Below are positions 1 through 64,000 of a DNA stretch of 64,000 nucleotides, piece after piece. Source of the DNA: Aureibaculum flavum (lineage in GTDB: Bacteria > Bacteroidota > Bacteroidia > Flavobacteriales > Flavobacteriaceae); the NCBI RefSeq assembly GCF_016406085.1, contig NZ_JAEHFJ010000004.1:62001-126000 (forward strand), read 5' to 3'. The position numbers and the translations under genes were made by a program. Each line of letters opens with the position of its first letter. Within the stretch, counting starts at the first letter, position 1. Below the pieces are notes generated by a model. It saw only the letters and a program-made list of their open reading frames with translations, made no database searches and had not been told where the DNA came from.

Positions 1-2
1 TG

Positions 3-620
3 AGCTTTCAAAATGCATTTGCCAATCATTTGTTATTAGAATCTGGAGGATCAGATGCTGTTGCTGTTATGGGAATTATTTTTGGAATTAATGTGTTTTT
101 TATGATGACCGCTCTGGGAACAGGAGATGGTATGCAACCAATTATCAGTTATAATCATGGTGCAAAACAGTATGGTCGTGCTTTAACAACATTAAAATAT
201 GTATTGGTTTTTGTGCTTTTTGCAGCCTTTTTAGGGATTACAGTTATAGCATTTTTCCCAGAATCTATTATAGGTATGTTTATTAATGATAATGCAGAAA
301 TTGTAACGCTTACTAAATCTGCTTTAGAAATATTTGTGATTTCTATCCCTTTTTTTATGATACAAGTGGTGGTAACACGTTACTTTCAAGCCATTCAAAA
401 GAATACAGTCGCAACTTTTTTAGCAATACTTCGTCCTGTATTATTATTTATTCCGATCTCATATGTATTAAATAGTAGCTATGGTTTGGTTGGTATATGG
501 GTTGCCTTTGTGCTGAGCGATAGTTTAGCAGCTATTATATCCTTATTACTCGTTAAAAAATACGCCTTAAAAGAAAATAGAAGACGGCAATCTAATACTA
601 CCCAATTTGTTGCTGAATGA
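3..620 (+). CDS. MATE family efflux transporter, C-terminal part (5' truncated by window)
   Basis: The reading frame is open from the first bases of the window, so the gene begins upstream; about 205 C-terminal residues are visible. The hydrophobic pattern gives roughly five to six membrane segments. The early stretch with GDGMQPIISYNHGAKQYGRA is the typical MATE repeat that links helices around the cation and drug pathway, and the end is a short basic tail (KENRRRQ). By family knowledge it is an inner-membrane Na+- or H+-driven exporter of cationic or toxic compounds; the substrate cannot be read from the sequence. No clear terminator follows. The defence island starts just beyond it. Confidence 0.88.
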   Translation, partial: SFQNAFANHLLLESGGSDAVAVMGIIFGINVFFMMTALGTGDGMQPIISYNHGAKQYGRALTTLKYVLVFVLFAAFLGITVIAFFPESIIGMFINDNAEIVTLTKSALEIFVISIPFFMIQVVVTRYFQAIQKNTVATFLAILRPVLLFIPISYVLNSSYGLVGIWVAFVLSDSLAAIISLLLVKKYALKENRRRQSNTTQFVAE

Positions 621-673
621 ATTTTTACACAAAATCTAATTAATAACAATAAAGAAAAAATAACATTATACAA

Positions 674-821
674 ATGAAAATTAAATCATTATACACATTT
701 ACCTTATCCATAGGATTAATGGTAGCTCTAAAATTCAAGAGCCGCTATAAGCAGTGCAAAAGCTCAAATAAGCTCGGCACAATTAACTGAAGCGAAAGCC
801 AAGCCTTTGGTAGAAACCTAA
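674..821 (+). pseudogene. Decayed remnant of a secreted-protein gene (signal peptide only)
   Basis: An ATG at 674 opens with a plausible signal-peptide start (MKIKSLYTFTLSIGLMVA). It then leaves the frame: that frame stops near 790, while the +1 frame continues with a signal-cleavage-like AKAQ and stops at 819-821. A frameshift between about 725 and 745 would join the two parts, but even joined only about 45 residues remain. The simplest reading is the 5' stub of a secreted protein whose body was lost when the neighbouring island arrived. It could also be a meaningless short ORF. Confidence 0.35.
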
Positions 822-908
822 ATCATTAGCTTTTTCAATCTGTCTTCTTATCGCTTTCTGTCCTATTTTACCATAATTATCTGAGGCCGTCAAAAAAAGG
901 ATTGGCTT
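783..908 (-). pseudogene. 41-codon orphan C-terminal fragment
   Basis: On the minus strand the frame is open from just after a TAA at 909-911 to a TAA at 783-785. It contains no ATG. The translation (for example QIEKANDLGFYQRLGFRF near its end) reads like the C-terminal end of a real protein, not like random AT-rich sequence. It lies between the MATE gene and the restriction operon and overlaps the secreted-protein stub on the other strand. I do not recognise the family. It supports the idea that the left edge of the island is a scar made of gene pieces. Confidence 0.25.
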
Positions 909-950
909 TTATTTAACAAAATATTACAGATAATCAACCAAAGTCACTTT

Positions 951-1670
951 CTACCTAGTAAGATTTCTAGCTGAATTCTTCATTTCAACACCCCAAGGAA
1001 AAATTCTAGTTGCAAAATATGCGATAGGCATGGCTGCTCCCAATTGAGTTGTCCTTGATTCATCTTTTCTAATTACTCTAGAAAACCACCTATCTCCTCT
1101 ATTTGATTCTTCACAAATTAATAAACCAGCAAAAGTAAATGCTAAAACTATAGCAGGTATTTCTCCTCTTGATGTATTCAAAGGTTGATATGATGAATTA
1201 TTATTTATAGGAAAAAAATTATTTACTACTTTGATTAGCTCATCAAAAATAAAATCAATTGTAATTGGTGTTATTCCTTTGTGAGTAGTTTTACCAGCTA
1301 GAGAAGAAACATCAGGAACATTACCTAAAGTATTAAATGATAAACTTGAAAAGAAAGGTAACAACCCAAAATTTCGAGATGATGACCAATCCATTAGTGC
1401 GTCAATTATATCTTGATGTGAAGGAACACCAATTAAATTTCCATGATTTCTTAATTCTAAAAGTAAATCATGTTCATGTTCAATATGATCATCACATAAG
1501 CCAGAAGTTCTTCTTATGTTAATTTGATTTTCACAACCATTTACTTTACAAGTTTTATCATTTGACAAAAAATTTAATTTATTTGGATTAGGCTTATTTC
1601 TTCCTGTAGTTCCATTATCTAGTATTCTAATTTCCCAACCCGAAATTGATTTATTTACAGTATTTATCAT
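951..1670 (-). CDS. Hypothetical zinc-knuckle protein of the Sau3AI-like R-M operon
   Basis: This is the third gene of the restriction-modification operon. It begins inside the last codons of the endonuclease gene (ATGA overlap at 1667-1670), which implies translational coupling. The 239-residue product has a likely zinc site, C41-x4-C46-x12-C59-x2-H62, followed by a His/Glu-rich HIEHEHD. A hydrophobic helix lies near residues 170-185 and the tail is basic. I do not recognise a named family. The tight coupling suggests a dedicated accessory role such as a specificity, regulatory or DNA-binding helper. Base composition is as AT-rich as the rest of the island. Confidence 0.75.
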   Translation of the reverse strand: MINTVNKSISGWEIRILDNGTTGRNKPNPNKLNFLSNDKTCKVNGCENQINIRRTSGLCDDHIEHEHDLLLELRNHGNLIGVPSHQDIIDALMDWSSSRNFGLLPFFSSLSFNTLGNVPDVSSLAGKTTHKGITPITIDFIFDELIKVVNNFFPINNNSSYQPLNTSRGEIPAIVLAFTFAGLLICEESNRGDRWFSRVIRKDESRTTQLGAAMPIAYFATRIFPWGVEMKNSARNLTR

Positions 1671-3100
1671 TTACTTATTTGTTTTAAAATATATCTACTA
1701 TTAAGCCAATAACACTTCTTTTTTTTAAACTTTCCTAACGGAGTTTCCATTAAATCTTTAGAATTAGCTCCTTTTGGTCTAACGTGACAAATTTTATGAT
1801 CTTTTAATTTCCAAAAATTTTCATAGTCATCATTTTGAATGGAAGATTTAGTATGATTCCAAAATTTCTCTGCAATTTCTAAATCTTTAGAAGGCATAGT
1901 CCAAAACATTACTTTTTTGAGTCTTGCAATATTATTTTTATCTTTTTGAAAAATAACAAAGAAAAAACGTTTTGTAAGTATAGAATACCAATAAGATTCA
2001 GCCCACTCTTCATTAATTATTTCTTTAAACTTTATCTGAGCAAAAGACATACTTTCTTTTAAAGTTCCTGATGATTGAAGTTTAATTGTCTTTAATTCAA
2101 TTTCTGCCTTTTCGAATTCTTCAATTTTACCTTTATTAATACCTAAAATGGACTTTGCAAAAACATAATTTTTATTCTTAGCTCTTAAATTAATTTTTAG
2201 TTTGAATTCATCTATTAATTCTTGCTCTGAATAACCATAATATTTTGAGAATTTTTCAATAATGAGATCTTCAAAAGTTTGCCCTTTTTTGTAGTCTGAA
2301 ATATTCTTAATTATCGCTTCATGGTCATCAAATAGACCGCCATAAGAAGATATTGGTTCATTTATAACATCACTATCATCTTCTAAAAACTGTAGATATT
2401 CATCATCAAATTCCGTTAAACTGTAATCTCCTTTTAAACTTTTGGAAATAATAAAATTTAGATATTTGGATTTTAAAGAAAAAGCTCTTTGTTGTGCCTT
2501 TTTATTTGAAAACGGTTGAGTTCTTTTAGATTTTAATGCAGTAGACCCTTTAGTACAAGCACCTAGATATAATGTGTCGCCTTCAGAAATTTCATGAGCT
2601 TTTCCTGCTTTTATTTTAGCGACAATTGTATGCCAATCGTCTTTAATAATTTTTAAGTCTGTCAAAGGGAAACGCCAAAGTCTAGCAATTTTAAATATGT
2701 AGTCAATATCTATTTTATCATTTTCATATAAGTAAAAAAGTAAAAGTAAAAGACTATTTTTTTTCCAAAAACTACTTTCTTTAAAAGTATATTTATACTC
2801 CTCTTCAAAGTCTATTATATTGAAAACTAAGCGTTCTTTAGAAACAAGACCTTTTGAGTTTTTTTTTATTGGAGTTGTTTTTAATTCTACCCTAGCTTCG
2901 GGAAAATCAGGTTCAGGATTTGAGTTTGGTTGATATCCAAAATATAAGGATTCAACCAGTTGACCTAGTTTTCCCTTACCTGAATATAAATTTTTTAAAC
3001 TATTTCCGTATAGATTTCTTAATGATTTATTTAATATCCCTTTGGCGTAATATTCAATTGAAATCGGATCAGTTTTATCGTATGGTAAATCTTTATGCAA
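1667..3100 (-). CDS. Sau3AI/MutH-fold type II restriction endonuclease (predicted GATC specificity)
   Basis: The 477-residue protein has the two-domain plan of Sau3AI. The N-terminal MutH-like domain shows GKGKLGQLVE (Glu50) and the catalytic D-x6-E-x-K core D65...E72-L-K74. A second MutH-like half (about residues 270-440) carries E328...E335-L-K337, in which Glu replaces the first Asp. In characterised Sau3AI the second half is an allosteric effector domain that binds a second GATC site. The gene overlaps the methyltransferase by 8 bp and the next gene by 4 bp, so all three are probably one transcript with the protective methylase first. Recognition of 5'-GATC is inferred from family; it is not visible directly. 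Confidence 0.9.
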   Translation of the reverse strand: MHKDLPYDKTDPISIEYYAKGILNKSLRNLYGNSLKNLYSGKGKLGQLVESLYFGYQPNSNPEPDFPEARVELKTTPIKKNSKGLVSKERLVFNIIDFEEEYKYTFKESSFWKKNSLLLLLFYLYENDKIDIDYIFKIARLWRFPLTDLKIIKDDWHTIVAKIKAGKAHEISEGDTLYLGACTKGSTALKSKRTQPFSNKKAQQRAFSLKSKYLNFIISKSLKGDYSLTEFDDEYLQFLEDDSDVINEPISSYGGLFDDHEAIIKNISDYKKGQTFEDLIIEKFSKYYGYSEQELIDEFKLKINLRAKNKNYVFAKSILGINKGKIEEFEKAEIELKTIKLQSSGTLKESMSFAQIKFKEIINEEWAESYWYSILTKRFFFVIFQKDKNNIARLKKVMFWTMPSKDLEIAEKFWNHTKSSIQNDDYENFWKLKDHKICHVRPKGANSKDLMETPLGKFKKKKCYWLNSRYILKQISK

Positions 3101-4388
3101 ATTGTTCCTGGTTTATATTTGCATTAATCCGTTCGCTTAATTCTACACCCAATTTTTCAACGATTCCGACAACCAAAGCATTTCCCATAAAGAAAGCTCT
3201 TTTGGTATCAGTAATTCCATCTAATTTAGTGTGATTATCTGGAAACATATTTAATCGTTCAAGCTCAATTGGAGTGAGTCTTCTTAATCTTCCATTTTGT
3301 TCTACTACGTGCTTAAACCTTGATGGAGACTTCCCTCCTTCTCCAGTTATTATTGTTCTAGAAGCATTATCTAGGGCGTCAGGAAAAATCATACTGCCTT
3401 CGCTATAATTATATTTAAATCCTTCTTTAGTTTGTCTTATTTCACTTTTTGAACCCTTAAGATATTTCCAGCCTCTTACTTTGTTAATATCTTCATTACT
3501 TACAAAATACTCTTCAGGTACTTCACTCAAATTGATTAAAATATCCTTATCTCCAAGATGTCTATAAACACCATTATAATCTGGTTTTACTTTTGCAGTT
3601 GTAAATTCACCATTTATCATCACTCCACAATTTTCAAAAGGGCTTAACTTTCCGTTTAAATTGAATTCTTTTGAAACTCTAATTAAATCAGCTTCAATAT
3701 TTTGTATTCGTATATTATTATCAATTTCTTTAACAGGAAAAGCACCCGCAATTATTCCGTCTGAATCTAACCAATCCTCTTTATTCTCAGTTTCTAAAAT
3801 TCTATTGTATATTTCAGTATCATTGCGATAAGCTAAAAAGAAAACTCTTCTTCTTCTTTGTGGCATTCCGTATTCAGCAGCATTTATAACTCTCCATTCT
3901 ACAGCATAACCTAAATTGTTTAATGAAGTTAGCATAAGTGCAAAATCTCTACCTCTTTGTTTTGATGGTGACTTTAATAATCGGTCAACATTCTCAAGCA
4001 TAAGATATTGTGGTCTGTTTTCTGCTTTTTTACGTAATATTGCTTCAATACTCCACCATAAAACTCCTTTTTTACCAATTAGACCTTTAGAATTTTTTAA
4101 TGTAGTTGCCACAGAGTAATCTTGACACGGAAAACCACCAACTAATAAATCATGATCTGGTATATCATCGAAATTACCCTCAATTACCTCTTCAATATTT
4201 TTATCACTATGATTAGAATTAGGCCAACGATTTTTATAAACTTCATTTGCGTGTTGCCTTTTAGTACTCGGCTCCCATTGGTTACTCCATAATACATTAT
4301 AATTAGCATCTACTTTTCTTGGGTACCCCTCAAGTCCTATTCTAAATCCTCCAACACCTGCAAAAAGTTCAACTACTGTAATTGGCAT
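3093..4388 (-). CDS. DNA (cytosine-5-)-methyltransferase of the Sau3AI-like system
   Basis: All main C5-methyltransferase motifs are present in the usual order: motif I (ELFAGVGGFRIGL, residues 7-19, SAM binding), motif IV (GGFPCQDYS with catalytic Cys88), motif VI (ENVDRL, Glu132), motif VIII (QRRRRVFF, 177-184), and motifs IX-X in the last 100 residues (RLRRLTPIELERLN, then MGNALVVG). The target-recognition region of about 150 residues lies between VIII and IX. It is expected to methylate the C of GATC and so protect host DNA from the endonuclease encoded 8 bp inside its 3' end. The start is ATG at 4388, 135 bp downstream of the TOPRIM gene, so it probably has its own promoter. Confidence 0.95.
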   Translation of the reverse strand: MPITVVELFAGVGGFRIGLEGYPRKVDANYNVLWSNQWEPSTKRQHANEVYKNRWPNSNHSDKNIEEVIEGNFDDIPDHDLLVGGFPCQDYSVATTLKNSKGLIGKKGVLWWSIEAILRKKAENRPQYLMLENVDRLLKSPSKQRGRDFALMLTSLNNLGYAVEWRVINAAEYGMPQRRRRVFFLAYRNDTEIYNRILETENKEDWLDSDGIIAGAFPVKEIDNNIRIQNIEADLIRVSKEFNLNGKLSPFENCGVMINGEFTTAKVKPDYNGVYRHLGDKDILINLSEVPEEYFVSNEDINKVRGWKYLKGSKSEIRQTKEGFKYNYSEGSMIFPDALDNASRTIITGEGGKSPSRFKHVVEQNGRLRRLTPIELERLNMFPDNHTKLDGITDTKRAFFMGNALVVGIVEKLGVELSERINANINQEQFA

Positions 4389-4523
4389 AAATTATTTTAT
4401 TTTTAAGTGAAACTTCTAAAATATAATATTATTTTGAAAATATTTATTTCTCTTTTCTTTTCTAAATCAATTGATTGTAAATACAGTTCATGTAAAATTC
4501 CTTTACTTGTTCTTATAATAAAA

Positions 4524-5369
4524 TCAATCTCTAGCTTTTTTTAATAGACCTTTTAGTAATGAAATTATTTCCTTACTCTTTGCATCACCACTCAAAAGCC
4601 CCTTCAAACTACTGTGTTTTCTAATTAATTCACCATTATCTAAACCAGAAAATTCAAATTGTCCAGTTAATGCTATTAACGATTTATTAAAATCTGAATT
4701 AGTTTTTCTTCCATCTATAATAGGTGGTTTTCCATTTGTTCGTTCAAAGGTAAATCCTTTTAAATATTTACTAGCATTTTCTATTTTTTCTTTTTGATTA
4801 CTATTTCTATTCAAATTAGCAATCAAAATATCTTCTAGATTACCTTTCCCTTCATTATTTGCAATAATATAACTTCCAAAGCATTTAAATTTGTTTTCAT
4901 CTATAATGATATTATGCTTTGCATTCTCAATGTTTTCAATCTTATCTTTATATTGTTCAATCATTTGTTCAATTCTTTTTTCGATACCCACATCATCTGC
5001 ATCAAATATCATACATAAAGATAAATCAATTTTCTTCTTTTCATCAATCTCTCCAAATTCTATTGCTGTTCGATAATTAAAGATAACTTCTTTTGCTTTT
5101 TCTATATTCCTTATTCCATCAATTGCATACAATATTGCGAATTGATGATGTTTATTTGGTTGTTTGAAAATTACTGGTAAATTTGGACCTTTTCTAAGTC
5201 TGTTATTGTCATAATCAAATTTCCCTATTTGATTGATAAATAAATCCTTTAAAGGTTGATCAAAATCACTAATATTTTTTTTATACTCTGAAAAGTTTAA
5301 TAATTCTAATAAGAGCGATAAATACGCCATATCATGTTTTCCTTCACAAATAATTAAAATACCATTCAT
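4524..5369 (-). CDS. TOPRIM-domain nuclease-like protein (DUF3226/DUF4435-like), partner of the ParB-ATPase
   Basis: The 281-residue protein carries the TOPRIM signature in order: N-terminal ILIICEGKHD with invariant Glu9, a D-x-D loop in IFDADD (Asp123, Asp125), and GNLED (176-180), the downstream motif seen in DUF3226/DUF4435 proteins. TOPRIM folds use these acids to bind Mg2+ for nucleic-acid cleavage. The gene starts 4 nt after the stop of the ATPase gene, so the two are co-translated. An ATPase followed by a stand-alone TOPRIM protein is the layout of PARIS (AriA/AriB), while Gabija GajA and OLD carry both parts in one chain. I infer an effector nuclease unleashed by the ATPase. The exact Pfam family is uncertain. 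Confidence 0.82.
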   Translation of the reverse strand: MNGILIICEGKHDMAYLSLLLELLNFSEYKKNISDFDQPLKDLFINQIGKFDYDNNRLRKGPNLPVIFKQPNKHHQFAILYAIDGIRNIEKAKEVIFNYRTAIEFGEIDEKKKIDLSLCMIFDADDVGIEKRIEQMIEQYKDKIENIENAKHNIIIDENKFKCFGSYIIANNEGKGNLEDILIANLNRNSNQKEKIENASKYLKGFTFERTNGKPPIIDGRKTNSDFNKSLIALTGQFEFSGLDNGELIRKHSSLKGLLSGDAKSKEIISLLKGLLKKARD

Positions 5370-5373
5370 TTCT

Positions 5374-7551
5374 CTATATATTTCTTAAATCAGCACCTAA
5401 AACAGAATGAAATTTTTCATAATCTTTACCTGGGAAATAATTAATTTTTTGATTCATAACATCTTCTGTATTTATTGAATAAAATGATAATGACTCGTTC
5501 TTATATTCATTTTCAATAAATGCATTAATACATTCACCACTATGAGAAGAAATGAATACTTGTACATTAAACTCTTCTGAAAGATTTTGAATGAATTCAG
5601 TAAATTTAATTAATAAACTATAATGAATAGCATTATCCAACTCATCAATTAGAAGTATACCATTTTTAGCTGCAGCAAAATTAAGTGCAATATAAAATAT
5701 TCTTTGTACACCTTCTCCAAAAGTACTTAAATCAACAGATTCTTCGAAATTTTTATGATCAACTAAAAATCGAGGAATGTCCAAATCATCAACATAATTA
5801 ATATCATTAATATTATTATCAATATTAATCTTAATAAAATCTATAATTTTATTTATTGATTTATCTTCAACACTTTTAGAGTATAATAATGACAGGTTTT
5901 CCTTGTTTTGTTGACTAAAAGGACTTGATAAATATGAATCACATATAATCTGTATTTTTTTAAAAAATGATTTGCTTTTCCCTTGATCTTGTAGCAAATA
6001 TTTTGTTGTTAATTCTTGATCATTAAATTTAGATTCTATGAGTAATGTTTTCAAATAATTAGATTTGTCTATTTCATCATTTTCATCTTCGTCTTCAGTA
6101 AATATTTCAACACTAGTATTATTACTTTCAAAAATTCCAGACAATGAGATTTCTTCAGTTAATTGTTTCTCAAACCAAGTTGCTGATAACGAATTTAATT
6201 TACCTCTTCTCTTATATAAATCTAGAAGTGAATAAATATCATTTTGTCTTGTTAGCAAATAAATCGCTTCGAGTACAGATGATTTTCCAGAATTATTTTT
6301 TCCAGCAAAAATGTTTACTCTATTTAGATGTTCTAGTTTAATGTTTTGTAGTTTTTTATATTTAAATATTTCTATCAAACTATACTGGTTGTTTCTATGC
6401 GAATAATATTTATGTCGTTCGTACGGAGAATTAATGGAAATAGAAGCTCCTTTTTTATTTAATAGTATAGAATCTATTTTATCTTTTATTACAGTTAAGC
6501 TTTCAACATGACTTTCTTCCGAGTATTGAATAAATCTAGAAGTTATAGAGAGTTGTTGATCAATAACATCTATTGAACCATCCAACTTATTTTTACTAAC
6601 CACATCACTTAAAATAAGTCCTTGGGATACTGACCGATATTCTTCCATTGCCTTAACCGCTTTATCATCTTGAATAAAATCAGCTAAATCTCGTATTTCC
6701 GAACTTTTCGAAATAATAGGGTCTACTATTTCGTAATCGTTACTATTGTCATCATCATCGTCATCATAATTATAATCCTCTTGAACTGCAGAAATCCATG
6801 TAAAGAATCGATCCAATCGATAATTTGAAATTGGTGAATCATTTATTGTATCCCATTCTAACCATTCTCTAATATTTGGCTTATTTACTGTTTCTTCAAA
6901 AATAGCATACATAGGTGTAGAAAATTGGTCACCGTAATCACTATTCTTATATAAATCTATTAATTTAAGTGCTCTAAGTGATTTTCTTAGTTTTAATTTG
7001 CCAATTCCTAAAGAATCAACAATATCATCTTCGGATAAATTTTCATTTTCTCTTAAATCCTTTAATAATTGTGCCTGATTTAATGGTGGCCATTTTTTAT
7101 TGCCATTTATATGTTTTAAACCCATAATAATACTGTGACTTACAGTATCACCTGAATCATATACAATAACAGGTACGTTATCAAATAATTCTTGTTTTAA
7201 ATTACCAATATCTTGAGAATCGATATATTGCTCTTTTAAGTATTTGAGAGTTGCAATTCTCCTATTACCTTCTAAAACACGATAGGACTCATCATTAATT
7301 TTTTCAACTTGAACTTGATCAACATGAAGGTATCCATTTTTTTTAAAACTTTTAACTAAATCTCTAATTCCGTCAATACCTTTTCCTTGAATAAAATTTC
7401 TTGTTCTCTTTTGTATTCTTTCTGAAAGAATTTCTACATTATTAATTCTTACATAATTTGAATTATCAATGAATCTATAATTATTAGGATCTAAAAACAA
7501 TTTTTCTAATGGTACAGATATTGGTGTACCCTTATTTATTTGATTTACCAT
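5374..7551 (-). CDS. ParB-like domain fused to an AAA15/OLD-type ATPase
   Basis: This 725-residue protein has two parts. Residues about 10-245 form a ParB/sulfiredoxin-type domain (VPLEKLFLDPNNYRF, EGNRR at 94-98 in the ParB box) followed by the helical region usual after it. An acidic linker (six Asp in a row, around residue 265) leads to an ABC/OLD-type ATPase: Walker A GKNNSGKSS near residue 416, Walker B ILLIDELDNA near 631, then a conserved SSHSGE. The ATPase resembles AAA15 proteins of PARIS and OLD systems. It is followed at once by the TOPRIM gene. A role as the sensor of an anti-phage system is inferred; the ParB part may bind DNA or a nucleotide, or act on DNA. Upstream lies a long AT-rich divergent control region. 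Confidence 0.85.
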   Translation of the reverse strand: MVNQINKGTPISVPLEKLFLDPNNYRFIDNSNYVRINNVEILSERIQKRTRNFIQGKGIDGIRDLVKSFKKNGYLHVDQVQVEKINDESYRVLEGNRRIATLKYLKEQYIDSQDIGNLKQELFDNVPVIVYDSGDTVSHSIIMGLKHINGNKKWPPLNQAQLLKDLRENENLSEDDIVDSLGIGKLKLRKSLRALKLIDLYKNSDYGDQFSTPMYAIFEETVNKPNIREWLEWDTINDSPISNYRLDRFFTWISAVQEDYNYDDDDDDNSNDYEIVDPIISKSSEIRDLADFIQDDKAVKAMEEYRSVSQGLILSDVVSKNKLDGSIDVIDQQLSITSRFIQYSEESHVESLTVIKDKIDSILLNKKGASISINSPYERHKYYSHRNNQYSLIEIFKYKKLQNIKLEHLNRVNIFAGKNNSGKSSVLEAIYLLTRQNDIYSLLDLYKRRGKLNSLSATWFEKQLTEEISLSGIFESNNTSVEIFTEDEDENDEIDKSNYLKTLLIESKFNDQELTTKYLLQDQGKSKSFFKKIQIICDSYLSSPFSQQNKENLSLLYSKSVEDKSINKIIDFIKINIDNNINDINYVDDLDIPRFLVDHKNFEESVDLSTFGEGVQRIFYIALNFAAAKNGILLIDELDNAIHYSLLIKFTEFIQNLSEEFNVQVFISSHSGECINAFIENEYKNESLSFYSINTEDVMNQKINYFPGKDYEKFHSVLGADLRNI

Positions 7552-7944
7552 TTTATTTTACACTTAAATAACAAAATACAATAATTTAATTAATTCTTAA
7601 ATATATAAAATTCAGAAAACATATTATTTCTTTTTATTTTTAAGAATTATTTTCAAATATTTTTTTAAAACTAGTTCTAATATGCATAAATCAACAATTT
7701 TTTAGTTTTAATTTTAAGAAAATAAAAATATTATTTTTAATTCTAAAAATAGAGTGATATAAATAATTAAATAAAGTATTTTTCAACAATTTTTATATTA
7801 ATAAAATACTAATTTATTCAGTTCTTATTTGTTTTAAATATATCGATTAACAAAAGATTGTGTCATCGCTTATGATAAACTAAAGAACTTATTAATTTCG
7901 TACAAAAATATAAGAGTAAATTTTAATTAATAAAGTTATGTTAT
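7552..7944. promoter_or_regulatory. AT-rich divergent intergenic region of the defence genes
   Basis: These 393 bp separate the ParB-ATPase (minus) from the HNH-like gene (plus) and must hold both promoters. The stretch is almost entirely A and T. A 12-nt direct repeat, TCAACAATTTTT, occurs at 7691-7702 and 7783-7794. I found no convincing TAnnTTTG element and no small ORF of note. Its length and composition would suit silencing or autoregulation by one of the flanking proteins, but that is inference. Confidence 0.45.
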
Positions 7945-8646
7945 ATGAGAGATTCATATCAAAAATTTTTTGAACATTTTAAAATTGACTTTTCAGATAT
8001 AATTGAATTTGGTATTGAAATTGATACAATTTACCCTGATCCTAAAAAAGTTAAAAATGAGTGGATTGAATTAATTAATTCGATTGAAAACAATGAGGAT
8101 GTTTATATAAGAGGATACGGTAGAGATGCACATGGTACTGCAATGTATCAAGAATTATATAAGATTTTATTAAATAATGAAAATATAAAAAAAGATGCAA
8201 GTAACAACGATAAACCTACTCGTTTATTACAAAATATTACGAATTACTCAAAGACAATTAAAAAAGATTCTTTAAACAAAGAAAGAATAAATAATTATCA
8301 AGTATCTCATATTTTTGGCAGAACAAAAAAACCTTTTTTGTTTACTGCTCCATGGAATATTGTATGGAAGTCTAAACTTTTAGATCCATTAACAGGACAC
8401 GAATCTAGAGGCGAAAACACCAATAAATATAAAAAAGCATTTTTAGAAAAGTCAAGCAAAATGTATTCTGAATATATATATGAATACAATCAATTCGTCA
8501 AAAAATATTTTCTTAATGATAATTTAGAAAAAGCATTTATTCAAATGAGTATAAATAATTCGAATATGAATGAAAAAACATTTAATAAGTTTAAAATCGA
8601 CGCAATCAATGAACTAAAACCAATTGAGTATTCTAAAATGAAATAA
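7945..8646 (+). CDS. HNH-like putative endonuclease, divergent from the ParB-ATPase
   Basis: The 233-residue protein is unknown, but its centre contains a conserved-looking block: VSHIFGRTKKPFLFTAPWNIV, then DPLTGHES. His122, Asn138 and His152 are spaced like an H...N...H metal-dependent nuclease core, without zinc cysteines. The N-terminal 110 residues and the Lys/Asn-rich C-terminal helices have no motif I can name. The gene is transcribed away from the ParB-ATPase. It could be a third component of that system, a stand-alone restriction enzyme, or an unrelated cargo gene. The start is ATG at 7945; an ATG at 7938 is out of frame. The nuclease call is an inference from spacing. Confidence 0.6.
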   Translation: MRDSYQKFFEHFKIDFSDIIEFGIEIDTIYPDPKKVKNEWIELINSIENNEDVYIRGYGRDAHGTAMYQELYKILLNNENIKKDASNNDKPTRLLQNITNYSKTIKKDSLNKERINNYQVSHIFGRTKKPFLFTAPWNIVWKSKLLDPLTGHESRGENTNKYKKAFLEKSSKMYSEYIYEYNQFVKKYFLNDNLEKAFIQMSINNSNMNEKTFNKFKIDAINELKPIEYSKMK

Positions 8647-8951
8647 CATTAAGTTAACAAATATTCCATTCCACACATTCCACTCCACTCCTATCATTAT
8701 CTTGACTTCTCTCGATACAGGCTAGCAAAAAGAGTGTTTATTCATTACTTTCTTATTGTTTTTTAGAGGAAATCATGAACCTTTAATGAGTTTGGCTTTC
8801 GCCTAACTTCATTCTTCGGTTTCATTACCTTTCTAAAATCAACTTTTGAGAAGAAAACTTTTAAGAAAATATATAGCTATTTACCACTCAGTAAGCTAGC
8901 TTACTGAGTGCTTGAGATTTAAAGGTCTAGGACATCAATTTGAGTCAGATT
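8647..8951. other. Non-coding right border of the defence island
   Basis: No gene is visible in these 305 bp. It holds a short run of imperfect ATTCCA/ACTCC units at about 8662-8692 and a perfect palindrome at 8885-8910. Base composition rises towards that of the flanking genome. An 11-nt motif here (8792-8802) is the inverse of one at the left border (792-802), too short to count as an attachment site on its own. Confidence 0.4.
8885..8910. repeat. Perfect 26-nt palindrome
   Basis: The arms CACTCAGTAAGCT (8885-8897) and AGCTTACTGAGTG (8898-8910) are exact reverse complements with no spacer. There is no T-run on either side, so it is not a standard intrinsic terminator, although it sits between the 3' ends of the HNH-like gene and the DUF6624-like gene. 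It could be a protein-binding site, a recombination site or a cruciform-forming mRNA end. Confidence 0.7.
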
Positions 8952-9650
8952 TTATTTATCCATACCACTTTGTTGCATTTTTTTTACGTCTGCTAAGGTG
9001 TACGGATAATAATCAATTCCAAGCCGTTTTGCATTCTCCTCTACAGTACTTGTAAATCCGGCTTTTCTTCTCAAATGATTCACTTTATTTAGGTTTTTTA
9101 TGGGCCAAATAATGTTTTTAAACTCCTTTTCTCCTGTTGTTTTATTGAAAACGTTAAAACCTTTTCCTTGGGTTCCGTAAATCTGTTCTTTTTGCTTGTA
9201 AACCAATGAACGGTCAAGCATCATGGCATAAAGTTTAAAATCAATTTCTTTTTTATTGGCGGCCTTTTTTATTAAGGGTAAATAGGTATCAATTTTTGTT
9301 GAATGCTGAATTACATAAAATGCGGCTTCATTTGTTTCTGGACCCACCATAGTTAAACCTGGATAACCAAATTGTTTTATAATTTGTTCAATTCGAATTA
9401 AATTTAATGAATCAGAAATAGGAATTTGTTTAATGATATAAGGAATCAATTTTTTCTTGTCAATATTAAAGGCTGTTGCAAGAGAATCAGATTTAGTTTG
9501 CAACAATTCAGATGAAATTAATGTTCTTAAGTTTTGGTCTTCAAATAAAATACTGTCCAATTCCTTTTTTAATTTCAAATTTATTTTAGACTGACCCAAT
9601 GAAGGAAAACTAACTAATAAAATTCCAATTCCAATTATTAAATTTTTCAT
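8952..9650 (-). CDS. Secreted DUF6624-like protein
   Basis: A 232-residue protein with a cleavable signal peptide (MKNLIIGIGILLVSFPSLGQ). The centre has FGYPGLTMVGPETNEAAFYVIQHS and later QIYGTQG and an EENAKRLG-type tail, the pattern I associate with the DUF6624 family of secreted or periplasmic Bacteroidota proteins. The function is unknown. It is a single gene on the minus strand with no obvious operon partner; the 290 bp upstream are gene-free. Confidence 0.75.
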   Translation of the reverse strand: MKNLIIGIGILLVSFPSLGQSKINLKLKKELDSILFEDQNLRTLISSELLQTKSDSLATAFNIDKKKLIPYIIKQIPISDSLNLIRIEQIIKQFGYPGLTMVGPETNEAAFYVIQHSTKIDTYLPLIKKAANKKEIDFKLYAMMLDRSLVYKQKEQIYGTQGKGFNVFNKTTGEKEFKNIIWPIKNLNKVNHLRRKAGFTSTVEENAKRLGIDYYPYTLADVKKMQQSGMDK

Positions 9651-9943
9651 AGTAGCGTTCTTTTATGGCTAGCAACGTTGGCAGATAGTTGCCATTTCTA
9701 CAAATATAAGAAATATAGGATAGTTGGCATTGTTGGTTTTGCCAGTGGCTGAAGCAATATTCAAGAAAGTTGATGCGGTTGGAAAATAATGAACTTTATA
9801 CTTCAGTTAAATTTTTCACCAAAAACAAATTACGGTTCTCTAGTTAGAATTATAATTAGTACTTCATTAGATCCTATCATTCCCAGCCGCATCAACTGTC
9901 TCAAAAAGAAAATCATCCACAGGATGATTTACTTTTATGAAAT
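9651..9943. other. Gene-free stretch with an inverted repeat
   Basis: No supported gene is present. Ten-base arms GTTGATGCGG (9769-9778) and CCGCATCAAC (9887-9896) form an inverted repeat 108 bp apart. Near 9672-9755 short TTGGC/GCCA words recur (GTTGGCAGATAGTTGCC and similar). It may be the edge of an old insertion, but no transposase remains. Confidence 0.35.
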
Positions 9944-11122
9944 CTATTTTCTTATAACTTCTATGCTACGTCTAAAATCAAATTCTCCATCTGTAATAGA
10001 AGCTTCAAAACGATACATTCCTTTTTTAGGTAATTCTAATGTTGGTGTTAATGTATTTGGATTATTATTTTCAAAAATGGCATCAGAATGTCCTTGTACC
10101 TGCTTCCAGCTAATTTCAGCATCAATTCCATCAGAATCATTATCCGTAATTACAGTTATTATACTTAGTGATTTTCCATCTTTAGATAATTTTTGAGAAA
10201 TTTCTATAATTGGAGGCGTATTTATTTCTTTTGGTTTTTTTGAAGTTTTAACAGGAATACGTTTTGAATCTGTAATTCCAGCAGCAAACAACATTAATCT
10301 TTGTGTAAACTCTCTATTATCTGAATGACTTAATCTAGTTCCTGCACCTGCATTCCAAAATAAATTACGATCAAATAGACCAATAACTCTTCCCTTACCT
10401 ATTTTTTAAATTGCTAGCGTAGCATCCGTTTTAGCATTAAACACTCCATCAACTTTATTTACTTCAAGTCTTCCTCCTAAACCACCATCCTGAGCTTTAG
10501 CTAACATTTTAGCAGGTTTAGAGATTCGAATAAAACTAACTCCTTCACCTCTAAAACGAATTCCTCCATTTTTATTGAAATTATTCAAAAAATGATCTTC
10601 AGTATAATTCTGAACCAAATAATTACCTGCACCATTATCCGTTAAAAAATGCATACCAAATTGTTCGGTTATACTATTATCTGAATTTCTACCAGTTGGG
10701 TTATCAAGTCCAACAAGTTTATATTCTCCGCCAAAACCGCTGTCAGACCAAGCAACTAAACCACCACCTTTCTTAACCCATACACTTACTGCCTTAGCTT
10801 CTTCTTTAGAAAATATACGTTGATTAGAGGCTAAAATTAAAACATCAACTGTTTTTAAAGTTTTTGAATTCAATATTAATTCCTGATCATAAATTTCCTT
10901 TACATCTAAATTAACTTCTTCTAATGCTTCTAAAAATTGACTCATACCTAGAATATCGGTATCATTCAATCTCATTTGATGAAAAGGTTCCTGTTCTCCT
11001 GAAGGAATTTTTCCATCTGCTGAAACATCTCCATAGACATACAATACAGATTGGGCATTTAAACAGAATGGAAAACAAACTATAATAAATAAATTAATAA
11101 TTTTTTTATAAAAGGGACTCAT
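9944..11122 (-). pseudogene. Secreted amidotransferase-fold/PKD-like protein broken by one in-frame stop
   Basis: Two ORFs (10406-11122 and 9944-10294) lie in exactly the same frame. The 37 codons between them read as good protein (KIGKGRVIGLFDRNLFW...) after a single TAA at 10406-10408. Restored, the protein would be 392 residues. It would have a signal peptide (...CLNAQ), a domain resembling class I amidotransferase/ThuA-type folds (VDVLILASNQRIF, WVKKGGGLVAWSDSGFGG), and a C-terminal Ig/PKD-like domain (PPIIEI...DNDSDGIDAEISW...). Frame is kept on both sides, so a nonsense substitution (for example CAA, AAA or GAA to TAA) is the simplest cause. A truncated 238-residue secreted product may still be made. 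Confidence 0.8.
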
Positions 11123-11297
11123 TTTTTACGAATTTTAATCAAATTTACTAATAAAAATTATAGGAAGTTTCTTTTTAATGCTTCAATACTATTATAAGTT
11201 GAAGTTCAGAAAAGCATATATGCATATTAGTAATTGATACTTTTGAGAAAAAAATGTTGATAAAAACGGTAGGTCCTTTTTACAACCAAAATTACAC

Positions 11298-11894
11298 TTA
11301 ATAATACAATCTAAAATCGAGCATTTTACAGAGATTATAATGCTTTTGATGTAATTCTTCTACCACTTCAAACATATCATCTTCTTCATTAAATAGAGTA
11401 AAGAAGGCTTTGTCTAACAATAAACTTGGTATGGTGTTAAGGTCAACGCCATAACCAGAAATTGCCCGTGCTCCGGTAACCGCCAAGAAATATTGAGCCT
11501 CTTCATCGTCTAAATCCAACACTTTTGCATTTGAAAAATGTAAAATTTTACCGGCTAACTTTCCTTCAAAAATTTCTGCGATCTCTTGTAAACTATAGAA
11601 ATAGTCATTTAAACAAATATTATTTTCTTCGCCTTTTAGCACAAAGTAAATAATTTCATAATTTTTGAAATTATGGTCATCGTATACCAAGGCATTTAAA
11701 CTTTCTTCGAGACCTTCAATAGTATCACAGGTTTTATAAATACTATTTACGCCATGCTGCAATGCCAATTGTTCTAGATGCAATAGCACTTCGGTAGCCT
11801 TGGTGGTTTCTATATCTGCAACCCCTTCTAAACAGAAAATAAATTGATCTGAATCCTCAAAGTTTTGTTGTGGTAATTCTTGTTTTACTAACAA
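11298..11894 (-). CDS. Hypothetical protein, possibly DUF6642 family
   Basis: A 198-residue soluble acidic protein starting with a FIFCLEG block at residues 18-24 and ending in LCKMLDFRLYY. The pattern resembles the DUF6642 family of Bacteroidota; I am not certain. No in-frame ATG exists near the N-terminus, and the frame is closed by TGA just upstream, so TTG at 11894 is the only plausible start. An out-of-frame ATG at 11900 begins a 14-codon ORF, so an N-terminal frameshift is a second possibility. No signal peptide, so cytoplasmic. Confidence 0.65.
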   Translation of the reverse strand: MLVKQELPQQNFEDSDQFIFCLEGVADIETTKATEVLLHLEQLALQHGVNSIYKTCDTIEGLEESLNALVYDDHNFKNYEIIYFVLKGEENNICLNDYFYSLQEIAEIFEGKLAGKILHFSNAKVLDLDDEEAQYFLAVTGARAISGYGVDLNTIPSLLLDKAFFTLFNEEDDMFEVVEELHQKHYNLCKMLDFRLYY

Positions 11895-11941
11895 ATTTCA
11901 TTTTTTTTATTAGGTATCGTTTACAAATTTACGAACATATT

Positions 11942-12472
11942 TTACTTTAAAATAATGGAATCAATTTCTAGTGTAAATGCTTCTGCTTTTTTATTTCCAA
12001 TTAAAAAGGCTATTTCTTCTATACTTTCTTTATCATAATTTGAAGCTTGGAGCTTACGACCTCTAAATGCGGGATATAGTTCCGACAAAGTGATTTCGAT
12101 GGTTTCCCAATCTGTTGTGGTTGTAAACGTTGTGATATACGAGTAATATTCAGAAGCCTTACTTTTTACTCTGAATTGATAGGTTTTTCCATCCCCTTTT
12201 ACTTTTAATATAATTTTGGAATGCGTTTTTGTACTTATGTTGTCAAATTGATACCGCAAAGAGGAAAATCCTCCATTATTTTCTAAGGAAACACGACCTT
12301 TAAAAACGCCATGTCCTGCTTCATTTACCTGAAATGATCCTGAGGACCGACCGCCCATCACTACATCATCTACAATTTTCCAATTGCTGGTGTCGCTTTT
12401 TTTACTAAAGTCAAAAATGGTTGTTGTTTGCATGGTCGTTAGAAATAAGGTAATTAATAGTATATTTTTCAT
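11942..12472 (-). CDS. CIA30-family (NDUFAF1-like) exported protein
   Basis: A 176-residue protein with an N-terminal hydrophobic segment that may be a signal peptide, then the CIA30 hallmark: FDFSKKSDTSNWKIVDDVVMGGRSSGSF, GVFKGRVSLENNGGFSSLR, and later LSELYPAFRGRKLQ. In mitochondria CIA30 helps complex I assembly. Bacterial members are jelly-roll carbohydrate-binding-like proteins of unknown role and often lie near photolyase or light-response genes, as here. It follows the 141-residue gene by 18 bp on the same strand, so the two are probably one operon. Confidence 0.88.
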   Translation of the reverse strand: MKNILLITLFLTTMQTTTIFDFSKKSDTSNWKIVDDVVMGGRSSGSFQVNEAGHGVFKGRVSLENNGGFSSLRYQFDNISTKTHSKIILKVKGDGKTYQFRVKSKASEYYSYITTFTTTTDWETIEITLSELYPAFRGRKLQASNYDKESIEEIAFLIGNKKAEAFTLEIDSIILK

Positions 12473-12490
12473 AATTGTTTCTAATTAATA

Positions 12491-12916
12491 TTATCCATCA
12501 TAATAGTCCAAGTCCAAAAATTCAATTTTTGAATCCATCATCTTATTGATAAACTTTTTATTGGCCAGATAGTTCTTGTCTTTATTAAATTTTATAAAAT
12601 GCCCATTGGCATGAATGGTGAATGTTTTTGTGCGATACACCACCAAACGGTAATAAGGAATAATCCAAGAATAGCGGTCTAGCCGATTTGTAAAATGTAT
12701 GATAATGCCTTTAGGTCTTAATTCGATATTGGCAAAGTTATCATCTATGGTTTGTGCATTTATGGGCTGTAGTTTTGTGCTCAATTCTTTAATGATCAAT
12801 CTGCTGGAACCAACGCCGCCTCGCTTTATCTTTTCCAATAGAGAAAAAGCGTTGCCCAGAACTTCTATGCTCTTTGTGGTGTAGGCTTTGTTTTTATGAC
12901 TTGTGTTAAATAACAT
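12491..12916 (-). CDS. Conserved hypothetical protein (141 aa)
   Basis: Cytoplasmic, basic protein with LRPKGIIIHFTNRLDRYSWIIPYYRLVVYR in the middle, suggesting a compact beta-rich fold, and an acidic end (FLDLDYYDG). I do not recognise the family. It is the first gene of a two-gene unit with the CIA30 gene and faces the DoxX-like gene across a shared 167-bp control region containing a TTTGTTTAAC motif. That placement suggests joint control with the photolyase cluster. Confidence 0.7.
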   Translation of the reverse strand: MLFNTSHKNKAYTTKSIEVLGNAFSLLEKIKRGGVGSSRLIIKELSTKLQPINAQTIDDNFANIELRPKGIIIHFTNRLDRYSWIIPYYRLVVYRTKTFTIHANGHFIKFNKDKNYLANKKFINKMMDSKIEFLDLDYYDG

Positions 12917-12967
12917 TTGTATACTTTTTGTTTCTTATTTTAATACTTTAATAAGCATTAGTTTTAT

Positions 12968-12977
12968 TTTGTTTAAC
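12968..12977 (+). promoter_or_regulatory. TTTGTTTAAC motif, candidate operator
   Basis: The 10-mer TTTGTTTAAC lies in the divergent region between the 141-aa gene and the DoxX-like gene. A matching TTGTTTAAC and an inverted-type TTTGTTAAAC occur in the promoter of the photolyase operon at 17349-17378. Its TTTGTTT is mirrored by AAACAAA at 12995-13001. I infer a shared binding site for one regulator, perhaps a light-sensing MerR or an ECF sigma factor encoded elsewhere. Confidence 0.4.
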
Positions 12978-13006
12978 TTTTTTACAAATATAATAAACAA
13001 AATTTG

Positions 13007-13014
13007 TATTTTTG
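13007..13014 (+). promoter_or_regulatory. Bacteroidota -7 element for the DoxX-like gene
   Basis: TATTTTTG matches the TAnnTTTG consensus of the Bacteroidota primary sigma factor. It leaves a leader of about 65 nt before the ATG at 13084. A good TTG at -33 is not evident, which would fit activator-dependent transcription. Confidence 0.5.
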
Positions 13015-13083
13015 TAACAGAAACTTTATTTATGATTTTTTTAATACAAAGTTTTTATTAAACAAACACTTCAAATATAGTAT

Positions 13084-13446
13084 ATGAATTATTTAATTAT
13101 TGCATTTCAGGTTATTGTAGGGATCAGTATTTTAAACGTTTGGCTTTTACAAGCCAAGAAACCAACGAAATGGCGTGGTGGAAATGCTACCACCATTATA
13201 GAAGAATTTGAGGCCTATGGATTGTCTGCTACTCTTTGTTATACTATAGGTTTTATAAAAGTAACCCTTGCCATTTTGCTAATCGCTGGTATATGGTATC
13301 CTATGTTCACGCAACCCGCAGCGTTAGGCTTGGCAGCTCTTCTATCTGGTTCTATACTTATGCACATTAAAATAAAGGACCCTTTGCTTAAATCTTTTCC
13401 GGCGGCATTATTTTTGGTAATGTGCTTGTTTATTGCGTTTGTTTGA
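13084..13446 (+). CDS. DoxX-like integral membrane protein
   Basis: A 120-residue protein with four predicted membrane segments (about residues 3-20, 50-70, 75-92, 102-119). The early KWRGGNATTIIEEFEAYGLS loop and later HIKIKDPLLKSFPA are typical of small DoxX-like proteins. The function of these short members is unknown; larger relatives act in oxidative-stress or thiosulfate chemistry. It ends 3 bp from the convergent end of a second DoxX-like gene, which shares the I-K-I-K-D loop. Confidence 0.8.
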   Translation: MNYLIIAFQVIVGISILNVWLLQAKKPTKWRGGNATTIIEEFEAYGLSATLCYTIGFIKVTLAILLIAGIWYPMFTQPAALGLAALLSGSILMHIKIKDPLLKSFPAALFLVMCLFIAFV

Positions 13447-13449
13447 TGG

Positions 13450-13803
13450 TTACAGTAAAGTAAGTTTACTGTAATATGCTACACAGATGTATAAGTTAAG
13501 TGCTGCAAATATTAAGGATGGTGACGATTCTAAAATACTATCCTTTATTTTTATTCGTACAGCAAACCCCAAAAGCATTAGAAGTGTCAATCCTGCGGAA
13601 GCAATAAAAACCAAATCAGGCAAACAGAAGTAACCCACCACCAAACCAATAGCACCAATTAATTGCAGGTATCCTGTGAGGAGTCTTATGGTCTTGTTCA
13701 TGCCAAATCGAATAAATTCAGCCGCTATTTTCGGAGAATATAAACAATTAATGCCGTAGAAAAAGAAAGCACTACTCGATAATATGATGGCTATAAGCAA
13801 CAT
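13450..13803 (-). CDS. Second small DoxX-like membrane protein
   Basis: A 117-residue protein with four predicted membrane segments and the loop FAVRIKIKDSILESSPS, close to the equivalent loop of the convergent neighbour. The pair therefore look like diverged paralogues. It lies 38 bp downstream of the photolyase gene on the same strand and is probably the last gene of the photolyase operon. The function is unknown; a membrane role connected to light or redox stress is only inferred from context. Confidence 0.75.
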   Translation of the reverse strand: MLLIAIILSSSAFFFYGINCLYSPKIAAEFIRFGMNKTIRLLTGYLQLIGAIGLVVGYFCLPDLVFIASAGLTLLMLLGFAVRIKIKDSILESSPSLIFAALNLYICVAYYSKLTLL

Positions 13804-13841
13804 TTATGGTATCATTTTTTATTTTACGCTATGGTTAGCTA

Positions 13842-15329
13842 TTATAGTTTTAGCGTTTGCAAATAGGTTTCTCCATTCGCTACATGCAGTTGTTGTTTCT
13901 CCTCTGGCATTTTATCAAACATACGCACCAACATTCCTAATCTTGGGTTTGATAAAAAGAAGTCGCGATGTGTATGCATAAATCGCCAAAAAAGACCGTC
14001 CCAGGTCGATTGCCACTCCCCTTTTTTATAGTTGCTCATTTTCATAATATAGTTACTGCCACTTATATACGGTTTGGTAGCCATTAAGCCGCCATCGGCA
14101 AATTGACTCATTCCGTAAATGTTAGGAACCATAACCCAATCATAAGCATCAATAAACAGTTCCATAAACCATTTGTACACTTCATCAGGATCAAATTCGC
14201 AGAGCATCATAAAATTACCCAACACCATTAAGCGTTCTATATGATGGCAATACCCTGTTTTCAATACTTTCTTGATAGTACGGTCAATAGGCACTATACC
14301 CGTAGTTCCGTTATAAAATGAAGCAGGAATTTTCTTTTTAAATTTCCAGAAATTAGTGGTGCGTTCTTCACTTCCTCTAGCTTCGTAAACCCCTCTTATA
14401 AATTCTCGCCATCCTATAATTTGACGCACAAAACCTTCGGTAGAATTAATGGGGATGTCGTTTTCTGCTGCATAAACCAAACAGGCCTCAATAATTTCTT
14501 GAGGGGTTATTAATCCCACATTTAGCATCGGTGTTAATACGCTATGGTTGAGTATGGAATTTTCAGCAACAATGGCATCTTCATAAGCTCCAAATTCCAT
14601 AAAACGCTGCTCAAAAAATTGATGCAGCCACACTTTTGTCGTTTCAAAGCTTGTTGGATAGAGCGAATGCTCCGTAAGACTGCCTAAATGATTGGAAAAA
14701 TGGGTTGAAACATACGTTGTTGCTTCTTTGTAATAGGCATCAACATCAGGGAATTGAATAGCTGGAGGAGTTTTTTTAGCGGGATATTTCTTTCTGTTTT
14801 CACTGTCAAAGGTCCATTTACCACCGACGGGACTCCCATCAGCATCTATCAAAATCTTTCTGTTTTTACGTTGTTCTGTGTAAAATGTGCTTTGATGGTA
14901 TTTCTTCTTCCCCTTTTTAAAAAAAGCAGCTAGTTCTTCTTTGGAATTTAAAAATAAAAGCGATTTATATTGTGTCGCGGTGATGCCGCTTTCACGTAAG
15001 CCTTTATCTAATCTTTTTTGAAGCCAATTATCTGTCGGGTCTATATAGTTGATATGGGTTATACCCTTCCGTTTTAATTCGGGAATTAACACGCTAATAT
15101 CTGAAATGGCTTCTGTAGCTTCTATATAAATTACTTCCCTGTTGTGGTCTTTCTGAAGAAAATCGGCATAGCGTTTCATTGAGGCTCTATGAAAGGCTAT
15201 TTTCTGCTTATGGAAAGGATATTGCTTAAAGAACAAGTATTCTTCTACTAAATATATAGGAGCATCGGTCTCCAACAGTGGCGACTTTTCAACTAATTGA
15301 TGTGGAAATATTATATGTATTTGTTTCAT
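13842..15329 (-). CDS. Cryptochrome/photolyase of the DPRP (6-4 photolyase-like) family, lacking Fe-S cysteines
   Basis: The 495-residue protein has the deoxyribodipyrimidine photolyase-related layout: an N-terminal antenna-type domain (IHIIFPHQL...[12 protein letters not shown]), then the helical FAD domain ([71 protein letters not shown]). Characterised relatives such as PhrB repair 6-4 photoproducts with FAD and a 4Fe-4S cluster. Here the segment that normally supplies clustered cysteines reads [18 protein letters not shown], with none. ATG at 15329 overlaps the stop of the preceding DUF2256 gene (ATGA), so the two are coupled. DNA repair is the likely role; a photoreceptor role is possible. 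Confidence 0.88.
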
Positions 15330-15454
15330 TTATTTGATCTACAACGTTTACTACAATACTTAACTTCTGTCCAATTCTTTTCCCATTTTTTACGCCATGT
15401 AAATGGCCGTTTACATACCAAACATATTTTTTCAGGCAAGTATTGTTTCTTCAT
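15326..15454 (-). CDS. DUF2256 small zinc-finger protein (42 aa)
   Basis: A short gene easily missed: 42 residues beginning [18 protein letters not shown] and ending [12 protein letters not shown]. It has two CxxC-type pairs (C11/C14 and C34/C38) and the tryptophan-rich WRKKWEKNW between them, which is diagnostic of DUF2256. Members are nearly always found beside cryptochrome/photolyase genes. Its TGA stop at 15326-15328 overlaps the photolyase ATG, and it starts 18 bp after the FAD-binding gene, so it sits inside the operon. A zinc-bound helper or DNA-binding accessory is inferred. Confidence 0.93.
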
Positions 15455-15472
15455 GGGCTCGCATCGTATTTT

Positions 15473-16603
15473 TTATTTTTTATTTTCAAAAGGAAGCTGT
15501 TTTTTACATTTTTTCCAAAAGGCAAAGAAGGACGGATAATAGCCTTGTACGTCAAACATCCAATCTCTAGCTTCTTCAATACCGCTATAATGTGCGTTTA
15601 GTGGATGTTCTTTGTAATAGATTTCTCCTGATGGATGATTTGTTATGAGGTCATTAAACTCACCTATATAGATTTGAATGTTTGTTATGTTTTCTTTTGC
15701 GATAGTAATGATAAATTCAATGGTCTTTTGAGCTACCGGATAGTCCTTAAAATGTGAGGGCTCTAAGAGTAGAATTCTATTTACGGAATGCTCGGTTTTC
15801 CATAGTGGATCGATATTGTAAAAATTATAAATACACGTTGGCAATGCTTCGTTAATGGTAATGGCTTTTGGTTCTGGTAATGGTGTTTTTAGTTCTAAAG
15901 TTGGCGTATTTTCTAAAATTTCAGGAATTTGCATACTGGCAAACGCTTCATAGGGCACATCTAAAAAAGTACCTTTTTGTTCAGTAAAACAGTATTTGTT
16001 AATGTTGTCTTGATTGGCATAATACTTTTTATTGCTATTGGCACCTGCAACCCACTGCCAACTTAACGCATTGCTTGCCCAATCTGCATCTAATAAATGG
16101 TAATACATCCATTGGGCGGGTTCTTTCCAATGACTTTGTCCGATATTACAGGCTATAGCAGCAATATACATTCTTACATGGTTGTGGATATACCCCGTTT
16201 TATAAAAATTTCGAATACCTTGGTCAACAGCTTCAATTCCTGTTTGGGCATTTATAATGGCCGCAGCCATAGACGTATTCGCAACGGGATTTTGTTGGTG
16301 TTTTAAATCTTGATTGATTCCCTCTTTTTTGGCTATCCAAACGTGCTGCCAATACTCTCGCCACGCCAATTCTTGAATAAATTTTTCAATTTGATTCGGT
16401 TCATAACCACGATTTAGGGTTTCCGAAAGTATCTTTTTTGTAGAAATGATTCCTCTAGAAATATAAGGCGATAAATAGCTAACCGAACCATTGGTATAGT
16501 TACGCGTTGCACCATACGCAACAGGATCGATAGTACGAACACGCTGCAAAATGTCTGCATATGTTGTTGGGAATACAATATCTTGATGTGCTACTGGTTC
16601 CAT
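15473..16603 (-). CDS. FAD-binding photolyase/cryptochrome homologue without the antenna domain
   Basis: The 376-residue protein begins directly with the FAD-binding half of the photolyase fold. Conserved stretches are GSVSYLSPYISRGIIS (about residue 39), FIQELAWREYWQHVW (88), TGYIHNHVRMYIA (137), and DADWASNALSWQWVAGANSNKKY (172), which surround the flavin. The N-terminal Rossmann domain that holds the antenna chromophore in photolyases is missing, and about 140 C-terminal residues form an extra region not typical of photolyases. Repair activity or a sensory role cannot be decided. It lies immediately after the TIGR03643 gene (end to start), inside the photolyase operon. Confidence 0.85.
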   Translation of the reverse strand: MEPVAHQDIVFPTTYADILQRVRTIDPVAYGATRNYTNGSVSYLSPYISRGIISTKKILSETLNRGYEPNQIEKFIQELAWREYWQHVWIAKKEGINQDLKHQQNPVANTSMAAAIINAQTGIEAVDQGIRNFYKTGYIHNHVRMYIAAIACNIGQSHWKEPAQWMYYHLLDADWASNALSWQWVAGANSNKKYYANQDNINKYCFTEQKGTFLDVPYEAFASMQIPEILENTPTLELKTPLPEPKAITINEALPTCIYNFYNIDPLWKTEHSVNRILLLEPSHFKDYPVAQKTIEFIITIAKENITNIQIYIGEFNDLITNHPSGEIYYKEHPLNAHYSGIEEARDWMFDVQGYYPSFFAFWKKCKKQLPFENKK

Positions 16604-16891
16604 TTAACGTTTACTTATTTTGTTGCCAGATATGGCTCTTTGGCGGGTACATTTAAAACGTGTAATTTCTGAACTCCGTTTTTTTAAATGTTTTTGGCTC
16701 ACACCACTATTTACACGTTTACGCCAGCGTTTAAAACTAGAGGCTTTAAGTGTGCTACGCATTACTTTGATAACCTCTTTTTCTGGTAAGCCAAATTGAA
16801 ACAAAATGGCTTCAAAAGGGGTGCGATCTTCCCATGCCATTTCAATGATACGGTCTAGCTTCCGTTCTGTAAATTGTGTTATATCTACCAT
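16604..16891 (-). CDS. TIGR03643/DUF2805 small protein
   Basis: A 95-residue basic protein. The N-terminal half, FTERKLDRIIEMAWEDRTPFEAILFQFGL, followed by EKEVIKVMRSTLKASSFKRWRKRV, matches the TIGR03643 family, a helix-rich, probably nucleic-acid-binding type often next to cryptochromes and DUF2256. The stop abuts the next gene's start, and the gene begins 1 bp after the DUF2452 stop. The C-terminus is a run of Lys/Arg. Confidence 0.88.
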   Translation of the reverse strand: MVDITQFTERKLDRIIEMAWEDRTPFEAILFQFGLPEKEVIKVMRSTLKASSFKRWRKRVNSGVSQKHLKKRSSEITRFKCTRQRAISGNKISKR

Positions 16892-16892
16892 A

Positions 16893-17300
16893 TTAATACT
16901 CTAGTTTTTCCCAAATTTGGTCTGCATTCAGATAAAAACTACCCTGCCAATCAAAGTTACATTCTGTTGGAGCAATAATAGAGAGAAATGATTCTCCGTT
17001 TTCTCTTTTGTATAAATGGTATATTTCACCATTGATGGGCTCAAAATTGAATGTTGCCTGAAAAATAAGCCTGTTGTACTCAAACTCTTCCAGCATTTTA
17101 TCATATTCCGCTTTCAACTCTAAAAATTTTGCAGCTACTTTGTGGTTTATTTTGTTAATGCTCCTGTTTTTCCAAGTAACAGTATCCGTGGTGGTAATCA
17201 CGGGTGCACCCACATTAGTGGCATAGGGTTTTAAGGACGCATCATATTTTTGAGTGTCAGTATTAAAAACTACGTTATCGGGTTTTTTATCTTTTTTCAT
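16893..17300 (-). CDS. DUF2452 family protein, first gene of the photolyase operon
   Basis: A 135-residue soluble protein containing KPYATNVGAPVITTTDTVTWK, an alpha-helical AAKFLELKAEYDKMLEEFEYN, and FEPINGEIYHLYKR...GSFYLNADQIWEKLEY, the standard DUF2452 pattern. Its function is unknown. In flavobacteria and marine proteobacteria it regularly accompanies photolyase and cryptochrome genes. As the first gene here, its promoter (about 17313-17380) should drive DUF2452, TIGR03643, the FAD-binding protein, DUF2256, the photolyase and perhaps the DoxX-like gene. Confidence 0.85.
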   Translation of the reverse strand: MKKDKKPDNVVFNTDTQKYDASLKPYATNVGAPVITTTDTVTWKNRSINKINHKVAAKFLELKAEYDKMLEEFEYNRLIFQATFNFEPINGEIYHLYKRENGESFLSIIAPTECNFDWQGSFYLNADQIWEKLEY

Positions 17301-17312
17301 TGTATTTCAATG

Positions 17313-17378
17313 TGTATGATCATACATTTAACTACAAATATACAAAATGTTTAACAAATAGTAATATAAGTTAAACAA
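17313..17378 (-). promoter_or_regulatory. Promoter/operator region of the photolyase operon
   Basis: Read on the minus strand, this region shows TTGTTTAAC (17378 to 17370), TTTGTTAAAC (17358 to 17349), a -7 element TATATTTG (17342 to 17335) and the perfect 14-nt palindrome TGTATGATCATACA (17313-17326) just upstream of the start codon. The two GTTTAAC-type boxes sit where an activator or an alternative sigma factor would bind. The palindrome lies where a repressor would block transcription. LitR-type light regulators of other bacteria bind TGTATA/TATACA-type palindromes, so light control is a reasonable inference. Confidence 0.5.
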
Positions 17379-17502
17379 TATATGAAATGCGTTTGTAATT
17401 AAGATCAATTTAGAATACCATCGAAAACGTGTATTAAAAGTACTGTAATAGATAAAACCAAAAGAAAATAATTTTTAAAATAGATCTAACGTAACATGGA
17501 AT

Positions 17503-18747
17503 TTAATTTTGAAAGAATTCCGCACCATTTTCACCTACAAAAAATACTTCTCCATTAGTATCGACAACCTTAACCAGTTTAAAACGGTCTACAGTTTCCT
17601 GAATAAGATCAATTTTAGAATATTTGGTCTCTGTGATTTTTTTAATTTGATAACCGCTATTTAAGAAAACACCATAATTATTATTTGCCTTTACTATATA
17701 AAAAGGTTGCTCAGCATTTTTATATATGGCATCGTATTCAAAAGGAATGACTACATTATTTTTCAACTTTACATAATTGCCAGTACTTTTACTCATCACT
17801 AATCCCCACTTGTTATCTTTTTTTACGATATACAAATGTCGGTACGGTTGTACCTTTAGCGTTCGTAAGTAAATGGATGCTACATCAATGTCTGAATATT
17901 TATTTTCTAGTAGTGTTTCGCCTTTTAGGTTGATAGCACCCCATTTATTTTTGCGTTTAACGACAAAGCAATCTATCTCCCATTGTTTAGGATTTATAGA
18001 GTCGTATTTTGCCTCAATAGTATCGGTAACAATTCCTACATAACGCGATCCTCTCGTTCTTTTCGCTGTAATAATCAACCCTTTTAATTTTTTTTTATGA
18101 ATGGTTTCGAACTTGGGGTAGTCATTTTTTCTAGCCACAGAAAAAGGAAAATCAATATCAAATTCGTTATTTTCATCATCCATTTTTCTTTTTTCTAAAA
18201 GTTCGCCGCTACGGTCATAGATATAAATATCACTATTTTTTTGACATATAAAACGACGTTGATAATCTTGATATTCAATTTTTTCGTAAGATATTTCAAG
18301 GAATGGATTTTGTATCGAATTAGCCACATTGTATACGCCATAGAGGTCCTTTTTTTTAACTAGAAAAAAACCAGTATTGATGTATTCTATTTGCTGAAAA
18401 TCTGTATCGAGTAGATTATTTCCATTCTTATCTATTATTCCGTATTTGGTATCCTTTTCTACGATATACAGGGAATCTGCAATGAGCATCGCATTACTTA
18501 ATGCTATGGGAACTATATTTTTCCCATTTTTATTTATGAATCCGAATACTTTGTTTTTGAACACTTTGGAAAGGTTGTTTCTATCGAAAAAGTGAACGGT
18601 ATCGTACTGAGCTTCAATTATAATTTTTCTGTTCACATCTGAAAAACCCCAAGAACCCTTATTTTTGAAGGGAATTAAAGGTTCTTCAACCTGACTGTAG
18701 GTACATTGGAAGAAAATGAGTACTGCAAGTGATACTATTGATTTCAT
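17503..18747 (-). CDS. Secreted WG-repeat protein
   Basis: A 414-residue protein with a signal peptide (ending QCTYSQ) and about six to seven WG-type repeats. Examples are KGSWGFSDVNRKIIIEAQYD, KVFGFINKNGKNIVP, TKYGIIDKNGN, NKWGAINLKGETLLENKYS and NKWGLVMSK. Each gives a short beta-rich unit, and together they probably make a beta-propeller-like surface for protein contact. Function unknown. It stands alone, with about 200 bp of non-coding sequence before the photolyase operon and 150 bp after the peroxiredoxin gene. Confidence 0.85.
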   Translation of the reverse strand: MKSIVSLAVLIFFQCTYSQVEEPLIPFKNKGSWGFSDVNRKIIIEAQYDTVHFFDRNNLSKVFKNKVFGFINKNGKNIVPIALSNAMLIADSLYIVEKDTKYGIIDKNGNNLLDTDFQQIEYINTGFFLVKKKDLYGVYNVANSIQNPFLEISYEKIEYQDYQRRFICQKNSDIYIYDRSGELLEKRKMDDENNEFDIDFPFSVARKNDYPKFETIHKKKLKGLIITAKRTRGSRYVGIVTDTIEAKYDSINPKQWEIDCFVVKRKNKWGAINLKGETLLENKYSDIDVASIYLRTLKVQPYRHLYIVKKDNKWGLVMSKSTGNYVKLKNNVVIPFEYDAIYKNAEQPFYIVKANNNYGVFLNSGYQIKKITETKYSKIDLIQETVDRFKLVKVVDTNGEVFFVGENGAEFFQN

Positions 18748-18895
18748 AGTTAATTTTTTACTTTATTTAACGGTTGAAGCTACCTAAATTTGACCTGATA
18801 CACTTTTTAAAAAAAACATAGGAATCAAACCTATATCAAAGGTACTAATTACCTCAATAATTTGGGGTACATGTTAATTATTAAAGTCAAGAAAA

Positions 18896-19402
18896 CTATG
18901 CTTCTCCTCTAGCGGGATAATCTGCTTTTAAGATATAGTCGATACCACCTAGCACATCGTTAAAACTAGGTCTACCAAATGGCATAGATTGTAAAGATTC
19001 CCAATATACGGTTTGTTCAGGTGTGATTAAGAACAACCCTGGTTCGGTAAAATGTTTAGGTTCTTCTTTGATACCTTCTGATATAAATAAGCCCCATTCT
19101 CTAGCTTCTTCAATAGGCAACCCATAACCTAACGGAATATCTGAAATATCCCAGTCTTTATAGGTGGCTTTGGCAACGTCTTCGGTATCTGAACTAATGG
19201 CTATCACAGAGACACCACGTTGGGTAAACTTATCTAATTTTTTCTGTAATTCTTCTAACTGCGATTTGCAAACAGGGCAATGTTTACCTCTATAAAACAA
19301 TACCATAGTAAAGTTTTCAGGTGATTGCTCACTCAATTTCCACGTGGTATCATTTACTAATTTAATTGTTAATTCGGGTGCTTTATCTCTCGGTTTTATC
19401 AT
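18896..19402 (-). CDS. Peroxiredoxin-like (AhpC/TSA-type) protein
   Basis: A 168-residue thioredoxin-fold protein. FYRGKHCPVCKSQLEELQKKL contains Cys42-x2-Cys45 in the position of the peroxidatic cysteine loop, followed by GVSVIAISSDTEDVAKATYKDW and an end fitting peroxiredoxin-like PF00578 members. The CxxC makes it closer to redoxin/thiol oxidoreductases than to 2-Cys AhpC. Cytoplasmic, no signal peptide. Likely reduces peroxides or protein disulfides. It is divergent from the lipoprotein gene at 19606. Confidence 0.87.
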   Translation of the reverse strand: MIKPRDKAPELTIKLVNDTTWKLSEQSPENFTMVLFYRGKHCPVCKSQLEELQKKLDKFTQRGVSVIAISSDTEDVAKATYKDWDISDIPLGYGLPIEEAREWGLFISEGIKEEPKHFTEPGLFLITPEQTVYWESLQSMPFGRPSFNDVLGGIDYILKADYPARGEA

Positions 19403-19571
19403 GTTTTTGTTTTTATTTGTTGTTCAAAGACAACTTAGACGTTAAAATGAACTATAGTTAACGCATATGCCTAAATTATTGCTTCAAATAAAGTAGCATC
19501 AATATTAAAATCTTAGAATTTAAGATTTTAATAAAATACAAGATAAATAATCTATAATTTAGAATTAAACT

Positions 19572-19579
19572 TAACTTTG
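19572..19579 (+). promoter_or_regulatory. -7 element for the lipoprotein gene
   Basis: TAACTTTG matches TAnnTTTG and lies 26 nt before the ATG at 19606, giving a leader of roughly 20 nt. A clear -33 TTG was not found. Confidence 0.5.
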
Positions 19580-19605
19580 TTATTAGCAATTAAAATGTAA
19601 TAATT

Positions 19606-20028
19606 ATGAAAACTAAAATCTTACTTGTATTCGCACTGTTTATGTTTATGCAATCCTGTAAAAATGAACCTAAAGAAAAAGAAGAAACCCGTATGGATCG
19701 TGTAATGGCGGTACATGATGAATTAATGCCCAGAATGGGAGAAATTGGAAAACTGACCACTGCTTTAGAGGCAAAGATTGATACTACTGCAACCGGAGAA
19801 AAATACAAATTAGCCAAAGATAGCCTTGTAAATGCGTATGATTATATGATGGATTGGATGAAAGGATTTGGCGATAAATTTGATTCAGAAGAGGTGTTAG
19901 AAGGTAAAGCACTTAATTCTAAAAAAGAAGCTTTATTGATTGAAGAAGAAAAAAAGGTACATATCATGAAAGATATGATGCTAGGTAGCATTGCCAATGC
20001 AGAAGCCTTGTTGGCAAAAGAAAACTAG
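19606..20028 (+). CDS. Conserved hypothetical lipoprotein
   Basis: A 140-residue protein with a lipobox (FMFMQSC, lipidated Cys at residue 19), then an almost entirely helical Met/Glu/Lys-rich body (MAVHDELMPRMGEIGKL...; AYDYMMDWMKGFGDKF). The DELMP...WM pattern is common to small flavobacterial lipoproteins of unknown function, probably periplasmic helical bundles. It is transcribed alone and converges on the S9 peptidase gene across a short repeat. Confidence 0.8.
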   Translation: MKTKILLVFALFMFMQSCKNEPKEKEETRMDRVMAVHDELMPRMGEIGKLTTALEAKIDTTATGEKYKLAKDSLVNAYDYMMDWMKGFGDKFDSEEVLEGKALNSKKEALLIEEEKKVHIMKDMMLGSIANAEALLAKEN

Positions 20029-20057
20029 AATTTCAATACGATTTGAAGGGGAAATGG

Positions 20058-22825
<2,768 letters not shown>

Positions 22826-22866
22826 AACGAAAGGGTTAGGTTGATTGTATTCAAATTTACTATTTT

Positions 22867-24486
22867 TTATTTTCTTGCCGCTTTAAACTCACTACCAGCA
22901 TACCATTTTGGGAAATGAGTCTCATTTCCTAATTTTAAGCCTACGTTATAAAATAGCTGTAAGTCCAATTGAATACCACTCAATTCAAAGGTGTTGGCAT
23001 CGTAATTATCTGATACTTGATGGTATTTAAATTTTCCATAATTATCATTGAACGCTTTCACTTCTGCAATGCTATGATTAAATCCTTCATAAGTACCGGC
23101 GGCATACAAGGCAGGAATACCGATTTTAGCAAAATTAAAATGGTCTGATCTGAAGAAACCGCCCATTTCTGGCGTTGGATCTGGGATGATGTACCTGTTT
23201 TGTTCTTTGGCTGCTGTTTTTGCGTATTCATCCATTTCGGACTGACCAAATCCAGTAATGGTTAAATCTTTCATTTTTCCTAGACTAGCAATTGCATCCA
23301 TGTTTATATTGGCTACCGTTTTTTCTGGAACGAATATGGGGTGTGCGGAATAATAAGCAGAACCCAATAAGCCTTGTTCTTCTCCAGTTAATGCAATAAA
23401 AACCATAGAACGTTTTGTGGGTCCACTTTTCTTAAACGCTTCTGCAATGGCTAATAATCCTGCAGTTCCTGAAGCATTATCTACCGCTCCATTGTAAATA
23501 GAGTCTCCATCTACCGCTTTGCCTATGCCTAGATGGTCCCAATGTCCAGAATAGATAATAAATTCATCTTTTTGATCTGTACCCGGTATCATGGCAAGGA
23601 CATTTTTAGAAACGTCTTTTTTGATGCTATTCTGAATCCCCACTGAAACGTTTACGTCTAGTGGAATCGGATGAAAACCTTTGTTGTGTGCAATGGTTTT
23701 ATAATCTTGCCCTTTCATGGTAGATATATCAAACATTTTTTGAGCACTTTCGCCACTAATCCATGTTTCAACATCTACCAGTGGAGCATCACTTTCTATG
23801 ACCAGTTTGGCACCACTCCAACTCGACTCAATTACGTTCCAACCATATGAAGCAGGTTCCGTTTCATGAATAATAATTACGCCAGCGGCACCTTGTCGTG
23901 CTGCTTCTTCATATTTATACGTCCAACGACCATAATACGTCATGGTATTTCCTTTAAATAAGGTGGAATCTCCTGATTTAAATCCCGGATCGTTAATTAA
24001 CACCACAGCCGTTTTTCCTTTCCAGTCAATACCTTCATAATCATTCCAACCATATTCAGGAGCAACAATGCCGTATCCCGCAAATACCAATTCTGAGTTT
24101 TGAAGGCTCACTTCGGGAATGGTCTTATTGGTAGTGGCTACAAAATCTTTTAAATAGGTTAAATCAAAACTTTCATTACCATTCGTAAAAATCATACTTT
24201 CAGTAGGTTTACCTATTATCTCTACCATAGGAACCTCTTGAAAATAGCTATCGCCGTTTCCTGGTAAAAGGCCTAATTTTTCAAATTCATCTTTTAAATA
24301 GTTTACGGTTTTTACTTCGCCTTCGGTAAATGGTTTTCTTCCTAAAAAGTCATCTGATGCCAAGCGTTCAATATGTGTAGCAATGGTGGTTTGATCTACT
24401 TCAACACGATTTGTATTTGATTCTTTGTCGTTTTTACAGTTGCTAAAAAGCACTGCCAGTACTAGAATTTTTAAATAATTTTTCAT
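22867..24486 (-). CDS. M28 family metallo-aminopeptidase with PA domain (lipoprotein)
   Basis: A 539-residue lipoprotein (lipobox VLFSNC) with a PA-type insertion (about residues 120-240, QGAAGVIIIHE) and an M28 zinc peptidase. The two-zinc ligands appear in order: His in SGHWDHLG, Asp in GAVDNASGTAGL, Glu-Glu in LTGEEQGLLGS, Asp in NMDAI, His in RSDHFNF. The family removes N-terminal residues from peptides, probably in the periplasm or at the cell surface. It is upstream of, and co-directional with, the S9 peptidase. Confidence 0.92.
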   Translation of the reverse strand: MKNYLKILVLAVLFSNCKNDKESNTNRVEVDQTTIATHIERLASDDFLGRKPFTEGEVKTVNYLKDEFEKLGLLPGNGDSYFQEVPMVEIIGKPTESMIFTNGNESFDLTYLKDFVATTNKTIPEVSLQNSELVFAGYGIVAPEYGWNDYEGIDWKGKTAVVLINDPGFKSGDSTLFKGNTMTYYGRWTYKYEEAARQGAAGVIIIHETEPASYGWNVIESSWSGAKLVIESDAPLVDVETWISGESAQKMFDISTMKGQDYKTIAHNKGFHPIPLDVNVSVGIQNSIKKDVSKNVLAMIPGTDQKDEFIIYSGHWDHLGIGKAVDGDSIYNGAVDNASGTAGLLAIAEAFKKSGPTKRSMVFIALTGEEQGLLGSAYYSAHPIFVPEKTVANINMDAIASLGKMKDLTITGFGQSEMDEYAKTAAKEQNRYIIPDPTPEMGGFFRSDHFNFAKIGIPALYAAGTYEGFNHSIAEVKAFNDNYGKFKYHQVSDNYDANTFELSGIQLDLQLFYNVGLKLGNETHFPKWYAGSEFKAARK

Positions 24487-24591
24487 TGTTGTTAGTTTGG
24501 TTAGATGTTGGTTTTAGAAAATAAAGATAAGATTTATTATTTACCCCTCTATTTTTGCAGATTATTCAATAGCTGCAAAGGGTTTCTTTAT

Positions 24592-24693
24592 TTATTCTTC
24601 CGCTGATGGTGTGTCTTCTTTATTAGAAGCATCATTTTTATAGTTACGCCAGATATAGAAAAGCCGTATACCCAACCTCGCAAATACTATTTG
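24592..24693 (-). pseudogene. 33-codon orphan C-terminal fragment
   Basis: In the gap between the M28 peptidase and the small lipoprotein gene, the minus strand has a short frame bounded by TAA at 24694-24696 and TAA at 24592-24594. It reads VFARLGIRLFYIWRNYKN followed by an acidic tail ending in SAEE. There is no ATG. It looks like the end of a membrane protein (aromatic/basic boundary then acidic tail), so it may be gene debris. The remaining part of the 24487-24755 interval holds nothing I can support. Confidence 0.25.
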
Positions 24694-24755
24694 TTATAAA
24701 ATTTCCAAATTCTTTAAGTACTTCTGTTTTGTTTATCTTTAGAGAAAATAATAAC

Positions 24756-25226
24756 ATGAAAATGATTCTTTCTATCTTCTTTAGTATATCTATTTTTTTA
24801 TGTGCTTGTACTTCTAAAGAGGAACCCATAAATAACGAAAATGATGAATTGGCAGCTATTGTTAGTGTGGTTTCGTCAGGTACCGAGAGTGCTTTTAGTT
24901 TTAGTGTGGGTATTTCTAGTCCGGATACTGGTTGTAACCAATATGCTGATTGGTGGGAAGTTATTGCAGAAGATGGTACGCTTTTATACCGCAGAATTTT
25001 AGACCATAGTCATGTAAATGAGCAGCCTTTTGTGAGATCTGGAGGAACCATAAACATAACCAGTACTCAAAATGTAATTATCAGGGCTCATATGAATACT
25101 TCCGGTTACGGAGTACTCGCATTTACAGGCTCTGTTGATGCGGGATTTAAAGCAATTACACTGGATGAGGATTTTTTGCAAAATTTGGCTAATGAAGCTC
25201 CTTTGCCAACAGGTTGTGCTTTTTAG
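24756..25226 (+). CDS. Small hypothetical lipoprotein
   Basis: I choose ATG at 24756 over the TTG at 24729 because it starts exactly at a lipoprotein signal peptide (MKMILSIFFSISIFLCAC). The mature part of about 140 residues is beta-rich with two cysteine-containing turns (DTGCNQYADWWEVI and LPTGCAF at the end) that could pair. The family is not recognised. It ends convergently with the MORN-type gene about 110 bp away. Confidence 0.75.
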   Translation: MKMILSIFFSISIFLCACTSKEEPINNENDELAAIVSVVSSGTESAFSFSVGISSPDTGCNQYADWWEVIAEDGTLLYRRILDHSHVNEQPFVRSGGTINITSTQNVIIRAHMNTSGYGVLAFTGSVDAGFKAITLDEDFLQNLANEAPLPTGCAF

Positions 25227-25335
25227 GTAACACTATTTACAGTATCAATTCAAAAAATAAAAGCGATTAGATAAACGCTCTACCTCCTATTTCGAATTGT
25301 AAAATACCCGCTTTATTAATTTGAAAAATTATTAA

Positions 25336-26559
25336 TTACAATTTGGTAGTCTCCCTATATGCACCTGTTTTTAAATCATATAAAATTAGGGTTCCAGATC
25401 CGTTTTTTAAGCTACCACTATTTATTCTTTTTCCTTTTTTATTGTAGCATTCAAGGACGTTATAGGGCATTTCATTTTTAAAACTTACTTTTCTGTGGAG
25501 TTGACCATTCGTAAAAAAAATGTGGGCTAGAAGCATTTTTCCATCTGAATATTCAACTTCCGTTTCTATTTTTCCATCCTCATTATAATTGCTTATAATT
25601 CCATGATACACATTGTTTTTATAGATGCCTTTTTCTTTTACATTCCCATTTTCGTAATAGGAAGTAAAAGGCCCTTCTAAACTACCATTTATTGAAATAG
25701 ATTCATAGGTCAGTTTTTCCATGTATCTTTTATTGATGCACGTTACAAGTGTATCATTACTATAATCACATTTATATAGTTTTCTTCCTTTTTTATCATA
25801 GGTTGTCCATATACCACCAATTTCACCTTCTATATAAGTGCCTTCCTTTTTCAATGTACCATCATCAAAAAAATCTTTAAAAGCTCCATGTTTTCGATAT
25901 TTCCTTAAGCCTGATCTATTTGTTCTATAGTTAATGATAGTCGTTCTATATTCATATGCACCATAATCATGCGTATCATCATTGGCATAACTTCTTTCTT
26001 CGCAATCTTTATAAGCTGCACTATAGGTGCATTTTTCAATTAAATCGCCCTTGATGTTAAAATCTCTAGTAATGCCAGTACTTATTTTACCATTTATATA
26101 CTCCAGTTTTTCAATCCATTTACCATTTTCATTATACCTGATATATTCTTTTTCTAATTTAGCATTCTCATTATAATATCCATTTTCACGTAATTGCTTA
26201 TTTTTATGATACCTTTTAAATGGACCAAACCATCGTCCATTTACACAATTTATTTCAGACAAAACAGCACCGTTTTTATAATACCAATATTGGAGACCTT
26301 CTTTTTTACCATCAATTCTATGATCTATAGATTGAATCATTTTGGTACCATAATAGTAGACTTTATCTTCTTGATATTCTCTTTTATTGTGTTTGTACGT
26401 TTTCATTTCCCGCCAAAGAGACCCGTCTAAATTGTAAATTTTTATGATTTTAATTTTTCCATATACAGGATCTTTAATAACGGTCTTCTTGCTTTTTTGG
26501 GCATAACTATTGGAAATAAAACATAGATTAACTAAAGTAAGAATAATCAATTTATACAT
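25336..26559 (-). CDS. Secreted MORN-variant (YwqK-type) repeat protein
   Basis: A 407-residue protein with a signal peptide (CFISNSYAQ) and about ten repeats of the MORN_2 type: GxxxxYYxNGxxxxE units such as GLQYWYYKNGAVLSE, GPFKRYHKNKQLRENGYY, GAFKDFFDDGTLKKEGTY, GPFTSYYENGNVKEKGIY and GIISNYNEDGKIETE. Databases label such proteins YwqK-family antitoxin, but nothing here supports a toxin partner. They are secreted or surface repeat proteins of unknown binding role. Confidence 0.85.
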   Translation of the reverse strand: MYKLIILTLVNLCFISNSYAQKSKKTVIKDPVYGKIKIIKIYNLDGSLWREMKTYKHNKREYQEDKVYYYGTKMIQSIDHRIDGKKEGLQYWYYKNGAVLSEINCVNGRWFGPFKRYHKNKQLRENGYYNENAKLEKEYIRYNENGKWIEKLEYINGKISTGITRDFNIKGDLIEKCTYSAAYKDCEERSYANDDTHDYGAYEYRTTIINYRTNRSGLRKYRKHGAFKDFFDDGTLKKEGTYIEGEIGGIWTTYDKKGRKLYKCDYSNDTLVTCINKRYMEKLTYESISINGSLEGPFTSYYENGNVKEKGIYKNNVYHGIISNYNEDGKIETEVEYSDGKMLLAHIFFTNGQLHRKVSFKNEMPYNVLECYNKKGKRINSGSLKNGSGTLILYDLKTGAYRETTKL

Positions 26560-26762
26560 TTATGGAGTTTTTTTGTTATTGTACTAAAATTTCAAATTCC
26601 GGTACCTGTTATTTAAGAATCAAATATACGTGCATACTTTAGGTATACCTACAACGCATTTTTATTCGCTTATTGTTAACCTATATTTGATATGGTTTTA
26701 TAGAAATAAAAATTCGCAAAGTAGACTATTATCTTTAGGGGTGTTAACTTCATTCTTGTTAT

Positions 26763-27770
26763 TTATAAGTTTAACTCCTTCATAATTTCTGCAAATAATT
26801 CGTACGATTTAATTCTATCATGAGCATCATAAATATTAGTAACCGCTATAAGTTCATCTGCTTCGGTTTGCTCCATAAACGCTTTAACCTGAGCTTTAAC
26901 AGTGGCTTTACTCCCAATAAAAGAATACTTTAACATTTGATGCACTTGTGGATGTTTCATTATTTCCTTTAAATCATCCGTCATTGCTGATGGAGGTTTA
27001 ACATAGTCACGATTACCAGTAAATATACCTACAATCAGTCGTATTAATGAGGTTGATAAGCGTTTGGCTTTTTCGTCAGTATCGGCAACGATAATATTAA
27101 CACCCGCCATAACATATGGTTTTTGTAAGACTTCTGAAGGCTGAAACTCATTACGGTAAATTTTTAGAGCAGCGTCTAAATGTGTAGTCGCAAAATGACT
27201 AGCAAAAGCATAAGACAATCCTTTTTTTGCAGCCAAATGAGCACTGTCTGTACTAGACCCTAAAATATAGATAGGCACATCAACACCTTCCGCAACGGTG
27301 GCACGTACTTTAGAAGTGGCATTGGCAGTTGAAAAATATCTCTGAATTTTTTCCAATTCATTGGGGAAAGATTGTGCAGCTTGCATAAAATCTGTTCGAA
27401 TGGCTTCTGCGGTTTCTCGGTCAGTCCCAGGAGCTCTACCCAAACCTAAATCAATTCGATTGGGATATAAAGACGCTAAGGTTCCAAATTGCTCGGCTAT
27501 AATTAAAGGCGAGTGGTTGGGTAACATAATACCACCCGAACCGATGCGAAGTGTTTGGGTTCCTTGGGCAACATAACCAATTAAAATAGAGGTAGCACTA
27601 CTGCCAATAGTTGATGCATTGTGATGTTCTGCTAACCAATAACGCGTGTAACCAGCGATTTCAGCATGTTGAGCCAATTTTAAGCTGTTATTGAATGTCT
27701 GTGTAAGCGTTTGACCTTCAGAAACTAAGGCGAGGTCTAAGATGGAGTATTTGGTGTTTTTTGTTTTCAT
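26763..27770 (-). CDS. LLM-class flavin-dependent oxidoreductase (luciferase-like)
   Basis: A 335-residue TIM-barrel enzyme with the luciferase-like monooxygenase pattern: RYWLAEHHN near residue 42, IRIGSGGIMLPNHSPLIIAEQFGTLASLYPNRIDLGLGRAPGTD in the middle, and PIYILGSSTDSAHLAAKKGL. This matches the YhbW/YhbR-like subgroup that uses FMNH2 and O2 on unknown substrates. Cytoplasmic. The 69-residue ORF overlapping its 5' end (27718-27927) is a shadow. The gene stands alone. Confidence 0.9.
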   Translation of the reverse strand: MKTKNTKYSILDLALVSEGQTLTQTFNNSLKLAQHAEIAGYTRYWLAEHHNASTIGSSATSILIGYVAQGTQTLRIGSGGIMLPNHSPLIIAEQFGTLASLYPNRIDLGLGRAPGTDRETAEAIRTDFMQAAQSFPNELEKIQRYFSTANATSKVRATVAEGVDVPIYILGSSTDSAHLAAKKGLSYAFASHFATTHLDAALKIYRNEFQPSEVLQKPYVMAGVNIIVADTDEKAKRLSTSLIRLIVGIFTGNRDYVKPPSAMTDDLKEIMKHPQVHQMLKYSFIGSKATVKAQVKAFMEQTEADELIAVTNIYDAHDRIKSYELFAEIMKELNL

Positions 27771-27927
27771 AATTAAAGTGTTTCCCGTTGTAATGTTGTG
27801 GGCTGAAAGTAGTCGTATTGTAATGAGTAACCTTACGCATTAGACGTATACAAAGATAATCACTTTCATTTATTTTCGATGATCTTAGCGGGGCTATTTG
27901 TATAGAAATGCGTTCCTTATTGAGCAC

Positions 27928-27957
27928 AAAAAAACCATCTCTTTTTTGAGATGGTTT
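27928..27957 (-). terminator. Intrinsic terminator after the DUF2911 gene
   Basis: Arms AAACCATCTC (27932-27941) and GAGATGGTTT (27948-27957) form a 10-bp stem with a 6-nt loop. On the minus strand the stem is followed by a run of eight T. It lies 34 bp after the DUF2911 stop. Confidence 0.85.
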
Positions 27958-27990
27958 CTTCGTATTAATTTATTAAATATTGTTTAGCTA

Positions 27991-28563
27991 CTATAAATGA
28001 GCTAATGCTTCCTCATTATTTATGGTTAATGGTATTTTTATTCTAGTAGTATCCCATCCCAACACCATTTGTGTGTTTTCTTTCTTTGTTTTAAATGCTA
28101 TTGAAAATGATTCTAGCATTTCCGCTTTCGCTACAGGCACTGAAATTCTTGCAACATCAAAGGTAGGATTGTATTGAAATGAACCTAATACATCTAAATC
28201 ACTACTCAAAATTACTTCCCATTCATCTTCACCTGGTATGGTATACATAACATACGTTCCAGAAGGTACATTTACACCACCGAAAACTACATCTTTATAA
28301 AACTTAACTTCAGTAGCTTCATTGGCACCTGTTCTCCAAATTTTATTATAAGGCACTTGATTGCCAAATACTTCTTGTTTATTTTTTGAGGGTCGGCCAT
28401 AAATCACTTTTATGATAGGCTTGGTTACTCTATTGGTTCTTAAATAAGAAATGTCATGCGGTGCTTTGTCAATAGGATCAAATGATTGAGCATTGATAAA
28501 TTCATAGTTAAAAAGAACGATAACTAATAGTAAAGCGAGTTTTTTAAGATTTCTTGTATTCAT
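27991..28563 (-). CDS. DUF2911 family exported protein
   Basis: A 190-residue protein with a signal peptide (FNYEFINAQ). The mature chain has the DUF2911 features VIYGRPSKNKQEVFGNQVPYNKIWRTGANEATEVKFYKDVVFGG and VPSGTYVMYTIPGEDEWEVILSSD, and ends with a TTRIKIPL strand. The fold is beta-sandwich-like and periplasmic; the function is unknown. It has its own intrinsic terminator. Upstream, a variant -7 (TTACTTTG on the minus strand near 28620) may be the promoter. Confidence 0.88.
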   Translation of the reverse strand: MNTRNLKKLALLLVIVLFNYEFINAQSFDPIDKAPHDISYLRTNRVTKPIIKVIYGRPSKNKQEVFGNQVPYNKIWRTGANEATEVKFYKDVVFGGVNVPSGTYVMYTIPGEDEWEVILSSDLDVLGSFQYNPTFDVARISVPVAKAEMLESFSIAFKTKKENTQMVLGWDTTRIKIPLTINNEEALAHL

Positions 28564-29049
28564 ATTATTTGAGATTATATGATGTTGATGCTTTGTTTAT
28601 AGAGTAATTAATAAAACAAAGTAATAATTTACGGTTTGTTGTAATTATAACAGCTAATGAAATAAAACTCCTACCCTCCTATGCATTTATTTTGGAAAGT
28701 TATGTTCAGGTATAAAATTTAAATTGCATTTTTAACTTTATTTTTTTTAATTATCATAGGTGATAATAATTATGGAATATGCAGGTTTATCAGGTGTTTT
28801 GAACTTCATTTTAAAACAATGTGAAAAGTAGGATTTCGATAACGAATTAGTATGCTGTATATTAAACGGTATCTAGGAATTACTTTTAAATTTTAACGTT
28901 TTTTTTAACATAAAACAACGAAAAATAGAGCTCGTAAATCTGTTTTAAAAATCATAAAAAAAGTACCTTTGTAGTCTCTTTGAATTTGTGGTAAATAAGC
29001 CACTCATTTCAATCATTTAAAAAGAAATAATCATATAAATTAAATAATC
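28564..29049. other. Divergent intergenic region between DUF2911 and the outer-membrane protein
   Basis: These 486 bp contain no supported gene. A -7 element TACCTTTG (28964-28971) lies 79 nt before the outer-membrane protein ATG. A small AT-rich inverted repeat (TTATCA...TGATAA) lies near 28751-28766. Nothing else was recognised. Confidence 0.4.
28964..28971 (+). promoter_or_regulatory. -7 element for the outer-membrane barrel gene
   Basis: TACCTTTG fits TAnnTTTG. A weak TGTTTT occurs about 19 bp upstream in place of the usual TTG. The leader would be about 75 nt. Confidence 0.55.
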
Positions 29050-29907
29050 ATGAAACATATAAGTATAGTGTTTATGGCCCTTTTAATAAGTACAATGTCT
29101 TATGCTCAATTACAGGTTTCTGTTAGTTCTGGCTATGCTACTGGTAGTGCAACCATGAAGCTTGGTGAAACCATTAATGTATCTGAATCGGAAAGTTCTT
29201 ATGGAAGTTATGGTGAAGGTGTAAATTTTCAAATCAGAGGAACTTATTTCTTTAATAAATCATTTGGTATTGATGTAGGTTTAGGATATTTGCAAGGTAC
29301 TGATCAAACCGTATCTAAAGTGAGTCTACCGAGTAACGAGGTTGAGGCTGTTGGTAGAGCACGTGCTTTTGGTGGTTCTGCTTCTGTAGTGTATCGATTT
29401 ACCAATAATATTTACGGTCGTTTTGGTGCTTTAATAAAAGTAGCTGGAAAAACAGAAGCTGTGGTGTCTAATAAATCTGTTTTTTCGGAAGAACAAGCTA
29501 ATGCTTTTGGGGTGCCATTTGGATCTTATTCTCAGACCAATTATGTTGAAGATTTTCATGGGCAATTCCCTTTGGGTTTTGTGGGTGCTCTAGGTTATAA
29601 ATATCAATTAACTAATAATTTGAGTGTTTTTGCGGAAGCAGAATATTACGGAATTAGTTTAAAACGTAAAGATTCTGAAATTCAAGAATTTAACACAGAT
29701 GTTGTTTTGGCAGATGGAACCATAGCTGTAAGTGGTTTATATTCTTTAGACAACTTACCTGATGGATATAACAGAGAAACAACATATGTTGATAATCTTT
29801 CCAATACGAATACAGATACCTCTAAGAAACTAGCAGAAAAAGTACCGTATTCTTCCTTCGGTATTAATTTTGGAATAACCTATCATTTTAATAAATTGGC
29901 TAAATAG
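29050..29907 (+). CDS. Outer-membrane beta-barrel protein
   Basis: A 285-residue protein with a signal peptide (LISTMSYAQ), alternating hydrophobic strands, glycine/aromatic-rich turns and a terminal strand ending GINFGITYHFNKLAK, consistent with an OmpA/OprF-like or PorT-type barrel of about eight strands. VYRFTNNIYGRFGALIKV and GALGYKYQLTNNLSVFAEAEYYG are typical barrel hairpins. The function is unknown; no peptidoglycan-binding domain is present. An intrinsic terminator follows. Confidence 0.85.
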   Translation: MKHISIVFMALLISTMSYAQLQVSVSSGYATGSATMKLGETINVSESESSYGSYGEGVNFQIRGTYFFNKSFGIDVGLGYLQGTDQTVSKVSLPSNEVEAVGRARAFGGSASVVYRFTNNIYGRFGALIKVAGKTEAVVSNKSVFSEEQANAFGVPFGSYSQTNYVEDFHGQFPLGFVGALGYKYQLTNNLSVFAEAEYYGISLKRKDSEIQEFNTDVVLADGTIAVSGLYSLDNLPDGYNRETTYVDNLSNTNTDTSKKLAEKVPYSSFGINFGITYHFNKLAK

Positions 29908-29982
29908 TAAAAAAGCTATTCAATCTCGAAGCCTGTATGTATTGGGATGGTATTAGAAATAGTCAACGCTAAAGAAGTACTT

Positions 29983-30016
29983 AAAACCTGTTAAAACATC
30001 TTTTTTGACAGGTTTT
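29983..30016 (+). terminator. Intrinsic terminator after the barrel gene
   Basis: Arms AAAACCTGT (29983-29991) and ACAGGTTTT (30008-30016), followed on the plus strand by further T residues. It lies about 75 bp beyond the stop of the outer-membrane protein gene. Confidence 0.8.
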
Positions 30017-30249
30017 TTCTTTGGAGGTTGGGTCAAACGAAGCACTTCACTCCTACTAGCTTTTATTTAATATTTCTAAATTACTGTATGGTAATTCAAG
30101 CCTCTGGTTATTCGCCAAAAGAAAACCTTTATTGCTATTTATTTCATCATTATTTTGAGGAAATGAAAAATAGCAATTACTGTTCGTTATTAAGCTCTAT
30201 TGTTTAATTTTGCAGTCCATTAGAATTTTTTACGCCTATATATTTTAAA

Positions 30250-32388
30250 ATGAAGGATCTTACTTCTTATTTAAAAAAACAATCTTGGTTTACTTCATTT
30301 AGAACGTCTTTTTTAAGCAATCCAAATCGATTACCATCAGTTAAAGGAACTTTTGTTATAGGAGTTCTTGTGATTTTAATGGTGAGTCTTAATTTGCCTT
30401 TTTATGCGGTATCCTTAGGTTTAGGAGCACTTGCAGGTGCTCTTTCTGAAACGGATGATCATCCGAAAGGACGCTTAAAGTCAATGGCCCTAAAAGTGGT
30501 CAGTTTTGCAATCTCAAGTTTCTCAGTAGAATTGTTACAACCGTATCCTATTCTATTGGGTGTGGGACTCGCATTATCTACCATTGTTTTTATTTTAATT
30601 GGAGGTGTTAGTGAGCGTTTTAGAGGCGTTACTTTTGGTGCTTTGTTGATTGGAATTTATACGATGATTGGGACTCAAATTAGTCCAAATTGGTACATAC
30701 AACCTATTTTACTAACATCTGGAGCTTTTATTTATGGAATGTTCTCTTACCTGCTACTTCGTTTAAAGCCCTATAGTTTATTAGAAGAACAATTGGCCAG
30801 AGGTTTTTCTGCTTTGTCCTTGTATTTAAATGAGAAATCAAAACTTTTTCCAAGTGATAAAGCTGCGGAAAAAGAAATTAGAGCAAAATTGGCACTTTTA
30901 AATGTGCAAACCGTTGAAGCGTTAGATAGATGTAAAGAGGTATTAAATAGTTACGGAGAATCACTTACCGATCAGAAACCTTTACAGCCTTATTTGTATT
31001 ATTTTATGATGTTGCAAAGTTTGCATGAACGAGCAGCCTCAAGTCATGAACGTTATGACCTATTGAGTGCCAACCCCTCAAATACTGTTTTAATTGGTGG
31101 CATTCGTCAATTATTACATGAGCTCTCTATTGCTACCCAAAGTTTTGCAACTAGTTTACTTACAGGTGTGCCTTATGTGCATCCAGTCGCTTTAGATTGG
31201 TTGATCAATGCTGTTCAAAATTCACTTAAAAATAACGAGCAAAATATTAGCCTTCCTTTAAAGTTATTGATTCGAAATTTGACCCAGTCTCATGAAACTT
31301 TAAAAAATATTCATAAAAATTATGATACCTTGTTATTTCCTAAGTTGGAAAAGAATACACTTTCTTATTATGAAAGATTTAAACTACAACTTAATATAAA
31401 TCACCCTAAAATGCACTATGCGTTAAGGTTAAGTCTTTCTTTTTTAATAGGATATTCCATTTATAAGTATTTTAATATTGAGAAAGGAGAATGGATTGTG
31501 TTGACTGTGTTATTTGTGCTACAGCCCAGTTACAGTGAGACAAGAAAACGACTCTTCCAACGAATTTTAGGGACGTTAGCAGGAGTAATAATTGGCATAT
31601 TGGTCATAAAATTATTTTCTTTTTCAGGACAAATTGTTTTAATGCTGAGTTCCGCCTATTTGTTTTTCTTTTGGATGAAACGAAAGTATTCCATCAGTAT
31701 CATTTTTATTACCATTTTTGTGTTGTGTGCCTTTAATATCATATCGAATAAAGGGGTTGACGTGATGGCTCCTCGATTAATAGACACGTTGATAGGTGCT
31801 TTTATTTCATTTTTAGTGGTACGTTTTTTATGGCCTGATTGGCAATACAAAAAATTACCCAAACTATTAAGTGAAGCCATTCTTAAAAACACTGCCTATT
31901 TAAAAGCTATTTTAAACGAATATAAAAAACCAGTTGCTGACGATCTAAACTATAGAATTGCAAGAAGAGAAGCACATAGGGCTGATAATGCTCTGGTTAT
32001 GGCATGGCAAAACATGCAATTAGATCCTCAGAAACATCAAAAACTAAAAAAGACAGCATTTAGATTAACCTACTTAAATCACGCGTTACTTTCGTACTTG
32101 TCCGCACTTGGTGCCCATAGGAGTCAAGATAAACAACCGTTACCCATAGCTACGTTTGAAGGGGCAATTTTAAAAGCCCTAGATGAAGCTTTTGAATGGT
32201 TAACTGTTGAAGATAATAGCAAAATAAATACAATTGAACTTCGCTTGGAAGAAATTCGTGTGCAATTACTCTCCAAAAAGGAAGCCGCAATTCGCATCGA
32301 ATATAGCTTGTTGTATAATATAACTGAAGTAACCATTCAAATTTTGGAACAAGCAAAGTTATTTAAGCAGACAAAACAAGATAGTTAG
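30250..32388 (+). CDS. FUSC/YccS-type integral membrane protein
   Basis: The 712-residue protein has two sets of membrane helices, about residues 30-165 and 385-520, each followed by a cytoplasmic helical part. That is the duplicated layout of the FUSC/YccS family, related to p-hydroxybenzoate efflux AaeB. The second half contains GEWIVLTVLFVLQPSYSETRKRLFQRILGTLAGVIIG, the FUSC signature. Transport or envelope stress export is inferred. A leader of about 100 bp follows the preceding terminator; no operon partner is evident. Confidence 0.9.
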   Translation: MKDLTSYLKKQSWFTSFRTSFLSNPNRLPSVKGTFVIGVLVILMVSLNLPFYAVSLGLGALAGALSETDDHPKGRLKSMALKVVSFAISSFSVELLQPYPILLGVGLALSTIVFILIGGVSERFRGVTFGALLIGIYTMIGTQISPNWYIQPILLTSGAFIYGMFSYLLLRLKPYSLLEEQLARGFSALSLYLNEKSKLFPSDKAAEKEIRAKLALLNVQTVEALDRCKEVLNSYGESLTDQKPLQPYLYYFMMLQSLHERAASSHERYDLLSANPSNTVLIGGIRQLLHELSIATQSFATSLLTGVPYVHPVALDWLINAVQNSLKNNEQNISLPLKLLIRNLTQSHETLKNIHKNYDTLLFPKLEKNTLSYYERFKLQLNINHPKMHYALRLSLSFLIGYSIYKYFNIEKGEWIVLTVLFVLQPSYSETRKRLFQRILGTLAGVIIGILVIKLFSFSGQIVLMLSSAYLFFFWMKRKYSISIIFITIFVLCAFNIISNKGVDVMAPRLIDTLIGAFISFLVVRFLWPDWQYKKLPKLLSEAILKNTAYLKAILNEYKKPVADDLNYRIARREAHRADNALVMAWQNMQLDPQKHQKLKKTAFRLTYLNHALLSYLSALGAHRSQDKQPLPIATFEGAILKALDEAFEWLTVEDNSKINTIELRLEEIRVQLLSKKEAAIRIEYSLLYNITEVTIQILEQAKLFKQTKQDS

Positions 32389-32601
32389 GGATTTCTAATG
32401 CTTCCAATGGGTTATCAAGGTTTCTTGTCATTGAAGCCTTCCCTCCCATTAATTCTTTGTATGATTACGAGTCATCCTATTTTAAACTGTCTTTAATTTA
32501 GAATTTATATAAATTGCTCAAAATCAATGTTAAAGTTGAAAATCCCATCAAAAATTTTTAACTTCATACCATATAAAATCACAAACTAATTACACCACAA
32601 A

Positions 32602-33570
32602 ATGAGTACAGATTCAACTAATTATTCTAGAAGGGAATTTGCCAAACTTTCAGTACTGGGGCTAGCAAGTATTCCATTATTGTCGTTTCAAAATGGATTA
32701 GAAAAAATAGATTTGTCAATAGCAACACCACTTAATGTGCATTTGTTTTCAAAACACTTACAATTTCTAAATTATAACGATATGTCTGCCGCTGCTGTAG
32801 AAATGGGATTTGATGGAGTTGATTTAACAGTACGCCCTAAAGGACATGTGTTGCCAGAAAATGTAAAAGAAGATTTACCCAAAGCTGTGGAGGCCATGAA
32901 AAAACACGGACTACAACCTAAATTGATGTCCACTAATGTTTGGGATGCGAACAACACCATGCAAAAAACAGTGTTGGAAACGGCGAGTACCGTAGGTTTT
33001 ACAAATTACCGAACCAATTGGCTAAAGTATCCAGAAGATATCTCTATCAAAGAAAGTCAAGCCTTATATGGACGACAAGCTAAAGAATTGGAAATACTCA
33101 ATGAAAAATTAGGACTTATTGGAGGTTATCAAAATAATTCAGGAATGAATGTAGGTGCACCTATTTGGGATCTCCTACCTATTTTAGAAGCCACTAATGG
33201 TAAGTTTATGGGAAGCCAATACGATATTAGGCATGCTGTTGTTGAAGGAGGTGAATGTTGGGAGCTTGGATTGCGTCGGATAAAACCGTTCATTAATTCT
33301 ATTGTAATTAAAGATGTAAAGTGGGGAGTTGTAGAAGGAAAATGGCAACCCATAAATGTGCCTCTAGGCGAAGGTATGGTTAATTTTAAACGCTACTTTT
33401 CTTTACTTAAAAAATATGAAATCAATGTGCCTGTTTCATTACATGTTGAGTATGATTTAGGTGGTGCAGAACAAGGACTTGATAAAATTACGATGCCCCA
33501 AAAAGAGGTTTTTAGAAGAATAAAAAAAGACTTGGTGTACTTACAAGAAGCTTGGGAAAAGGCGGAATAG
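32602..33570 (+). CDS. Sugar phosphate isomerase/epimerase-type TIM-barrel protein with Tat-like signal
   Basis: The 322-residue protein begins with a twin-arginine-like leader (YSRREFAKLSVLGLAS), followed by an AP-endonuclease-2-type TIM barrel: AAVEMGFDGVDLTVRPKGHV, NYRTNWLKYPED, KFMGSQYDIRHAVVEGGECWELGLRRIKPFI and VSLHVEYDLGGAEQGL, with acidic/His metal-site candidates. Such proteins isomerise or epimerise sugars in catabolic clusters; the substrate is unknown. Export folded through Tat fits the RR motif. Confidence 0.87.
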   Translation: MSTDSTNYSRREFAKLSVLGLASIPLLSFQNGLEKIDLSIATPLNVHLFSKHLQFLNYNDMSAAAVEMGFDGVDLTVRPKGHVLPENVKEDLPKAVEAMKKHGLQPKLMSTNVWDANNTMQKTVLETASTVGFTNYRTNWLKYPEDISIKESQALYGRQAKELEILNEKLGLIGGYQNNSGMNVGAPIWDLLPILEATNGKFMGSQYDIRHAVVEGGECWELGLRRIKPFINSIVIKDVKWGVVEGKWQPINVPLGEGMVNFKRYFSLLKKYEINVPVSLHVEYDLGGAEQGLDKITMPQKEVFRRIKKDLVYLQEAWEKAE

Positions 33571-33644
33571 TAAGTTGAAAAAATAAGATAAATAACTACA
33601 GAGAAAACTTATATTTGTAAGCTAAATAACTATCATTAAAAGTT

Positions 33645-34214
33645 TTGGAACAAATAAAAGCTCACTTAGATCAAATTGCTACCCTCTCTAAATTTGATTG
33701 GGAGTTTTTTATGTCTAAGTTACATCGGCGGGTTATTCCAAAAAAAACAGTGTTTTTAAAACTCAATGAAATAGAAAATCATATCTCTTTCATTGAATCT
33801 GGTGTGGTACGCTTATATATTCCAAAAGAAAATCCAGAAAAAGAAATTACTTTTGGCTTTAGTTTTGAAAATCAGTTTATAAGTGCTTATGATTCATTTT
33901 TGACTCAGAAACCTTCGGCTTATGAACTTCAGGCACTTACAGAAACTACACTTGTGAGTATTAGTTATAACGATTTACAAGACGTTTATAAAACCACACA
34001 AATAGGAAATCTGATTGGCAGATTGACGGCTGAACGTCTCTTTTTAATAAAATCTAAACGCGAACAGAACTTATTGAATTTATCGGCAGAAGAACGTTAT
34101 ATGAAATTGTTTAAGGATCGTCCAGAACTCTTAAAGGAAGTGCCTTTAAAATATGTCAGCTCTTATATTGGGGTTACAGCACAGGCCTTGAGTCGAATTA
34201 GAAAGCGTTTGTAA
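33645..34214 (+). CDS. Crp/Fnr family transcriptional regulator
   Basis: A 189-residue protein: cyclic-nucleotide-binding-type beta-barrel (ENHISFIESGVVRLYIPKENPEKEITFGFSFENQFISAYDSFL), a dimerisation helix, and a C-terminal winged helix (VPLKYVSSYIGVTAQALSRIRKRL). It lacks the Fnr cysteines, so it is not an O2 Fe-S sensor. No in-frame ATG lies near the N-terminus; TTG at 33645 is the start. It lies just upstream of the desaturase gene, which it may regulate. Confidence 0.88.
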   Translation: MEQIKAHLDQIATLSKFDWEFFMSKLHRRVIPKKTVFLKLNEIENHISFIESGVVRLYIPKENPEKEITFGFSFENQFISAYDSFLTQKPSAYELQALTETTLVSISYNDLQDVYKTTQIGNLIGRLTAERLFLIKSKREQNLLNLSAEERYMKLFKDRPELLKEVPLKYVSSYIGVTAQALSRIRKRL

Positions 34215-34272
34215 GATCAATTATTGTCTTTTTTGAGCTTTTCATGACATGTGATTTATTGATTTGGGTTCA

Positions 34273-34303
34273 TTGTTTAGCTGAGATTATCAAATTATCT
34301 TTG
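34273..34303 (+). promoter_or_regulatory. Promoter of the desaturase gene
   Basis: TTG at 34273-34275 and TATCTTTG at 34296-34303, separated by 20 bp, match the Bacteroidota -33/-7 promoter. The ATG at 34315 lies only 11 nt past the -7, so the leader is a few bases at most. Confidence 0.65.
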
Positions 34304-34314
34304 AAAAAAAAGTT

Positions 34315-35055
34315 ATGACGATAATTATCTTCATTTTAGTGCTCTGGTATGGAAGTCTGTTTTTTCAGTCTTTCTTTTTACATCGCTATGCCGCTCATCA
34401 AGTTTTTACCATGTCTAAAACCATGGAACGTATAACATTTATATTAACTTGGATTTTTCAAGGTTCTAGTTATTTAAGTGCTTATGGTTATGGAATCATG
34501 CATCGTATTCATCATGCGTATACAGACACTGAAAAGGATCCGCACTCGCCGTCTTATGATGCCAATTTATTTGCGATGATGTGGAAAACAAAAACCATTT
34601 ATCAAGATATTAATAAAGAACTTATCCCTATCGAAGAGCGTTTTACCAAAAACGTTCCGCAATGGAAAGGGTTTGATAACTTTGCAAGCTCACGCTTTTC
34701 CAGAGTGTTGTGGTTGGTACTTTACACCTTATTTTTCGTTTTCTTTACGACGGCATTATGGCAGTGGTTATTATTACCGGTCGCCTTTTTAATGGCACCT
34801 ATTCATGGCGTTATCATTAATTGGTTTGGTCATATTTATGGCTATGTGAATTTTAAAATGAAAAATACGAGTAAGAATCTCTTTCGTTTTGATTTTTTAA
34901 TGATGGGTGAAGGCTACCATAATAACCATCATAAATATGCGAGTAGAGCCAATTTTGGTGTTAAATGGTATGAGGTAGATGTAACCTATTTGATTATAAA
35001 ATTATTGAATTTTGTAGGTATAATTAAGTTGAAGTCAATAAAGATAAAGTCTTAA
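34315..35055 (+). CDS. Membrane fatty acid (acyl-CoA) desaturase
   Basis: A 246-residue membrane protein with the three histidine boxes of the stearoyl-CoA-type desaturases: HRYAAH (23-28), HRIHHAY (63-69) and GYHNNHHKY near residue 198. These bind the di-iron centre that inserts a cis double bond into acyl chains, using O2 and an electron donor. About four membrane helices fit the family. It likely adjusts membrane fluidity, for example in the cold. The preceding Crp/Fnr-type gene may control it. Confidence 0.93.
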   Translation: MTIIIFILVLWYGSLFFQSFFLHRYAAHQVFTMSKTMERITFILTWIFQGSSYLSAYGYGIMHRIHHAYTDTEKDPHSPSYDANLFAMMWKTKTIYQDINKELIPIEERFTKNVPQWKGFDNFASSRFSRVLWLVLYTLFFVFFTTALWQWLLLPVAFLMAPIHGVIINWFGHIYGYVNFKMKNTSKNLFRFDFLMMGEGYHNNHHKYASRANFGVKWYEVDVTYLIIKLLNFVGIIKLKSIKIKS

Positions 35056-35147
35056 TTGATAGTTTTTTAAATTTAATTACAATTTCTTTTTACGATGTGA
35101 ATTATGTCCAGTGTAAGCTAAATGATTACTTTGTACTTTGTATTTAG

Positions 35148-35155
35148 TATCTTTG
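35148..35155 (+). promoter_or_regulatory. -7 element abutting the start codon (possible leaderless transcript)
   Basis: TATCTTTG (TAnnTTTG) ends 4 nt before the ATG at 35160. Transcription would begin at or next to the A of the ATG. TTTG words at 35130-35140 may serve as a -33 element, with non-ideal spacing. Confidence 0.5.
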
Positions 35156-35159
35156 GTTT

Positions 35160-36818
35160 ATGAAAAAAATAACCCACGTTTCTGTCTTATTCCTAACCTT
35201 ATTACTAACGTTTCCAAATTCAATAATTAGCCAAAATAAAGATTCTCATTCAACTGCAGATATCATTATTTATGGAGGTACTTCTGCAGCCATTATTGCT
35301 GCGGTAGAAGCTAAAATTTCTGGAAAATCTGTTATTGTAGTTTCGCCTGATATCCATTTAGGTGGGTTAACTTCTGGTGGTCTAGGATGGACAGATACGG
35401 GCGATAAAAGTGTTATTGGTGGGTTGTCAAGAGATTTTTATCATAGAGTTTATATGCATTACAATACCAAAGAAGCATGGAATTGGCAACCAAAAGAGGC
35501 GTATGGTAATAAAGGCCAAGGTACAAGAGCAATGGATGGTCAAAGTCGCACCATGTGGATATTTGAACCACATGTGGCTGAACTTATTTTTGAAGATTTT
35601 GTTAAAGAATATGATATTCAAGTGGATAGAGATGAATGGCTTAATCGTGAAAATGGTGTTGAAGTTGAAGATGGAAAAATTATATCAATAACTACCTTGA
35701 GCGGTAAAACATATTCTGGAAAGGTATTTTTAGACGCTACATATGAGGGTGATTTAATGGCAACAGCCGGTGTAAGTTATCATGTAGGTAGAGAAGCTGG
35801 GAGTGTTTATGATGAAGAATGGAATGGTGTTCAAACAGGTGTTTTACATCATAAACATTGGTTTTTATCTGATATTTCACCTTATGTAGTTGCTGGTGAT
35901 GTTACAAGTGGTGTATTGCCAAGAATTTCTAAAGTATCTCCTGGAAATAAACACGATGGTGATGATAAAATTCAGGCCTATTGTTTCAGAACATGCATGA
36001 CAAATCATGAAGCCAACAGAACACCGTTTCCGAAGCCTGAAAATTATGACCCGCTACAATATGAATTATTAGCACGATCATTGGCAACTGGACGCGATGA
36101 TTTTTTTGAAAAATTTGATGGCATTCCCAATTACAAAACAGATACCAATAACCACGGTCCTTTGAGTAGTGACAATATTGGAATGAATTATGATTATCCA
36201 GAAGCCTCGTATGACCGAAGAAAAGAGATCATAAAGGAACATGAAGACTATCAAAAAGGTTTTTATTGGTTTGTAGCCAATGACCCAAGAATACCTAAGG
36301 ATATTCAAATGGAAATGCAAAAATGGGGTTTAGCAAAAGATGAATTTACAGATAATGGAAATTGGCCACATCAAATATATGTGAGAGAAGCACGGAGAAT
36401 GATAGGACAATTTATAATGACAGAAAACGAATTGTTAAAAAAACGACCGACTCCAAATCCAGTAGGAATGGGGTCTTATACTATGGATTCTCATAATACG
36501 CAACGGTATATAAAAGCCGATGGTTTTGTTCAAAATGAAGGTGATATTGGCGTGAACACTAAAGGACCTTATGCCATTTCATACGGTGCCTTAGTACCAA
36601 AAAAGGAGGAATGTACAAATTTACTCGTCCCAGTTTGTGTATCGTCAAGTCATATTGCCTTTGGGTCTATGCGAATGGAACCTGTTTTTATGATTTTAGG
36701 TCAATCTTCAGCGGTAGCAGCAGTATTGGCTATTGACAACAATGTAGCCGTACAAGATGTGGACTATGAAATGCTTAAAAATGCCTTAGCGGAAAAAGGA
36801 CAAGTTTTGAAAAAATAA
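35160..36818 (+). CDS. Secreted FAD-dependent oxidoreductase (FAD_oxidored type)
   Basis: The 552-residue protein has a signal peptide, then a Rossmann FAD site: ADIIIYGGTSAAIIAAVEAKISGKSVIVVSPD with the GGTSAA loop near residue 42. GGLTSGGLGWTDTG and FLDATYEGDLMATAGVSYHVGREA match PF12831 members found with polysaccharide- or organic-acid-degrading genes. The C-terminus carries SSHIAFGSMRMEPVFMILGQSSAVAA, the usual FAD contact. Periplasmic oxidation of an unknown sugar or acid is inferred. Confidence 0.9.
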   Translation: MKKITHVSVLFLTLLLTFPNSIISQNKDSHSTADIIIYGGTSAAIIAAVEAKISGKSVIVVSPDIHLGGLTSGGLGWTDTGDKSVIGGLSRDFYHRVYMHYNTKEAWNWQPKEAYGNKGQGTRAMDGQSRTMWIFEPHVAELIFEDFVKEYDIQVDRDEWLNRENGVEVEDGKIISITTLSGKTYSGKVFLDATYEGDLMATAGVSYHVGREAGSVYDEEWNGVQTGVLHHKHWFLSDISPYVVAGDVTSGVLPRISKVSPGNKHDGDDKIQAYCFRTCMTNHEANRTPFPKPENYDPLQYELLARSLATGRDDFFEKFDGIPNYKTDTNNHGPLSSDNIGMNYDYPEASYDRRKEIIKEHEDYQKGFYWFVANDPRIPKDIQMEMQKWGLAKDEFTDNGNWPHQIYVREARRMIGQFIMTENELLKKRPTPNPVGMGSYTMDSHNTQRYIKADGFVQNEGDIGVNTKGPYAISYGALVPKKEECTNLLVPVCVSSSHIAFGSMRMEPVFMILGQSSAVAAVLAIDNNVAVQDVDYEMLKNALAEKGQVLKK

Positions 36819-36866
36819 GTCTTTTCTCGCAATCGTAAAATTTTAAGGTTATAACTAATTTAATGT

Positions 36867-38069
36867 CTAAAAAGGTTTTTTCTTAGCATTTTTTAGCTCT
36901 TGAAACAGTTCTTTAAATAAGCCACGAGCAATTAATATTTTCATAATCTCATTGGTGCCTGCATATATTCTTGCCACTCTATTATCGGCGTACATACGAG
37001 CAATTGGGTAATCCCATATATATCCATAACCGCCAAATAATTGTAGGCATTCATCTACTATTTTACCGTGCATTTCTGTTGCAGAATACTTAGCTATGGA
37101 GGCACTTTCAGAGGTTAGTTGATGGCTTGCTAATAATTGTGTACAGCGATCTAAAAATGCTTGATGTACTTGTAATTGTGAAGTACATTCTGCAAGTTTA
37201 AATTGTGTGTTTTGAAATCCAGCTATGGGTTGTTTAAAAGCGGTTCTTGTAGACGTATAGGCTATTGTTTTTTCTATAGCTCCTTCTGTCCCACCAATAG
37301 CATTAAGTGCTACGGTTAAACGTTCTCTAGCCAATTCTGTCATCATAATTTTAAAGCCCAATCCTTCTTCTCCTAATAAATTTTCTTTGGGAACTTTTAC
37401 ATTATCAAAAAATAATTCACAAGTATCTTGTGCTTTCATTCCTATTTTCTTGAAAGGAATTCCTTTTTCAAAACCTTCATAGGCACTTTCCATAATTAAC
37501 AACGATACACCTTCTTTTTCTGTACCCGAATTCGTTTTTACAGCGACAATAGACATATCGCACATAAAACCATTGGTAATAAATGTTTTTTGTCCATTTA
37601 CCACATAATGATCGCCTTTATTTACCGCAGTGGTTTTGATGGCTTTAAGATCACTACCACAGTTTGGCTCCGTCATCCCAATAGCAGTAATGAGTTTACC
37701 AGTAGCCATAATTGGTAGGTATTTTTGCTTTTGAGCTTCGGTACCATAGTTTAAGAGATAGGGAGCTACGATATCTGAATGTATAGAAAAACCGGGGCCC
37801 GTGATGCCTTCTTTCGCCATTTCTTCTATAAACAGGGCGTTAAAGCTAAAGTCCAATCCACTTCCACCATAGTTTTCTGGCATATCCATACAAAGTAAAC
37901 CCAATGCACCAGCTCGTTCCCAAAGTTCTCTTGGAACCATTCCTTTTTTCTCCCAATCATCTAGGTAATCAATAATTTCATTTTTGATGAAATCTTGAAT
38001 CATTACTTGCATCATTTTATGTTCTTCTGATGCATATATTTCGCGTTCTAATAAAACATGTTGTAACAT
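36867..38069 (-). CDS. Acyl-CoA dehydrogenase
   Basis: A 400-residue enzyme with all family landmarks: PENYGGSGLDFSFNALFIEEM, IGMTEPNCGSDLKAIKTTAV (FAD contact), FITNGFMCDMSIVAVKT, the internal TELARERLTVA signature, and QLFGGYGYIWDYPIARMYADNRVARIYAGTNEIMKI. The catalytic Glu position of short/medium-chain types fits the YAGTNEIM area. It oxidises acyl-CoA to enoyl-CoA, passing electrons to ETF. It is convergent with the FAD oxidoreductase gene and stands alone. Confidence 0.95.
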   Translation of the reverse strand: MLQHVLLEREIYASEEHKMMQVMIQDFIKNEIIDYLDDWEKKGMVPRELWERAGALGLLCMDMPENYGGSGLDFSFNALFIEEMAKEGITGPGFSIHSDIVAPYLLNYGTEAQKQKYLPIMATGKLITAIGMTEPNCGSDLKAIKTTAVNKGDHYVVNGQKTFITNGFMCDMSIVAVKTNSGTEKEGVSLLIMESAYEGFEKGIPFKKIGMKAQDTCELFFDNVKVPKENLLGEEGLGFKIMMTELARERLTVALNAIGGTEGAIEKTIAYTSTRTAFKQPIAGFQNTQFKLAECTSQLQVHQAFLDRCTQLLASHQLTSESASIAKYSATEMHGKIVDECLQLFGGYGYIWDYPIARMYADNRVARIYAGTNEIMKILIARGLFKELFQELKNAKKKPF

Positions 38070-38398
38070 AGTTCCTGATTTTAGATGAATTTATTCTTAT
38101 AATATGGCGTAACACTTCACGTTCTTTTACTCTTGTATAAAACGAATGAAGTCATGATTCTATTTCATTTGATAAGAATAACTGTGACTAAAGTTACGCA
38201 TTACTTTATGAACTTGTTGTTACTTTTTTTATTTGCTAAATATCCACGGAGTCATTTGTCCAGAAAATTACCCTCTATAAATGCTTAATAGAAAAAAAAA
38301 CGAGCATTTAGTAGTATATTTGCCTCAATTATGTTCTCGATACCAGCAAAATTGCATGGCACTCGAACTTACACTAAAAAGTAATCTTATTAGTTTCT
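38070..38398. other. Intergenic region upstream of the degenerate helicase gene
   Basis: Divergent promoters for the acyl-CoA dehydrogenase and the half-helicase must lie here. TATATTTG at 38315-38322 matches the -7 consensus for the plus strand and gives a leader of about 70 nt. No RNA gene or small ORF is supported. Confidence 0.4.
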
Positions 38399-39010
38399 AT
38401 GCCTTTTAAAAAATTACATTCCGACATTCAAGAGAAGTTAGAAATTCAAAAAATTAGTACTCCTACCCCATTTCAAAGCAAGAGTATTCCTGTTATAAAA
38501 AGTGGTGCAAATCTTTATGGATTGGCTCCAAAAGATAGTGGAAAAACAACTACACTGATTCTTACCACCTTACAAAAGTTGAATTTTGAACCCAAAGGAG
38601 ATTCACCTAGAGCCATGGTGTTGGTAGAGAATAAGGAAATAGCCTTAGCCATGTATGATGCTTTTTTAAAATTCACAAAAAACAGTGGACTACGTGTATA
38701 TGTGGGGTATGATCAGCTTCATATTGATGTGCAAAAGTCAGAAATTTATGAAGGTGTAGATATTCTTATTTCTACCCCAAGAACATTAAAAAAGTTGTTT
38801 TTATTAAATGGCGTAAACACTTCGCAATTACAACTCTTTAGCTTAGATAATGCTGAATTTTTAGCTAAAAGTTCGTCGTACGATGCCTTTTTAACAGTGA
38901 CTCAGAGTATTACTAAATGTCAGTATGTATTTTATTCAGAAAAAACACATTCCGTTTTAAAACGTTTTAAGTCTAGTTTTATGGAACATTCAAAAACAAT
39001 TTCTATTTAA
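38399..39010 (+). CDS. Half-length, catalytically degenerate DEAD-box protein
   Basis: The 203-residue protein covers only the first RecA domain of a DEAD-box helicase. The Q motif is intact (TPTPFQSKSIPVI). Motif I is altered (APKDSGKT in place of AxTGxGKT), Ib reads STPRTL, and motif II, normally DEAD, is LDNAE. The second RecA domain is absent, and only about 50 bp separate the stop from the next gene, so a hidden frameshifted C-terminus is excluded. Helicase activity is improbable; RNA binding or a regulatory role could remain. Confidence 0.8.
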   Translation: MPFKKLHSDIQEKLEIQKISTPTPFQSKSIPVIKSGANLYGLAPKDSGKTTTLILTTLQKLNFEPKGDSPRAMVLVENKEIALAMYDAFLKFTKNSGLRVYVGYDQLHIDVQKSEIYEGVDILISTPRTLKKLFLLNGVNTSQLQLFSLDNAEFLAKSSSYDAFLTVTQSITKCQYVFYSEKTHSVLKRFKSSFMEHSKTISI

Positions 39011-39061
39011 GATTTAAAAAAACAACTCTTTTATAGCTCTGTTTTCCTAAAATACACAACT

Positions 39062-39706
39062 ATGATTATACCTAAACTTCATTATATATCTCAAGGTAAC
39101 TCTCTAAAAGAGCATCTAGAAAATATCCAAAAAGCATGTACGTCAGGTTCTGAATTGGTGCAATTACGATTAAAGAATATTTCAGAAAAAAAGTACCTGA
39201 AATTTGCTGAAGAGGCTAGGGAAATTACAGCTCATTTTCAAACGCGGTTAATTATTAATGATAATTATAAAATCGCAAAAGCGGTAAAAGCTGATGGTGT
39301 ACATTTAGGAAAAACAGACGCCAGTGTTACGGAAGCTAGAAAGCACTTATATGCTTGGCAGCTTATTGGTGGTACAGCAAATACATTGCAAGATTGTAAA
39401 TCATTACTGGCTAAAGAAGTGGATTATATTAGTTTAGGTCCTTTTCGATTTACCACAACTAAAGAAAATCTACCTTCTACTTTAGGATTGGACGGGGTTA
39501 CTGCAATTATGGAAGCTTTAGAAACTAAAACCCCAATTATTGCTGTTGGTGGAATTACCACAGCAGATGTTACAGATATTTTAGCTACAGGAATTTCAGG
39601 AATTGCTGTATCTGAAGCAATAACCAAGGATTTTAATGCCATTAGAACTTTTAATCAATTGTTAAATGCCTCCGTTACTGCAGAACAGCCTTATAAATTT
39701 GAATAA
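39062..39706 (+). CDS. thiE: Thiamine phosphate synthase
   Basis: A 214-residue TIM-barrel enzyme with the ThiE pattern: VQLRLKNI at the N-terminal strand, RLIINDNYKIAKAVKADGVHLGKTD (pyrophosphate and Mg2+ contacts), LIGGTANTLQD, YISLGPFRFTTTKEN, and TPIIAVGGITTADV. It joins HMP-pyrophosphate with thiazole phosphate to give thiamine phosphate. It stands apart from other thi genes; a ThiE-like or TenI-like paralogue is the alternative, but the KTD and TTTK residues favour a true synthase. Confidence 0.88.
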   Translation: MIIPKLHYISQGNSLKEHLENIQKACTSGSELVQLRLKNISEKKYLKFAEEAREITAHFQTRLIINDNYKIAKAVKADGVHLGKTDASVTEARKHLYAWQLIGGTANTLQDCKSLLAKEVDYISLGPFRFTTTKENLPSTLGLDGVTAIMEALETKTPIIAVGGITTADVTDILATGISGIAVSEAITKDFNAIRTFNQLLNASVTAEQPYKFE

Positions 39707-39846
39707 TTTATAGTTTTGAAAACTAATTAGGGTTGTAAATTAACATCTATCCCTTTAAAACAGGACACTTTTTGTGATCTTTAATAGGGTGAAAAAAACA
39801 CTTTCTTTTACAAGTCTAAAATGGCTTAAAAAACTATATTCGCGGC

Positions 39847-40746
39847 ATGTGGATGTATTTGGGCTTATTAGCCGCACTTTTTTTAGGATTACATAATTTA
39901 TGCAAAAAACATGCGGTACAAGGAAACGAGGTTTTTCCTGTGTTGTTGGGGACCATTACTTCGGGTTTTCTATTTCTTCTCCCCTTTTTTATCGGTTCGG
40001 TTTATTTTCCTGAAGACACTAAAGAATTGGGTTTTTATATTACACGTATTCCATGGGAAACACATGGTTTTATTTTTATAAAATCGATGATAATGGCAGT
40101 ATCATGGATTTTGGCATATCAAGCCTTAAAACATTTGCCATTAACTATTGTAACACCCATACGTTCGGCAGGACCTTTTTTTACTTTTATAGGTGCAATT
40201 CTAATTTATAATGAGACCCCTAAGTTTTTGCAATGGGTTGGTTTTTTTCTTATTATTTTTTCCGTAATGCTATACTCCAAAATAGGAAAAAAGGAAGGTA
40301 TTCATTTTAAACGTAATAAATGGATTTATGCCATTGTAGCCGCTACTTTTTTAGGGGCTTCTAGTGGTTTGTATGACAAGTTTTTAATTCAGAGTTTAAC
40401 ATTGAATCCACAAACTTTACAATTTTGGTTTTGTTGGTACACCATTTTAATTTTATTAATCATTCTGTCGATAACCTGGTTTCCCTATAAAGAAAAACGT
40501 AAAGCGTTTCAATGGCGTTGGACTATTGTGGCCGTTGGGGTTTTGTTACAAGCAGCTGATTATTTTTATTTTAAAGCCTTGCAAGATCCTGATGCTTTAA
40601 TTATGTTGCTGTCTGCTATAAAACGGAGTCAATTGATTATCGCCGTTGTTGTAGGTGGACTTGTTTTTAAAGAACAAAATAAACGAAAGAAGTTAGTTCC
40701 TTTATTCGGTATTTTGATTGGTATTTTTCTTATTTTATACTCTTAG
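39847..40746 (+). CDS. EamA (DMT superfamily) transporter
   Basis: A 299-residue protein with ten predicted membrane helices in two EamA repeats. The first ends TPIRSAGPFFTFIGAILIYNE and the second ends LSAIKRSQLIIAVVVGGLVFKEQN, the conserved EamA endings. By family, an exporter or importer of metabolites; the substrate is unknown. It is followed by a strong bidirectional terminator. Confidence 0.9.
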   Translation: MWMYLGLLAALFLGLHNLCKKHAVQGNEVFPVLLGTITSGFLFLLPFFIGSVYFPEDTKELGFYITRIPWETHGFIFIKSMIMAVSWILAYQALKHLPLTIVTPIRSAGPFFTFIGAILIYNETPKFLQWVGFFLIIFSVMLYSKIGKKEGIHFKRNKWIYAIVAATFLGASSGLYDKFLIQSLTLNPQTLQFWFCWYTILILLIILSITWFPYKEKRKAFQWRWTIVAVGVLLQAADYFYFKALQDPDALIMLLSAIKRSQLIIAVVVGGLVFKEQNKRKKLVPLFGILIGIFLILYS

Positions 40747-40801
40747 AAATAGAAATTCCGTAATTAGTTATTGGCTTTTTTTCTTACTTAACTTAAACAA
40801 T

Positions 40802-40833
40802 AAAAAAGTAGGTTCAATAGAACCTACTTTTTT
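40802..40833. terminator. Bidirectional intrinsic terminator
   Basis: A 14-bp perfect stem (AAAAAAGTAGGTTC, loop AATA, GAACCTACTTTTTT) flanked by A and T tracts. It lies between the convergent EamA gene and cadherin-type lipoprotein gene and can serve both strands. Confidence 0.92.
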
Positions 40834-40895
40834 TATTTATTACAAAATGACTTTTTATTAGCTAAAAAGTTTAACAATTTGATTGAACAATACAG

Positions 40896-41909
40896 TTACC
40901 ATTGCTTTTGAGTTGTACACAAACCTTGTTGTAACCAAACAACACCTGATGAACTTCCGTTAAACGCACTAGAACCTAGTGTGTTTGAATCATGGCTTGA
41001 ATAATAATATGAAGTCCCTGAAATTCGCTTAAAGATAGTTGTATTGGATGATGATTTATAAAATGCCATATGACCTACTGCAGTTGTAGCTGTAGTATTT
41101 CCTTTTAAAACAAAATAGAACGTTTCTGCGGCAGTACTTGTATGTGATGGTAAACTACCACCTAAATCAGCAAAACCACTATAATTTGAAGTGCTTGATT
41201 GTTTTACCTTAGCATCTGTTATTGCCCCACCATATGGATTTACTTCATATTTAAAAGCTATCAAATATCCTGCATTAGGTATGGTTGTTGCTGATGTTTT
41301 TGAATGAGATACGGATTTAGTTATCATTTGTGATGAATTATTTTTAGAAACGGTAAAAGAAGAAGATCCTCCTTCTTCAGAAGTAACGCTACTGTTAAAT
41401 TCAGCCTCACTAGCACCTGCTCTACTAACCTCATTTAGTTTATCCTCTAAATTATTGTATTCAGCTGCTGTTATCGCTACCCAATTTCCATCTGAACCAT
41501 TTTTATAATTAGTTTTAGATGTTGATAATAAAAATTCAATATCATCGATGTTGTTTAAATTTATGATTACACTTGAATTTTCGATTAAACTTTCAGTGGC
41601 CACTTGTACTTCCGCTGTAATTTGCGGGTTTGTTTCAAAATCGAAAATAGTTGCATCTGCAACTGTCAACTCACCTGTAGTTGCATTTATAGTCATTGCT
41701 CCAGCTGGTGTTTGGTTTAAAATACTAAAGGAAACCGCACCAGCATTTGATGTACCAGAGACTGTAGCTACAATAGTACCATCTGCGGCGTTCTCATCAA
41801 TACTTTTTGTAATATTAGCGGTTGTAAGTGAATCTGGGTCATCACTACTACAACTCATTATTGTTAAACTAAATACGGTTAATAATACTCCTACTTTTAA
41901 TTTTTTCAT
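40896..41909 (-). CDS. Cadherin-like domain lipoprotein
   Basis: A 337-residue lipoprotein (lipobox LTIMSC) with one cadherin-type repeat, about residues 35-120: KSIDENAADGTIVATVSGT, GAMTINATTGELTVADATIFDFETNP, ending SSVIINLNNIDD. The calcium-type motifs (DEN, DFE, NNIDD) are recognisable. The C-terminal 210 residues are Ser/Thr/Asn-rich with an unknown globular part (YSGFADLGGSLPSHTSTAAETFYFVLKG). Likely a surface adhesion or binding protein. The gene's 5' leader ends at 41909, 325 bp from the kinase gene. Confidence 0.85.
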   Translation of the reverse strand: MKKLKVGVLLTVFSLTIMSCSSDDPDSLTTANITKSIDENAADGTIVATVSGTSNAGAVSFSILNQTPAGAMTINATTGELTVADATIFDFETNPQITAEVQVATESLIENSSVIINLNNIDDIEFLLSTSKTNYKNGSDGNWVAITAAEYNNLEDKLNEVSRAGASEAEFNSSVTSEEGGSSSFTVSKNNSSQMITKSVSHSKTSATTIPNAGYLIAFKYEVNPYGGAITDAKVKQSSTSNYSGFADLGGSLPSHTSTAAETFYFVLKGNTTATTAVGHMAFYKSSSNTTIFKRISGTSYYYSSHDSNTLGSSAFNGSSSGVVWLQQGLCTTQKQW

Positions 41910-42234
41910 CTTTTTTAATTTATTAATTACTATTCTATTTTTCGTTTTAGTTTAACGGCCTAATTAGCCATTTAATATTTATACTTTTAAGCAATTTGTG
42001 AATGGCAATTTGGGTTTGTTAATGGGAGAATTTATTACAAAAGGAAGCTAATACCTTGATTTAAATTCGTTTACGGTTTACTTTATATGAGTGTCGTAGA
42101 AATAAAAAAAATGTACAAGACATTATTGTATAGCAATGCTATTTTTAAAATTGGTGATTATCTTTAAATCGGGTAAGCATCTCAAAAGATATAAAAGTTA
42201 ACTTGGAGCGTTTAATGAAATTCTTGTAAAGTAC
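41910..42234. other. Gene-free region between lipoprotein and kinase genes
   Basis: The interval holds the promoter side of the cadherin-type lipoprotein (minus) and the 3' end of the kinase (minus). It is AT-rich. No ORF, strong hairpin or TAnnTTTG element was recognised. Confidence 0.3.
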
Positions 42235-45150
42235 TTAAAATTGTTTTTTAAATGGCATTGTTAAAACAACTGTTGTGCCTTTTATTGTTTTATTCGTATA
42301 ATTATCATTAATAATAAAACCAATATTTTGGTGGTATTGTTTTTTGAAAATTTCTAAACGTTTTTCAATGGCTTGTAAAGCAAATGATTCGTGAAGATTC
42401 CCTTGACGATTGGCTATTTCTTCTGCTTTTTTTCTGCCAATCCCGTTATCGGTAATTGTACATTCTAAAACACTATTTGTAAAATTAAAAATTATACTTA
42501 GTTTCTTATCACCTTTCTTATGTAACAAACCATGTACCAATGCATTTTCGATAAAGGGCTGAATTAGTAATGAAGGAACTTCTAAATTTTCATTTCCATC
42601 AAAGATAATATTATAGCTAAAAGATTCTCCAAACCGGAGTTTTTCTAATTGTAAATAGATATTTAAAAAATCTAATTCCTTGTCTAAAGGAATAAAATCT
42701 TGACTAGAATAGGTTAGTGTATTGCGTATTAATTTTGAAAATAAAACGATGTAATCATAAGAGGCATTAGTATCTTCTTTTAATACCAAATCTTGTATCG
42801 AGTTTAATGAATTAAATATAAAATGTGGATTCATTTGTGAGCGTAGTGCTGTTAAATTCAAAGCGATCAATTCTTTTTCTAAAGATATTTTTTCTAATTG
42901 CGTAACCCGTTCGTGTTCTTTGAGTTTTATTTTCTTTTTATAATACAAAATAGTACTACCTAAAATCAGTATAGATAAACCAACAAAAAACCACCATGTT
43001 TTCCAAAAAGGTTTACTAATAGTAAATATTAAAGATTTTATCTTGTTTTCAGCTGTTACATTATCTAAAATGGGTTGTACTTGGAAGGTATATTTACCAG
43101 CAGGTAAACTATTATACTTGACTGAATTCACCCCAATATCTGTGGTTAGCCAATTATTATTAAAGCCTTTTAATCTGTATTTATATTTTCTTTTTTGATT
43201 GTATAAAAAACCATTAACATTAAAACCAATATTTATAGCATTTTGATGATATTTAAGGCTGTATTTTGAGGTTATTATTGTGTCTTTTTCGTTTATCTCT
43301 ACTTTATTAAAATATACATCAGCATTTTGGGTTTTAAATGATTGGTCTTTGTGTATTGAAAATAACCCTTGTGATGATGAAAAATATACTTTTTCACGTA
43401 CTATTTCAATACCAGAAACGTCATAAGATAAAATACCATCGCTTTTAGTTAATGTTTTTAACTGTTTTGAATCAACATCCAATACTTGAATACTATTTCC
43501 CAAGGCAATCCATAATTTATTCTGGTCTGCCTTAAGCATAAGAACATTATTGGATGTTAGTCCGTTTTTGGATGTGTAATGCTGTATAACTGTATCGTTT
43601 TTAATACCTAATACGCCATTTTTAAATGTTGCTATCCATAATGTGCCATTAGCTGTTTCTGTTATAGATTTACCGTAAATGGGCTGGTCATTAAAAAGAA
43701 TTTTTTTAGAATTCCAATTACTGTCATAAGAGACTAGGTTATCAACAAAAGCGATATATGCGGTGTTATTTATTTTATTATAAACTGAAGCATAGGTTCT
43801 TTTTTCTCCAGAAATATATTTTTTCTCATTTTTAAAATTACTTTTTTCAAGTACAATCGCTGAGTTATAACTCGTGAAGAGTAAATTATCATTGTTCAAT
43901 AAGGTTAAACTTTTTGCTGTTCTGGCCCCTTCAATTTTAAATAATTTTAATGAATTAATATGTAAAGAATAAGCACTTAGATCTTTGCTGATAAAAACAG
44001 TGTTACTATTTGAGAGGTATTTAAGTATAGATACTCTGTCTTTTGAGGGTAGCTTTATAATTTTTTCAACATACGTATTTGTATTATAAAACCCTATATT
44101 CCCATTTGTGTTTCCAAATACAAGCGTACTATCATTGACAATATCTAAGCTGCTAATATTTTTATTTGGTTCTGTAATAATACATGTTTCTATAGTAATA
44201 TTTGGAATTACATAAATTCCATTATTTAATGTAGTAAACCAATAATTATCATCTTTATCTTTTAAAATATTAGTAACATTTCGATCTTTTAAAAATCGTT
44301 TGATTAGAAAAAAATGATTTCTTTTTAATTCAAAAACCCAGACACCAGTGCTTGTGGCAAACCAAATCTCCTTATTGTTTTCAAAAGTATTATATATTCT
44401 TTCTTTAGATAAAACTTGGAATTGATGTATTAAATTTAAAGTGTTTTTAGATTTATTTATTGAATAAAAACGATTTGAATTAAAATTATCTTTTCTAAAA
44501 ACAAGGTTAGCACTTACTTTAAAAATTTTAGTGTTTTTGTTATAATTGTTTATAGTATCAGATTCTTTACGGGAAGACATTAGATTTGTTACTTTATTTT
44601 TTTTCTCAGTAACTATCGGTACTATTGAATTTAAGTTTTCATAATAAATACGATCATCAATTTTAAATATTGATCCATATCTTTGTTTTACTGGTTGGTT
44701 GTATACGATACTTTTGGTATTTAAATTTACTTTATAAATTTTCTTTAACGTAAGTATATATAAATATTCGTTTTTTATTATAAAATCTGCTAATTGACCA
44801 TTTAACTGTTTACCTAAATCTATAAATAGGTTTAATTTATTGTTTTCAACATAGAAAAATTGTCCAGAGATATTATTACACCAAATAAGACCAGAAGGGG
44901 CTTGTTGAATATTAAAAACAGATAACCCGAGTTGTTTTTCACTGTTGTAGTTTTTAAAGGTTTTACCATCATATCTATACAACCCCTTATCAGCACCTAG
45001 CCAAATAAAACCATTTTTATCTTCGAGAATACTATAGAATTCTTTATCAGGTAAACCATCTTTTTCTGATAAATGTACAGATACTGGTTCTTGAGCCTGC
45101 ATTAGAAATGAAGCGAAAACCAGAACTAGTAAAAATATATTTTTAATCAA
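42235..45150 (-). CDS. Propeller-sensor LytS-type histidine kinase
   Basis: The 971-residue protein has a signal peptide (FASFLMQAQ) and a large periplasmic sensor of two-component-propeller repeats (DKNGFIWLGADKGLYRYDGKTF and further WxAxxxG-like blades). A Y_Y_Y strand domain (YKYRLKGFNNNWLT...YNSLPAGKYTFQVQ) is followed by one membrane helix at about residues 720-740 and a coiled coil. The His-kinase domain has MNPHFIFNSLNSIQDL (phospho-His near residue 776), and a GHKL ATPase follows (LIQPFIENALVHG, DNGIGRKKA). It signals to the LytTR regulator encoded 16 bp upstream. Confidence 0.93.
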   Translation of the reverse strand: MIKNIFLLVLVFASFLMQAQEPVSVHLSEKDGLPDKEFYSILEDKNGFIWLGADKGLYRYDGKTFKNYNSEKQLGLSVFNIQQAPSGLIWCNNISGQFFYVENNKLNLFIDLGKQLNGQLADFIIKNEYLYILTLKKIYKVNLNTKSIVYNQPVKQRYGSIFKIDDRIYYENLNSIVPIVTEKKNKVTNLMSSRKESDTINNYNKNTKIFKVSANLVFRKDNFNSNRFYSINKSKNTLNLIHQFQVLSKERIYNTFENNKEIWFATSTGVWVFELKRNHFFLIKRFLKDRNVTNILKDKDDNYWFTTLNNGIYVIPNITIETCIITEPNKNISSLDIVNDSTLVFGNTNGNIGFYNTNTYVEKIIKLPSKDRVSILKYLSNSNTVFISKDLSAYSLHINSLKLFKIEGARTAKSLTLLNNDNLLFTSYNSAIVLEKSNFKNEKKYISGEKRTYASVYNKINNTAYIAFVDNLVSYDSNWNSKKILFNDQPIYGKSITETANGTLWIATFKNGVLGIKNDTVIQHYTSKNGLTSNNVLMLKADQNKLWIALGNSIQVLDVDSKQLKTLTKSDGILSYDVSGIEIVREKVYFSSSQGLFSIHKDQSFKTQNADVYFNKVEINEKDTIITSKYSLKYHQNAINIGFNVNGFLYNQKRKYKYRLKGFNNNWLTTDIGVNSVKYNSLPAGKYTFQVQPILDNVTAENKIKSLIFTISKPFWKTWWFFVGLSILILGSTILYYKKKIKLKEHERVTQLEKISLEKELIALNLTALRSQMNPHFIFNSLNSIQDLVLKEDTNASYDYIVLFSKLIRNTLTYSSQDFIPLDKELDFLNIYLQLEKLRFGESFSYNIIFDGNENLEVPSLLIQPFIENALVHGLLHKKGDKKLSIIFNFTNSVLECTITDNGIGRKKAEEIANRQGNLHESFALQAIEKRLEIFKKQYHQNIGFIINDNYTNKTIKGTTVVLTMPFKKQF

Positions 45151-45166
45151 TGTGTTTTATGACGTA

Positions 45167-45913
45167 TTACAAAATGGCTTCCTCAAAAGCTTCTATACGA
45201 GCTCTAGAAATTTTGGCTCTAATTGTACCATTTGCTAATATAATATTTCGTTCCGTTTTATTTATAAGTTCAATATGTTCTAAATTAATAATCCATGCCC
45301 TATGCGAACGAAATAATGAAGAATCTTTAGGTAACACTTCTTCAAAATATTTTAAATTTTTACTAACCGTAATTGTTTTATTTTCTTTTAAATAGATATT
45401 GCTATATGCACCATTTGCTTCAATTGCAATAATACTATCTAAATCAACAATTCTTCTGTTGCCTAATTCGGGAATTACTATTTTTTTGTAGTCTTTATCT
45501 TTTATTGTGTTTAATAATTCTTGGTAATCAACTAATGCAACTTGTTCATTAATTTTATTCTCAAGTTTCTTGAGCGTTTCTACTAATTTATTTCTATCAA
45601 TTGGTTTTACTAAATAATCAATTGCATTCAATTCAAATGCTTTTATAGCATACTGGTCATATGCGGTAACAAAAATTATTTCAAAATCTATCTTGTCAAA
45701 AAAGTTTACAATTTCATAGCCTGCGTAGTTAGGCATTTGAACATCCAAAAAAATAACATTGGGCTGTAATGCTTTTATTTGATTTACACCGTCCTCTAAG
45801 TTGCTACAAGTTGCCACAATATCAATATGAGTAGCATTTTTTTCTAATAGATTCGTTAATACATTTCTTGCACCTTGCTCATCATCTATTAATATTGCTT
45901 TAATTTTAGTCAT
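45167..45913 (-). CDS. LytTR-family response regulator
   Basis: A 248-residue protein: receiver domain with the acidic pocket Asp10/Asp11 (LIDDEQ), phospho-acceptor Asp57 (VIFLDVQMP) and Lys in VKPIDR, then a C-terminal LytTR DNA-binding domain (KTITVSKNLKYFEEVLPKDSSLFRSHRAWIINLEHI). It precedes the propeller-kinase gene by 16 bp, so the two form one operon and a cognate pair. Target genes are not shown; the secreted genes that follow upstream (46088-49465) are candidates by position only. Confidence 0.94.
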   Translation of the reverse strand: MTKIKAILIDDEQGARNVLTNLLEKNATHIDIVATCSNLEDGVNQIKALQPNVIFLDVQMPNYAGYEIVNFFDKIDFEIIFVTAYDQYAIKAFELNAIDYLVKPIDRNKLVETLKKLENKINEQVALVDYQELLNTIKDKDYKKIVIPELGNRRIVDLDSIIAIEANGAYSNIYLKENKTITVSKNLKYFEEVLPKDSSLFRSHRAWIINLEHIELINKTERNIILANGTIRAKISRARIEAFEEAIL

Positions 45914-46087
45914 AACTACAAATATACTAATAGCTCCTTTATTAAAATTAAAGACTTTGTGGATGTAGGTATTGATTTGTAAAGTACTATTCTTCCACTA
46001 TTTTTTCTCTTTTATGGTTGTAGATTCTTTTAGGTTTTCTAAGATTAAGGTTTACCCTTGAAAATAGTGTTGCACGAAGTTCGTTTA

Positions 46088-46579
46088 TTAGTTTGATTCT
46101 TTATAAAATTCAAAAACACCATAATGTAGCACTACCGCAAATATACCTGAGTTGGAATAAAAACTTTCATCATCAATGCTAACGGTGGTTTTTGGTGTGG
46201 TTTTACATATAAAAAGATTTCCACCATCGATGCACTTCATTTTTCCTTTTTTATGTAATTCAGACCAATTGAATTGTTCATATTCATTATCCTCTTCATT
46301 AAATAGAAAGCGTCTTAGCTCTTCTTCATCTTTACTTATATCAACATCTTGAGTAATTGCCCATCGTTCTAGATCAGCTTCATAACGCCCCGCTACATCA
46401 TCTTCATTTTTATCTTTAATTTTTTTAATAGTATAGTATTGTTTGGGATCTTTTTCTTTTAAAGGTTTACCTAAAGGTTCCATCCTGTATTTTCCGCTCC
46501 AAAGATCTTCCAATTCAGTATTCTGTGAAAACATCACATTACACGTAAAAGTTAATAATGTTAAAAGGATAAATTTCAT
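46088..46579 (-). CDS. Hypothetical secreted protein (163 aa)
   Basis: Signal peptide ending in NVMFSQ, then a polar, Glu/Lys-rich chain with MEPLGKPLKEKDPKQYYTIKK, DVAGRYEADLERWAI and GGNLFICKTTP. No family is recognised. It is the last of four co-oriented small secreted genes that may form a loose operon (gap to the next gene 22 bp). Confidence 0.7.
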   Translation of the reverse strand: MKFILLTLLTFTCNVMFSQNTELEDLWSGKYRMEPLGKPLKEKDPKQYYTIKKIKDKNEDDVAGRYEADLERWAITQDVDISKDEEELRRFLFNEEDNEYEQFNWSELHKKGKMKCIDGGNLFICKTTPKTTVSIDDESFYSNSGIFAVVLHYGVFEFYKESN

Positions 46580-46601
46580 ATGTTTATTATTTCTCTATTA
46601 A

Positions 46602-48068
46602 CTATTCAACAGTTGAAAAATACTGATCAACTTCCTCATTACTTATAGCCCAATCATTTTCATTAAAATTAGAATTAATTATCTTTAAATTAATTGTTTC
46701 ATTTGGATTAATTACAAATTTATACGCTTGTATTTCTTCAAAATTAGTGGTCACATGATTTATTCTAATGTCTGAATCGGAAATAGTTACATTAACTGGT
46801 GCTTGATAATTTTTAGCTTCTAAAAACGCATTAGGAAATGTATTGTTCTCAATAGTACACCTTTTTAATAGCACTTCACTGTAAGCTCCCTCCTTTTTAC
46901 TAATCCCAAACCCTAACAGCTCACTTGTATTATTGATAATAAAACTATTTTCAATTGTAACTATTTCTTGATCACTTGTAAAATGGTTGCTTTCAGGGTT
47001 ATTTTCTTTTAATTGTATTAATGCTTGACTAATATTATCGTTAATTACAATATTTTTTAATGTAATTCCTTTAGAACTAGAAATTTGTATAGGATATTCA
47101 TGAATATTAGAAAAAGAACAATTAAAAAAATTAATATCATTAGTATCAAAAATATCTACACCTATAATACCTATTCCATTAAAATCTGTGTTTAAAAACT
47201 TTCCGTTTTTAGAACTTCTAAGGGTAACTCCTTTATATCCATAGCCAGACCCAAATGTAACTGCATTACTATTTTCAGAATTAATATAGTTTTCATAATC
47301 ATATTGAGATGAAGGATAATAAAAATTAAAATTGTTGAATAAGAAATTTTCACAACCTCTCATTTCTAAAAAATTACATTTATAATTATTAGTTGTAAAA
47401 AACACCTTTTTTACTCCTTTAAATTCAACATTATTCAGATTGCGAAGTACTAACTCACCTAATTCTATATAGTAATAATCTTCTTTGCCTATTATATTTT
47501 TTAGATAATAATCTGTATTCGAAAATCTATCAAAGTTTAAGGTATCAGTTTCAATAAGAAAAACTCTATCTGATTTTAGTTGTTCTAAGAAACTAATTTC
47601 ATTTGTTACAATTACGGTATCTCTTTGTTTTAAACTTTTAACTTTGTCAACAATATAACTTACATCATAATCTAATATATAACCACTACTACTATTAATT
47701 CCTTCGAAGTTAATTTTTATCCATTGACCATAATACTTATCATTGTTTTCAGAAATTGCACCAAATTTTTTAGTATACTCCGTAATTTGTAAAGTATCAT
47801 TTGTACTTATTTTTCCAATAATCGCTGATTCTTCAGTAGGACTAGCTCGTACAGTAGTTACTTTAGTACTGAAAATATTTCCAAAACCTATAACAGGTTC
47901 CTTAATAACTTCCTTTTTAGGTGTTTCTATTTTATTTTTTATAGTGTAATCAACCTTTACAGTATCCTTCTTTTCTAGAGAAGCATCTTTTTTAGTGCCT
48001 GTTGGATCAGTTTTACATGAATAAAATAGTAAAACAACAATGACACTTACAATTTTCAAGTAATTCAT
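46602..48068 (-). CDS. Lipoprotein with SH3-like and right-handed beta-helix domains
   Basis: A 488-residue lipoprotein (lipobox LLFYSC). After a Lys-rich linker, an SH3-type bacterial domain is likely at residues 65-130 (TTVRASPTEESAIIGKIS...YGQWIKINFEG...GYILDYDV). It is followed by a right-handed parallel beta-helix (repeated N-x-x-F, G-x-x-I/V short strands such as RSSKNGKFLNTDFNGIGIIGVDIF) over residues about 200-430. This suggests a surface-anchored polysaccharide- or wall-binding protein. No lyase residues are identified. Confidence 0.78.
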   Translation of the reverse strand: MNYLKIVSVIVVLLFYSCKTDPTGTKKDASLEKKDTVKVDYTIKNKIETPKKEVIKEPVIGFGNIFSTKVTTVRASPTEESAIIGKISTNDTLQITEYTKKFGAISENNDKYYGQWIKINFEGINSSSGYILDYDVSYIVDKVKSLKQRDTVIVTNEISFLEQLKSDRVFLIETDTLNFDRFSNTDYYLKNIIGKEDYYYIELGELVLRNLNNVEFKGVKKVFFTTNNYKCNFLEMRGCENFLFNNFNFYYPSSQYDYENYINSENSNAVTFGSGYGYKGVTLRSSKNGKFLNTDFNGIGIIGVDIFDTNDINFFNCSFSNIHEYPIQISSSKGITLKNIVINDNISQALIQLKENNPESNHFTSDQEIVTIENSFIINNTSELLGFGISKKEGAYSEVLLKRCTIENNTFPNAFLEAKNYQAPVNVTISDSDIRINHVTTNFEEIQAYKFVINPNETINLKIINSNFNENDWAISNEEVDQYFSTVE

Positions 48069-48132
48069 ATTAAAATTTACAATTATTATACTTTTCTATA
48101 ACTTATAAAAGAAACAATTATTTAAAAGGGTT

Positions 48133-48435
48133 CTATTTTCCTTGAACCAGATTAGAGCATTCATCAGATAACATGGTCATAAAAACCAATTGATAATAAA
48201 AATTAGAAATATTTCCGTTAGTATCTAGGATCTCAAATTGATCTTCATTAACATACTCCTTTAATGCATCTCCATTTTTTCCAATGCTTTCATTGATGCA
48301 ATCGTTCATTTCTTGCCTGTCTTTATTTACTGACTTTTCAATACATTCACAGGCCATATTTGCTGTTTTAGTAAGTTCAGATTGTTGGCAACTGCTTATA
48401 GAAAATAGAATAATTAAAATAATTAAAAATCTCAT
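48133..48435 (-). CDS. Small cysteine-containing lipoprotein (100 aa)
   Basis: Lipobox FSISSC near residue 16, then CECIEKSVNKDRQEMNDCINESIGKNGDAL and a final DECSNLVQGK. The paired cysteines may form disulfides in the periplasm. The family is not recognised. It lies between the beta-helix lipoprotein and a WG-like protein on the same strand. Confidence 0.7.
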   Translation of the reverse strand: MRFLIILIILFSISSCQQSELTKTANMACECIEKSVNKDRQEMNDCINESIGKNGDALKEYVNEDQFEILDTNGNISNFYYQLVFMTMLSDECSNLVQGK

Positions 48436-48466
48436 ATACAGTTATTAGTATTTTTTATGTGAATAA

Positions 48467-49465
48467 TTAATTCAATTCTTTTAAATACTTTTCAGGGAAT
48501 AGAATATGTGGGGTTTTTACAAATCTAGAATCACAGAAAAAAGAAGAATCTGAACTTATTATCTTTATCATTTCATAGGGTTTTTCATAATTAAAAAGAT
48601 CAGAATATATTTCTATTTTCCAATTTAAATCTGAACTGTTTTTTAAATAATAGTATCTCTTTTCTTTCGTAATATAATAATTGGACTCTTCTGGTGTATC
48701 TCCTAAAAAAGTGGTTAAGTCCCATGAGTTATCCCAAGTACTTTCACAACTAAAACAAGCAGGTCCTGCACTTTTAACATTATAAATAATAGGGAGTTTT
48801 TCAACAATATCACTGGGTAATAAATCGTAATAATTTGTTGACTTAGTTAAAACTTTAATTGATTTTATAATTTTTAAAGCACTATTATAAAACACATAAT
48901 GCTCTTTATCTTTAAAAGCAAAACCTATAATTTTATTATCTGCTTCAATCGTTTCAATCTCAGAGCTTTTAAATTTTCGATTATTAATTGGTGTTAGATT
49001 TTTATCATTATTCAGCAGTTTATACGTGTTGTTATCCAAATTTCCAACAACTAAGTCATTCACCTTTTTATTATCTAGATCATATAATGGCACTAAACTA
49101 ATATAATTGAATTTTTCAGTAAGCACAACCGAATCTTTCTTTTCAAAATTCACTAATACTGTATTTTTTTTAGTGTTGAATATATGATACTTTTCACCTA
49201 TTATATTCATAGTATTTAAATAGTGACCTGGAGCCTTTTGTTTTTCACCCGTTTTTAAATTGTAAAGGTCTTTTCCATCGAATTCTGCGTACATAAAATC
49301 GTCAAAAACATTTACCTTGTTGTAAATTGGTTTTACAATTTCATTGTTTAATGAGTCTACAATTCCCCATTTGTTTTGATATTTAAAAGGAACTATTTTT
49401 CTGTAGTCTTGGGCTTGTGTGCTTATGGTAAAAGTTAATACGAATAAGGCAATTACGATTTTCAT
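48467..49465 (-). CDS. Secreted WG-like repeat protein
   Basis: A 332-residue protein with signal peptide (TISTQAQ). The N-terminus has one clear WG unit (FKYQNKWGIVDSLNNEIVKPIYNKVNVF) followed by diverged repeats. A middle pair of cysteines (CFSCES) is unusual and could bind a metal or form a disulfide. Function unknown. It resembles the WG protein at 17503-18747 in type but is not a close copy. Confidence 0.75.
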   Translation of the reverse strand: MKIVIALFVLTFTISTQAQDYRKIVPFKYQNKWGIVDSLNNEIVKPIYNKVNVFDDFMYAEFDGKDLYNLKTGEKQKAPGHYLNTMNIIGEKYHIFNTKKNTVLVNFEKKDSVVLTEKFNYISLVPLYDLDNKKVNDLVVGNLDNNTYKLLNNDKNLTPINNRKFKSSEIETIEADNKIIGFAFKDKEHYVFYNSALKIIKSIKVLTKSTNYYDLLPSDIVEKLPIIYNVKSAGPACFSCESTWDNSWDLTTFLGDTPEESNYYITKEKRYYYLKNSSDLNWKIEIYSDLFNYEKPYEMIKIISSDSSFFCDSRFVKTPHILFPEKYLKELN

Positions 49466-49654
49466 TTATTGTTTATTTGTAGATTCTTAGTATTAATTAT
49501 GAAACAAATGTAGGCACATCTAAGGCGACTTAGGCGGTTACATATATATTCGCATGGATTGAATCTATATTTGTAATGAATATTGATTTCTTATGAGTTT
49601 TGATTACTTTTTCACTAACATGATACTTACCTTCTGTGTTATTTTCTATGGGTT

Positions 49655-50572
49655 GTGAAATTTAAAGTGTCATCAAAAAAAACTAATTTAGCTTTAGATA
49701 AAAAATTATTGATGCAAATTGCAAACTATTTAAAAGAGCCTTATCCGTATTATTACAATAACCAGCATCGGTTAATTTTGGTATTGCTACTGATATCAAG
49801 TTTGAGCTTTTGCTTTTCTTATTTTTTTGAACCTTTTATTGTTAATGTGGCAGAACATAAAATTGGCACACTATGGATTTTGTTTATTCATGCCTTTATG
49901 CCTTTTCCTATCGCTTATGTATACTTTTATTTGATTCATAAAACGGTTAAAAACGAGATGAATTGGACCTTTGGAAAGGAAATTTTAAACCTATCAATTA
50001 TCTTGTTAATTATAGGTATTGCAAATTTTTTAATTCGTGATTTTATTTATAACAATCCTGATAATTGGTCTTTACAGTATTTTTGGGAAGAAATCCGTAA
50101 TACCTTCTTAGTCGGGTTTCTTTTATTGGCTATAGTGTTGCCCCTAAATTTGGAGCGTCTTATTACGAAACATACAACTAGTTTAAAAAAGCTGTCGCCC
50201 AAAAGAATATCAGAAACTAATAACACAATTGTTTCCATTAAAAACGCTGGATCTACTGAAAACATTGAACTCAAAATACAAGATTTTCTCTACGCAAAAG
50301 TGGAAAGTAATTATACAGAGGTCTACACTATGACAGAAAATGGTATTCATAAGGTGTTAATTCGAATTACATTGAAAGAACTTGAGGAACAATTAAAACC
50401 CTATGCACGGGTCTTCAAAACACATCGTTCTTATTTGGTAAATTTAAATGCAATTGCATCCATTTCAGGTAATGCACAAGGGTATCATCTGAAATTACAA
50501 AAAGGTACCTTTAAAGTTCCTGTATCTCGATCTACTATCGATGATTTTAATGCTGCATATTCGAAAAAATAA
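49655..50572 (+). CDS. Membrane-anchored LytTR transcriptional regulator
   Basis: A 305-residue protein with four predicted membrane helices at about residues 40-170 and a C-terminal LytTR DNA-binding domain (EDFLYAKVESNYTEVYTM-like segment, VLIRITLKELEEQLKPYARVFKTHRSYLVNLNAI). There is no receiver domain, so the signal is probably sensed in the membrane or by an associated protein. No good ATG fits: GTG at 49655 is the earliest start; an in-frame ATG at residue 22 is an alternative. It is followed by the acyltransferase gene on the same strand, a likely target. Confidence 0.85.
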   Translation: MKFKVSSKKTNLALDKKLLMQIANYLKEPYPYYYNNQHRLILVLLLISSLSFCFSYFFEPFIVNVAEHKIGTLWILFIHAFMPFPIAYVYFYLIHKTVKNEMNWTFGKEILNLSIILLIIGIANFLIRDFIYNNPDNWSLQYFWEEIRNTFLVGFLLLAIVLPLNLERLITKHTTSLKKLSPKRISETNNTIVSIKNAGSTENIELKIQDFLYAKVESNYTEVYTMTENGIHKVLIRITLKELEEQLKPYARVFKTHRSYLVNLNAIASISGNAQGYHLKLQKGTFKVPVSRSTIDDFNAAYSKK

Positions 50573-50638
50573 TAAAAACACCGTGTATTCCGTCACTTTT
50601 CCATGCCAGCTATCACAAAATAAAAATAGCATTGTAAT

Positions 50639-51796
50639 TTGTTTTTAGATTTGTTATCGCAACATAAAACAACGATTTTGAAAGAAATTAAACGACGTTA
50701 CGATTTAGATTGGTTACGTGTAATTGCCATACTCGCAGTATATTTTCATCATATTGGAATGCCTTTTAATGGAGATAAATTTCATATTATGAATACAGAT
50801 ACTAGTAAAATATTGGATGACATAATGGTGTTTTTTGAGCAATTCAGATTGCCCTTATTGTTTTTAGTTTCTGGTGCAGGTACAATATTCGCGTTTTCAA
50901 AAAGAACTTGGATTCAATTTTTGAAAGAACGAAGTACACGTTTATTAATTCCGCTCGTTTTTGGAGTGCTGTTTATTGTGCCACCACAAACCTATTATGA
51001 ACATATAGAAACCTATACTTCCTATTTTGATGTGTATAGAAATGGTTCTTTTGAAACCAATCACTTGTGGTTTATCGAAAACTTATTTGTTTTGTCAGTA
51101 CTACTTATTCCTTTGATTTTACTTTTAAGATCATCAAAATTGGATGGGTTTATAGGGCTATTAGACCGAATTACCACTAAAAAATATGGAATGTTATTAT
51201 TAGTGTTCCCTTTAGTTATAATAACCATTTTCTTAAAACAAATCTACCCTAGCGATTCAAAGGCTATCACAAATCTCTCCTCGACTTTCTTTTATGGCTA
51301 CTTTTTTGTGTTTGGGATGATTTTTACGACGTCAAAGAATAGTTGGAATCATCTAAAATTGTATCGAAAATTTAATTTTGTTGCTTTTATAATCAGCACA
51401 ATTCTATTTTATACCTATTATTTTTTACCGAACGAAATTGTTTCTCCATATTTAACTATAAATATGAGATGGAACATTTGGTATGCCGTTTGTGCGTTGG
51501 TAAGTTGGTCAGTGGTAATTACAGTCTTGGGGTATGGTCAAGTTTGGTTGAATACGAAAAGTGTGTTTCTTAAAAAATGTAATGAAGCCATATATCCTTT
51601 TTATGTCTTACATCAAACCATTATTATTGTAGTAGGATATTATATCATTCAATTAGATGCCTCAATTTTTGTAAAAATTATACTATTAATAGCGACTTCT
51701 CTGCCGATAATACTTCTAATATATAGATTCTTGATTTATCCATTTAAAATACCAAGAATTTTATTTGGCATGAAACGAAAAGAGGGGTTAAAGTAG
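50639..51796 (+). CDS. Acyltransferase-3 family membrane protein
   Basis: A 385-residue protein with about ten membrane helices and the acyltransferase-3 core: RRYDLDWLRVIAILAVYFHHIGMPF near the N-terminus (the conserved His is in the HH pair) and SGAGTIFAFSKRTWIQFLKERSTRLLIPLVFG. It resembles OpgC/MdoC-type transferases that modify envelope glycans. Start TTG at 50639, as no in-frame ATG precedes the core. It sits 66 bp after the LytTR regulator, so regulation by it is plausible. Confidence 0.87.
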   Translation: MFLDLLSQHKTTILKEIKRRYDLDWLRVIAILAVYFHHIGMPFNGDKFHIMNTDTSKILDDIMVFFEQFRLPLLFLVSGAGTIFAFSKRTWIQFLKERSTRLLIPLVFGVLFIVPPQTYYEHIETYTSYFDVYRNGSFETNHLWFIENLFVLSVLLIPLILLLRSSKLDGFIGLLDRITTKKYGMLLLVFPLVIITIFLKQIYPSDSKAITNLSSTFFYGYFFVFGMIFTTSKNSWNHLKLYRKFNFVAFIISTILFYTYYFLPNEIVSPYLTINMRWNIWYAVCALVSWSVVITVLGYGQVWLNTKSVFLKKCNEAIYPFYVLHQTIIIVVGYYIIQLDASIFVKIILLIATSLPIILLIYRFLIYPFKIPRILFGMKRKEGLK

Positions 51797-51874
51797 TTTT
51801 TTAAGATAACAAGGTTTAACTTAAAACACTGTTTTGTAATTTTTTAAGAGCCGTCAATTAAATGTTAATAATGC

Positions 51875-52933
51875 TTATTGTTTGATGTTATATATGGTTT
51901 GTGTTGGGAAAGCAAATTCTAAACCTGCCTTTTCAAATCGATCTAAGATATCCAAATTGATCTTATTTTGAGCTTGTGGAATGTCAGCCTCTTTACGGAT
52001 GTAGTAAATGAACAATAGCACCAATGAAAAATCTGCAAAGTTTTCAAAAAACACAACAGGCTCTTCCGTAACAATATCTTGATTGTCAGCAACAATGGCT
52101 TTTAAAATATCCATTGATTCCTTCATTTTATCAGCATTGGTATCATAGGTCAAACCTAATCGTAGCATGATTTTTCGAGTAGGTTCTAATGCTACATTTT
52201 CAACACTATTATTGATAAACATTGAATTAGGGATGGTTACTAAAGAGCCAGACAAAGTTCTTATTCTAGAACTACGAATTCCTATTTCTTCTACTTTACC
52301 ATCAAAGCCATCAATTTTTATACGATCGTCAATTGAAAAGGGTTTGTCGGTAAATACAGAAATACCGCCAAAGATATTCTGAAGATAATCTTTCGCTGCT
52401 AAAGCAAAAGCAAGACCTCCAATACCTAAACCTGCTATTAGCCCTGCTAAATTGTAACCAATAGTATTAAAAGCTATGATAACTCCTAAAATCCATATGG
52501 TTATGGTAATAACTTTGGTTATAATGGGTAATAACTGCCGCTTTGATTTACTATTAGAGCTATCAATAGCTGGCTCCATGTATTCTTGTACAATAGCATT
52601 GACCAATCGTACTATAAACCAAGTAATACAAATTACAATGAGTACTTTAACGGTGTTTGATATTATTAGGGTGATTTCATCTGTCATATTTAGATGTTTC
52701 ATACCAATATAAAATCCAAGAATTGTAATGGCTAGAACAACAGGTTTTTCCAAGGTTTCAACCAAAACATCATCTAACATCGATTTTGAATGGCTTACCA
52801 ATCCTTTAGAAATACGTTTAAAGATGAAATAAGCTACTTTAGCAACAATGATACCTCCAGCAATATAAGCAAGAGCAATTAACCATTGTGATAAGGTGTT
52901 CATTAAGTATAGTTGAGATATGTAAATTGTCAT
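51875..52933 (-). CDS. MscS-type mechanosensitive ion channel
   Basis: A 352-residue protein with an N-terminal set of membrane helices and the MscS core: YNLAGLIAGLGIGGLAFALAAKDYLQNIFGGISVFTDKPFSIDDRIKIDGFDGKVEEIGIRSSRI, where the glycine/alanine-rich pore helix is followed by the beta domain. It releases solutes on hypo-osmotic shock. The next gene start is 27 bp upstream (RimB-like), so it is in an operon with the RimB and RimK genes. Confidence 0.93.
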   Translation of the reverse strand: MTIYISQLYLMNTLSQWLIALAYIAGGIIVAKVAYFIFKRISKGLVSHSKSMLDDVLVETLEKPVVLAITILGFYIGMKHLNMTDEITLIISNTVKVLIVICITWFIVRLVNAIVQEYMEPAIDSSNSKSKRQLLPIITKVITITIWILGVIIAFNTIGYNLAGLIAGLGIGGLAFALAAKDYLQNIFGGISVFTDKPFSIDDRIKIDGFDGKVEEIGIRSSRIRTLSGSLVTIPNSMFINNSVENVALEPTRKIMLRLGLTYDTNADKMKESMDILKAIVADNQDIVTEEPVVFFENFADFSLVLLFIYYIRKEADIPQAQNKINLDILDRFEKAGLEFAFPTQTIYNIKQ

Positions 52934-52960
52934 ATTAATATATTTTAATTCATCAATCGA

Positions 52961-53431
52961 TTAAGATTTATATTTTGCTAGTGCCACTTTTCTTAAAATT
53001 TTGTTTTGCACTTGTTTAACACCGGAATGAATGACATAACGATGAGCAATAGCATTACGTCCAAGAAGCATTGCAAATTGCATAGCACTGCGGTTGGCTA
53101 ATGAAAGTTCAATGTCAAAGGTGTCTTCACCTATGGTAATAGGAGTTTTTATAATAATTCGTTCTTCTGATGTGCCAAAAGAATTCTTAATCAATCGTTT
53201 GTCATAAAACTTCGCTACACAAGTTACACTAATACTTTTATTTTTCTGTATGGGATACACAACAAACTGTACCCAATCTTCATTATTCTTTGTAAATAAT
53301 TTAATTTTCTTTGCTTGAATTGAGGAAGTTTTTGCACCAGAATCGATCCTTGCAAGAATAGCCGGAATTTTTAATTCGTCAAATGAACACCATTCTTCAC
53401 TTCCTATTACTTTCAGTTTTTCTATTTCCAA
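52961..53431 (-). CDS. RimB-like ATP-dependent zinc protease (retropepsin-like)
   Basis: A 156-residue protein with WCSFDELKIPAILARIDSGAKTSSIQAKKI at the N-terminus; the D-S-G-A triad is the retropepsin-like active site. IELSLANRSAMQFAMLLGRNAI is the second conserved half. The family includes RimB, which removes glutamates added by RimK. It lies next to a rimK-type gene, so I infer the same pathway. TTG at 53431 is the only good start. Confidence 0.88.
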   Translation of the reverse strand: MEIEKLKVIGSEEWCSFDELKIPAILARIDSGAKTSSIQAKKIKLFTKNNEDWVQFVVYPIQKNKSISVTCVAKFYDKRLIKNSFGTSEERIIIKTPITIGEDTFDIELSLANRSAMQFAMLLGRNAIAHRYVIHSGVKQVQNKILRKVALAKYKS

Positions 53432-53521
53432 TCTTTTAATCTATTTATATTATAATTAATCTACCATTGAGATTTAAATTATAGCTTCACTTTTAAAACA
53501 AAATTACTTAAAATCACAAAT

Positions 53522-54400
53522 TTAGTGATCTGCATTTCTTTCTATATATTTAATTATTTGAGTAGCAATATCTTTACCCGTCGCACTCTCAATTCCTTCA
53601 AGTCCAGGTGAAGAATTGACTTCTAAAATTAATGGACCTCTCTCAGATTGTAACATGTCTACACCAGCAATGCCCAATCCCATTACGCGGGCTGCTTTCA
53701 ATGCTGCATTTTCTTCTTCATCTGTTAATTCAATAATATTTGCAGATCCGCCTCTGTGTAAATTTGATCTAAACTCACCTTCTTTGCCCTGTCTTTTCAT
53801 AGCACCTACAACTACTCCGTCTACAATAAATGCACGTAGATCAGCCCCTTTTGCTTCTTTTACAAACTCTTGAACAATAACTCTAGCTTGTAGGCCATTA
53901 AAAGCTTCTAAAATAGATTCCGCTGAATTTCTATTATCAGCCAACACAACACCAAGACCCTGTGTGCCTTCCAATAGTTTTATGACAAGTGGTGCTCCAC
54001 CTACTTTATCAATAATATTACTCACATTTTTTGAGTAATTACTAAAAACTGTTTTTGGTAAATCAAGACCAGCTCTAGCTAAAATTTGAAGACTTCTTAG
54101 TTTATCTCTAGATCTTACCAATGCCTGTGACTCTGTAGCAGTAAAAATTTTCATCATTTCAAACTGACGTACAACGGCAGTACCAAAAAAGGTTACCGAA
54201 GCTCCAATTCGTGGAATTACAGCATGTACATCTGTAATTTCTTTATCCTTATAAATTACAATAGGTTTCTTTTTTTCAATAACAAGGTCACATTTTGTAT
54301 GATCGATAATGATCATTTCATGACCCTTTTTTTCACCTGCTTCCTTTATTCTTTTTGTTGAATATAAATTGGGATTGGCAGATAGTATGGCGAATTTCAT
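53522..54400 (-). CDS. rimK: RimK-type ATP-grasp ligase (ribosomal protein S6 modification)
   Basis: A 292-residue ATP-grasp enzyme: N-terminal [45 protein letters not shown] site [23 protein letters not shown], and metal-binding end [29 protein letters not shown]. It matches RimK, which adds glutamates to the C-terminus of S6 or other proteins. The RimB-like gene follows at a 90-bp gap and MscS after that; this rimK-rimB-mscS set is common in Bacteroidota. Confidence 0.94.
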
Positions 54401-54537
54401 AGCTTTTAATTTTTAATATATAATAGTTCTACTATTAGAATAATTTGAAAAGAAAGTCTCTTTACTATTTAAAATTTCACAGTCGAATTCCTATTCATAA
54501 GATCTCTTATTACTCTCAATAAATTTGTTGTAAATGG

Positions 54538-54768
54538 TTAATCGTTACTCTTAAACTTCGTATTTAAATACAATCTTTCTACTTTATCTCGTGCCCACTG
54601 TGTTTTACGTAAAAACTTTAAGCTTGATTTTACCGTGGGATTGGAATGAAAACAGTTGATTTTAATGCGTTGATCTAAGCCTGCCCAGCCATAGTGGTCT
54701 ACAAGGTCATCTAATATTTTAGCGAGCTTTAAACCGTGTAACGGATTGTTAGGTTGTTCTGTACTCAT
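54538..54768 (-). CDS. VF530 family DNA-binding protein
   Basis: About 76 residues beginning [40 protein letters not shown] and continuing [26 protein letters not shown], the complete VF530 (DUF2132) domain, which has been seen to bind DNA. I prefer the ATG at 54768 to the TTG at 54780. It starts directly after the SDR stop (54770-54772), so the two genes are translationally linked. Confidence 0.92.
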
Positions 54769-54769
54769 A

Positions 54770-56326
54770 TTACCAATCAATAGGTTTATAATCTTTTAGA
54801 AACTGACCACACCAATGCTTACCTGTATTTATGCCATCGAAAAGAGGATCCATAACTCGTGCAGCACCATCTACAATATCTAATGGTGGTTGAAAATCAT
54901 GTAAATCTTGTTTTCTTTTGGCTAATTCTGCAGGATCTTCATCGGTTACCCATCCCGTATCAACGGCATTCATAAAAATACCATCTTTGGCTAAGGCTCG
55001 TGCGGAAGTATGTGTTAACATATTTAAAGCTGCTTTTGCCATGTTGGTATGCGGGTGTCGACTTTCCTTAAAAAAGCGGTGGAACTTTCCTTCCATTGCA
55101 GAAACATTAATAATATGTTTTTGACCCGTATTACTTTTTTTCATCAATTCTGAAAGGCGATTACATAACACAAATGGTGCTACGGAATTCACTAGCTGAA
55201 CTTCTATCATCTCAGTGGTTTCTATCTCACCAAGTTTTAAACGCCAGCTGTTGGTTTTTCTTAAATCTACTTGTTGTAAATCAGCGTCCAATTCCCCTTC
55301 AGGGAAAACCTCCTGAGCAACCAGTGTGTTATCAAAACTATACGGTATTTGAGACAACTTTGCAGAAGCTCTTAGTCCAATTCCGGGTTCAGGCCCATGC
55401 CATGTTACGGGCATATTTTTATTAGGAGATGCTCCTGAAGTCAATACTTTTAATTCGTCTAAACAACCTACATGATCTTGCAATAAATCTCTAGCAAATT
55501 TTGGTAAAGATTCAATTGGTCGTTCTTCATTTTCCATTAAATGGGAATAAAAACCTGCAGGACGACGCACTGTTTGAGCAGCATTATTAATTAATATATC
55601 TAAGCTATCATAGTTGTGCTCAATATAATTACAGAAAATTTCAACACTTGGAATATGTCGTAAATCGAGTCCGTGAATTTTTAAACGATGTCCCCATTCC
55701 GTAAAATCGGCTTCTTTGGAGAACCGTAAGGCAGAATCTACTGGAAAACGAGTGGTAGCAATAACGGTAGCACCTCCTCTTAATAACATCAACGTAATAT
55801 GATAACCAATTTTTAAACGAGAACCGGTAATAACAGCCACTTGACCTTTAACATCGGCATTCTGAAAACGTTTTGCATAGTTGAAATCGCCACATTCGGT
55901 GCACATGGTGTCATAAAAATGATGCAATTTTGTAAATACAGCTTTACATACGTAACAGTTTCTAGGCGATTCTAATTCTAATTGCTCTTTTTCTTCTAAG
56001 GCGGCAGCTCCTAATAATTTAGGTGCAGTAAATACCACTGCTTCACGGGCACTTCTTATTCCTGTTTCTTTACGGGCAGCTCTATCTCTTGCGGCTTGTT
56101 TACGTTTTGCAGCTTTCTTTCCATCCTTTTTTCTACGAGAAAATTCTTCTCTACTCGGTCTAGAGAGCATTCCTGAAGCTTTTAATAATGCGGTACGCTT
56201 TACTTTAGGTATGTCAAAAATCTGATCAGTATCTGTAACTAATCGTTCAAGTATAGCAATACACTTATCAATTTCTTCTGATGAAATTTCTGAGGAAGTA
56301 TCTTTTTCTTTATGCTCTTTCTGCAT
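54770..56326 (-). CDS. SDR-type oxidoreductase with zinc ribbon
   Basis: The 518-residue protein has a long basic helical N-terminus ([23 protein letters not shown]), a zinc ribbon at residues about 122-145 (C-x2-C...C-x2-C in CYVCKAVF...CTECGDF), and a Rossmann SDR core ([45 protein letters not shown]). The usual catalytic Y-x3-K is TNMAK here ([11 protein letters not shown]), so Tyr is replaced by Thr. It therefore may be a reductase with altered chemistry or a NAD(P)-binding regulator. Followed by VF530. Confidence 0.85.
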
Positions 56327-56507
56327 TTACGAATTGTTGATATAAATAATAATTTTAGTATAGTCAATTAACATTTTAGCATAACATCATGTTTTTTGAA
56401 ACATCGTTAGTTTCAATATCTCACTACGCTTTAATATATTGCTATTTGTGAGACGGTTTTAGGTATGAAAACTGATTATGTTTTGCTAATCGACAAAAAT
56501 ATGAGAA

Positions 56508-57821
56508 TTAAATTCTAAAAACCCTTACTTTTTTCTTTTTTAATCGAGTGTTATTTAATTTATCACACAATTGAGTTGCAATAGAAGCAGGAACAGCTAC
56601 AAAAGCACAATCAGGCTTTAATTCTATAATACCCAATTGGTCTTTATTAATTTCACCTTGTTTAAAAAAGAGTCCTGCAATATCACCTTTAGAGATTTTA
56701 TCTTTTCTACCACCTGAAATAAATAAGGTCGTCCAAAATTGAGCTTTACGTTCGCCTGTATTTGTTAATTTCTCCACGGGTACTTTCCCTACAAAATCAG
56801 GAAAGACCTCACCATCACCTTTTATCAAATATGCGGTTCCCTTTGCATTTACTCTGGCCGTTCTACCATTTCTATGAGTATACGCCATTTCTGTTTTGGG
56901 AATTTCATAATGAATAATAAATTTCATCTCTGGTACATCAATTCCACGTGATGCTAAATCACTGGCAAGTAGAATAGAAACGCTTCCGTTTCTTAATTTT
57001 ATTAAGGCACGTTCTCTTTCTTGCTGCTCCATGTCAGCATAAAAACGTGTATGTGCAATGTTCTTTTTGTCTAAAAAGACACTCAAATCTTCCAATCGCT
57101 CTTTTTTATTACAAAAAATAATACCAGGGTCATTACCCAATTCATGTAGTAAAGCCACAACTGTATTGTGTTTGTTTTTAGAAGACGAAACAATTGTTTT
57201 TACCACTAGTTTTGAACCTGAAGTATCATCGAGGTAATTTAGGGTTATTGGTTTCCCTATATTTAGATATTTAGGTAAAGCCGCTCCTTTGGTAGCGGAT
57301 GTAAAAATACGCTTATCAATATTTGGTAAATAGCTTATGATATCTTTCATTTCACCATCAGCTCCTACTTCAAATGAGATGTCATATTCATCTACTACTA
57401 AGGTTTTTATTTCGTCTGTAGTAAAACGCTCTTGTTCAAAATGATCAAAAAGTCTGCCGGGCGTTCCTATTAAAATAGTAGGCGTATGTTTTAGTTCAAT
57501 TTTATCTTTTGCAATAGATCTTCCTCCGTATATGGCATTGGCTTTATACCCAGACCCCATGTTCCTAATCACGTGTTCTATCTGAATAGCCAACTCTCTT
57601 GAAGGTACAATAATCAAGGCTTGTACTTCTTTTGATTCAGGGTTCAGTCGTGCAATTAAAGGTAATAAAAACGCTAAAGTTTTACCGGTTCCTGTAGGTG
57701 ATAAAATGATGGTATTATGATTGTTTTCAATAACCTCCAACGCTTCTTCTTGCATTGGGTTGAGGGTATAAATTTTTAATTTCTCAAGAATGTCTTGTTG
57801 CTCTTTGATGATATTTGCCAT
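56508..57821 (-). CDS. DEAD-box RNA helicase (DbpA-like)
   Basis: A 437-residue protein with all motifs: Q motif (LNPMQEEALE), I (SPTGTGKT), Ia (VPSRELA), Ib (GTPGRL), II (VDEYD, Asp-Glu-Tyr-Asp in place of DEAD), III (SAT), IV-VI (LASDLASRGID, HRNGRTARV). The C-terminal tail is a DbpA/RbpA-type RNA-binding domain (KDKISKGDIAGLFFKQGEI...VAVPAS). It probably remodels rRNA during ribosome assembly or works in the cold. It ends 2 bp from the next helicase gene, so the two are one operon. Confidence 0.93.
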   Translation of the reverse strand: MANIIKEQQDILEKLKIYTLNPMQEEALEVIENNHNTIILSPTGTGKTLAFLLPLIARLNPESKEVQALIIVPSRELAIQIEHVIRNMGSGYKANAIYGGRSIAKDKIELKHTPTILIGTPGRLFDHFEQERFTTDEIKTLVVDEYDISFEVGADGEMKDIISYLPNIDKRIFTSATKGAALPKYLNIGKPITLNYLDDTSGSKLVVKTIVSSSKNKHNTVVALLHELGNDPGIIFCNKKERLEDLSVFLDKKNIAHTRFYADMEQQERERALIKLRNGSVSILLASDLASRGIDVPEMKFIIHYEIPKTEMAYTHRNGRTARVNAKGTAYLIKGDGEVFPDFVGKVPVEKLTNTGERKAQFWTTLFISGGRKDKISKGDIAGLFFKQGEINKDQLGIIELKPDCAFVAVPASIATQLCDKLNNTRLKKKKVRVFRI

Positions 57822-57823
57822 AT

Positions 57824-59167
57824 CTATTTTTTATTTTTTTTCTTTTTTGAAGTTCCAGCTGCCGGAATAGCTACTTTTTTGGAATCCAAATAATTTGCTA
57901 GTATTTTTTCTACCAATTCCTCTTTGGTTAAATGATGGAATATTGTTCTTATTTGTTTCTTTAAGTCTTCAGAAACGGCATGATTGGGCTTTGTTTTAAA
58001 TATTTTTTTCGCCCACAGCAAGGTATTGTTTTCTTCAATACTCTCTGCATCTGCTTTTTTAAATCGGTTAAAGTTAATACCCAATGCATTCTCAAAAAGA
58101 GTAATATCTGCTACTTCTTCTTTTTGGAGTACGGTTAATGAAAGGCCCTTCGCTCCTGCTCTAGCTGTTCTACCACTACGGTGCACATATGCATCATAGG
58201 TGTCTGGTAAATGGTAATTGACAACATATTCAATCTCTTTTATATCAATTCCTCTGGCTGCTAAATCTGTAGCTACCAAAATGTCAATATAACCTTCTCT
58301 AAATTGACCCATGATGCGGTCACGGATTCCTTGGGTAAGACTTCCGTGTAAGGCACCTGAGGAAAATTTATTAATGGCTAAGTTTTTTGCCAATTTATTA
58401 ACCGCAGCCTTGGTTTTACAAAAGATAATACCACGCTTGCCTTGTTTCGTATTTAAGAAATGCAACAACACTTCTAATTTTTCAATAGGTTCAACCACCA
58501 CAAATTGATGGTCTATTCCTTGATGTCCAACGGTTGACATGTCCGCTTCAATATGCACCACATGTTTAGACATATAATTCTGAACCAATTGTTTTATAGT
58601 TCCAGGCATCGTTGCCGTAAACAATAATGTTCTTCTTTTTTTAGGAATTATTTTGATAATGCTGTCTAAACCCTCTTTTAAAGCACTTACCATTTCATCG
58701 GCTTCATCTAACACTAAATACGAAATATTTTTAATGTCAATGGCATTTCTTTCTACCAAATCAGCTAAACGGCCTGGTGTAGCTACCACAATATGTGTAG
58801 TGCTTTTTAGACGTTCTATTTGAGGTTTAATGGGAATACCACCACAAACCGTAGCTATAGAAACGGATGGCATGTGTGCCGAAAAAGATTCTAAATTACT
58901 CGTGATTTGTTGACCCAATTCTCTGGTAGGCACCAAGATTACAGCTTGTATAGCAGTATTTTCTAAATCTATTAATTGCAGTAATGGCAAGCCAAAAGCA
59001 GCCGTTTTACCGGTACCAGTCTTTGCTAAAGCCACAACATCTTCTTTCTGTTGCAATATTACAGGTATTGTTTTTTCTTGAATATCTGTAGGAACAGATA
59101 TTTGTAAATCAGCTAACCCTTTTTGTAACTGTGCATTAATTCCGAGATTGGAAAAACCCTTTGACAT
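57824..59167 (-). CDS. DEAD-box RNA helicase
   Basis: About 447 residues (start taken at the ATG at 59167; the frame extends to TTG at 59185). Motifs: I (AKTGTGKT), Ia (VPTRELGQQ), Ib (ATPGRL), II (LDEADEM), III (TATMPG), V (DLAARGID), VI (HRSGRTARAG). The C-terminal region is basic (SKKKKNKK), typical for RhlE/DeaD-like enzymes. It is immediately upstream of and co-transcribed with the DbpA-like helicase. Confidence 0.95.
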   Translation of the reverse strand: MSKGFSNLGINAQLQKGLADLQISVPTDIQEKTIPVILQQKEDVVALAKTGTGKTAAFGLPLLQLIDLENTAIQAVILVPTRELGQQITSNLESFSAHMPSVSIATVCGGIPIKPQIERLKSTTHIVVATPGRLADLVERNAIDIKNISYLVLDEADEMVSALKEGLDSIIKIIPKKRRTLLFTATMPGTIKQLVQNYMSKHVVHIEADMSTVGHQGIDHQFVVVEPIEKLEVLLHFLNTKQGKRGIIFCKTKAAVNKLAKNLAINKFSSGALHGSLTQGIRDRIMGQFREGYIDILVATDLAARGIDIKEIEYVVNYHLPDTYDAYVHRSGRTARAGAKGLSLTVLQKEEVADITLFENALGINFNRFKKADAESIEENNTLLWAKKIFKTKPNHAVSEDLKKQIRTIFHHLTKEELVEKILANYLDSKKVAIPAAGTSKKKKNKK

Positions 59168-59360
59168 AAAAAATAATTTTGGCAAAGATAATGAACCTCT
59201 TTACAGGGAAGCTATAAAATGGTGGATTAATATTAATATGAACTTTCTATTCTTATTAATAATATTAAAAAAGGTTAATGGTTCATTAAATTAGTATTAA
59301 ATGTTTCGCTACTTCTTGATTTTTATTAGAATAATGTAGAACTTCGTAAAAAACTTAACA

Positions 59361-59882
59361 ATGACAATTTTTGTAGACATGGATGATGTGATAGCCGATA
59401 CTTATGGCAAACATATCGAGTTGTATAATAAAGAACATGAAAAAGAATTAAGTGTAAACCAAATTTCTTCCGGTGAAGTCTGGCAAAATGTACCAGAAAT
59501 ACATGTAGAAAGTATTAGAGCACATGCAGTAATGCCTGGCTTTTTTAGAAATTTAGATGTAATTGAACACAGTCAAGAGATCATGAAGGCGTTATATGAT
59601 AAACATGAGGTGTACATTGCCACTGCAGCCACTCAGTTTCCCACTTCATTAAAAGAAAAGAGTGATTGGTTAGATGAACATTTTCCATTCATTACATGGC
59701 AACACCGTATTTATTGTGGACATAAGTTTGTGTTAAAAGGCGATTTATTGATTGATGATAGAACTTATAATTTAGAAAAATTTGAAGGTGATACCTTACT
59801 TTTTAACTCACCACATAATAGTCATGACAACGGTTATACACGTGTGGCATCATGGTTAGAGATAGGCGAGCGTTTGTTGTAG
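59361..59882 (+). CDS. 5'(3')-deoxyribonucleotidase (HAD family)
   Basis: A 173-residue HAD phosphatase: the N-terminal nucleophile motif is VDMDDVIADTYGKH (Asp6, Asp8), followed by YIATAATQFPTSLKEKSDWL, HKFVLKGDLLIDDRTYNLEKF as the acidic motif, and GDTLLFNSPHN. This matches NT5C-type 5'-deoxyribonucleotidases that dephosphorylate dNMPs and so limit dNTP pools. Divergent from the helicase operon with about 190 bp between. Confidence 0.9.
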   Translation: MTIFVDMDDVIADTYGKHIELYNKEHEKELSVNQISSGEVWQNVPEIHVESIRAHAVMPGFFRNLDVIEHSQEIMKALYDKHEVYIATAATQFPTSLKEKSDWLDEHFPFITWQHRIYCGHKFVLKGDLLIDDRTYNLEKFEGDTLLFNSPHNSHDNGYTRVASWLEIGERLL

Positions 59883-60170
59883 TAAGACTTGCTTTCTATG
59901 CTCCTGCCATTTTAGGGTTCAGTTTGCTATTGCAAAGTGAAAACGTTCGAAGAGAAGTTTTACTGATATTTTTATTATAAATTATTTTATTTGTCCGTTC
60001 GAGTGATCAAGAAGAATGCGTCTCGACGTTTCAGAAATATTCAGAACTGTTTGATAAATTTATATCTAAATTCGTTTCTGTTTTAATGTCATTAAAAGAA
60101 AACATTTGAAGAGATATACAATGTGTAATTATCAATTAAAATACTAACCAATTGCTACCTTAAATTTGTT
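59883..60170. other. Gene-free interval between nucleotidase and prolyl oligopeptidase
   Basis: Two convergent genes border these 288 bp. Around 59995-60035 a GC-richer stretch (CCGTTCGAGTGATC, GCGTCTCGACG) resembles degenerate intergenic repeats common in flavobacteria. No strong hairpin with T-run was found. Confidence 0.3.
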
Positions 60171-62270
60171 TTAATGGGTTAATTCATTAAATAAAAAATT
60201 ATAGATAAAAGAAGATTCTTGCAGTATACTATTGTATTGATTAGCTCCATAATGTCCTAATTTATCTTGAGACCACAAGAGAATTGGATTCATTTGGTGA
60301 AGTCCATTTTGAAGTTTTGCTGCAAATTTATAAGATTGGTATGGTGGTACTCGAGTGTCATTCTTTCCTGTAACTATTAATGTGGAAGGGTAATTTACAG
60401 TTTCATCAATATTATGGAATGGTGAATAAGATAATATATTCAGAAATTCATCTTTCTTTTTTACAGTACCAAATTCATTAACATTCACATATTTTGCACC
60501 CACTTCTGTTCTTTCCATACGTAACATATCTAAGGCTCCGACATTTATCACAGCTGCACCAAAAAGATTTGGTTTTTCTAACATTGCCGCTGCGGTAATC
60601 AATCCACCATGAGAACTCCCCATAATACCTATTCCACTTGGTTTTGCATATCCTTCATCTATTAAATATTCTGCCGCCTTCGTAAAATCTAAAATTCCAT
60701 TTTTCTTTTTAAACTTTCTACCATCTTGCCACCAATCAAAACCAAACTCACCACCTCCTCGAATATGGACATATACATAAGCACCTCCTCTTTCTATAAA
60801 ATAAATAACGCCAGGATCAAAAGATGGTTTAGCAATGGTACCATAACCGCCATATGTTTCTAATAAGAAAGGTGTTTTTCCATTTTTAAGAAGAGTATCC
60901 TTAAAAACTATAAAAATGGGAACTTTTACACCATCGTGAGAAGTTATTTTTTTTCTTATGAATTTATATTTTGAAGCATCAAAAGAAACATTGGTCTTTC
61001 CTAAATATTTAAATTTGTATTTTGTCAAATCTAATTGACAAGTTACTGGGGGTACTGTATATGACGATAATCTAAAAGTAAAGTTTTTGTTATTCTCATT
61101 ATAAAATAATTTAGTAACACTCATTCCATTTGGTGTTATAACTTCGCCTAATACTTTGCCTTTTAGATTAGTAACTGTGAGTATGGATGAATTTTCTGAT
61201 TGAAATGCAGTAACTATTTTTTTATCAGCAAATTCATAATCTGTAAAAATAGCATCTTTGTATGAAGGAGTTAAAAGGGTCCACTGAGCTGGTTTATCAA
61301 AAGGAAACTTAATTAAATGTTTTTTATTTTTTATGCTCGTTAAAGCTACTATAGTATCAGATTCAAAATGTATAATATTTATATCATATTTTATATTTGA
61401 AAACAAAGGGTTGAATTCTTTTTTATCAACATTAGGCTTTAAATAATAATAACTGTGTTGTTTTTTAAAATCATCTGACTTTTTTATAATATATAAACTT
61501 TGATTGTTCGTTCCATATATGCTTAATGACTCCTGCTCATTATTAACATTGAAAATTGTTTTATCTTCACTTTGTTCAGTCCCCAGTGTATGATACTTAA
61601 TTTCAGGAAAAATTCGCTTAACATTCTCGGTATTATATTTATACTTTATATAAAAAAATCCTTGTCCGTACCATCTAATTTGAGGGGAAATAATTTCTGT
61701 CAATGTTTCTTTAAAAAAGTGTCTATTCTTAATTCCAACAATTTTAATTTCTTTCCAATCGCTTCCATTTCTATTGTATTGATAAGCTAAAAACCGATCA
61801 TCAGCGGAAGGTGTCAGATTTGTAAAAATAATCCTATCTTTTTTAGAGATTGAACTGGGATCTACCAACTTATTATAATTATATGTATTTCCTTTTGCAT
61901 AATACACAGATAATGGTGCATTTTTACTAGGATACATTAACCTGTAATAGAAATTGTTATTCTTTTTAACTGTAGCTAAACTATCATAATTCATTTTAAA
62001 ACGATAATATTCAGCTATTTTTAATTTAGAACGAACTGTATTTGGAAGGCGGTTTAAGTATTTTAAGGAAACTTTATTTTGTGCACCTACCCAATTTTCA
62101 ACTTCTGGATTTCCAGTTTTTTCTAACCATTGATAATTATCAATAATTTCCACATTATGATAGCTGTCAATTACTGGTCTCTTTTCAGTTTCAGGATATT
62201 CAATCTGAGCATACAAAATTGAGGTTGTGACAATATGAAGTAAAAAAAAAACTTTTTTGAAAATTTTCAT
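60171..62270 (-). CDS. Secreted prolyl oligopeptidase (S9A)
   Basis: A 699-residue protein with signal peptide (TSILYAQ), propeller N-half and hydrolase C-half. The conserved YHNVEIIDNYQWLE start, then ETYGGYGTIAKPSF, the nucleophile in GSSHGGLITAAAM, the Asp in VTGKNDTRVPPYQS and the His in DKLGHYGANQ match PEP/POP family S9A. The usual GGSNGG is GSSHGG. It cleaves proline-containing peptides in the periplasm. The gene stands alone. Confidence 0.94.
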   Translation of the reverse strand: MKIFKKVFFLLHIVTTSILYAQIEYPETEKRPVIDSYHNVEIIDNYQWLEKTGNPEVENWVGAQNKVSLKYLNRLPNTVRSKLKIAEYYRFKMNYDSLATVKKNNNFYYRLMYPSKNAPLSVYYAKGNTYNYNKLVDPSSISKKDRIIFTNLTPSADDRFLAYQYNRNGSDWKEIKIVGIKNRHFFKETLTEIISPQIRWYGQGFFYIKYKYNTENVKRIFPEIKYHTLGTEQSEDKTIFNVNNEQESLSIYGTNNQSLYIIKKSDDFKKQHSYYYLKPNVDKKEFNPLFSNIKYDINIIHFESDTIVALTSIKNKKHLIKFPFDKPAQWTLLTPSYKDAIFTDYEFADKKIVTAFQSENSSILTVTNLKGKVLGEVITPNGMSVTKLFYNENNKNFTFRLSSYTVPPVTCQLDLTKYKFKYLGKTNVSFDASKYKFIRKKITSHDGVKVPIFIVFKDTLLKNGKTPFLLETYGGYGTIAKPSFDPGVIYFIERGGAYVYVHIRGGGEFGFDWWQDGRKFKKKNGILDFTKAAEYLIDEGYAKPSGIGIMGSSHGGLITAAAMLEKPNLFGAAVINVGALDMLRMERTEVGAKYVNVNEFGTVKKKDEFLNILSYSPFHNIDETVNYPSTLIVTGKNDTRVPPYQSYKFAAKLQNGLHQMNPILLWSQDKLGHYGANQYNSILQESSFIYNFLFNELTH

Positions 62271-62403
62271 TATTCTAATTTAGCGATCGAATACAAAAAT
62301 AACTTTTTAAAATTGAAAACAAAGCCTATCAAGAATTAGGATTCCTAATAATAATAACTTTATTATCTAATTTCTTATTCAACTTTCATCTCTAGGTAAA
62401 CAA

Positions 62404-62487
62404 TTGAAAAAGCAAATTATAGTATTTGTTTTAGTACTCATTTCAATTACAATCCATACACAAAATGTGGACAGAATAAGGGAATAA
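62404..62487 (+). pseudogene. Orphan signal-peptide remnant
   Basis: On the plus strand a frame from TTG at 62404 encodes KKQIIVFVLVLISITIHTQN, an ideal signal peptide with a TQN end, but it stops after 28 codons (TAA at 62485-62487), overlapping the 3' end of the following minus-strand gene. It looks like the 5' remnant of a lost secreted-protein gene and parallels the remnant at 674-821. Confidence 0.35.
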
Positions 62488-62740
62488 TAAAAAATATAAA
62501 TATAAGCAACATAATTGCCCAAAGGGCACCCATCAGTAATGGGTAAGCAACGAGCGAATCTTTTATACTTGGTTTTATGGTATGAGCTATCAAACCATGA
62601 ACACCCAAAGACAATAAGAAGAACAATAATGTCGCAATTATTATTATAAATAATGTTGAATGTGTTTGTTTAAATATATTTAGGTAAATACCTAATAATA
62701 TAGAAATTACAATACAGATACTATAGAGTCTTCTTGCCAT
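62447..62740 (-). CDS. Small hypothetical membrane protein (97 aa)
   Basis: Three predicted membrane helices (about residues 8-22, 30-48, 70-92), a short cytoplasmic start and a final LFCPHFVYGL. The family is unknown. It begins 16 bp after the universal stress protein gene's stop, same strand, so the two are probably an operon. Confidence 0.7.
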   Translation of the reverse strand: MARRLYSICIVISILLGIYLNIFKQTHSTLFIIIIATLLFFLLSLGVHGLIAHTIKPSIKDSLVAYPLLMGALWAIMLLIFIFFIIPLFCPHFVYGL

Positions 62741-62756
62741 GATATTGTTTTTAAAA

Positions 62757-63602
62757 TTAGTAGTAGGTTTTGTTAAAACTTAATAGTGGAAGTCTACCGT
62801 ATGACTCCATTTTAATGACTAAGTCGTGGTGGAATAATTGTTTAAACAGTCCTTTACTTTTCCGTTTTAGTACCGCAATAATATCCACATTTACTTCGCC
62901 TAAATAGAGTTTTAAATCTTCAAAAGTATGGTCTGAAGGAATGTTTTCATAGATAATGTTTGGGTAATCTACTTTGTTATTAATATGATCTTCAAATTCT
63001 TGAAGTCGAATTATGGGGTCAAACTCTTCTGAAGGAGAGATGTGTACTACCCTAATTTCCGCATTATATGGTTTAGCAATTTCTACCAAGGTAAGAATGG
63101 CATGTAAATCTTTATATTCAAAATCAGTTGCATATACAATGGTATTGATGTCTTTATGTGTGGCATCTTCAGGAATAGCCAACACAGGGCAAGGGGCTTT
63201 TTTAATTAGCTGTTTTGTGGTATTACCCATGATAAATTCTTTGAAAGCACTGGTGCCCTTCATTCCGGTAACTAAAAGAAAAGCATCTAATTCTATTACT
63301 TTCGCAATAATGGCTTTTGTAACAGACATATTTTCAATAGCCTCTGTTCTCACATTCATACGGTCTAAATCGTTTCCCAAATGTTTTGTGCAATATTCGA
63401 CAAGTAGCTCATTGTTGTTTTGATAGGCTACTTTTTCAAAGTCTAGTACGGGCTCTTCAACTTCAGTATCAAAAATAGTAGGATAATCAAAGACATGAAC
63501 CACCAATAAATTGGCGTTGAGTTTAGAACTTAGTGCATGGGCGTATTTTAATGCAGCAATTGCATTTTCTGAAAAGTCGGTAGCGTGAATTATGGTTTTC
63601 AT
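62757..63602 (-). CDS. Universal stress protein, two tandem UspA domains
   Basis: About 281 residues (start taken at the ATG at 63602, giving MKTIIHATDFSENAIAAL). The first domain has the ATP-type G-x2-G-x9-G pattern in GMKGTSAFKEFIMGNTTKQLIKKAPCPVLAIP; the second begins TIVYATDFEYKDLHAIL and is less conserved. Such proteins are induced by starvation or redox stress. The small membrane protein gene follows 16 bp later. Confidence 0.93.
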   Translation of the reverse strand: MKTIIHATDFSENAIAALKYAHALSSKLNANLLVVHVFDYPTIFDTEVEEPVLDFEKVAYQNNNELLVEYCTKHLGNDLDRMNVRTEAIENMSVTKAIIAKVIELDAFLLVTGMKGTSAFKEFIMGNTTKQLIKKAPCPVLAIPEDATHKDINTIVYATDFEYKDLHAILTLVEIAKPYNAEIRVVHISPSEEFDPIIRLQEFEDHINNKVDYPNIIYENIPSDHTFEDLKLYLGEVNVDIIAVLKRKSKGLFKQLFHHDLVIKMESYGRLPLLSFNKTYY

Positions 63603-63831
63603 CGTGTAGCTTTTATGATTATTGATCATATAAAAGTAGTATGGTTGTGTTAGCTCTCCAATGACCTGAGTCAGTATACGTTACTTTTTTTAGCTGATAT
63701 AAATCATTTTTAATTAGTAGTATAATACCTATCTTAATTGTTTAAATTTGAAGCATATACATGTTTATAGTTGATTGATCAATAGACGGTTATATTTGAA
63801 ATTTGTTAATAAATATATAAGTATCCAGATT

Positions 63832-64000
63832 ATGAAAGACTTACACCGCATATTAAATGAAATAACAGAACTCACTAGTACCATAGAAACCAAATACCCA
63901 GAGTTGTATCAGTTTTTAGGAGAAGATCCATTAACTATTGGAGCCGATGACCATCCTGAAATTGATGTAAAAGTGATGAAGGATTATTTAGGGAGTTTAA
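63832..64000 (+). CDS. Hypothetical small protein, 3' end cut by window
   Basis: ATG at 63832 opens a frame still open at the window end (56 codons seen): MKDLHRILNEITELTSTIET, then PELYQFLGEDPLTIGADDHPEIDV. I recall similar short flavobacterial proteins of unknown role next to stress or membrane genes, but cannot name a family. Divergent from the universal stress protein gene. Confidence 0.6.
   Translation, partial: MKDLHRILNEITELTSTIETKYPELYQFLGEDPLTIGADDHPEIDVKVMKDYLGSL

What the first reader, a model, noticed from the sequence alone, without database searches (positions are those of the whole stretch)
4524..7551. ParB-ATPase fusion plus separate TOPRIM protein: candidate undescribed anti-phage system
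Seen: a ParB/sulfiredoxin-type domain (EGNRR, 94-98) is fused to an AAA15/OLD-type ATPase (Walker A near 416, Walker B near 631). A TOPRIM protein (Glu9, Asp123, Asp125) starts 4 nt after its stop. Known: PARIS pairs an AAA15 ATPase with a DUF4435 TOPRIM nuclease, and Gabija and OLD carry both in one chain. The ParB addition is not part of those systems as I know them. Inferred: the ATPase plus ParB part senses or grips DNA or a phage inhibitor and releases the TOPRIM nuclease. It sits beside a restriction-modification system.
Basis: partly seen in the sequence, partly recalled or inferred. Interest (0 to 1): 0.85.

Follow-up and report, generated by a model that had tools for sequence, protein, structure and literature searches.

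The report
ParB-ATPase plus TOPRIM phage-defence pair
Two neighbouring genes, an ATPase carrying a ParB-type DNA-binding front half and a nuclease-like partner, almost always travel together across many bacterial phyla and sit in a known phage-defence slot in E. coli, so they are most likely an anti-phage system that has been catalogued but not explained.

Summary
A 725-aa protein joins a ParB/Spo0J-type domain to an OLD/Rad50-type ATPase; a 281-aa TOPRIM protein starts 4 nt after its stop. It is not wholly undescribed: PADLOC-DB lists the pair as candidate PDC-M38 (2e-276, 1e-195); no held paper has that name. Of 58 fused homologues with downstream DNA, 56 have the TOPRIM gene directly 3' and 2 have remnants. 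Catalytic and pocket residues are near-invariant; the genes co-diverge (Mantel r 0.88). The pair is in 34 of 5,426 E. coli genomes; in the three examined it follows psu and delta of a P4-like satellite, a slot holding retron St85 in another strain. One homologue lies between BREX pglZ and brxL. Three free-standing relatives of the ParB half precede Mrr-type nuclease genes, so it looks portable. Against: no excess of defence genes near the pair was shown. Defence is likely; trigger and substrate are unknown. It works like AbiL/PARIS but fails the PARIS nuclease test.

The parts
5374..7551 (-). ParB-ATPase fusion gene, 725 aa (PDC-M38A)
   Evidence: model mb990bd8be1c6, pLDDT 88, pTM 0.55
6952..7530 (-). 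ParB/Spo0J-type N-terminal domain plus helix-turn-helix, residues about 8-200
   Evidence: hhalign against chromosomal ParB E 2.5e-6 over residues 34-198; ParB/Spo0J proteins in the viral fold search; the start at residue 8 is judged by eye
7258..7272 (-). EGNRR motif, residues 94-98
   Evidence: invariant in 49 of 49 aligned fused proteins
5407..6390 (-). OLD/Rad50/SMC-type ABC ATPase head, residues about 388-715
6277..6306 (-). Walker A, AGKNNSGKSS, residues 416-425
   Evidence: Lys423 in 49 of 49, Gly422 in 47 of 49
5710..5721 (-). ABC-signature-like FGEG, residues 611-614
   Evidence: Gly612 in 49 of 49, Glu613 in 46 of 49, Gly614 in 48 of 49
5641..5661 (-). Walker B, GILLIDE, residues 631-637
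   Evidence: Asp636 and Glu637 in 49 of 49
4524..5369 (-). TOPRIM (DUF3226) gene, 281 aa (PDC-M38B); Glu9, Asp123, Asp125
5370..5373 (-). 4-nt gap between the two genes
   Evidence: in 38 relatives the spacing runs from a 56-nt overlap to a 59-nt gap, with mechanically chosen start codons
3093..4388 (-). 5-methylcytosine methyltransferase of the downstream restriction-modification system; same strand, 135 nt beyond the TOPRIM gene; context, not shown to belong to the pair
1667..3100 (-). Sau3AI-family restriction endonuclease; context
   Evidence: NF040973 1.4e-134
951..1670 (-). 239-aa protein of no known family; context
   Evidence: no hits

Best explanation
The pair is a mobile anti-phage (or anti-mobile-element) system. 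The ATPase chain is the sensor and gate, the TOPRIM protein the nuclease effector. The ParB-type front half, with its nucleotide-pocket motifs and helix-turn-helix, most likely contacts DNA or a DNA-bound invader signal; that changes the nucleotide state of the OLD/Rad50-type ATPase dimer and licenses or releases the TOPRIM nuclease, which then damages invader or host nucleic acid. Shown here: domain make-up, residue conservation, near-obligate linkage, co-divergence, spread over many phyla, a place in the P4 satellite slot, in a prophage and in BREX loci. Inferred: the defence function itself (no phage was tested), the trigger, dimerisation and gating, the nuclease activity and its substrate.
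For: PADLOC match of both genes to PDC-M38. TOPRIM directly 3' in 56 of 58 assessable fused homologues, remnants in the other 2. Mantel r 0.88, 0 of 2000 permutations, 39 pairs. Invariant or near-invariant pocket, Walker and TOPRIM residues. Found in Bacteroidota, Campylobacterota, Pseudomonadota, Desulfobacterota, Bacillota, Verrucomicrobiota, Planctomycetota and Aminicenantes, with close kin in different phyla. E. coli: 34 of 5,426 genomes; in the three looked at, the cassette follows sid-psu-delta of a P4-like satellite; the same slot holds retron St85 and an ATPase plus S8 peptidase in two other strains. The psu-int slot is a published defence reservoir where PARIS was found (PMC9122126, passages). 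L026: prophage resembling phiES15, beside a replication-protein gene. L090: between PglZ and BrxL; L082: before PglZ-BrxL. Free-standing relatives of the ParB half precede Mrr-type nuclease-like genes in L087, L088 and L091/L004.
Against: No functional test exists here or was found. Near-versus-far scans show no excess of defence genes close to the pair (145 near genes; 108 far genes, which include BrxA, BrxB, 3 NsnA and 3 PD-T4-2_A matches), and several copies lie among housekeeping genes. Rare in the window's own lineage (1 of 296 genomes of the order). Two of 49 Walker A motifs have Ala for the glycine at 422. The front-half profile matches solved ParB-type proteins only below significance (E 0.16-0.37), level with an unrelated protein. 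The fold of the ParB half alone was not predicted. The TOPRIM model's likeness to OLD nucleases is modest.
Confidence: 0.62

Rival explanations
1. A PARIS-like guard: the ATPase chain recognises a phage protein, such as an anti-restriction DNA mimic, perhaps through the ParB half, and the TOPRIM protein cleaves host tRNA to stop growth. The adjacent restriction system is what is being guarded.
For: ATPase-TOPRIM split pair; P4 slot shared with PARIS; BREX slot; restriction-modification genes directly downstream in the window and L050. AriB is a TOPRIM tRNase (PMC12409363, passages).
Against: TOPRIM has no DUF4435 or AriB hit; its best structural kin are PH0156 and, more weakly, OLD TOPRIM domains; restriction genes are few among the near genes scanned.
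Confidence: 0.25
2. A toxin-antitoxin or addiction pair: the TOPRIM protein is a toxin held down by the ATPase protein, and the module mainly maintains itself on mobile elements.
For: Two-gene cassette on satellites and a prophage. AbiLii of F. nucleatum is toxic in E. coli (PMC3985639, passages). Damaged TOPRIM beside an intact ATPase in L060, L063, L068.
Against: In that paper AbiLi did not neutralise AbiLii; in PARIS deletion of either gene was non-toxic (PMC9122126, passages); L058 has a broken ATPase gene beside a full-length TOPRIM.
Confidence: 0.08
3. A partition or housekeeping DNA-repair module (ParB plus SMC/Rad50-like ATPase).
For: ParB-like front half; Rad50/SMC-like head; several copies flanked by housekeeping genes.
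Against: The genome has a canonical ParB elsewhere (G000:C1:224966); no ParA among the neighbours scanned; sporadic distribution and cargo-slot location in E. coli.
Confidence: 0.03

Closest known systems
PDC-M38 (PADLOC-DB candidate system)
   Same: Both genes match its models over their full length, ParB half included (PDLC04607, PDLC04616)
   Different: A catalogue entry only; it lumps this ParB-fused form with shorter ATPases (models of 362-383 aa). No held paper contains the name
AbiL (AbiLi plus AbiLii, Lactococcus)
   Same: Two-gene abortive-infection module; AbiLi model matches the ATPase half (1.4e-35)
   Different: AbiLii model matches only weakly (0.0089); the AbiLi match covers residues 393-680 only, with no ParB part
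PARIS (AriA plus AriB)
   Same: OLD-type ATPase and TOPRIM protein in two adjacent genes; P4 psu-int slot
   Different: TOPRIM is DUF3226-like, not DUF4435; ParB half added
OLD / Gabija GajA
   Same: ATPase head and TOPRIM fold
   Different: Two chains instead of one; no helicase among the neighbours scanned
PD-Lambda-5 subunit A (ParB-type protein)
   Same: Front half matches one of its models at residues 12-120 (7.8e-9); free-standing relatives match too, down to 1e-12 for L087 and 3e-24 for Wphi gp98
   Different: No ATPase fusion in the free-standing relatives; how that system works was not read (one search found no paper with both terms)

Membership tests
PDC-M38 (PADLOC candidate) | PDC-M38A gene model match | tested here: met
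   PDLC04607, 2.1e-276, residues 7-723 on 6-714 of 715
PDC-M38 (PADLOC candidate) | PDC-M38B gene adjacent | tested here: met
   PDLC04616, 1.2e-195, 1-281 of 281; 4 nt away
PARIS | AriA-like AAA15/21 ATPase | tested here: met
   AriA models 6e-23 and 3.3e-15, but not the best match
PARIS | AriB of the DUF4435 type | tested here: not met
   No DUF4435 in Pfam at E up to 1 and no AriB among the 12 PADLOC families matched
AbiL | AbiLi-type ATPase | tested here: met
   PDLC02336 1.4e-35 over residues 393-680
AbiL | AbiLii-type partner | tested here: inconclusive
   PDLC02337 0.0089
Gabija / single-chain OLD | ATPase and TOPRIM in one chain (with GajB helicase for Gabija) | tested here: not met
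   Separate genes; no helicase among the 9 window proteins scanned
ParB partition system | ParB N-domain and helix-turn-helix | tested here: met
   single-sequence models weak or silent
ParB partition system | ParA neighbour; being the genome's main ParB | tested here: not met
   No ParA among neighbours scanned; canonical ParB at G000:C1:224966
TOPRIM protein | Glu plus DxD motif and fold | tested here: met
TOPRIM protein | Nuclease activity | not testable with these tools
   needs an experiment
Anti-phage defence system | Protects against phage | not testable with these tools
   needs an experiment

The most novel reading that the evidence does not exclude
The ParB half is a nucleotide-gated DNA clamp that serves as a portable address module: fused to an OLD ATPase it steers a TOPRIM nuclease, and as a free-standing protein it steers Mrr-type or other restriction-like nucleases. 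Together these would form a ParB-led class of defence in which partition-type DNA loading is reused to recognise invading DNA.
Probability: 0.27. Interest if true: 0.82.

Novelty: new variant of a known kind. Interest (0 to 1): 0.58.

Why it matters
ATPase-plus-TOPRIM defence is widespread (PARIS, Gabija, OLD, retron Eco8), yet what most of these sense is unknown. A ParB domain, whose DNA and nucleotide biochemistry is well studied (recalled), fused to the sensor makes that question directly testable. An E. coli version in a P4-like satellite can be tested in standard laboratory strains. A swap between TOPRIM and Mrr-type partners would show modular reuse of one sensing domain.

Tried and rejected
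Considered and rejected: partition system (canonical ParB elsewhere); PARIS membership (no DUF4435/AriB); a chromosomal integron as carrier, suggested by short repeats around the site: gene order in one congener's stretch and in the own upstream stretch did not look like a cassette array, so it was dropped without a dedicated test. A Bacteroidota-type promoter pattern was uninformative (8 matches, 7.2 expected).

Led nowhere: single-protein and two-sequence scans of viral contigs; a viral scan with three free-standing ParB proteins; TOPRIM in plasmids and in 199 genomes of the family (only the own copy at E up to 1e-4); fused chain in phages and plasmids, where only partial matches were found, with no place covering 80%; sequence search of solved structures for the single window proteins and the TOPRIM profile. 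For the long model the PDB fold searches listed ATPase-head matches in the rows shown; the ParB half was reached only through the viral library.

Rows dropped. Near-gene scan: 145 of 170 genes (size filter 120-900 aa, three duplicate loci, then three of the longest proteins for the residue limit); far-gene scan: 108 of 123. Those tallies show the 25 commonest families only (of 94 and 66), and the Pfam tally 25 of 142. A5 used 49 fused proteins and A6 41 TOPRIMs; broken or short copies and some near-duplicates were left out. Linkage count: set aside were five records without downstream DNA (L003 and L077, the same contig; L029; L066; L081), two cut off inside the front half by the contig end (L069, L089) and three free-standing ParB loci (L087, L088, L091). 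Several of the 58 are near-duplicates, among them L030/L085, L041/L042, L046/L047 and L034/L035. The TOPRIM profile was rebuilt in three rounds from hits in these same loci. TOPRIM is split, truncated or decayed in L031, L056, L060, L063, L068 and L080, perhaps L075; the ATPase gene is split in L058 and L080. The Mantel test does not correct for shared ancestry.

Full report
What is there. Both genes lie on the minus strand: a 725-aa ParB-ATPase chain (5374-7551) and a 281-aa TOPRIM protein (4524-5369), 4 nt apart; a 5mC methyltransferase, a Sau3AI-family endonuclease and an unknown 239-aa protein follow on the same strand.

Front half. NCBIfam's ParB model matches weakly (1.3e-4, below cut-off); Pfam gives no ParB hit for the window protein. 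Compared as profiles, 31 front halves (29 fused, 2 free-standing) and 9 chromosomal ParBs of related genomes align over 140 columns, through the N-domain and the helix-turn-helix (E 2.5e-6, probability 88.8%). PHROG 'ParB-like partition protein' phrog_1033 matches 28 of 31. The predicted model finds a series of phage ParB/Spo0J proteins in the viral library. A profile search of solved structures gives only sub-threshold hits: a ParB-like nuclease-domain protein (6ryk, 0.16), SbnI (5uje, 0.2), ParB (6t1f, 0.37) and, level with the last, the unrelated Avh240. Asp21, Pro22, Asn24, Arg26, EGNRR and Asn158 are invariant in 49 of 49 fused proteins. By eye, DPNNxR and EGNRRxA resemble the nucleotide-pocket motifs of ParB; that reading is recalled, not computed.

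Linkage. Homologues were sought with the ATPase chain only: 11 loci in viral contigs and 55 in genome contigs. Of 58 fused loci with at least 200 nt of downstream DNA, window included, 56 carry the TOPRIM gene by profile search; L060 and L080 carry remnants with stop codons. Distances between the two protein families correlate (r 0.88; 0 of 2000 permutations; 39 pairs). In a tree of 39 fused proteins no well-supported group holds the window's; its nearest rows are Bacteroidota (L037, L038). The tree mixes phyla: Pseudomonadota needs 6 changes of label, no fewer than many shuffles (156 of 500 as low), while Bacillota and the enterobacterial viral-contig group are single clades, and Bacteroidota and Campylobacterota are clustered but not single. 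The pair is rare: 1 of 296 genomes of the order (E up to 1e-40); fused, 2 of 395 of the phylum.

Unfused relatives. Seventeen ATPase-only matches in the phylum (L005-L021) were checked within their short flanks: 13 have a neighbouring ORF with a TOPRIM-like EG-x-D start by motif, one more (L013) by profile. So the ParB-fused form looks like one branch of a larger AbiL/PDC-M38-like set.

Module swap. Three loci carry the front half as a free-standing protein (L087, L088, and L091, which is the same place as L004), each followed by a nuclease-like gene: Mrr_cat 1.1e-5 for L004, type IV restriction models 1.6e-5 and 1.4e-6 for L087 and L088 (ORFs). In L091 an AriAB-like OLD gene and then, by its motifs, a 5mC methylase come next. 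More distant ParB-type proteins stand beside uncharacterised genes in phage Wphi (gp98-gp96, with a cytosine methylase on the other strand) and in Vibrio campbellii; neither partner matched a PADLOC model, and their nuclease nature is only suggested by eye. A viral-contig scan for more free-standing forms found none, so the swap rests on three loci plus these two.

Where it travels. E. coli: 34 of 5,426 complete genomes, all chromosomal. In the three looked at (NZ_CP084900, NZ_CP146585, NZ_CP091022) it follows sid, psu and delta of a P4-like satellite; in the first the integrase abuts tRNA-Leu. The psu-delta flank matches in 843 of 5,426 genomes, 614 of them over at least 80% of the query, 34 records at 99% or more; in two others looked at, the slot holds retron St85 or an ATPase plus S8 peptidase. 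That slot is a published reservoir of antiviral systems where PARIS was found (PMC9122126, passages); whether this pair is among the systems counted there I could not see. L031 carries the same P4 genes. L026 sits in a prophage resembling phiES15, beside a replication-protein gene. L090 lies between PglZ and BrxL, L082 before them; a 2026 survey describes TOPRIM-linked OLD ATPases as BREX extras (PMC12839542, passages). L050 is followed by a methylase and a restriction enzyme.

Results against a simple defence-island picture. Among 145 genes within 2.5 kb of the pair the PADLOC tally shows 2 PglZ, 2 BrxL, 2 AriA-like matches and single methylase, nuclease, HEC-01 and PtuB matches; among 108 genes beyond 6 kb it shows 3 NsnA, 3 PD-T4-2_A, BrxA, BrxB, a methylase and a nuclease. 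No near excess is shown. The commonest Pfam families near the pair are sugar-transferase, epimerase and other metabolic or envelope families, with BrxL and AAA among them (25 of 142 shown). In the window's genus a DNA search of 16 other genomes gave no match to the pair beyond a 63-nt stretch (only 17 candidate places per genome were scored). Two congeners carry a related Sau3AI-type system: in G831 (L124) the pair is not beside it, in G829 (L108) the contig is too short to tell. An Allomuricauda MAG holds the front half at 79% identity, cut off by the contig end (L069).

Literature. No paper in the held library contains 'PDC-M38', ParB with AAA_15 (searched as aaa15) and TOPRIM, or 'ParB domain' with anti-phage, CTP and nuclease. 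Two wider searches listed 6 and 10 papers; I read passages of 3 of the 6 (PMC12839542, PMC10853773, PMC10952713) and of 4 of the 10 (the first two of these, PMC10568477 and PMC12409363) and saw no description of this fusion. Passages of PMC12796447, PMC11514479, PMC3985639, PMC12111858 and PMC9122126 were also read. A survey of ABC ATPases cited there (gkaa726, number recalled) is not held, so prior mention in it cannot be excluded.

Verdict. A real, widespread, mobile two-gene module, probably anti-phage. Its class (OLD-type ATPase plus TOPRIM) is known and the pair is a catalogued candidate; the ParB sensor half and its apparent reuse with other nucleases are the new part.

Noticed in passing
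L091 9860-15111: Free-standing ParB-type gene, Mrr-type nuclease-like gene, AriAB-like OLD gene and a 5mC methylase (by motif) in a row.
   Followed up: partly
window 866-924, 8640-8960, 9640-9960: Short dispersed repeats (matches of 35-144 nt, 76-94% identical) recurring within stretches of congeneric genomes and upstream in the own genome.
   Followed up: partly
L117 9183-11073: A different ATPase plus 209-aa protein with a TOPRIM-like start in a congeneric genome, near such repeats.
   Followed up: no
window 7945-8646: 233-aa protein on the plus strand, upstream of the pair, without a convincing family match.
   Followed up: no
window 951-1670: 239-aa protein overlapping the end of the Sau3AI-type nuclease gene by 4 nt, no family match; perhaps a third part of the restriction system.
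   Followed up: no
L043, L048, L049, L053, L073: ParB-ATPase fusions whose TOPRIM partner is a short form of 183-188 aa.
   Followed up: no
L060 10001-12537: Intact ParB-ATPase gene followed by a decayed TOPRIM gene, among housekeeping genes.
   Followed up: partly
L124, L108: Congeneric contigs with a related Sau3AI-type methylase and nuclease; no ParB-ATPase beside it in L124, L108 too short to tell.
   Followed up: partly
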